Shown here piece by piece: positions 1 to 32,609 of a stretch of DNA of 32,609 nucleotides. The first letter of the stretch is position 1, and every line of letters starts with the position of its first letter. The DNA is taken from the IMG/VR virus record IMGVR_UViG_3300045135_000724, positions 1-32,609 of that record. One strand, 5' to 3'. The stretch comes from a virus. A model generated the notes under the pieces. The model made no database searches and was not told where the DNA came from. It saw only the letters and a program-made list of their open reading frames with translations. Made by a program: the position numbers and the translations under genes.

Positions 1-691
1 TTTCATCCACAATCACAGCATCAAACTGTTCAAAATATTCTTTAGGCTTTTTAACCAAAGACTGGTATGTACCTATAATAATATTCTTATTTGTTTTAAT
101 CTTTTGACCTGCATAAATCTGTTGAATACGTAAATCAACTTTATTCATATAATTATATTCATGGAAATCTTCGTGAGCCTGAACAACAAGAGAAACATTT
201 GGCACAATAAATAAGATCTTTTCTGCCTTTTGTTTTTCAAGCATATAAGCTACTGTTAAGAAAGATATTAATGTCTTACCGGCCGATGTGGCTAGCTCTG
301 CTAAACATCTTCTGAATCTTAATATATTGTAAGCCGTTTCTATTTGATAGTCTCTAGGAGTAATCTTAGAGCCTTCAAAGAACTCTAACGCCCATTGTTC
401 AAATGAGTCAGCATTCATGTTAGGGTCGATTAGTCTACGAATACCCTGAATATCTACATCGAATCTATAATCCTTACAGATTTGGATAACATATCTCCAT
501 AAACCTGCAGGAATCCACTTGTCATCTTTGATATACGAGACATAGCCGTCCCACACGCCTTTCTTAACGAGGGGATTAAATCTCCAACTTTCGATTCTTT
601 TAGTTAGTGAAATCCTAAGTTGGTCTAGCTCTAGCTCTGTAATCTCATCAATTCTTAAGAACTGATTGTCATCTGTTAACGTTAGTACCAA
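1..691 (-). CDS. uvsW: UvsW-like DNA/RNA helicase, N-terminal part (runs off left edge)
   Basis: In T4, UvsW is a superfamily 2 helicase that unwinds R-loops and branched DNA and drives the switch to recombination-dependent replication. The frame is open from 691 to the left edge (230 codons). The N-terminal ~110 residues have the UvsW look (WRFNPLVKKGVWDGYVSYI, ~36-54). Walker A is ATSAGKT (134-140), then a motif Ia-like IVPNVSLVVQ stretch, GTYQSLVKKPKEYF, and the Walker B/DEAH start DAVIVDE at the edge. T4 UvsW shows the same order (PTSAGRS, GTWQTVVKQPKEWF). The start is odd: this frame has no ATG before a stop at 695-697, so TTG at 691 is the first candidate. An ATG at 698 would give MKLVLTLTDD only if one T of a TTT run were removed. 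UvsY lies just upstream, as in T4. The family call is firm; the start is not. Confidence 0.9.
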   Translation of the reverse strand, partial: MVLTLTDDNQFLRIDEITELELDQLRISLTKRIESWRFNPLVKKGVWDGYVSYIKDDKWIPAGLWRYVIQICKDYRFDVDIQGIRRLIDPNMNADSFEQWALEFFEGSKITPRDYQIETAYNILRFRRCLAELATSAGKTLISFLTVAYMLEKQKAEKILFIVPNVSLVVQAHEDFHEYNYMNKVDLRIQQIYAGQKIKTNKNIIIGTYQSLVKKPKEYFEQFDAVIVDE

Positions 692-710
692 ACTTCATAG
701 CACTATTTTT

Positions 711-1142
711 TTACAGTTTAGAAATATCTAATCTGTTCTTGATTGCAAATCCCATATTATCTAGGGTTTTAATTGAGCCCTCAAGAAAGGCTTTTTGTGT
801 TTCCAGCAATTCTAGCATATGCTTATCATCTGCTAAATCTGCCTCTAGAAATCTTTCTCGTTGCTTATCAGTTAACTTATAATCATACTGATAATACTCG
901 ATCCATTTCTGTTTATATTTACGGTCAACAACTGTCTTTTGTGCTCTGATTCTACCGCCTAAAGAAGCAAGTTGATCAACCATGATCTGTCTATATGATA
1001 GTGTATATGCACTAACCTCTTCAAGATTATTACCACGCTTTAAATCCTCAGTAAGACCTTTAATTTTATCAGTCCACTCTAAGCGCTGATTGTTTAGATA
1101 TTCATCTAACTTTAGTATTTTTTCTTGAATAGTAGTTGCCAT
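711..1142 (-). CDS. uvsY: UvsY-like recombination mediator
   Basis: UvsY loads the UvsX recombinase onto gp32-coated single-stranded DNA in T4-type recombination. This 143-residue protein is close to T4 UvsY in length (137) and mostly charged helix. The best match is the C-terminus: SIKTLDNMGFAIKNRLDI (~122-139) resembles the ALDAIKSRGFAIKHIQDM region of T4 UvsY. Basic residues around RIRAQKTVVDRKYKQKW (~64-80) fit single-stranded DNA binding. Context strengthens the call: UvsW follows directly (as in T4), and gp61 and gp32 lie just upstream. The ATG overlaps the stop of the preceding small gene by one base (TAATG), so translation is probably coupled. UvsX itself is not in the window. Confidence 0.8.
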   Translation of the reverse strand: MATTIQEKILKLDEYLNNQRLEWTDKIKGLTEDLKRGNNLEEVSAYTLSYRQIMVDQLASLGGRIRAQKTVVDRKYKQKWIEYYQYDYKLTDKQRERFLEADLADDKHMLELLETQKAFLEGSIKTLDNMGFAIKNRLDISKL

Positions 1143-1357
1143 TAAAATAAGCTATTATTGTTATTATTTTTTATATACACACTAGCTCTTAGTTTCTTTT
1201 TTAGTTTTGGCTTAGCCATTTTCATTTCCTTTTCGGAGTACTCGAAAGTAGAACTATCGAAGTCTACAAAAGCTTTAAGGTTCTTTTCCTTTTTACTTTC
1301 GTTTTCAAAGTCTTCAAAATCTTGATCTAACATCGCGTTTAATAATTCTATTTTCAT
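1142..1357 (-). CDS. Small hypothetical protein between primase and UvsY
   Basis: I do not recognise this 71-residue protein. The N-terminal half is acidic (LDQDFEDFENESKKEKN, ~11-27). The second half is strongly basic (KMAKPKLKKKLRASVYIKNN, ~46-65) and ends in a short asparagine run and SLF. It has no cysteine, signal peptide or membrane segment. Its start overlaps the end of the primase gene by 4 bases, and its stop overlaps the UvsY start by one, so it sits in a coupled series and is probably translated. A polar acidic/basic design in a replication operon fits a small accessory that contacts DNA or a replication protein, but that is inference from context only. Confidence 0.6.
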   Translation of the reverse strand: MKIELLNAMLDQDFEDFENESKKEKNLKAFVDFDSSTFEYSEKEMKMAKPKLKKKLRASVYIKNNNNNSLF

Positions 1358-2481
1358 AAGTAATATGCATCCAATTGTGAATCACTAAAATAATCATATA
1401 TGCGTTTGATGGAATTATCTTTAGTATAAAAGGAAGCTATTACTAAATCATTTAAGTCGTTTATCTCTCTAGGATATTTATCACGCTTTTCTTTGTCTAG
1501 CCCCTTTAAGAACTTCTCCCAAGTTATATTGATCTTTGTATCATCAAAGAACTTTTGCCATGTAAAAATCTTTTTGCCACGGCGGAGTTTTTCCATCATT
1601 TTCTTTTTACCAGTTTCATCATTATCAAACATATAACGAATTGTTGGAATCTCATCAAATTCGTCAGTTGATCTACCGGCAGTTGCAAGTCCAATTGAGT
1701 TTGTAACAAACATAGCATCAATTGGTCCTTCAAACATTGTAACTTCTCGTTGGAAGTCAACTGTTAATATACCAAAAAGTGTTGAAATCTTTTTAAGTGA
1801 AATTAACTCTTCTTCGGTTACATTTAATTCTTTACCCATTTCATCATACATCTTCTCAATATCGTATGTTAAATATCTTGAGTTTTTGTACTTTGCTAAG
1901 GCTCTAGTTTGTAACCCTATAATTTTATCTTGCGGTGCCTTATTTAAGACTACAAGTCTTTTATCTTTAGGCGAATACAAGAAATTATCTAACTTATTGC
2001 TTAACATCCTATCTCGAAGATAAAAGAAACCAGGGTCGCCAGGCTCTATCTCAACCCAACCCATTGCTTTTTTTAATTCATCTCTCGTAGGTGCTAAATC
2101 AAATATAGTTTTAAAGATATCATGTTCTAGAACTTCAGCTTCGTTTGCTTCTGTTTTATGCTCTTGAATATAATCAATAACGACAATAGTATCGTCACGA
2201 TCCTTAAAGTTAACATGATGGTCTTTCAATAAACCGTAAACATCAGAGTGTTGTCCACAGTTAAAGCAGTGATACTGCAAAGTGTCCCAATACAGATTAC
2301 CACGTTTCTTATGTGTATCTGTTGTTGAGTCACCACAATAAGGGCATGCCAGGGATATTCTCCCTGGCATTTCCTTAATCATCCTTTTATTAGAATCAGA
2401 GTGTTGTTCAGTTACAACTTGCTTTACTAAGCTTCTAATCTTGGATTTTAGTTGTTCATCTATTTTAGATATCGAGGTCAT
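1354..2481 (-). CDS. 61: DNA primase, T4 gp61-like
   Basis: This primase makes RNA primers for lagging-strand synthesis together with the replicative helicase. It has an N-terminal zinc-binding domain with CPYC (46-49) and CFNC (72-75), the four-cysteine arrangement of DnaG/gp61 primases, with CGDSTTDTHKKRG between as in T4 gp61 (CGDSKTDQNKARG). The Toprim domain follows: acidic EGPIDAMF (251-258) and MFDNDETG (284-291) match EGPIDSLF and VLDNE in gp61. Length is 375 residues against 342 for T4. The gene starts inside the 3' end of gene 32 (17-base overlap) and overlaps the next small gene by 4 bases. The start ATG is confirmed only by this tight fit; there is no Shine-Dalgarno. No gp41-type helicase is in view. 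Confidence 0.92.
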   Translation of the reverse strand: MTSISKIDEQLKSKIRSLVKQVVTEQHSDSNKRMIKEMPGRISLACPYCGDSTTDTHKKRGNLYWDTLQYHCFNCGQHSDVYGLLKDHHVNFKDRDDTIVVIDYIQEHKTEANEAEVLEHDIFKTIFDLAPTRDELKKAMGWVEIEPGDPGFFYLRDRMLSNKLDNFLYSPKDKRLVVLNKAPQDKIIGLQTRALAKYKNSRYLTYDIEKMYDEMGKELNVTEEELISLKKISTLFGILTVDFQREVTMFEGPIDAMFVTNSIGLATAGRSTDEFDEIPTIRYMFDNDETGKKKMMEKLRRGKKIFTWQKFFDDTKINITWEKFLKGLDKEKRDKYPREINDLNDLVIASFYTKDNSIKRIYDYFSDSQLDAYYL

Positions 2482-3409
2482 TCAAGAATGCGTCTAAGTC
2501 ATCACCTGAATCTGCTGCTGTTGGAGCATCTGGAGTCGTTGTCATTTCCTCTGGAAACTCAAAGTCTGATGCTTCAGTAGTTGCTGCTGTAGTTGTTGCT
2601 TTAGCAGCCGTTTTAGCAGGAGCCTTAGCCTTTGGAGTGCTAGTAACCTCTGTCAAAGAATCACCTGGATTTAGGTATTGGCGTAGAATGCCGTTTACAA
2701 AATCTCTAGTGTCACCATCCCAAGTCTTGTATTCGTATGGCTCAAGAGAAGGAGCTGAATCCAATTGCTCTTTGATAGCTGCCATAGTTTCTTTAGTTCT
2801 TTCAGCTGGTGTACCGTCAATATCAATTGCTGATGTTGAAGCTGAGAACTTAGACTTATCGTAGTTATTATATTCACCTTGACGTGTAATAATCAACTCG
2901 AAGTTTTTACCTGCGAATAGGTCAAATACTTGTGTTGGCTCACCGAATGCTGGCTTCAATTCCTCATCGATCTTTTCTTTGATCTTGTAACCAAACTTGT
3001 AGATCATGTAAGTACCTTCTAGATCTGGGTTTTGAGGATCTTTGATTACCTTAATTAGTGAATAGTATTGTTCACGTCTTTTTAATTTTTCGCTCATTTT
3101 ACGATCTACAGCTGAATCGCTGTTACGCAATTTGAAGAATACATCAGCAATCGGACACTTTTCACCAACTGTTGAAGGAGAATCTACTAATCGACCGTTG
3201 CCTGCTGCATCTGTCAACCAGTGTACATACTTCTTAATAAGTGAATTACGTGGATTTGCTGGATTAGGAACAAAACGAATAAGTGCTTTGTATGTTCCAT
3301 CTTTGCCTTGATCGGCGCTCGGCTTGTAAATCTCATTTACTGCTGAGCTTTTTTGTTCGTGAGTGTCAACGTCTGCAACACCCAAATTGAAAATGTCAAA
3401 ATCTGCCAT
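2465..3409 (-). CDS. 32: Single-stranded DNA binding protein, T4 gp32-like
   Basis: It coats single-stranded DNA during replication, recombination and repair. Features in order: an N-terminal region; an OB-fold core with REQYYSLIKVIKDPQNPDLEG (~111-131), YKFGYKIKEKI and FELIITRQGEYNNYDKSKF, all close to gp32; an alanine/threonine-rich linker (~258-285); and an acidic tail ending DDLDAFLNDLDI, like the DLDDLLNDL end of T4 gp32 that recruits partner proteins. Length is 314 residues (T4: 301). T4 gp32 holds zinc through His64, Cys77, Cys87 and Cys90. Here the only cysteine is C85, so the zinc site appears lost. It is the first gene after a likely promoter and has an AU-rich leader with TTAAA repeats, suggesting its own regulation. 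Primase and UvsY follow. Confidence 0.93.
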   Translation of the reverse strand: MADFDIFNLGVADVDTHEQKSSAVNEIYKPSADQGKDGTYKALIRFVPNPANPRNSLIKKYVHWLTDAAGNGRLVDSPSTVGEKCPIADVFFKLRNSDSAVDRKMSEKLKRREQYYSLIKVIKDPQNPDLEGTYMIYKFGYKIKEKIDEELKPAFGEPTQVFDLFAGKNFELIITRQGEYNNYDKSKFSASTSAIDIDGTPAERTKETMAAIKEQLDSAPSLEPYEYKTWDGDTRDFVNGILRQYLNPGDSLTEVTSTPKAKAPAKTAAKATTTAATTEASDFEFPEEMTTTPDAPTAADSGDDLDAFLNDLDI

Positions 3410-3474
3410 GTCTTAAAAAACTTTAATTTACTTTAATAATTGTTAATTCTTCGATTGTCTTTCGGTACCTTTAA
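3410..3474 (-). promoter_or_regulatory. 32: Gene 32 leader with TTAAA repeats, candidate autogenous operator
   Basis: Read on the minus strand, the stretch before the gp32 ATG is nearly all A/T and contains TTAAA at 3470-3474, 3432-3436 and 3422-3426, plus a TTAAG next to the start. From memory, the T4 gene 32 mRNA leader has a similar unstructured AU-rich region with UUAAA repeats, where gp32 binds its own message and blocks translation; T4 also has an upstream pseudoknot. I see no clear pseudoknot here, only weak pairing. The likeness is seen in the sequence; the regulatory role is inference. Confidence 0.4.
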
Positions 3475-3492
3475 AAACTTTCAAATACGAGT

Positions 3493-3522
3493 ATTATACC
3501 TTACAAAAAAGTATTGTTTCAA
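3493..3522 (-). promoter_or_regulatory. Likely promoter for gene 32 and the downstream replication genes
   Basis: On the minus strand there is TTGAAA (3517-3522), an 18-base spacer and TATAAT (3493-3498), which would start transcription around 3485 and give a leader of about 75 bases. It lies in the only sizeable gene-free gap inside the block, right after the stop of the 59-residue gene. The exact Bacteroidota consensus TAnnTTTG is not present at the right place, and no T4 late box (TATAAATA) is seen. A sigma70-like reading is therefore the best one, with moderate support. Confidence 0.4.
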
Positions 3523-3526
3523 AAAA

Positions 3527-3706
3527 TTAGTGTGAATAGTATCTTGCTCCGTTTTCGTCGATCCAGCCCTGACCTTCCGGAAGTCTTGCTAAACCAGCTT
3601 TACGAAGAATTTCAAGCATTTCAGTTTCTGAAATCCTGTCCTGAGATACTAAACTCTCTAATGAATTCTTTAAATCAATTAATTTTGTTGAGGATAATCC
3701 TTGCAT
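3527..3706 (-). CDS. Small 59-residue hypothetical protein
   Basis: A short gene fits exactly between the radical SAM gene (its stop is 3 bases upstream of this ATG) and the gene 32 promoter. The ATG is at 3706 and TAA at 3527. The protein begins MQGLSSTKLIDLKNSL and ends GWIDENGARYYSH. The first ~40 residues look like amphipathic helices, followed by LPEGQGWIDENGARYY, a compact-looking end. I do not recognise the family. Codon usage looks normal for the window, and the frame occupies the space between neighbours without waste, which is why I call it real. A plus-strand frame over the same bases (3514-3708) is its mirror. Function unknown. Confidence 0.65.
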   Translation of the reverse strand: MQGLSSTKLIDLKNSLESLVSQDRISETEMLEILRKAGLARLPEGQGWIDENGARYYSH

Positions 3707-3709
3707 AGA

Positions 3710-4684
3710 TTATATATCTCTATATGAATCTAAATTAAATGTAGTTCCGTGTAATTTTTGTAGATCTCTATCGTAGTTTGTATAAACTAAAACTTCAGGA
3801 TCATCAATTAAAAAGTCGCATCCTTCACAGTAACTTGGGTAGTTACCATCAATATGCCCTTGACGTAATTCTTGGTATGCTTTACCATTCCATACTTCAT
3901 CAAAAGACTCTTCACTTAAGTGACCTAAAACTGCTTCTTCGTCACGACCTAATACCTGGCAACATGGATGTACAGCACCTCTTTTTCCATCTAAACCACC
4001 TGCTCTAATTGTAATTTCAGGTGCGAATGGACGGCCACATGTTTTCTTACCACCAGATCTTTCGTTAGGATTATCATAAGCACCCGACCAGTTATGCATT
4101 TTCCAAACTTCAGCCTTTGTACCTACTTCATCAATAAAGTTTTTACGGTATTGCTCAAGTTCCCAATCTGCTTTTTCATTATCTAAGATTAAGTGATATG
4201 ATGCAATAAAACAGTCTGCATTAGTTTCGTTAATATACTCAATGGCTTCCTTTGCATTTTGCTTAATAAGTTCGAATGCATCTCTATCCATCCACTTGAT
4301 ATATTGTTCTCTATCATATCCGATTACTGAAAAGCGAATTCTATTAAGACCGGCATCAATACAATCTTTCATAAATTGACCCTTGAACTTAAAACCGTTT
4401 GAACAAATATCTGCTCTCGCACCATATTTACGAACTATCTTAATATACTCAGGTAGGTTTCTAAGTAATGTTGCTTCACCTGAACCTTCTAAGTTAATGA
4501 TTTTAACGCCGCGATCTGCGCACTCTTTTACAATTTCTTCAAATTGATCAAGCGGCATTTTCTTTAAGAAACCTTTATGACGACCTGGATTTGTTTGAGG
4601 ACACATTTCACAAGAATAGTTACAGCCACCATTAATTTCAATTACAGCTCTTTCTATGTTTGTATCTAATATTGTCTTTCTCAT
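3710..4684 (-). CDS. Radical SAM enzyme with SPASM-like C-terminus
   Basis: Radical SAM enzymes use a [4Fe-4S] cluster and S-adenosylmethionine to make a 5'-deoxyadenosyl radical. The cluster motif is CNYSCEMC (C21, C25, C28; CX3CX2C). GSGE (67-70) fits the SAM-binding GGE motif, and CSNGF and RFSVIG follow at strand positions of the barrel. The C-terminal part has further cysteines: KKTCGRPF, HPCCQV and YCEGCDFL. This is the pattern of SPASM/twitch domains that bind extra Fe-S clusters, as in enzymes that modify peptides or proteins (anSME, PqqE-type). Length is 324 residues. It overlaps the upstream 331-residue gene by 4 bases (ATGA), so the two are likely made together. It is not obviously QueE. 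Substrate unknown; fold call strong, SPASM call moderate. Confidence 0.88.
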   Translation of the reverse strand: MRKTILDTNIERAVIEINGGCNYSCEMCPQTNPGRHKGFLKKMPLDQFEEIVKECADRGVKIINLEGSGEATLLRNLPEYIKIVRKYGARADICSNGFKFKGQFMKDCIDAGLNRIRFSVIGYDREQYIKWMDRDAFELIKQNAKEAIEYINETNADCFIASYHLILDNEKADWELEQYRKNFIDEVGTKAEVWKMHNWSGAYDNPNERSGGKKTCGRPFAPEITIRAGGLDGKRGAVHPCCQVLGRDEEAVLGHLSEESFDEVWNGKAYQELRQGHIDGNYPSYCEGCDFLIDDPEVLVYTNYDRDLQKLHGTTFNLDSYRDI

Positions 4685-5676
4685 GCTGGATAATAAAATA
4701 AAATTCTAGTTGCGTTCCAAATAGCGTACAACATTTCTCTTAATGATTCGTTGGGCTCTTGACACTCATACGAATAGTTATTCACTATTATATCTAAAAT
4801 TCTAGATTTGTTTACTTCAGTAGGTTGTAATTTATATAATTCTACTGCAGCTTCAAGAAGTCTAGCTGCCCCAGTGTGCCAAAATATTTCCATTTTATCT
4901 TCCGGGTTATAAATAGGGTGTCTTAATGTGATCTGCTCTAAATAAAATGCAGCAGCTTCATTATTACCTTGTTGCCTATAAGCCCATGCAAATGCCCAGT
5001 CTAAACTTTGGGCCATTCTAGGAATATGTGAAGGGCTGTCTAAAAATTGAAACATTGATTCTTTTTCACCCTTTAAAAATAGATCAAAATCAGTACCCAT
5101 GTAATGTAATAATTCTAAAGCCTCTTGCGGTGCATTTAAATGTATTAACGTCCATGCGCCATTCATTACATCCTGAAAATAAACTAATTCATTATTTTCA
5201 GGGTCACTAACATACTTATAACCATTGATTACTCTATCAAAGCATTCATCAGTAGTTCTATTTAACTGTAGTTTAGTATCTATTGGATCAAACTTATCTA
5301 AAATAAGAGCATGATTACATAAAAGCTCACAGAAAGTTTCTAAGTGTTTTCTTTTAACTTTTTCAGGGGTACTGAAGTTTTCTAAAAGATATTCCCTGTG
5401 TTTGTTATACTTAGATTGTATTTTTAAGAAATGTTGTTGTAATATGCTTTGAGAATCTGGATCTCTAGAATCTAGATTAATAATATCCAAGTTCTTAGGA
5501 TCTCTATAAAATTGATCTTTATAATCTTTAAAGAAAGCACTATTAACAAGTTCATATGCCATAATATTATGGTTATGCAATCCTTTAAACTGTAGTGCTT
5601 TGAAAAAATCGTATTGTTCTTCGAATTGTCTTCTGTCTTGTAATAATGTTTTTAGATGGTCTAAAAAATTACTCAT
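4681..5676 (-). CDS. Alpha-helical (TPR-like) protein coupled to the radical SAM gene
   Basis: I do not recognise a named family. The 331 residues look almost wholly alpha-helical, with repeat-like helix pairs in the second half: GAWTLIHLNAPQEALELLHY (~173-192), SLDWAFAWAYRQQGNNEAAA (~224-243) and GAARLLEAAVELYKLQPTEV (~269-288). This spacing suggests a TPR-like solenoid, usually a protein-binding scaffold. There is no signal peptide, membrane segment or metal motif. Its stop overlaps the radical SAM start (ATGA), so the two products are expected in fixed ratio. It could be the enzyme's partner, a substrate-presenting factor or the substrate itself; the sequence does not choose. A 42-base A/T-rich gap separates it from the RuvC gene. 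Confidence 0.7.
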   Translation of the reverse strand: MSNFLDHLKTLLQDRRQFEEQYDFFKALQFKGLHNHNIMAYELVNSAFFKDYKDQFYRDPKNLDIINLDSRDPDSQSILQQHFLKIQSKYNKHREYLLENFSTPEKVKRKHLETFCELLCNHALILDKFDPIDTKLQLNRTTDECFDRVINGYKYVSDPENNELVYFQDVMNGAWTLIHLNAPQEALELLHYMGTDFDLFLKGEKESMFQFLDSPSHIPRMAQSLDWAFAWAYRQQGNNEAAAFYLEQITLRHPIYNPEDKMEIFWHTGAARLLEAAVELYKLQPTEVNKSRILDIIVNNYSYECQEPNESLREMLYAIWNATRILFYYPA

Positions 5677-5718
5677 AGTTTGAAACTTTTTTTTAAATTT
5701 ACAATATAAGTTAAGGTT

Positions 5719-6405
5719 TTAGGCTTGAGAGTTAGATAAGGTTCTAACCAAGTTATTTAAGAAATACGCATCAACTAAATCATCAAAGGGTTTAGGTATT
5801 TTATTAACCTCTCCGATTTCTTCCCTACAGAACTTATAAACTGCATGGGATTCTATATACTCATCTTTTATTTCGTTCTTTAAGAAAACCTCCCAAAGTT
5901 GAATTTTATTCATATTACCCTTACCTGCAAATTTCTTAATTGTAGAAGGTGCTAAAGTCTGGATTGTCTTAGGATCGAACTCTTCTATAATCCTAAGCTT
6001 AAGAATAGCGGCCGCTGCTGCCATATCTATAATATTGTTTGTACCTTGTTTAGATCCAAAAGAAACACCTTCAAAAGCGAATATAGACTCTTGATCAGGA
6101 TCGATACCATCATAAATAAGTTCTATAATAGTATTTGCAGTTTCCATATATCTTTCAATCTTTGCAAACTCAGAAGAAGAATATTCTTTATTCTTTGAAT
6201 ACTCTGGCTGATCTTTTAAAATAGCACCATTAAGAAGTCCGAAGTCTTCCTGCAGCTTTTGATCTTTTTTAGTACCTGATTTGGGTTTTAAGTATGAGAT
6301 AAAGGTGTATCCAATAGATTCATTGAAAACACATATACCAGGGGAATTTAAAGAGAAATCAATTGTAACGTAATTCACATTAGAACTTTTTACCGATTGC
6401 AGCAC
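5719..6405 (-). CDS. RuvC-fold Holliday junction resolvase
   Basis: RuvC-type nucleases cut four-way DNA junctions with two metal ions held by acidic residues. The motifs are here in order: VTIDFSLNSPGICVF with D16; FAFEGVSFGSKQG with E112; LAPSTIKKFAGKGNMNK (~151-167), the lysine-rich loop; and PFDDLVDAYFL with D208/D209 and D212. T4 resolves junctions with the unrelated endonuclease VII (gp49), so this is a replacement, needed to debranch DNA before packaging. The ATG at 6405 lies inside the previous gene. A GTG at 6378 in the same frame, two bases after that gene's stop, would give MNYVTIDFSLNSPG, a more typical RuvC start, and may be the real one. The sequence is clearly not a terminase: there is no ATPase domain. 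Confidence 0.85.
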   Translation of the reverse strand: MLQSVKSSNVNYVTIDFSLNSPGICVFNESIGYTFISYLKPKSGTKKDQKLQEDFGLLNGAILKDQPEYSKNKEYSSSEFAKIERYMETANTIIELIYDGIDPDQESIFAFEGVSFGSKQGTNNIIDMAAAAAILKLRIIEEFDPKTIQTLAPSTIKKFAGKGNMNKIQLWEVFLKNEIKDEYIESHAVYKFCREEIGEVNKIPKPFDDLVDAYFLNNLVRTLSNSQA

Positions 6406-6748
6406 CTAAAGCAGCGCCAACTAATCTTGAAGTTAACATATCGTACATAACACCTTTTTCAATACCTAGAACTTTAGCAATCATTTTTCCTAAAGATTTA
6501 CCTAGTGCAAAACCTGTTAAACCACCAAAGATAGAACCTAAAAGACCTTCATTAGTCATTTCAGCATCTAATCTATTAATGTCGTATGAGCCATCTTCTA
6601 AAAGATATTCTTTTGAGAATTCTTCTAAAGCAGCATCTACTTTCTCTTCTAGTTCTGGAGTCCAATCAGCATTTAACGATTCTTGTAAAACTGTTAATTC
6701 AGCTTCACTCACGTTTTGATCTTGCATGTAATCTAAAAATGTTTTCAT
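6380..6748 (-). CDS. Glycine-zipper small protein, possibly membrane-active or virion protein
   Basis: The 122-residue protein has two parts. Residues 1-65 are soluble, acidic and helical. Residues 68-121 are rich in glycine and alanine with regular spacing: GLLGSIFGGLTGFALGKSLG (68-87) and RLVGAALGAAIGKKF (108-122). This glycine-zipper pattern is typical of helices that pack tightly in membranes or in oligomers. Possible roles are a holin-like or pore-forming protein, a virion protein that enters the envelope with DNA, or a prohead core protein; none can be chosen. It follows the tail-tube-like gene by 13 bases and overlaps the annotated RuvC start. No signal peptide is seen. Confidence 0.6.
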   Translation of the reverse strand: MKTFLDYMQDQNVSEAELTVLQESLNADWTPELEEKVDAALEEFSKEYLLEDGSYDINRLDAEMTNEGLLGSIFGGLTGFALGKSLGKMIAKVLGIEKGVMYDMLTSRLVGAALGAAIGKKF

Positions 6749-6761
6749 ACCTTATATATCG

Positions 6762-7313
6762 TTAATCTATTTCTAATTCTAAGTTCAATTTGTTATAGTA
6801 GAAGTTCAGTTGGAATGTAGTAAACTCAGCAATGTTAGTACTCATATTTAATTCTAATTCTGAAATTGAATTCATAATTGGCTTTTCAAATACAGCACTC
6901 ATAACATGGATTCCTTCAGCATCTAAGATCTGTAATTTAAGATCATCGATGAATGGTTTTTTCTGTGCCTTTGAATAGTAATACAATAAAGTATCTTGTA
7001 AAATCCAATAATTAATGTAGCCATCTAATAGTTGTAGCTCAACAGTAAACTGTCTTTCAATAGTATTCTGAATTGGAATCGAACCCCTGTGATATGTTCT
7101 TGTACCGTCATTCGGAGCCTGTTCAATAGGATCAAATGAAACCCCTGGTAAAGAAAGTCCCTGCACAGAATAGTTGATAAAATCAATAGGTTCTGACATT
7201 AAATTACCTGGCATTCTATTCAAGTACGGGCGATACTTATCAGCCACCTCCTTTGGAATAAAGTTACGTGGAAACTTAAAGTTAAATAAATTATTTCTGC
7301 TGTTAAGAATCAT
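6762..7313 (-). CDS. Tail-tube-fold protein (gp19/gp54-like)
   Basis: The tail tube of contractile phages is built from stacked hexamers of gp19-type proteins; gp48 and gp54 share the fold at the baseplate end. Here, after a 45-residue extension (FKFPRNFIPKEVADKYRPYL), the body shows the family's strand order: YSVQGLSLPGVSFDPIEQ (~48-65), an arginine/basic turn, RQFTVELQLLDGYINYW, then IDDLKLQILDAEGIHVMSAV, EKPIMNSISELELN and the closing strand EFTTFQLNFYY. Length is 183 residues (T4 gp19: 163). The call rests on pattern, not on identity. It overlaps the 685-residue gene upstream by a TAATG junction. It could be the tube protein itself, the initiator, or a minor tube-like protein. Confidence 0.6.
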   Translation of the reverse strand: MILNSRNNLFNFKFPRNFIPKEVADKYRPYLNRMPGNLMSEPIDFINYSVQGLSLPGVSFDPIEQAPNDGTRTYHRGSIPIQNTIERQFTVELQLLDGYINYWILQDTLLYYYSKAQKKPFIDDLKLQILDAEGIHVMSAVFEKPIMNSISELELNMSTNIAEFTTFQLNFYYNKLNLELEID

Positions 7314-9370
7314 TAGACAATTTTTACTTTACCGTGATACAATAAAGAATCTGTCGAACCGTTTCTTAAATTAATGTAGAATTTATCTTCTGTTAGATTA
7401 GTATCTGCTTGATCAAATCTAACTGCAGTTGCCTTAGGCACTTTAAATAAAACTTCACCAGAACCTAAATCAACATCCGGGAATGTTGGATTGTGGTGAA
7501 TTTCTTGTTGGATATTTCCACTCTTAATGATTAAAACGATATCATCAGCGTTAACTAAGCTGATTGATTCTAAATTATCACCTTTAGGTTTTGCAATACT
7601 AAACTTAATAAAGTTATCTGAAACTTTAGATAGGTTAATTTGACCTTGACCTTCTGTTTTGTAATCAATATCGTTTGTTGTTTCGATCTCAGTGCCCTGT
7701 AGTGTGATATTAGTTGAACCTGCTAAAATACCGTAAGTATCTAAAGCAACAGGTACATATTTAGTTTCACCAACTGATGGTCTAACCGAGTTAATAAATT
7801 GATTTAATTCTCTATTAACAGAAGTATTAGCTAAAGTATTGTAAATTACATTTGCAGAATCATTAGATTTTAATGCAATTTGCTGCATGAATCTACCATA
7901 CTTCTTAGGCTTATCATAAGTTAAAGTAGCAATCTTTAAAATTTGAGTATTGTTAGTTTCGTTGTAAATACGCATTGCAACTCTTAATAAGAAGTTAGAG
8001 CAAAATGCTGCATTTTTAATAATAGGTCTGTATAAAATTGGCTCATCAAATTGTTCAGTCTGGACTAATGTTGTAGTTTCAGTTCTAACATAATTTAAAC
8101 CAAGTTGTTCGCTAACTTCGATATCATAGAATACAATTAAATCATCGCTTGATTCTTGAATTCTACCATTCATATAATTTTCAAAGCCAGCTTGTGAACC
8201 ATCTTTAGTACCGAAGATTTCAAAGTAATCTCCGTTTTCAGATTCTTGTAAGTTAACCGCTAAATCAACAAACTCATCCTCTTGTGCTAAAGTTAATTTT
8301 CTCTCATTACTAACAGTTGCATATTCATAACCATTAACTGTTGTAATATTATCTAAAGTCTTTAGTATTAATTCGTAATTTGCACCTGCAACCACTGAAT
8401 TATTATCAAAGAACGTATCTGCAAATTCACCGTTCTTAGCAGGATCTGCATTATGTACTAAGGCAGGAACTTTGATCTCAATATATTTAGAGTATGAACT
8501 CTCACCTAATACAAATGGTTTAGGATTTTGAATTTCAAAATTAGAAGAGTTTTTATAAACTATAGAAGTAAAATAACCGTAAGTATTGTTATTTCTTAGT
8601 GCTCTTACTTGGAATAAAAATCCATCTAAACCTCTACCTGAAAATGAGTAACCTGTTTTTAAGTGTAACCTGATTGTGTCATAGTAAACATGTTGTACAT
8701 CGTTTACATCAACTATAGATAAATTAGCTGATTTAGTACCTTCCCATTCTGAAGCATCTAAATAGTCTAAGCTATTATTTAATAAAGCGAATACTTTATC
8801 TTCGTCTGTTGGTACTGCATAAAATCTACCAACTTCACCAGGTGCAGTCTTGATAGAGTTACCAGTTTCTTGTTCTGGTTGTGCATATAAAGAGTTAGCT
8901 CTATTACCTACTGTAATTACACCACCTTGCATTTCAGTACCTGCAAGATCTTCATATGTGTAATTAAAATTACCGTTAGTATTTGGTGTGAAAATTAAGT
9001 TTGTACCAATTATTTGTGTAGTTGCTCCATGAATCTCAAATCCTGAGATATTATCAATAGAAGCATCTGATAAATCAAATTTATAAGTTAAACCATTCTT
9101 AAGGGTTAATGGTCTACTAGCAAAGTTATTAATGTACACAAAGCCATTAGCGATTTCAACTGAAAAGTTTACTACATCGCTACCAAGCTCATGAATTAAA
9201 AATCTATCTGCAGTTGTGTCATTTTCAACTGTATCTAAATACTTTAACTGAGAGCCATTATCATCATTCTCAATCTTAGCATTATCTACATTAGCCACGT
9301 TCTGGTCATGGTAGATAAATTCTACTAAAATGTCTTGATCGATTTTTGCAAATTTAGACGATTGCGCCAT
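7313..9370 (-). CDS. Virion structural protein with cupredoxin-like domain
   Basis: I recognise the style (large beta-rich tail/virion protein of marine T4-like phages) but no T4 counterpart. The start MAQSSKFAKIDQDILVEFIY looks like a conserved head. Residues ~72-154 form a small domain with the order GFVYINN, PLTLKNGLTYKFDLSDAS, FTPNTNGNFNYTYEDLAG and MQGGVITV. This resembles a cupredoxin-like module I associate with marine phage structural proteins, which usually ends with YYYCSNHSGMGG. Here the copper-ligand-like His/Cys/His/Met set is missing. The rest (685 residues in all) is beta-rich with no catalytic motif. It lies between the tail-tube-like gene and the spanin-like gene, and probably belongs to the baseplate or tail sheath/collar zone. 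Confidence 0.6.
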   Translation of the reverse strand: MAQSSKFAKIDQDILVEFIYHDQNVANVDNAKIENDDNGSQLKYLDTVENDTTADRFLIHELGSDVVNFSVEIANGFVYINNFASRPLTLKNGLTYKFDLSDASIDNISGFEIHGATTQIIGTNLIFTPNTNGNFNYTYEDLAGTEMQGGVITVGNRANSLYAQPEQETGNSIKTAPGEVGRFYAVPTDEDKVFALLNNSLDYLDASEWEGTKSANLSIVDVNDVQHVYYDTIRLHLKTGYSFSGRGLDGFLFQVRALRNNNTYGYFTSIVYKNSSNFEIQNPKPFVLGESSYSKYIEIKVPALVHNADPAKNGEFADTFFDNNSVVAGANYELILKTLDNITTVNGYEYATVSNERKLTLAQEDEFVDLAVNLQESENGDYFEIFGTKDGSQAGFENYMNGRIQESSDDLIVFYDIEVSEQLGLNYVRTETTTLVQTEQFDEPILYRPIIKNAAFCSNFLLRVAMRIYNETNNTQILKIATLTYDKPKKYGRFMQQIALKSNDSANVIYNTLANTSVNRELNQFINSVRPSVGETKYVPVALDTYGILAGSTNITLQGTEIETTNDIDYKTEGQGQINLSKVSDNFIKFSIAKPKGDNLESISLVNADDIVLIIKSGNIQQEIHHNPTFPDVDLGSGEVLFKVPKATAVRFDQADTNLTEDKFYINLRNGSTDSLLYHGKVKIV

Positions 9371-9386
9371 TATACTTTTTTATATT

Positions 9387-10199
9387 TTAAAATCTTAACC
9401 ATTTAGGTGACCAGTATAAACCCACTCCAATAGAAGGTCCCCAACTTATAACCTGTTGATTATTTAAATTTACCCCATAGCCTACACCAAAACCAATAGA
9501 CCAACCAGCTTTCTTAGTAACTGTTGTTTGGTTTAATTTATCATTTACTAAATTAATATTTCTAATATTAGTAAACTCTAAGTTAGGATATGGTGAAGAA
9601 ACTTTTAATGTGCTATAGCCATCTTTTTTAACAATAGCCATATCTAAACTAATTCCTTGGTTAAACATAAAGTTTGAACCTAATAGCGAATATGTACTAT
9701 CGTTGTTTCTAAAGATATTTATATTACCTTTAAAATCTCTCCAATTATATGTATCAAACTTTTTATTATCAACAACGTCGACTATAATTGTATCGTTATC
9801 GAATGTAATTACACCGGCTGAAATAATAGAGTCTTTAACTTCTAATTCAGCTGAGATTAAATTATTGATCTCTTTGTATTCTTCGTTTATATTTAATACA
9901 GTTTGATATTTTCCAATAAGGTCTTTGTTTTCTTCATTTAGTGCATCTATTTCAAATTCATAAGATCTAATCTCAGAAACTAAATCACCGTTAATATTTC
10001 TTTCTAATTGAATAGTATCCCTAGCTGCTAAATAATTGTTAAAAGATCTATCTGATCTCTCTTGAACTAGTTGCACCTCTCTTTTTAATTGATCTATTCT
10101 ATTACACTGTCTCATAAATAAAAGCATAAAAAGGGCACCTGATATAAAGACTATCAGATTTTTATTTGCTTTTATGTAATTTAAGACTTGTATCATCAT
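9387..10199 (-). CDS. Membrane-anchored coiled-coil protein, spanin-like
   Basis: This 270-residue protein has three visible parts: an N-terminal transmembrane helix (LIVFISGALFMLLF, ~15-28) preceded by lysines; a long coiled-coil (~33-130) with heptad-like charged repeats; and a beta-rich end closing with glycine/aromatic alternation (GWSIGFGVGYGV, ~232-243; WGPSIGVGLYWSPKWLRF, 253-270). The last residue is phenylalanine, as in outer-membrane beta proteins. An inner-membrane anchor, a periplasm-spanning rod and an outer-membrane-type end is the design expected of a one-piece spanin, the last step of lysis in Gram-negative hosts. No lipobox is seen (C32 follows the helix without one). Endolysin and holin are not nearby, so a structural or injection role remains possible. 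Confidence 0.5.
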   Translation of the reverse strand: MMIQVLNYIKANKNLIVFISGALFMLLFMRQCNRIDQLKREVQLVQERSDRSFNNYLAARDTIQLERNINGDLVSEIRSYEFEIDALNEENKDLIGKYQTVLNINEEYKEINNLISAELEVKDSIISAGVITFDNDTIIVDVVDNKKFDTYNWRDFKGNINIFRNNDSTYSLLGSNFMFNQGISLDMAIVKKDGYSTLKVSSPYPNLEFTNIRNINLVNDKLNQTTVTKKAGWSIGFGVGYGVNLNNQQVISWGPSIGVGLYWSPKWLRF

Positions 10200-10204
10200 T
10201 TATT

Positions 10205-12451
10205 TTAGTTAAATCCAGAATCTACTGCTTGTGCACCTGTACCATATAATGGATCTCCAATAGTTGGTGGGGTTGCATAATTAATAGAACCACTTGATAT
10301 AATTTTTCTAGGAGCAATTAAAACATGTAAGAATCCCATATTATTAATTGGTTGTGAAGATGTACCTTGGAAACTTGTACTACTATATGAAGCAGTATTT
10401 ACAAAATCAAAAGCACTAAATGTTGTTGGATTTGCGTTAGTAGTAACTTTTCCCCAGATAGCATATTCCATTGCAGAATTTACCGGAGTAGTACCACCAT
10501 TGCCGTTATAACTTAACTCGAAAGTTGAAGAGAACCAACTTAAACCTGTTAGATTAACAGCAACATTAGACATATCTACTTCACCAACTACTGTAATGCT
10601 TATAGCACCATTATTTGCTGCTGGTACAGTAAACGGATCTACTTGAATTTGACCATTAATAGTGGTTGTAGGAGTTATAACAGGACTACCTACAAAATTA
10701 TATCCAGGTGTATTTACTGTAAGACTAGAATTACTTCCATATTCATATCCTGAAACCATTGTAATTGTATAGAATGTATTCCCGGTCGATCTAACTAAAT
10801 ATTGTGGTTGACCTAATGTTTGATTAGTTACAGCACCTGCAGTATCATTAATAATAGCATCACCCGTTAAAGCTATTGTATAACTAGCAGTACCTGTATT
10901 AAGTTGTGTGCTACCAGTACTATTATATACAAAATTATATGTTGTATTAACAGTTGGTTGAGTCCAACTTAAAAGTATATTTAATTTAGTATCATCTACA
11001 CTATCAATACCCATATTATTAATTGTAAATCCAGCCGGTGTCGTAGTAAATGAAATATTATTAGTCCATTTATAACCTGTTGGTGCTGAAAGTTGAATAC
11101 TTTCTGTAAATGAACTACCCCCACTTTTAGTTAAAACAATATCTTGATCTGATCCATCTTTAGTATCTAAGAAATTTAAAGTCATAGTAGTGTCTGGTGC
11201 TTGACCAGAACCTGCGTCAGTCCAATACATATCTTCAACACCTAAATAAATAATCTGTGGTAATCTTCTAATTACTATAGAAGAACCAGAAGATTGTTGA
11301 ATAGTATCAAACGCAGTATCTACGCTACCTGTAATATTGTAAGAGCCAGTTACATAACTTGCAGTTAAATCAATATCTGCACCGCCAATCAATGGGGTTG
11401 CATTATTAGTAACTGCAGCAGTACCCTGACCTGCTTGTGAAGCTGCATTATCATCTATTGTGTATGAAAAAGAACATAGATCTGGAGTTTCATAGGTATC
11501 TGTACCATCTGTCCACGTCTTACCATTACAAATATACCAGCCAGCATATTGACCAACACCTGAACCTACTTTAATATGTAATAAATTAGTAGTAGCATCA
11601 ACGCCTTCATTTAATTGCTCTTGTATAAATCTAGAACTATCTTCAAAATAAGAAGGTATCATAGAAATAATAGTACCCACTGGCACTGCACCTCCTAAAT
11701 CTTGAACTGATTTGAATTCAATTTCACCAGATGTATTTTTAGCAACAGCAATCTTATCAGTATCTGGATTACCTGTAGTGATAGTTAATTTACCTTCTAT
11801 ATTTAAATCAGATTCGAAAGTAGCATCTGTAAATATTGTAGAACCTGTTGGAGTAACTGTTAATAAGTCATCTTGTGCAGAATTCTTAATATTAAAAGAA
11901 TTTGTTTCATAAACAACTGAATTAGGTGGTAACTGTCCTTGAATATCATCAGAATCTGAAAAATACATTCTAAGATCACCTGCATTATCTAACTGAAAAT
12001 GAAATGCAGAATCTACACCGTTAGCTTCTAATTTAAGATTAGAAGTTGATTCGCTATCATATCTATGAATTACTAATTGAGAACTACCCTCAGGCATCTG
12101 ATATTCTGGAGCATCAGATTTATAACCAATAACCACAGCAGGCGGATTTTCACCAGTTTCATGTTTAGGTATTAGCGTATCGACACTTCCAGGAATGCCT
12201 GAATCTTCTTGTATTAAATACCAATATTGACCAGCAGCAGCCCCAGTAGGACCTTGAACACCTTGAGCACCTGTAAGACCAATAGGACCTTGAAATCCCA
12301 TAGTTCCTTGTGCACCTTGATTACCAGTAACACCGATAGGACCCTGTGGACCACCACCGTTAGTTACTAATTGATCAAAGTTATAATTAACTTTATCTAA
12401 TTTAATCTGATCAGAATCAGTATAAGATATTTGTTTTAAATTTAGTGCCAT
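10205..12451 (-). CDS. Tail fibre with collagen-like stem and tail-collar domain (fibre 1)
   Basis: A receptor-binding or short-tail-fibre-type protein of 748 residues. An N-terminal motif DKVNYNFDQL (19-28) probably attaches it to the virion. Then comes a collagen-like stem of 12 Gly-X-Y triplets (34-69), which implies a trimer. A beta region follows, then a tail-collar-like domain (~255-335) with PVGTIISMIPSYF, GWYICNGKTWTD and TPDLCSFSYTID, comparable to T4 gp12. IIYLGVEDMYWTD (400-412) follows. The C-terminal ~330 residues are two similar beta-sandwich modules (around GYKW, 459-462, and GYEY, 568-571) and a final head. The domain order matches the neighbouring fibre up to ~412, after which they differ. 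No chaperone is seen nearby. Confidence 0.8.
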   Translation of the reverse strand: MALNLKQISYTDSDQIKLDKVNYNFDQLVTNGGGPQGPIGVTGNQGAQGTMGFQGPIGLTGAQGVQGPTGAAAGQYWYLIQEDSGIPGSVDTLIPKHETGENPPAVVIGYKSDAPEYQMPEGSSQLVIHRYDSESTSNLKLEANGVDSAFHFQLDNAGDLRMYFSDSDDIQGQLPPNSVVYETNSFNIKNSAQDDLLTVTPTGSTIFTDATFESDLNIEGKLTITTGNPDTDKIAVAKNTSGEIEFKSVQDLGGAVPVGTIISMIPSYFEDSSRFIQEQLNEGVDATTNLLHIKVGSGVGQYAGWYICNGKTWTDGTDTYETPDLCSFSYTIDDNAASQAGQGTAAVTNNATPLIGGADIDLTASYVTGSYNITGSVDTAFDTIQQSSGSSIVIRRLPQIIYLGVEDMYWTDAGSGQAPDTTMTLNFLDTKDGSDQDIVLTKSGGSSFTESIQLSAPTGYKWTNNISFTTTPAGFTINNMGIDSVDDTKLNILLSWTQPTVNTTYNFVYNSTGSTQLNTGTASYTIALTGDAIINDTAGAVTNQTLGQPQYLVRSTGNTFYTITMVSGYEYGSNSSLTVNTPGYNFVGSPVITPTTTINGQIQVDPFTVPAANNGAISITVVGEVDMSNVAVNLTGLSWFSSTFELSYNGNGGTTPVNSAMEYAIWGKVTTNANPTTFSAFDFVNTASYSSTSFQGTSSQPINNMGFLHVLIAPRKIISSGSINYATPPTIGDPLYGTGAQAVDSGFN
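12245..12352 (-). repeat. Collagen-like repeat of fibre 1, 12 Gly-X-Y triplets
   Basis: Twelve uninterrupted Gly-X-Y triplets are encoded here (residues 34-69), with P, Q, T and V favoured at X and Y. Such stretches form triple helices in trimeric phage fibres. The repeat sits directly after the NYNF attachment motif. Confidence 0.9.
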
Positions 12452-12462
12452 GAAACTTCTGC

Positions 12463-12470
12463 TATTTATT
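12463..12470 (-). promoter_or_regulatory. Possible late promoter box (AATAAATA) before fibre 1
   Basis: Minus-strand AATAAATA lies 12 bases before the fibre 1 ATG in the 53-base gap between the fibre genes. It matches the T4 late box TATAAATA in seven of eight bases, and the looser form NATAAATA reported for cyanophages. The start site would leave a leader of only a few bases, and in such AT-rich DNA the match could be chance. Confidence 0.2.
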
Positions 12471-12504
12471 GTATATATTTGCTTTTTATTATTAATTTAA
12501 TTCC

Positions 12505-14640
12505 TTAAAAACAAGTTTGAGGTGGATATATTTTAGAGTTTGATTGAATTGCAGCTCTAAAATCAGCTGTATCTAATAGACCATTGTATGGTTGATATTG
12601 GCCATCTGCATTCTGAGACCTTACCGTAACTAATGGATGTACTTTAGGTGTTGTTCCAATCCAACCTTCATGCACGTAAACTGTAGCACCGTTATTATAA
12701 ACTGAGTATAAATCACTTAAACCGCTTAATGCAAATATTGTATTAGTACCTGCATATAATTCATGAATATCATTAGTACTTACACATATATCGTATGATG
12801 TCCCCATTGAAAATTCAACTTCACCAATGTGTATAATGTAACTAAAGGTTATAGCGTCTCCTACAAATTGTGTACCGTCCCAATATCTTCTAGCACCATT
12901 ACTATTATTAGTCTCTTTATACCAACCAGCAGTTGCGTTAAACCCAAAGCTATTTAATAATGTAGTTGCAAATTTAAAGCTAGTATCATCTATTGTATAA
13001 CTAGAACCAGAAGAAACTGTACCATTTAGTAAAGTTACATCTTGATTATAACCTAATTGTATTGTTTGTTGAACTGGACATGGCGCAACTAAAGTAAACG
13101 CTGAGCCGTTCCAATATCTAGCTACATTATCTTTGGCATACCATTTAACAGCAGCTGGAGTACTATTAGCGTTATATAAAATAACGTTGGTTAAATCTTC
13201 TTGGGTATTAGACCATGTTTTACCAATCCCAGTCCAAATAAATTCGCTAATAGAAGCAGCACATGCATTAGTAGAATCTGTACTAGGCCCTGCTAAATAA
13301 ATACTTTCAGTTGGTGTTGGAGTAACGCCGCTTGTATCATTCCACGTTAGATCATTCTGACCTAAATAAGCTATATGAATATTTCTAGTCATATAAAAAT
13401 CAGATCCTAAATTGTAATCTAATTGAATAGATTCATCGCTATATGTAGCTTCTTGTATTACTGTGTAATTATCAACAGTTGCAGTTCCAGTATATTCAGC
13501 ATCGTTTAATAAACCAATACCACCTATTAGCACTACATCGCCATCGCCGCCAGATGTTGGAACTTGTCCATTGTTATTTGCATCTATTTGATATTCAAAA
13601 TTATTTAAGTTAGGTACGTTGAATTCTAAAACATTGTTTGAATCTGTCCATGTTTGACCATTACATAAATACCACCCCTCATATTTAGTACCCTGTTTAC
13701 CGGCACCGTATCTTATGTTTAAGAAACCTCTGTTAGATTCAGCAGAAGATAAAAATTCATTTAAATAAAAATTATTAGTATTAAATTCATTAGCTGTAAT
13801 TGCAATAATAGAACCTTCTGGGAATGTACCAATAATTTCATGTTTTAATCTCCATGATGTTTCACCGGTAGTATTATCAGCAGCTAAAACCATCCCAGTA
13901 CTTGGGTTATTCTTATAATTAACGGTACCATTAGCGACAACATCTGATTGAGATACTGTTGTATCACTTGATATTGTTAAACCAGCTGATTTAGCATTAC
14001 TTGGATTTAATGTTAAATATTCGCCGTCTGTGGAATCTTCTAAAGTTAGATAGTCTAATCTTTGATTTATTTTACCATCTGATTTTATAATCATAAAATC
14101 ATCTCCAGCGCTCTCTAAATTAATATAAGATCTTTTACCTAGACCTTCTGCTATCTCTGTTCTAAATTCTATATTGTTCTTTGCTATATCTTGTACATAA
14201 GAAATAAAAACACCATCATTTACTCTAACAGGTGCATTAACAGAATATGCTTCATCGGGAGTACCATCACCGTCTATATCTACAGTACTTGTAATAAAGT
14301 CACTAAAAACAACTCTAATAGCCGTGATTTCATCTACAGATGGACCATTATATTTAGGCATTAAAGTTACATTTCTTTCATCAGAAACTATATGCCATGG
14401 CTCATCAGCTGCAATTCCTTGAGGACCTTGAAAACCTTGTACTCCAACAGGACCTTGAAAACCTTGTACACCCCTATCACCAAAATCACCTGAATATCCA
14501 GTACTACCTTGTGGCCCTTGAGGTCCACCTAATATAAGTTGATTAAAGTTATAATTAAGTTTATCAACCTTAGAGTCAGCCCACCATATAGTACTGTTTG
14601 GGTCTAGATCTGATTTAAATATTTCTTTGATATCTAACAT
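12505..14640 (-). CDS. Tail fibre with collagen-like stem, collar domain and repeat tip (fibre 2)
   Basis: A 711-residue relative of the neighbouring fibre. The order is: attachment motif DKLNYNFNQL (26-35), 12 Gly-X-Y triplets (39-74), a beta region, then a collar domain (~272-352) with FPEGSIIAI, GWYLCNGQTWTD and VPNLNNFEYQID. IHIAYLGQNDLTWND (421-435) is also shared with fibre 1. The tip (~455-711) is different. It carries two similar modules, KWYAKDNVARYWNGSAF (499-515) and GWYKETNNSNGARRYWDGTQF (572-592), and cysteine-bearing stretches (STNACAAS, YDICVSTND) of a kind I associate with surface proteins of Bacteroidota and their phages. It probably binds a host surface glycan or protein. 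The start overlaps the stop of the 1447-residue gene (TAATG). Confidence 0.8.
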   Translation of the reverse strand: MLDIKEIFKSDLDPNSTIWWADSKVDKLNYNFNQLILGGPQGPQGSTGYSGDFGDRGVQGFQGPVGVQGFQGPQGIAADEPWHIVSDERNVTLMPKYNGPSVDEITAIRVVFSDFITSTVDIDGDGTPDEAYSVNAPVRVNDGVFISYVQDIAKNNIEFRTEIAEGLGKRSYINLESAGDDFMIIKSDGKINQRLDYLTLEDSTDGEYLTLNPSNAKSAGLTISSDTTVSQSDVVANGTVNYKNNPSTGMVLAADNTTGETSWRLKHEIIGTFPEGSIIAITANEFNTNNFYLNEFLSSAESNRGFLNIRYGAGKQGTKYEGWYLCNGQTWTDSNNVLEFNVPNLNNFEYQIDANNNGQVPTSGGDGDVVLIGGIGLLNDAEYTGTATVDNYTVIQEATYSDESIQLDYNLGSDFYMTRNIHIAYLGQNDLTWNDTSGVTPTPTESIYLAGPSTDSTNACAASISEFIWTGIGKTWSNTQEDLTNVILYNANSTPAAVKWYAKDNVARYWNGSAFTLVAPCPVQQTIQLGYNQDVTLLNGTVSSGSSYTIDDTSFKFATTLLNSFGFNATAGWYKETNNSNGARRYWDGTQFVGDAITFSYIIHIGEVEFSMGTSYDICVSTNDIHELYAGTNTIFALSGLSDLYSVYNNGATVYVHEGWIGTTPKVHPLVTVRSQNADGQYQPYNGLLDTADFRAAIQSNSKIYPPQTCF
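14419..14526 (-). repeat. Collagen-like repeat of fibre 2, 12 Gly-X-Y triplets
   Basis: Residues 39-74 are twelve Gly-X-Y triplets, including a repeated GVQGFQGP unit at ~57-64 and ~66-73. The triplet count equals that of fibre 1, although the residues differ. Confidence 0.9.
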
Positions 14641-17600
14641 TAGGCTTGAATTTGTACTAAGACTCTTAATTTATGGCCGAAGCCTAACTTTTTATTATAT
14701 ATTAATCTGAAACTTAAGCCATCATTTTGATAACTTTGAATTTCATAATTAGTTTCTAAATTGTAACCTATCTCATTTACTAGGTTAGCTGATTCAACTG
14801 ATTCAAATTCAGTAATAACATCTTTACCGCTAACACCATAAATACTAATATTATCTATAATAAACCTATTAACGATATTATTATAAATATAAATTTCTAA
14901 ATCATCTTCGATACTATCTTTATCGCCAAACGACGTTGAGGCGCTTACATACTTTCTAAACTTATCTAAGATGCGGTCTTCAATTAATTCGTCTTTAATC
15001 GAAGAAGGCAGATAAAAGTCTGCAACAATTTGAGTGTCTGTTTCTATAAAATGAATTGCAGTCTTATTTAACTGATTTACTCTTAAATAATCTAGTTCGT
15101 TTAGATCAGATTCTTTAGTAGATGAAAATGCAGTAATGTCATAATTATCTTTGACTTTCATGACAGTTGATGCCATAAAAGATTTAATTTCTACAGGGGA
15201 TAACGTGCCCTCTGCATATTCAAATGAAGTACCTGGTAAAGATCTAGTAAAATATGTTTCGTCATATTTAGATTTAAACATATTAAGATCTCTTTTATCA
15301 ATAGCAATTTCGCCAATCTTAGGATACAACGGCAATTTATCAGTAGTTTCTGAAAGCTTTAATAAATTCTTAGAGTTTTTATCATTAACTTTATGGAAAT
15401 AATAGTTTCTAATAAAACCGTATGAATCATCTAATAATTTATATGACTCAAATGCAACACCTAAGTTATTAACTTTATTGTATATAAGATCTTCTCGATC
15501 TGTAATATTAATTGTAGTTTCGCCAACCACAGGAATATTGACTTTATTTTCAGTATAAATATCTGTAAATAAAATAATATCTCTAAATAAAGGATTATAA
15601 GAACCGTTCATTCTATTAAGAACCGTGTAATATCCTCCATCATCTCTAACAGCTAACTTTTTACCTATATCAACATTTGATATTTGATAAGATTTAGGTC
15701 TGTTATCATCTGGTTTAGTTGTAATAAGAGATGGCTTAATAAAATCTTGACCATCTTCTACCGCTAGTACAAATTCATTATCGATCTCATTACCATTTAT
15801 ATCTACTGTCACATAATCAATTAAATCAAATTGGTTAAACCTATTAGCGAAGTTATAAGCAACAATATCTTCTAATACTTTAGTAAAACCTTCTTCACCA
15901 CCTCTAAAATACTGAAAGTCATCTCTAGGTAATTGTAAAGAAGGATCTAACGTTGCGCCGCCTTTTGAAATTTCAGTGCCATTAATATTAACCTCTACTA
16001 AGCCTTCAACAACAACCTCACTATCGCTAATGATCGATAAAACACGCATACCGAATGTTATACCGCCTTCTTCAAATATAATCCAAGAATATCTACCCTC
16101 TCTATCGGTTGTAATATAGTCATTAAATGCACCAACACCTTGAGAATACACACTTATTTGTTCTAAATTCCAATTAGATCTAGGATCCGCTAAATTTATT
16201 TTGAAAGGTATATCGGTATTAATAATATTGTTATTAGAATCTAATATATCTAAAAGCTCGTATGCATTTTTACGATCTAAACTAGCATTAAAATTCTGAA
16301 CATTTAAATCAATAACTACAGTAATATGTTTAAACTTATCGTTTTTTATTACTGAATATTCAGTTAGATTACGATCTGATTCAATGTAATTAAGTATAAC
16401 TGCAAATTTATAGTCATTAACTTTTGAGCTGTTAATAAATTCTACAGGAGCTCCCTGTAATCTTTCCTTTCTCTCTTTATATAAGTATCTTAAACCTCTA
16501 AATACAGTAGATGGCTCTAATTCATTAGATCCATTAGAAAACTTAGAATATAAGACTCTTTGTTTTGAATTTTGCCATGTATTTAAGTTAACTGGATTCA
16601 TAGCACCAACATAATCAAAATACATGCTAAAATAATCAACGTCGATTGATTTTAATTGATCAATCGTAATACCATCACTAGCACTAAAATCTGTATATGA
16701 TTGTAATTGATCTAATGCACCGTCTAAATAATATTGATTAGGTATTTGATTAAAATGGAAGTGATCCATATTTAATAGGTCCACATTTCTACCATTTTCA
16801 TTTGTAATGTTTGGAGAAATATTATCAGGGCCAAAAGCCTCGCTTAAAGTTAACATGTATGGTAAGTTTCTAGCGTTGAAACCATCCTTTAATGCAAACT
16901 TATTAATATGAGGTACTAATCTAGACTTAATAGCCGTTTCTATTAATTCATTTTCTTTTAATCTATCATATTCAGAAGCAATAAAATCTAAATTAATATC
17001 AGTATCTATAGTTTCTGCTTGTAAAACTGGTGTTAAGTTTACAAAATATTCATCGCCATTATCTGTAAGAGATAGCTCACCAATGTTAGACATTTCAGTA
17101 GAATGAAAATCAAAGTCGAAATCTTTAAAATCGTATGCTGCAAACTTACCAATCTCAGGTTTTGATTTTACCCAAGTTTGAACTACAGTATCGTTTGTAA
17201 TTTTTGCAGGCTTCTTTAAAACGAATCTAAATTTAGTATCGTCTAATCCGTCTGGTGTAATATCTGTAATTTGGATATATTGATCTTTGTCTTTAGACTT
17301 AACGTAATCACCAATGGCTAACTTGCCAATCTCTGACTTATCAACTAAATAAACAGATCCATCAGATGAACCACCCCTAGTACTAAACTGAGACCATTCA
17401 CTAAAATCAGTATTTACGCCAACAGGAACTACAGAGTTATCTAAGTATACATCATTTGTTGCATACTCAAAATCCATAAACTCAATTAGGTTTTGATTGT
17501 ACACACCTAGCATAACACTCTTGCGGTTTGCTCCAGCAGTATAGTCAGTAATTAATAACGTATTTGAGTTAAATTCTGTTTGGTAAAAAGTAATAACGCC

Positions 17601-18983
17601 ATTAATTGCAGCAGTAACCTCTGTCAGGTTACCATTTGCTGAGAACCTATTATCAATAAACTTACCAGCTGGTAAAGTGTTATCTGCTATAAATGTAAAA
17701 TCAGCTAAATCATAATTAGCTGCTTTAATTTCATTAGCATTACCTAAGAAAAACCTATCATTATGATTCGGATTATCTACTATTTTAAGTCTAATAAAAC
17801 CTTTATTATCAATTGGTTTTTTTATAATTTTAACAGTGTCGTCCTTCTTAAAACCTTCTAATGGATTATCAGATGGATCTATTGATAAAGGTAATTCTAA
17901 AGTATCAAAATCTACATTATTTTTAATGTGATAATATTGACCGTTCCCCGCTTTTAAGTAGTTTAATGTTGGTAATTGTAGATCAGCTTGAGTTGGCAGC
18001 ATATCTAGCGCTGTAATACCGTTATCTAGCTCATATAAAGATTCAATAGTGTCTTCGTTAATTAATGCAAAATCTTCTTTATTAATTGAAATAATATCTA
18101 ATTTAGATTCTGGAACATCATCAACATATACACCGAAATATCTATAGATTTCGTAATCTGTTGCATCAGTATCATCAAACATAAACTCTAGGTTTATTAA
18201 GTTAGCAGATACTAAATTATTTCTTTCAAAACCTTGAGTAATTATTTCATTAAAGAAAATTTCAGGAAAGTCTCTTTGAACTAAGTCTTTAGTTAAGTAT
18301 TCTTGTTTAGTTGCAAATCCACCAGCTTTAATATCGATACCTTTAAATTGAGTAGGGCCATCGATACTAAAATTCATATCAATAGCCGAGTTTGGTAAAT
18401 TGTTATCGAAAACATGCTTATGTAAATATGCACCTAACTTAGATTTCTTACTAAGGTCAAATGTTTTAACTATTGTTGCTTTTTCTAAAAGATCTAGAAT
18501 TCTAGAGTTTTGACCTTCAACATCTTCTGAGTAATTTAATTCATAATCAGTATCTTGAACCCTGTAAATAACAAATTTACCAGGCACTTGACGATCTAAC
18601 CAAATAGGTGCTAATATTTTATATTGCTCATCATATACTTTAACTGTATTGAACGTAGCACCGTAATTATATTGGTTTTCGTATTGATATCTGTATTGAT
18701 TGTATGGTGTAAAGTCTGAAAACTTTCTGTAAACTTGATAGGCTTCAACACTTGGAACCTTTCTAAAAAATTTAGCTAAATCAGTAGCATAAGATCCGCT
18801 ATCGCTTAGCGCAAACTTTTGAAAGTCAGCACCCGATAGGGTCTTATTAGCTGTAAATGCACTTAAAAAAATATCACCAGAAGAATCAGCAACTAATTTT
18901 ACATTAGCCGTTAATTTAGGATTAGTTCTTAATAGTGCAAATGTTGCTTTTTGATTCTTGTTAAGATTGAATTTTACAGACAT
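14640..18983 (-). CDS. Large virion protein, 1447 residues, probably baseplate or tail periphery
   Basis: I do not recognise a family. It is the largest protein in the window and looks beta-rich throughout, without signal peptide, membrane segment, coiled coil or catalytic motif. I find no cysteine in it. The N-terminus (KATFALLRTNPKLTANVKLV, ~12-31) and an aromatic stretch rich in Tyr/Gln/Asn (YNQYRYQYENQYNYG, ~94-108) are notable. It lies directly upstream of fibre 2 with a TAATG overlap, and downstream of the 1200-residue protein, so it may be the platform the fibres sit on (a T4 gp10 or gp9-like position). That role is inference from gene order. A 53-base gap precedes it. Confidence 0.6.
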   Translation of the reverse strand: MSVKFNLNKNQKATFALLRTNPKLTANVKLVADSSGDIFLSAFTANKTLSGADFQKFALSDSGSYATDLAKFFRKVPSVEAYQVYRKFSDFTPYNQYRYQYENQYNYGATFNTVKVYDEQYKILAPIWLDRQVPGKFVIYRVQDTDYELNYSEDVEGQNSRILDLLEKATIVKTFDLSKKSKLGAYLHKHVFDNNLPNSAIDMNFSIDGPTQFKGIDIKAGGFATKQEYLTKDLVQRDFPEIFFNEIITQGFERNNLVSANLINLEFMFDDTDATDYEIYRYFGVYVDDVPESKLDIISINKEDFALINEDTIESLYELDNGITALDMLPTQADLQLPTLNYLKAGNGQYYHIKNNVDFDTLELPLSIDPSDNPLEGFKKDDTVKIIKKPIDNKGFIRLKIVDNPNHNDRFFLGNANEIKAANYDLADFTFIADNTLPAGKFIDNRFSANGNLTEVTAAINGVITFYQTEFNSNTLLITDYTAGANRKSVMLGVYNQNLIEFMDFEYATNDVYLDNSVVPVGVNTDFSEWSQFSTRGGSSDGSVYLVDKSEIGKLAIGDYVKSKDKDQYIQITDITPDGLDDTKFRFVLKKPAKITNDTVVQTWVKSKPEIGKFAAYDFKDFDFDFHSTEMSNIGELSLTDNGDEYFVNLTPVLQAETIDTDINLDFIASEYDRLKENELIETAIKSRLVPHINKFALKDGFNARNLPYMLTLSEAFGPDNISPNITNENGRNVDLLNMDHFHFNQIPNQYYLDGALDQLQSYTDFSASDGITIDQLKSIDVDYFSMYFDYVGAMNPVNLNTWQNSKQRVLYSKFSNGSNELEPSTVFRGLRYLYKERKERLQGAPVEFINSSKVNDYKFAVILNYIESDRNLTEYSVIKNDKFKHITVVIDLNVQNFNASLDRKNAYELLDILDSNNNIINTDIPFKINLADPRSNWNLEQISVYSQGVGAFNDYITTDREGRYSWIIFEEGGITFGMRVLSIISDSEVVVEGLVEVNINGTEISKGGATLDPSLQLPRDDFQYFRGGEEGFTKVLEDIVAYNFANRFNQFDLIDYVTVDINGNEIDNEFVLAVEDGQDFIKPSLITTKPDDNRPKSYQISNVDIGKKLAVRDDGGYYTVLNRMNGSYNPLFRDIILFTDIYTENKVNIPVVGETTINITDREDLIYNKVNNLGVAFESYKLLDDSYGFIRNYYFHKVNDKNSKNLLKLSETTDKLPLYPKIGEIAIDKRDLNMFKSKYDETYFTRSLPGTSFEYAEGTLSPVEIKSFMASTVMKVKDNYDITAFSSTKESDLNELDYLRVNQLNKTAIHFIETDTQIVADFYLPSSIKDELIEDRILDKFRKYVSASTSFGDKDSIEDDLEIYIYNNIVNRFIIDNISIYGVSGKDVITEFESVESANLVNEIGYNLETNYEIQSYQNDGLSFRLIYNKKLGFGHKLRVLVQIQA

Positions 18984-19036
18984 TTACCAAACGTATTTTT
19001 ACTCAAACTATATATCTTAGTAAAATAACTAGGATA

Positions 19037-22000
19037 TTACTGGTATGCGATTACAGGAACACCGAAATCTACAACGTAAGAACCAGCGAAACCATCACCA
19101 CCGCCACCGCCACTAGCAACGTAGTTTGATAGCGCAGATGATGTTATAGAGTTAGTGCTTTTACCTGTTGGCTTATATTTAGCATAAACTTCAACATCAA
19201 ACTGGAAATCATTATTGTTTGAGTCTAAGATATCTAAACCGATTTTCTTAGAATACGTTAAATTAGAAGGATTAGAAGTAACACCACCTACTTTACCAGT
19301 ACCTGTAGAGCCAACCCCGTAGTAATCCGTCATTCTATATTGGAATATTAAATCAACTGTTACCGTATTAGCTTCACCGCCTGGAATAATTTTCTTACCT
19401 CTTTTATTATTAGCATCAACCACTAAAGATTCTGAATCAACAGGAGCTAAGAATAAGAAAGAACCACATGAATGACCACCTAATAAGTATTGATCTGCTG
19501 GATCAAAAGAAGTTTTAAGAGATCTTCTCAATCCAGTAACACCATCACTATTAAGAGTGTTTGTAATTTTAAATGCAGTCTGTTTTTTACCATCAGCGTC
19601 TGTAGCTCTTCTTACAGAAGCTTTAGGCATACCTACATATCCATTAGATTGAATTTGTAATAGTGATAAACCATAAGCAGGATCTAATAACGGGTGATCA
19701 ACGTGCATAAACATACCGTTATCATAGTTAGAAGAGCCTATAGTTGCAAAGGTAGTAAGATCTGTTACAGAACCACCACTCCATATAAAGTCTGTTTGAG
19801 AATCACCATTAGCAGCAAATGGAGATGCTGTCGCATTTGTATAATCTATATCTCCGTTTACAATATTAACATTGTTAAACGTGTAAGATAATCCATATTC
19901 ATGGATATCGTATCCAGTATTTCTAAGAGTATCAATATCTGAATTAACATATAAAGAATCATCATTAGCTAGATTTTCAAATCTAGAATACATGAACTGA
20001 CCCTTAAGCTGTGAAGATTGTTGTGGCGAAAGGTTAAACCAATCGTTTGTAATTTCAGCAGCATCTAAGTTTTGATATAATACAGGAACTAAATCGTATT
20101 TACCTTCAGTTGTGTAATATGTATTTGAAGTAACTGTAGAATCAATAATACCATTACCCAAGCCGAATACTGTATCTGTTGTAGAAACTGGGGCTGCTTT
20201 AGTAGTATCTCCAATAATTCTTGCGATAAGTTCTAAGTTAGAAGCCTTAGTATTAGATAATTGAATCTTAAAGTTCTTAGTTACAATATGACCTTTGTAA
20301 TTAGACTCAGGTAATTCATTAATGTAATAGCCAGCAAATAGTTTTACAGTCTCGTTATTAGTCACATTAGTTACATTACCGTCTTCGTCAATAATTTTAA
20401 CAAGTAATTCACCAATAGTACCTTCAATCTGTGCGCGTAATCTTAAGATTTCGTTTTGTAATTCAACGATTTTATCATACATTGAAATAGGCGATTGATC
20501 AGCCGTTAAGAAACCTGATGCAATTGTTGTTGCCGAGTGTGAGTAATACGCATCACCCACCTCAAAAGAATCTTCGACATGCTTATAAACGCCTTGAGAA
20601 ACTAATTCGTTTCTTAATTGAACTTTAACACTATCAATACTGTTTTCACCAACTAATTCAATAATAGAATCTGTTGCTAATTCACCTTCTGGGAATTCAA
20701 CTCTTACAATATCAGACCAATCTGATTCTAATGGGTTAGCTGGGAAACCAGCCTCAGAGATTGATTTAACCATAATCTCCATAACCTCACCTGATTGAAT
20801 TGCAAGATCTAATGAATTAAAGTTAACGGCTTGTGCATCTTCTTCAGATTCAGTAGTCCATTGGTATTTACCGTCAACTAATTCACGTTTTCTAACTGGA
20901 CCGTTTACTTCAACCCAGTTTGAGAATGCAGCAGTTTTAGTTGTTTGATTTGTAGAATCTTCAAATTGAATTTGATCAATTTCAGAAGTTTTACCAGATG
21001 CCGATAAGTATCTGTATCTAATTTTAAACTGTACAACTTCTTGTGAGATTCTTTCACCAACCTTTCTAGGCTCAGGAATTGGCCAGAAACCTCTAACTCT
21101 AAATTTAGGAGTTGCAGCCTTAACATTTGAACCTTCTGCAGTTGATTTAATATCTGTTACAATTGAAGAGTATAACTGTGACTGAGAATCTCTGTCAGCG
21201 ATTAAAGCTCTTAACTCATTCTTTTGAGTATCTTTTTCAATTGTTGACTTAAATTTCTTAGTATTTAAAAGAGACTTCTTTTGCTTGATAGACTCATCTA
21301 AAGACTTTAATGTTTGCTCAGTTGAAATTTTATCAGACTTAAGCTTCTTAACTTTATTAACTGTTGAGTTGTTAGTTAAGTGTTTATTAATTTGAACAAC
21401 CTTTAAGTTGTCTACGTTCATTTCTGGAGCTGCTGGCTTAATACCGGCGCTCGATGGCGGGATATAATCAACGCTTAACGCTTTGATAAACTCACCAAAA
21501 TCAGCAACGTTGTCTTTGTAATACTCTTCTAAAGATATCGTTTGACCTGTTGCATTAGATAATGTTAATTCATTTGAGAAGAAACCAATACCTGGAGAAT
21601 ATTCATCTGCAGGAATATTAGATACTGGGTCAATTGGCTTAACAAAAACAACTTGTCTTTCGTTAAAACCAACATTGATTTCAATATCTAGATCTAAATC
21701 AACATCTTTATAAATTGCTAATTCACTAGCACCAATTTTAATTGGCTCAAAGCCTTCAACTAATTGTAATTCTACTTGTGAAGTTGAAGCATCAATTGAT
21801 TTAATTACATATCTTGTTTTATATGCACCTGAATTTACAATCAATGAATCACCAACTCTTAATACTTCAGTGTCTTTAAGATCTCTTGTAGCATCTGAAT
21901 AAGTTAGTTTATTAAGTGTAAATAATTTAACTGTTTTAGTCTGTGTAACACCGTCAACAATTTGTGATTTTTGAACATTGTTAATAGCAACAACATCTAA

Positions 22001-22639
22001 ACCGCCATAGAACTGCATAGTTCTTACTGGCATTTCAACAGTTTGTGCATCTGTGAAATATGCTAGGTCATTGTCAGTTGCAAATGCTTTGAACGCATCG
22101 TAGTTAATTTCACTAGCACCTTTAAATCTATCGTTAAATTGTTCAACCGTAGCAGCATCTTCATTATCAAAAATGAATCTTTCGATATAAACTCTTTCAG
22201 TTTCAACTGGAATTTGACCCGAAACATCTAATTTAACTGTTAATAATGGGTTTAAGAAATCTTCGAAGAACTCATTTAACTTAGTATTAAATTGTGTCGG
22301 TGCTGCTAACGACGTAATTGGCGCTGAAGGACCTTTTAATCTAGAAGTGAATACTTGTCTAAATGTACCGTCTTTTAGCCTTACGTTCGCTCCATTACCA
22401 TCAACTGTAGTAATTGATTTAACGTTTGTATCTAATCTTTCAATTTCTCTTTTTAAGTAACCGAAAGAAGGAATTTGAATAGACTTTAACTCATTTGTAT
22501 TTGGGTCATACAAATCTAGAGTCACAGTTTCTTTATCCGTAGCAATAGCCTCATTAATACGGTTAAAAGTTTCTAAAGAATTTGTATTTAACTCTAGAAA
22601 CTGCTCTAATAATTGTGAAATTGAATTTTGTGCACCCAT
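19037..22639 (-). CDS. Large baseplate/tail protein with Fn3-like region and coiled coils
   Basis: The 1200-residue protein has no T4 name I can give. The N-terminus is helical (SQLLEQFLELNTNSLETFNRI, ~8-28), followed by a beta-rich part. A lysine-rich coiled coil lies at ~430-495 (KVKKLKSDKISTEQTLKSLD and on). An Fn3-like beta region follows (~510-640) with FRVRGFWPIPEP, QFKIRYRYLSASGKTSEID and WSDIVRVEFPEG. A second short coiled coil is KIVELQNEILRLRAQIEG (~711-728), and the C-terminal ~450 residues are beta-rich and end in a Gly-rich GGGGDGFAGSYVVDFG. Fn3-like domains are common in tail proteins that touch the cell surface. Its place between the 651- and 1447-residue proteins suggests part of an enlarged baseplate. 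Confidence 0.6.
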   Translation of the reverse strand: MGAQNSISQLLEQFLELNTNSLETFNRINEAIATDKETVTLDLYDPNTNELKSIQIPSFGYLKREIERLDTNVKSITTVDGNGANVRLKDGTFRQVFTSRLKGPSAPITSLAAPTQFNTKLNEFFEDFLNPLLTVKLDVSGQIPVETERVYIERFIFDNEDAATVEQFNDRFKGASEINYDAFKAFATDNDLAYFTDAQTVEMPVRTMQFYGGLDVVAINNVQKSQIVDGVTQTKTVKLFTLNKLTYSDATRDLKDTEVLRVGDSLIVNSGAYKTRYVIKSIDASTSQVELQLVEGFEPIKIGASELAIYKDVDLDLDIEINVGFNERQVVFVKPIDPVSNIPADEYSPGIGFFSNELTLSNATGQTISLEEYYKDNVADFGEFIKALSVDYIPPSSAGIKPAAPEMNVDNLKVVQINKHLTNNSTVNKVKKLKSDKISTEQTLKSLDESIKQKKSLLNTKKFKSTIEKDTQKNELRALIADRDSQSQLYSSIVTDIKSTAEGSNVKAATPKFRVRGFWPIPEPRKVGERISQEVVQFKIRYRYLSASGKTSEIDQIQFEDSTNQTTKTAAFSNWVEVNGPVRKRELVDGKYQWTTESEEDAQAVNFNSLDLAIQSGEVMEIMVKSISEAGFPANPLESDWSDIVRVEFPEGELATDSIIELVGENSIDSVKVQLRNELVSQGVYKHVEDSFEVGDAYYSHSATTIASGFLTADQSPISMYDKIVELQNEILRLRAQIEGTIGELLVKIIDEDGNVTNVTNNETVKLFAGYYINELPESNYKGHIVTKNFKIQLSNTKASNLELIARIIGDTTKAAPVSTTDTVFGLGNGIIDSTVTSNTYYTTEGKYDLVPVLYQNLDAAEITNDWFNLSPQQSSQLKGQFMYSRFENLANDDSLYVNSDIDTLRNTGYDIHEYGLSYTFNNVNIVNGDIDYTNATASPFAANGDSQTDFIWSGGSVTDLTTFATIGSSNYDNGMFMHVDHPLLDPAYGLSLLQIQSNGYVGMPKASVRRATDADGKKQTAFKITNTLNSDGVTGLRRSLKTSFDPADQYLLGGHSCGSFLFLAPVDSESLVVDANNKRGKKIIPGGEANTVTVDLIFQYRMTDYYGVGSTGTGKVGGVTSNPSNLTYSKKIGLDILDSNNNDFQFDVEVYAKYKPTGKSTNSITSSALSNYVASGGGGGDGFAGSYVVDFGVPVIAYQ

Positions 22640-22644
22640 GTTTA

Positions 22645-24600
22645 TTATCTTATAATGTCAAGTTCAAATACCTTGTTTATTTCATCTACACAGATTAGTT
22701 CAATGTATGGTTTATTACTTAATAAATCAGCAGCTGAAATAGAAGCCTTTAATACCCAACCATTTTTCTTATCAGAATAAATGTTGATTGACTTGTTATT
22801 TAAGCTCTTAAATGCCGTTCTAAAAGTAATCTTAATTACCTGACCAACCTTTAAACCTTCTGTACTATCATCTAAGTATATATTTAGATCTCCAGATAGG
22901 TCTTGAGTATTGTCTAAGTATAATCTTACCAAGTTATCGTATGACTTGATTCTAGACCAAACACCTAAAGTATTAGCCAATGCAGGATTATAAGTCGAGC
23001 TAGCTGTAATCTTATCTAATAGATTACCTGTTTGGAAGTCGTAAATAAACGGCTCATTTAGGTGGTAACCCCAGTTAGTGTTTTGAATTTTGATCTTAGA
23101 CTTGTTTGACTTGTCAACAAAAATACCCTTGCCGCCTGCAATCACATCTGTATTATATTGAACCTCTGATGGAATTTCACCAGCGATTACTTTATTTAAT
23201 CTATTATTCGTAGAAGAGATTAGTCTTAAAATAGAAGAAGAGTCGTTAAAGTTTAACGCAGCATCTTCTAATGATTTTTCAACAGTTGAAAGTCTGTTAG
23301 CAAAGTTTTCTTCCTGAACAGATGTTAAGAAGATCTGCTCAAGATTATCTAATCTACTTGTAATCTGATTATGCTTATGATTTGCATCTGCTAATATTCT
23401 AGCTGCATTTTCTAATGTAGACGTAGTGTCAAAGAAAATGTCCATCGAGAATGTTGTAAAGTCATTAATGTTCTTTTCAATACCAACATTATCTAAAGAA
23501 GAATTAAACTTAACGTTTAATTTAAGAGCGAATGCATTACCATTTAAACCAGTTACATCATTTGGTTTATATTTAGTCATTTCTGGAATGTACCAACCTG
23601 TAGAAGCTGTATCGTATTTCCAGTTATCTAAAATAATAATACCATATAGGTTTGTTGCCTTGTTAACCGCGTTTGACTTAGAGTACATATCGTAGTAAAC
23701 AAGAATTGCATTAAACCTAAAGTCACCACCTCTTTGAGAGAACTCAAGGTGGTTGTTTAATTTTCTATCGTTTGTAATCTTAGCATATACATTAGGATCC
23801 CATTCGATTCCGTATGAATATGATTGATTTGCATCAAGTGTAATTGTACCGTCTTGGTTATCTGCAACTGAATCAATATTTAAGTTTGAATCTGGGTGAA
23901 TTTGACCAGCTCTGCCGTTAATCTGAGAAGTTGGCTGATATTCTGTTGCAGTTGTATTCCAATCTGAAGCCTTAAGTAAAACTTCAGGAGTATAACCAAC
24001 TGAAGAAGGTACGTTAACGAAAACTTCGTTGTATGTATTACCTTGATAGTTTTTGTCATTAGATACATCGATATCACCAATGTACTTAATAACCTTTGAA
24101 TATTCTGAACCTGATTGTGTTGAATCGTTTTCTTCAATTAATCTTGCATTACCGGCTACAACTTCTTGTGTAGTTGCAGTTCTAACTCTAAATGCTCCTA
24201 AGTGATTTAACCACTTAAAGAAAATCTTTTCAGAATCAGAAGATAATAACGACTCATCATAATCATCATCATTTAAAATAAAGTTTTCAAAGTTTAACGC
24301 GTAGTTCTGAAATGTTTGTGCAAAATGAACATTAGCGTTACCGTTATTTGCAGTATCGTCGTAATTTGGAGCAACACCACCGTTTCCAACTGGCCCGCCT
24401 TCAAAAAGATTGTTAAACTGAATATAGTTTTGTGTACCAGATGGTGTTCCTACCACTGGAATGTCTAATAGTGCGAATTTGGAATATTCAAATACTAGAT
24501 CAGGGTTGTAATATGCTCTAGTCAAATCTCTAGCAGCGCTAGAAAATGCATAAAGCGTACCACCCTGTTCTTGAGGTATTCTAATTAATGGTGTAGCCAT
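22645..24600 (-). CDS. Structural protein, probable baseplate component (651 residues)
   Basis: No named family is recognised. The N-terminus RIPQEQGGTLYAFSSAARDLTRAYYNP (~7-33) has the look of a conserved head found in structural proteins of marine T4-like phages. The middle is beta-rich. A helical section (~405-475; ADANHKHNQITSRLDNLEQIF, ENFANRLSTVEKSLEDA) probably forms a trimeric coiled coil, followed by a beta-rich C-terminal domain ending FELDIIR. The gene lies 5 bases upstream of the 1200-residue gene and 17 downstream of the small fibre-like gene. In T4 order, gp8 would come after gp7, and this is in the right area, but I see no sequence reason to call it gp8. Confidence 0.6.
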   Translation of the reverse strand: MATPLIRIPQEQGGTLYAFSSAARDLTRAYYNPDLVFEYSKFALLDIPVVGTPSGTQNYIQFNNLFEGGPVGNGGVAPNYDDTANNGNANVHFAQTFQNYALNFENFILNDDDYDESLLSSDSEKIFFKWLNHLGAFRVRTATTQEVVAGNARLIEENDSTQSGSEYSKVIKYIGDIDVSNDKNYQGNTYNEVFVNVPSSVGYTPEVLLKASDWNTTATEYQPTSQINGRAGQIHPDSNLNIDSVADNQDGTITLDANQSYSYGIEWDPNVYAKITNDRKLNNHLEFSQRGGDFRFNAILVYYDMYSKSNAVNKATNLYGIIILDNWKYDTASTGWYIPEMTKYKPNDVTGLNGNAFALKLNVKFNSSLDNVGIEKNINDFTTFSMDIFFDTTSTLENAARILADANHKHNQITSRLDNLEQIFLTSVQEENFANRLSTVEKSLEDAALNFNDSSSILRLISSTNNRLNKVIAGEIPSEVQYNTDVIAGGKGIFVDKSNKSKIKIQNTNWGYHLNEPFIYDFQTGNLLDKITASSTYNPALANTLGVWSRIKSYDNLVRLYLDNTQDLSGDLNIYLDDSTEGLKVGQVIKITFRTAFKSLNNKSINIYSDKKNGWVLKASISAADLLSNKPYIELICVDEINKVFELDIIR

Positions 24601-24617
24601 TTAAATTATAGTTTATT

Positions 24618-25175
24618 TTAAGAAATAGTACAATTCCATTCAGAGATAATATACCATAAGTTATTATAGAATCTCAATGTTAATGTACCGTTATCTGAAA
24701 TTGCAACTGAGTTAGCGCCTGCGATGTTTGCTGGGTCTAAAGTAACTGTACCGCCATTAGCGATAAATGTAACTTCTTGACCAGAGTCACCGGCATTTAC
24801 AGCGTTTACACCAGCTAAAGCAGATGCATCTAAAATATAAGTTGTAGATGCGTAAGCATTTGCAGCTGGCATTTGAGTAACCGCATTAGAAACTGAATGT
24901 CTTAAACCGTGCTCTAAAACAACTACATCTTCAGCAGTTAATTGTACAGCAGAAACAACTTCAGAAGCACTAACTGTAAATAAGTTAGAACCGCCTGTTG
25001 CTAATGTAAGACCAGCAGCTGAAATATTGCCTGTTAAGCTTAATGTTTGAGCAACTGGGTCTAATAATGAAACTACATCTGATAATTCGTCGTTTAATGC
25101 AGAGAAGTTATCATTTAAGACAATTCTAGAAGATGCTAAGCTATCTGTTGCTAAAAGTGTTGTGATACTTGCCAT
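24618..25175 (-). CDS. Small fibre-like virion protein
   Basis: The 185-residue protein is alanine/valine/threonine-rich and looks like a short trimeric fibre. The N-terminal SRIVLNDNFSALNDELSDVV (~16-35) resembles the NYNF attachment motif of the two large fibres. The middle has repetitive beta strands (LTLATGGSNLFTVSAS). The end, ISDNGTLTLRFYNNLWYIIS (~159-178), is the sort of closing strand pair (TLRF..N.WY) seen at the tips of phage fibre and decoration proteins. It sits just after the gp7-like gene and before the large structural genes. It could be a small fibre, a whisker or a decoration protein. Confidence 0.55.
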   Translation of the reverse strand: MASITTLLATDSLASSRIVLNDNFSALNDELSDVVSLLDPVAQTLSLTGNISAAGLTLATGGSNLFTVSASEVVSAVQLTAEDVVVLEHGLRHSVSNAVTQMPAANAYASTTYILDASALAGVNAVNAGDSGQEVTFIANGGTVTLDPANIAGANSVAISDNGTLTLRFYNNLWYIISEWNCTIS

Positions 25176-25176
25176 T

Positions 25177-27903
25177 TTAAATAATGTTTACTATGTTTTT
25201 CTTTGTTATATTCTTATTACCATTTAAGTCAGTCAATTCTAACTCAACAGTGTAATATCCTTTGTCTTTAAATAAGTAGGTCATCCACTTATTATCATAA
25301 TATATATCCTCTTTTTCTAGAGTATTATTTATTAACCTCCATTTATGTGAAATCACACCTGGCATATTCGTGTTATCGTACGAAAGTGTAAGGTGGTTTA
25401 ACTTGTGAAGGTTTTCAAGTTCTCTAATTATATATGTATCTTCGAAAGATGGGTTATAGCTGGTAAAGTGAATTTCATTAGAAATTGTACCGCCTAGAGG
25501 ATTTGCAAAACCAACTTGAATGTAATCATAATTTCTAGAAGGCTCTTCAGCAACTGCTAGAATATGGAAACATTCATCAGTGCCCTGCGGCCCTGTTCCA
25601 GTATTTGGGTCGTTGTCAGAATCTACAAATAATGGGTTGTAGTTAAACTTAGACAAGATAGGATATTGTACCGGATCTAAATTATTTAACTCATCTGCAA
25701 TCGCATCCCATGCAGCTAGATCAAATGAATCAACAGGATACGCAGATGTAATAGTATACTCATCTGTAATAATAGCATTACCCTGCTGTTGTGTGATTAT
25801 TAATTCAAAACCATTTTGGTGACTATTAGAAACTAATAAATCCATTTTAAAAGATGAATTAACATCACTACCAACCCTAGTCATATACCAAGATAACTCA
25901 GGACCATCTTCCCATTTATGGTTATTTAATTGACCCCATTGGTATGGACCTGCAGTCTCGTTAAAACCTGACGGTTTAGTAGTATCTAAGAATCTGCGAA
26001 CTGTAGAGAACTCAGCACCATCTTGATCATCATTTACATAGTTAGCACGATCCATCGTTAGATAATATGTGCCGATTACGTCTCCAACGGGTTGTAAGTT
26101 TTCTCTAGACCATTGCCAATCTGAACCTGATTTGCCCCATGCAAACTTGTAGTCTGCCCATGATAATTCTTTAGGAGCAACCTGTGTTAAACCGTAGATC
26201 TCGATATTTTTACTTCTAATGTCTAACCATTCTTTTTTAATCAATGCACTCTTTACATTGTATAAGTCATATAAATTAGCCTCAACAGTATATAAACCCG
26301 TTCTAGGTATAACAACCGGGAATCTATTGTAATCATCCACAGGTCCTCTGAATGAGTCTGTATAGTCTTTACCTCTAATTACCCATTCAATTTCATAAAC
26401 ACCTCTATGCCACCAGTTTTCCCAAGTTAACATGTGATTACCAGTATCTTCGGCATCCATCCATGTAAATTGAGCAGCATCCCAGTTATCATCTAAACCA
26501 TCTACCTTTAATACTACTGGAGCGCCAATAGGAATACCGGCTAATGTGTTGAATGTACTTAAGTCTTTGTCGTAGTATGTAGTATAGAATGCTTCAATAG
26601 AATCTGCTAATTCTGATCTAGTTTGTTTTGTAAGCGCTTCGAAATCTTGACCAAATCCAGTTAATCTGTAATCAACCTGTCTTAGATCTTCAATGTATAT
26701 TGTTCTATCCGCTGGAACTTTAACCGATTCAAACTCCCTACCAGCATCTTGGCTCTTGATAGCATGTTGGTTGTTCCAAACGTTTTGGTTAAATTGTGAG
26801 AAATAATCACCTTCACCCGTAATATCTACAATCTTAGCTTGTAACGGTAAGAAGTTTTTCTGTAACTTTCTCTTTAAACCATATAATTTAATTAAGACTT
26901 CATCTGGTGAAAAATCAAATGCTTCTTCAACTGTTGGAATATCCCATTGATCAACACCGCCATCTGGATTATTGATTCTATAAACTAATGAGAACCTAGA
27001 AGTCTTTTTTTGATTAGAATTAGGTAACTCTAATTTTCTGTTTTTATTTGCTAAGAATCCTGTTTCTAATTGATTAGGAACTGCAATTGCTGTTAATTTA
27101 CCAAAGTTTTCAGATTGCTCGTTAATATTTAACCAGTATTCTTTTAATGTAACATTGTTATAACCAAAGAAATCAATAGCATGTAGTAATGCTTTATATG
27201 TACCGATAAACGGTTTAATCTCTGCTGCTTGTAATAATAATTCTTTACGCTTTTGGTTTAATAAGATAAAGTCAGTGCCTGCTTCTTGAATGTTTGATTC
27301 TTTAAAGATAAAATAATCAATAGCATCTAGATTCATGCCCATGTTTTCTAAAAGAACTGTTAGTCTTTCATCTTCACCTTCAACCTCGCCATATACTTTA
27401 ACTTCTGCAATTTTAGTATTATTAATTGAAATGATTAATGTTCTAACGTGAAAACCTTCAACCTCAGAATTTAAAGTTATTTTACAATCTAACGGAATTG
27501 CCTTTGCATCATTAGTAACAATTTTTAAACCGTCTTGTGTCGTACCTGTTTGATATGAATTATCTAATAATGTTTTTTCTTGAAATTTATCAATAGTAAC
27601 ATGCGGAATACCCGCTAATAATTCAGAGCTATATAAGTAAATATCTTCAGAAGTACCGTAACCACCCTGAAATTCAAATTTCATTTTAGTAATGCCTTGA
27701 GTTTCTGAAACAGGGGTTACAAATAATGGTTGACCTAAATCACCTTGAGTTTCTTCTAAAATATAAATTGTAGAAGTTTCATATAAACCAGTAGATACTA
27801 TAGGTAAATAGATATTACCTTGGTAATAACCTAGGTCATTATTGAACTCAAAGTTTAATTGGTTCGAATCACTATCAAAAAATCTTAAGTTATCGTATGC
27901 CAT
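25177..27903 (-). CDS. Baseplate wedge protein, gp7 / tail protein I-like, with PKD-like end
   Basis: gp7 links gp6 and the baseplate hub-facing core in T4; in simple tails the short protein I plays this part. The 908 residues contain KPFIGTYKALLHAIDFFGYN (230-249) and VTLKEYW, the pattern typical of tail protein I (a Gly-Thr followed by an alanine-rich helix and then a Trp-bearing strand). The preceding IQEAGTDFILLNQKRKELL fits too. The C-terminus (~840-908) is a PKD-like beta domain ending GYYTVELELTDLNGNKNITKKN, and a similar block (RTGLYTVEANLYDLYNVKSA) lies around 535-555. Length is close to T4 gp7 (1032). Order after gp6 agrees with T4, except that an 89-residue gene intervenes with TAATG junctions. 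Confidence 0.6.
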   Translation of the reverse strand: MAYDNLRFFDSDSNQLNFEFNNDLGYYQGNIYLPIVSTGLYETSTIYILEETQGDLGQPLFVTPVSETQGITKMKFEFQGGYGTSEDIYLYSSELLAGIPHVTIDKFQEKTLLDNSYQTGTTQDGLKIVTNDAKAIPLDCKITLNSEVEGFHVRTLIISINNTKIAEVKVYGEVEGEDERLTVLLENMGMNLDAIDYFIFKESNIQEAGTDFILLNQKRKELLLQAAEIKPFIGTYKALLHAIDFFGYNNVTLKEYWLNINEQSENFGKLTAIAVPNQLETGFLANKNRKLELPNSNQKKTSRFSLVYRINNPDGGVDQWDIPTVEEAFDFSPDEVLIKLYGLKRKLQKNFLPLQAKIVDITGEGDYFSQFNQNVWNNQHAIKSQDAGREFESVKVPADRTIYIEDLRQVDYRLTGFGQDFEALTKQTRSELADSIEAFYTTYYDKDLSTFNTLAGIPIGAPVVLKVDGLDDNWDAAQFTWMDAEDTGNHMLTWENWWHRGVYEIEWVIRGKDYTDSFRGPVDDYNRFPVVIPRTGLYTVEANLYDLYNVKSALIKKEWLDIRSKNIEIYGLTQVAPKELSWADYKFAWGKSGSDWQWSRENLQPVGDVIGTYYLTMDRANYVNDDQDGAEFSTVRRFLDTTKPSGFNETAGPYQWGQLNNHKWEDGPELSWYMTRVGSDVNSSFKMDLLVSNSHQNGFELIITQQQGNAIITDEYTITSAYPVDSFDLAAWDAIADELNNLDPVQYPILSKFNYNPLFVDSDNDPNTGTGPQGTDECFHILAVAEEPSRNYDYIQVGFANPLGGTISNEIHFTSYNPSFEDTYIIRELENLHKLNHLTLSYDNTNMPGVISHKWRLINNTLEKEDIYYDNKWMTYLFKDKGYYTVELELTDLNGNKNITKKNIVNII

Positions 27904-28172
27904 TATTTAGTTCTTGTATCGTCCTTTCTAGTAGTATATGATTTATACTTTTTTAAAAATGCAACAGAATCAATAAGATCTGCTAGCACATGTTGCACCA
28001 TAATTACAAAGTCATTCATCTGTGGGTTTCTGTAAATATATGGTGAGATTGAATTACGTAAAACATTCTCACGATATTTATTGCCCTCATTTTTGCGGTC
28101 ATCTACAGCTTGACGTTTTACATCATATAGTCTAACCTGTCTTGACTTAAATAAATTCTTTAAGTTTGCCAT
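27903..28172 (-). CDS. Small basic protein between gp6 and the gp7-like gene
   Basis: An 89-residue, mostly basic and helical protein of unknown function. The N-terminal half is rich in Lys/Arg (NLFKSRQVRLYDVKRQAVDD, ~6-25). The centre is IYRNPQMNDFVIMVQHVLADLIDSVAFLKKY (~46-76), a hydrophobic helix that looks like a protein-contact surface rather than a membrane span. It shares TAATG-type one-base overlaps with both neighbours, so it is part of the wedge gene series and likely a small wedge or assembly factor. T4 gp53 is a small wedge protein but longer (196), and I see no likeness. Confidence 0.6.
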   Translation of the reverse strand: MANLKNLFKSRQVRLYDVKRQAVDDRKNEGNKYRENVLRNSISPYIYRNPQMNDFVIMVQHVLADLIDSVAFLKKYKSYTTRKDDTRTK

Positions 28173-29992
28173 TATAGCGCTTTTCTATTTTTAGCTTGAA
28201 TTTTTGTGAATACTGTGTTAGGAACTGCAGGTTCATCAAAGTAAATTGAAAGTGCAGCCATTTCACCTAATTTAGCATCATCTAAAACTTCAGCATTATC
28301 TCTATCATGCCAGCCACCTCTAAATAATGCAACTTCTTCACGCTCTAAAATAATATCACCGAACGAATCTAGATTGATTACATTTTCAGGAAGTGCAGCA
28401 CCCGGTTCAAAGTTAACTTTTCTCTCAGTTATGTTTCTTTTAAAGAATACATATTTTTGCTTGCCGTTGCCAATGTCTTCAAGAACCGGTGTTGATGGAG
28501 TTACTGTAACAGTTTTAGATATGTAATAACCGTTTCTACGAGCATCTTCTTCTACTTTAGATACAAACCTTACGTTTACAGAATCAATACCCTCAATAGC
28601 TTCTAAAAGAGCGATGATATCTGATTTAGGTAAACGGTCTCTTCTTGTAATATTCATTAAATATTCTGAAATCCTTGCTCTAATTTCAGAGTATAATGTT
28701 TGTTTGCTATAACCTTCAAAATATCTAACCTTCACATCCATTCTAAAATATTGAACCTGTGGATCAACTATTTTAACTTCAGTAGTTACCATTTGTTGGC
28801 CTGAATTTTCTAATAAAGATAAGATACCTAATTTTTCTTCGTTAGAGAAAAAGAACTCATCTAATTCTAAATTAAAATAATCTTTATTATTAGTTAATTT
28901 TCTTTTTGCATCTGGTAACATGAATAAGTAAATCACATTATCATCATCAATATAACCATCATCTGTTGTGTTATAAGCATCTAAATATGAGAACATACCG
29001 TATCTTGAAAGGAAGTGCTCATAGTTGTTCGGTGTAGCTAATACGAATGAATGTGATTGTAATGGTGCAATAAGCTTAGTTAACTCAGTTGACTCTGGAT
29101 TAGCACCCATTCTTGGCGCAACTGTAAATGATGCTTCTAGTAATTCATTTAAGTCATATTCAGATCCTAGCGGATCAAATCCTAAAGTTTGGAATAAGAA
29201 TGTTAAATCTTTAGAACCTGTTAAATTACCTAAAGCACCTTCGTGCAATAAGTATTCAATTTCGATTGAAGCCCCAGATCGTGGAACCATACCAAACGAA
29301 TCATTACCAAAATAAACATCTAATCCACCAGAAATACCTGTCTTAACTAAATAACCTTTAGTATCTGCTTTCATATCATATAAAGAATCATACTTAGTCC
29401 ATAATTCACTGTTTACATAAACTCTAACATGATTATGATCAGTCATACCTTTAATTTGAATATTAAATGACTGTAAAGCCTCTCCAGTACCTGTAACTGT
29501 TTGTGATTCTAACTTACCCTGTACTACAGGGATATAAATGTATTCTGCATTTGACTTTTCGATTCTAAATAATTCATTGTTAGTTCTTAAGATATATTCT
29601 AGGCCGTTAGTATTTGACTTAATTACCGTGTTTCTTGGAAAAGAAATTGAATCACCACCGATTTCATTAAATGCAGTTACATTTAGTCTTAGTTTAATTT
29701 CACCATTTGCAGATGAACCTCTAAATGCATCATGCCCTGCAAGTCTAGATAAACCATAAATAGACTCAGGTTGTTGAGCTGTTAAAATGTTTTGTTCAAC
29801 TGTAGCGTTTTCAATATAATAGAAGATCATCTTTGTAATTTCAGAAAGAACTTCTAAGATCTGTGAAAACGGCGATGCAGTTGTAAATAATTCACTTGTT
29901 CTGCCATATAAACGAGCAATGTACGACCTAGTGTCGTCTAACATCTCATTAGCTTTAACTCTTGTAGCAGATAAAAATTTAAATTCGGCCAT
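28172..29992 (-). CDS. 6: Baseplate wedge protein gp6-like (Baseplate_J)
   Basis: gp6 dimers form the inner ring that holds the wedges together and drives baseplate opening. The 606-residue protein (T4: 660) begins with a helical region, SPFSQILEVLSEITKMIFYYIENATVEQNI (~40-69), followed by ESIYGLSRLAGHDAFRGSSANGEI (~75-98), the typical gpJ/gp6 start. A beta domain with NTVIKSNTNGLEYILRTNNE fits the Baseplate_J core. The C-terminal half has the repeated alpha/beta fold (VKIVDPQVQYFRMDVKVRYFEGYSK, TRRDRLPKSDIIALLEAIEGIDSVNV), as in J proteins. It lies 16 bases after gp25, the same neighbours as in simple contractile tails. The call is strong on order and motifs together. Confidence 0.85.
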   Translation of the reverse strand: MAEFKFLSATRVKANEMLDDTRSYIARLYGRTSELFTTASPFSQILEVLSEITKMIFYYIENATVEQNILTAQQPESIYGLSRLAGHDAFRGSSANGEIKLRLNVTAFNEIGGDSISFPRNTVIKSNTNGLEYILRTNNELFRIEKSNAEYIYIPVVQGKLESQTVTGTGEALQSFNIQIKGMTDHNHVRVYVNSELWTKYDSLYDMKADTKGYLVKTGISGGLDVYFGNDSFGMVPRSGASIEIEYLLHEGALGNLTGSKDLTFLFQTLGFDPLGSEYDLNELLEASFTVAPRMGANPESTELTKLIAPLQSHSFVLATPNNYEHFLSRYGMFSYLDAYNTTDDGYIDDDNVIYLFMLPDAKRKLTNNKDYFNLELDEFFFSNEEKLGILSLLENSGQQMVTTEVKIVDPQVQYFRMDVKVRYFEGYSKQTLYSEIRARISEYLMNITRRDRLPKSDIIALLEAIEGIDSVNVRFVSKVEEDARRNGYYISKTVTVTPSTPVLEDIGNGKQKYVFFKRNITERKVNFEPGAALPENVINLDSFGDIILEREEVALFRGGWHDRDNAEVLDDAKLGEMAALSIYFDEPAVPNTVFTKIQAKNRKAL

Positions 29993-30008
29993 TGTTTTAT
30001 TTTAATTT

Positions 30009-30362
30009 TTATACGTAAACACCTAATTGATATTTAGAATCAACTGTAATGTCAACAAATATAATATGTCTATCAACCTCATCCGCTGTTTCAATGTTAA
30101 CAGAAACTGGATATTTTCTAGATAGCGGTACATATCTTTTAATTTGACGATCTATTGCATTTTTTAATAGATAATCATTATATCTTAATTCATATACGTA
30201 ATCTTCTAGGTTACAACCAAAATCAGGGTTGCCTAAAACAGAACCCTTTGTTGTAAACAAAATAGTCTCTAGCTGTGTTAACAACATAGAGATATCATCA
30301 TCTTGCTGGAGCTTAGATGGCTTAAAATTAGGGTCTACTAAAGATCTTACGTAAAATTCCAT
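30009..30362 (-). CDS. 25: Baseplate wedge protein gp25 (GPW/gp25 family)
   Basis: gp25 is the conserved small wedge protein that seeds sheath assembly at the baseplate; the old name lysozyme-like reflects the fold and does not imply activity. Here 117 residues (T4: 132) carry the family core: ISMLLTQLETILFTTKGSVLGNPDFGCNLEDYVYEL (~24-59), with the diagnostic run of TKG, NPDFG and LEDYVYE, then a helix (LLKNAIDRQIKRYVPL) and strands VSVNIETADEVDRHIIFVDITV. The gene starts 16 bases after the 276-residue gene and ends 16 bases before gp6, the gp25-gp6 order found in most contractile tails. Confidence 0.92.
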   Translation of the reverse strand: MEFYVRSLVDPNFKPSKLQQDDDISMLLTQLETILFTTKGSVLGNPDFGCNLEDYVYELRYNDYLLKNAIDRQIKRYVPLSRKYPVSVNIETADEVDRHIIFVDITVDSKYQLGVYV

Positions 30363-30378
30363 ATAACTATATATTTAC

Positions 30379-31209
30379 TTATGAATGCATCATCCAGTCT
30401 GTGCCTTCATCAGATTTAATTTCTTCAATTACAGCTTCTAATTCAGATTCACCCATACCCTGTACGGCATCTGGATTAATTTGAATGTTACCTGGTAAAT
30501 TATAACCGAATATTGAAAGCTTCTGACCTAAAGAAACTTTGATCTTAGCTGAACAGTATCTAAAGAATGCTTCATCCTGGAATAATGCACATTCTGGAAC
30601 TGTCTCGTAAATTTCTAAGACAATGTCTTTCTTAGGTGTTTCACCAGTAAACTTTAATTCATGTGTTAACTGATTGTAGTGGTAGCTGATTGGATTTTGA
30701 ATGATCTGACGAGCTAGATCATAAAACTTTTCTTGTACAACATACATTTGTAGGTTTTCTGCAGCTGCCGCTGTATGTGTACCCGAATACATGTTATTCA
30801 TTAATATTCTTTCGTAAGAGAAATCACCTTGTGTAAAGTTAATATCATTTGTTGCGCCCCATCTTGAACCAGTTTCAAAAACACCGTAAACAGAGTAAAT
30901 CTCGTTACCACCTGTAACTGGATCCATCCCTGGAAGTGTAAATGATCTGTTAGCTTTAAAATATGCAGTATCAAACATAGCCGCTGGTAAAACAGCGAAC
31001 GATTCTTTCATTGCATACTCGTAATTCTTATAGAACCATTTCTTAGCTCTTTTAATAATATTTAAAACTTCTTTCTTTGGTAAGTTCATTGGAATCATAC
31101 AAGAACCTGTAACATCATCAGCTAATTCCGTCACAAATTCGTTAAGACACTCTGAACTAAATTGAGGATCTTGTGCCCAATCATCATTACCTACAAAAAT
31201 ATTGCTCAT
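30379..31209 (-). CDS. Virion structural protein of neck/adaptor style (276 residues)
   Basis: I cannot name it with certainty. The N-terminal SNIFVGNDDWAQDPQFSSE is followed by MIPMNLPKKEVLNIIKRAKKWFYKNYEYAMKESFAVLP (~38-75). This helix pattern (Pro, then a helix with aromatic pairs WFY.NYE.A..E) recurs in small structural proteins near the neck or tail completion genes of many phages. The middle is beta-rich (FTLPGMDPVTGGNEIYSVYGVF), then an alanine stretch (THTAAAAENLQMYVVQEKFYDLA) and a second alpha/beta part (DIVLEIYETVPECALFQDEAFFRYCSAKIK). It lies between the amidoligase gene and gp25. It may be a neck, tail-terminator or adaptor protein. Confidence 0.5.
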   Translation of the reverse strand: MSNIFVGNDDWAQDPQFSSECLNEFVTELADDVTGSCMIPMNLPKKEVLNIIKRAKKWFYKNYEYAMKESFAVLPAAMFDTAYFKANRSFTLPGMDPVTGGNEIYSVYGVFETGSRWGATNDINFTQGDFSYERILMNNMYSGTHTAAAAENLQMYVVQEKFYDLARQIIQNPISYHYNQLTHELKFTGETPKKDIVLEIYETVPECALFQDEAFFRYCSAKIKVSLGQKLSIFGYNLPGNIQINPDAVQGMGESELEAVIEEIKSDEGTDWMMHS

Positions 31210-31225
31210 CTTTATATTTTATTTT

Positions 31226-32521
31226 TTAAACTTCTTTGTATAACACTTTTTCAACATTATCGTCGAATTGTGCCTTTCTTTTATCGTAGCGACCTTCTCT
31301 AAAGATTCCACCTTTCATGTTACCTTTTAAAATACCGTCCCCATAAATATAACAATCTCTTAAGTGACAGCTTTCGTGTACATAAGAGCTTTTAACTTTA
31401 GATGAATTAATCTGACAAGACCTATAAAAATTACATTCATTAATGTCTGAGCCATTTACATCACATCTAAAGAAGTCACAATATGTAAATTCACCCCTAA
31501 CAGAGCAATTTACAAAATCATAACCAATAAGATCTACACAGTACATTAATGAACCATCGTTAACCTGAACTTTACCAGTATCTGAATCATAGTTAATATG
31601 GCCTTTAGTTATTTGGCCATGCGTAAACAACTTCATTACTTGTTCTCTAACGTTTGCCCAGTAAATATCAATAATCCTTGGATCGTCTTTTAAATCAACT
31701 GTAAATTGAATGTCTTTCCAACCTTTAGAGATATTTCTCCAGTCTTGTCTTGAATCAATAATTCTTTGATTATCTGCAAGAATTCTTTTAAGCTCAATTG
31801 CATTAAGCTGTGTAAATTGTGTAGATTCAGTTGATTTCCATAATTGAACTAAAAACTGATCTAGCATGTGTAAGATTGTAGTTGTTTTCTTTTCCCAATC
31901 TTTACCACCTAGATATCTAAACTCTAGGTAATTTTTATGGCGCTTCTCAAAGTTAATGCCATAATACTTAGAATCAGGGTACATAAAGTTCTTTTCATTA
32001 ATTGTTTTACCATCAAAGAAATAAGTATCTTTATTTGGTAAAATAAACTTAATAGACTTTGCATAAGCAGATCCTTCTCTTTGTGGAAATAGCTTATAAA
32101 CCTGATCTTCTTTAAAATCTAAAATGAATTTAAGAACGTTCATTTTAGAAATACGGTACTTATCACCGATTTTGTCTTTGTCGAATGAAAGATTTAAGTG
32201 GATTGATGCTCTATCATTTGTATAACCATTTTCTTGAATCCACTGACAAACTTTAATAATCATTAGCCTTGCACTATAATATGGTTGTGCACCTGTAACT
32301 AATTCCATAAGACCTGCACCACCAGACATATCTGGTTCGATCTTAAATTCATCTGCCGTGACCTCAAAGTCAGAGTGTGCTTTTGTTTCTACTCTAATTT
32401 TTTTGTCTAGAAGTTTGGCCAACTGTTTGCTGGTTTCTTCAATAGGTAAATTAGAGAAGAACTCAAACTCTACACCTACTAGAGCGTTCTTCAGTATTTC
32501 TGAATCATTAAATGTATTCAT
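31226..32521 (-). CDS. Amidoligase-like enzyme with pentapeptide-like C-terminal repeats
   Basis: Amidoligases of the glutamine-synthetase-like fold use ATP to join a carboxylate to an amine, often on peptides or proteins. The N-terminal ~215 residues show the superfamily signature: GVEFEFF (16-22), KIEPDMSGGAGLMELVTG (60-77) with acidic metal/ATP residues, RASIHLNLSF (104-113) and NYLEFRYLGGKDW (197-209). The middle (~215-320) is helical. The C-terminus (325-412) is a cysteine-rich repeat of about five-residue steps: DFVNC, TYCDFFRC, NECNFYRSC, SSYVHESCHLRDC. This resembles pentapeptide repeats that form a right-handed beta-helix. The gene leads the structural block, ending 16 bases before the next gene. 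Activity, substrate and target are unknown; the family call rests on motifs alone. Confidence 0.7.
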   Translation of the reverse strand: MNTFNDSEILKNALVGVEFEFFSNLPIEETSKQLAKLLDKKIRVETKAHSDFEVTADEFKIEPDMSGGAGLMELVTGAQPYYSARLMIIKVCQWIQENGYTNDRASIHLNLSFDKDKIGDKYRISKMNVLKFILDFKEDQVYKLFPQREGSAYAKSIKFILPNKDTYFFDGKTINEKNFMYPDSKYYGINFEKRHKNYLEFRYLGGKDWEKKTTTILHMLDQFLVQLWKSTESTQFTQLNAIELKRILADNQRIIDSRQDWRNISKGWKDIQFTVDLKDDPRIIDIYWANVREQVMKLFTHGQITKGHINYDSDTGKVQVNDGSLMYCVDLIGYDFVNCSVRGEFTYCDFFRCDVNGSDINECNFYRSCQINSSKVKSSYVHESCHLRDCYIYGDGILKGNMKGGIFREGRYDKRKAQFDDNVEKVLYKEV

Positions 32522-32609
32522 TCGCGAATGTATATAAAACTTAAGTTAGTTTATATATTCATCTCATATTAAGATATTATTTGTAATATAATTGCCTAAA
32601 TATTTTTTT
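32522..32609. other. A/T-rich gap at the right edge, no gene seen
   Basis: Eighty-eight bases precede the amidoligase ATG. They contain no complete gene. An open frame reaching a TAA at 32577-32579 could be the end of a gene outside the window, but only ten codons are visible. No clear promoter match is present; a TATATAAAC run around 32550 is only near the T4 late box. Confidence 0.4.

Follow-up and report, generated by a model that had tools for sequence, protein, structure and literature searches.

The gene considered here lies at positions 31226 to 32521, minus strand, of a viral DNA stretch of 32,609 nucleotides (IMG/VR record IMGVR_UViG_3300045135_000724; the window, below, is this whole stretch). 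It is an open reading frame with an ATG start, and its 431-residue product is a glutamine synthetase (GS)-fold amidoligase fused to a C-terminal pentapeptide-repeat beta-helix, as shown by family matches, an AlphaFold2 model and comparison with relatives. The ligase domain covers approximately residues 1-300 (31622..32521; this and all protein segments located below are on the minus strand), as supported by Foldseek comparison with the PDB. Pfam Amidoligase_2 (PF12224) scored 29 bits (cut-off 22), with the alignment confined to residues 13-66, the first third of the Pfam domain, and 33 of 79 relatives matched the same family at E <= 0.01; a PHROGs search with the 431-residue protein gave no match. 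The AlphaFold2 model, built with the 79-member alignment as input, has a pLDDT of 92.5 and a pTM of 0.84. Its best 50 Foldseek matches in the PDB were all glutamine synthetases or their homologues (E from 1.4e-5, probability 1.00), with low TM-scores to GS of about 0.3, which makes the match one of local likeness in fold; many of the viral matches are annotated as amidoligases.

The amidoligase had been claimed in an earlier note on this DNA from the order of its motifs, and these were all located, with conservation counted in 92 members dereplicated at 85% identity. Motif 1, GVEFEFF (residues 16-22; 32456..32476), has E18 and E20 in 91/92 members, the remaining one having a gap; motif 2, DMSGG from residue 64 and MELVTG from residue 72 (residues 64-77; 32291..32332), has D64 and E73 in all 92; motif 3, SIHLNLS (residues 106-112; 32186..32206), has H108 in 90/92 and N110 in 88/92; and motif 4, YLEFRYLGG (residues 198-206; 31904..31930), has E200 and R202 in 92/92. 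Two further stretches, P-x-R...YAKS-x-K (residues 146-158; 32048..32086), with R148, and KYYGINF (residues 185-191; 31949..31969), with K185 and N190, are conserved in these positions in every member, and K131 and G205 are likewise invariant (92/92). The Amidoligase_2 active-site set (ExE, D/E, H, ExR) is thus present and near-invariant, and the motif residues stay so down to about 30% identity. The order ExE, D/E, HxN/H, ExR we take to correspond to the metal- and phosphate-binding positions of GS. The likeness to glutamine synthetase lies in the fold and in the order of the E-x-E, H and E-x-R motifs, whereas identity is only about 12% and the armed ligase has the extra helix; profile comparison from single sequences, with E. 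coli GlnA as the synthetase, yielded no meaningful alignment, so residues are mapped to GS by motif order and fold only. ATP-dependent amide-bond formation by the ligase is accordingly a prediction from sequence and model, although the enzyme class is well supported: family, fold and near-invariant active-site residues were each found, the reverse of the outcomes that had been named beforehand as refuting the assignment (no GS or ATP-grasp profile match, no ligase active site, lost catalytic residues). A GS fold exapted as a non-catalytic structural protein would suit a gene placed among virion genes, but near-invariance of all motif residues over such divergence makes this very improbable.

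The arm, at residues 328-393 (31343..31540), was recognized from model strands, pentad periodicity, exchange among Cys, Ser, Thr and Ala, and Pentapeptide_4 matches in relatives. In the pentad register of residues 334-393, six hydrophobic positions have a small residue two before, a count reached by 24 of 20,000 shuffles, and huge-phage relatives have up to 12/12 pentads within a 60-residue stretch. The window's own protein, searched alone, fell below threshold against the Pfam pentapeptide families; Pentapeptide_4 was matched by 30/79 relatives, and the PDB entries detected by the family profile include MfpA and McbG-like pentapeptide proteins (E 0.0002-0.004). The arm is modeled with short strands approximately every five residues at pLDDT above 90, which fits a quadrilateral beta-helix. 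The armed ligase thus shares with MfpA/Qnr/McbG-like proteins a right-handed pentad helix detectable by sequence, but has only about four coils and is fused to a ligase. The fused helix of the earlier note therefore holds, and its eight cysteines are exactly where placed (328, 339, 348, 353, 363, 369, 385, 390), with one other in the protein, C92. The emphasis on a cysteine-rich repeat does not hold: the arm cysteines occupy the small-residue i-2 position of the pentad, and relatives have Cys, Ser, Thr or Ala in these columns. They are therefore ordinary repeat positions, not conserved as cysteines and without special role. A disulfide or metal site was rejected on the same replacement by Ser, Thr or Ala. 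Beyond the helix is a conserved cap, GGIFREG (residues 404-410; 31292..31312), with the consensus GG[IV]FR-x-G across arm-bearing members and R408 in 89/89 helix-bearing members. A defence-system reading was also rejected, as the PADLOC search gave only a weak partial DrmD match over residues 207-260 (E 0.0004), which was put down to chance, and weak HalA matches were confined to the helix. The product looks like an active amide-bond-forming enzyme permanently joined to a rigid, rod-like arm.

Downstream of the ligase gene, and also on the minus strand, are genes for a neck or head-tail adaptor-like protein (30379..31209; phrog_211, E 2.5e-12), a gp25-like baseplate wedge protein (30009..30362; GPW_gp25 at 1.2e-5, just under cut-off, and phrog_261 at 8e-6) and a gp6/baseplate-J-like wedge protein (28172..29992; phrog_219, E 4.2e-36). 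The source record stops 88 bases upstream of the ligase gene, and its operon position was judged through relatives. Within these 88 bases is a late-promoter-like sequence, GAATATATAAAC (32549..32560, minus strand), corresponding to a [GA]ATATATA motif in the leaders of relatives; the motif was found in 72/88 ligase leaders, as against 45/1760 random 70-mers. It recurs inside, or bordering, short gaps that precede other late genes of the window (30375, 19016, 12479, 6760 and 3718, minus strand), and so may serve phages of this group generally as a late promoter. In printed examples of relatives (e.g., L001, L002) the upstream gene, encoding a ribosomal protein S1-like protein, ends in a terminator-like hairpin, and with the promoter-like motif in the gap between the two genes, the earlier placement of the ligase at the head of an operon is supported; the gene would open a late-type transcription unit, a reading these signals support.

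An imperfect inverted repeat (32526..32560, minus strand), scored by folding z, lies immediately ahead of the start codon and encloses the promoter-like motif. In the window it is weak (z -1.1), in several relatives strong; leader folding z was below -2 in 27/91, reaching -6.6 in L168. The arms vary by lineage yet stay complementary (L168, L172, L176, L180, L195), and candidate roles of the repeat are an operator, a cruciform or a leader hairpin.

Relatives were considered as group A, the close relatives to about 40% identity, and group B, those of huge phages. Group A loci have a nearly constant order of hub, S1-like gene, ligase, neck, gp25 and gp6; the neck gene adjoins the ligase gene in nearly all of them, and the baseplate hub gene is about 3 kb upstream in 88/88. 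The group B ligase gene is mostly not adjacent to the neck gene and its neighbours differ, so that the neck link does not hold universally. Seven of the twelve group B records searched (G010, G012, G013, G015, G016, W02, W05) nevertheless have the ligase no more than about 11 kb away from the hub gene and no more than about 5 kb away from the gene A9; in W01 the distances are about 4-5 kb (hub) and about 10 kb (A9). W03, W04 and G011 have it more than 100 kb from both genes, and G009 gave no match to either. The group A homologue of A9 is about 8-10 kb from the ligase. For the product of A9, a group B neighbour of the ligase, the model is of low confidence (pLDDT 56.8), and the top matches, to baseplate proteins, are non-significant (E 0.18). 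A DHH-family phosphoesterase-like protein adjoins the ligase in many group B loci (L103:9379-11094 and homologues).

The chief argument for a structural target is that linkage to tail genes recurs in two groups whose local gene order differs. It is proposed, tentatively, that the armed ligase acts late and in the cytoplasm as an ATP-dependent amidoligase of proteins or peptides, its helix docking a substrate among the baseplate-linked structural proteins of the phage, a reading that is possible though short of probable. The enzyme would use ATP to activate a carboxylate as an acyl phosphate, which then reacts with an amine. A protein partner may be docked by the rigid helix together with the invariant GG[IV]FR cap; this partner, most likely a tail or baseplate protein of the phage, would become amidated, glutamylated or cross-linked while the virion is still being assembled. 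Support comes from family, fold, near-invariant motifs, low dN/dS, the gene's own promoter motif, conserved gene order and the lack of GATase_6 (see below). Counted against it are the failure to align meaningfully with GlnA, the low GS TM-scores, the non-significant A9 matches and the three records with the ligase far from hub and A9. Phage late operons often include bystander genes, and bystander linkage is the main doubt on a structural-protein target.

GS-fold enzymes are mostly small-molecule ligases, and pentapeptide proteins such as Qnr and MfpA dimerise. On these grounds the ligase could act on polyamines or other small molecules, making for example a glutamyl-polyamine for use in DNA packaging, with the helix serving oligomerisation only. 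Linkage to virion genes and the invariant cap motif suggest a macromolecular partner instead, and no recurrent partner metabolic gene was found in group A; a small substrate is thus considered unlikely.

The S1-like gene offers a different candidate target. Its product is a bS1 homologue, matching E. coli bS1 11-345 at E 2e-62, and the phage proteins have up to four S1 repeats (L183:6643-7926, L082:9559-10728). In nearly all close loci this gene immediately precedes the ligase gene, and 188 loci carry it; in L009, small ORFs and tRNA-like sequences were seen by eye in the gap between the two. RimK, which acts on S6, provides an analogue for an enzyme that would add an amino acid or amine to the neighbouring phage bS1, or to a host ribosomal or translation protein, and so favour late phage translation. 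Consistent with such a role, all five huge phages searched have an S1-like gene, though far from the ligase in four, and Agrobacterium phage Atu_ph07 and Salicola phage SCTP-2, the ligases of which have no helix, also have no S1-like gene. However, the terminator-like hairpin and the separate promoter motif stand between the two genes, four partial records (150-249 kb) have no full-length S1-like gene, and co-occurrence is confounded by shared ancestry. Strict S1-ligase pairing was rejected, as Lak megaphages hold the S1-like gene and no ligase. The link is real as co-occurrence but weakened by separate transcription and by the Lak phages, and the translation apparatus as target appears quite improbable. 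Put more broadly, that a conserved late huge-phage enzyme, guided by its helix, forms amide or isopeptide bonds on one of the phage's own proteins, either bS1 or a tail or baseplate component, seems quite possible, if somewhat short of an even chance.

Phage amidoligases are known from LUZ24-like, phiEco32-like and Pseudoalteromonas phages (PMC3890496, PMC5498523), in cassettes that are early or metabolic and include GATase, GGCT, ATP-grasp and COOH-NH2 ligase (PMC3890496, PMC5498523), and for which a cell-wall role has been proposed (PMC5498523, PMC10580990). Enzymes of the LUZ24/tf/phiEco32/PSA-HP1 type share with the armed ligase the Pfam family PF12224, a GS-type fold and a phage-borne gene. 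By analogy, cell-wall peptide precursors might be remodelled in the cytoplasm for superinfection resistance or timed lysis, and a VanY-domain protein is encoded nearby in 18 group B loci. Against this, GATase_6 was found in none of the 22 large records searched, so that the armed ligase is not the published cassette, and GGACT was found in 4/22, unlinked to the ligase; membership in a phiEco32/LUZ24-type peptidoglycan cassette was rejected for want of linked GATase and GGCT partners. The gene position is moreover late, not early, and a docking helix would be unusual for a small-substrate enzyme. Cell-wall remodelling is thus regarded as distinctly unlikely.

The armed ligase differs from those cassettes in its late virion operon, lack of a GATase partner and fused pentapeptide helix. 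Profile-level homologues in jumbo phages, those of Atu_ph07 (near the portal gene) and SCTP-2 (two tandem amidoligase-like genes, 125 and 124; L087:10846-14606), are armless. A protein of an uncultured Caudovirales phage, A0A6J5PQ40, has the same full-length architecture (TM 0.86) and was deposited as uncharacterized. A search for amidoligase together with pentapeptide repeat found no description of such a fusion in the portions of the literature covered. The novelty for T4-like phages suggested at the outset must be qualified, since phage amidoligases are already known; the fused late-operon form, with no PHROG hit, is a distinct lineage among them.

Relatives are encoded by at least 491 IMG/VR contigs, and the phage collection contributed six uncultured huge-phage records (462-735 kb) as well as Atu_ph07 and SCTP-2. 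The full-length armed ligase occurs exactly once in each of 22/22 large records (145-735 kb), yet has neither a PHROG match nor a description in the literature as covered. The genome search gave two cellular matches only, both on bacterial-bin contigs of less than 6 kb; L249, which has the ligase-neck-gp25-gp6 order, was accordingly regarded as a binned contig of viral origin. In five comparable pairs dN/dS ranged over 0.02-0.06 for the ligase part and, with one value undefined, over 0.04-0.09 for the helix; purifying selection, as estimated from these sequences, is strong in both ligase and arm. The armed ligase is thus a strongly conserved, undescribed late gene of very large phages, among them some of the largest. 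Were it to modify a phage protein, it would constitute a dedicated enzymatic modification step in virion assembly or translation takeover, and enzymatic protein modification would be a core assembly or translation step of huge phages.

For the neck and gp6 proteins of the window, relatives were found in Lak megaphages and in phages of Tenacibaculum, Chryseobacterium and Flavobacterium, which makes a Bacteroidota host likely for the window's phage. Two genes at 10205-14640 of the window have collagen-like stretches resembling tail fibre proteins.
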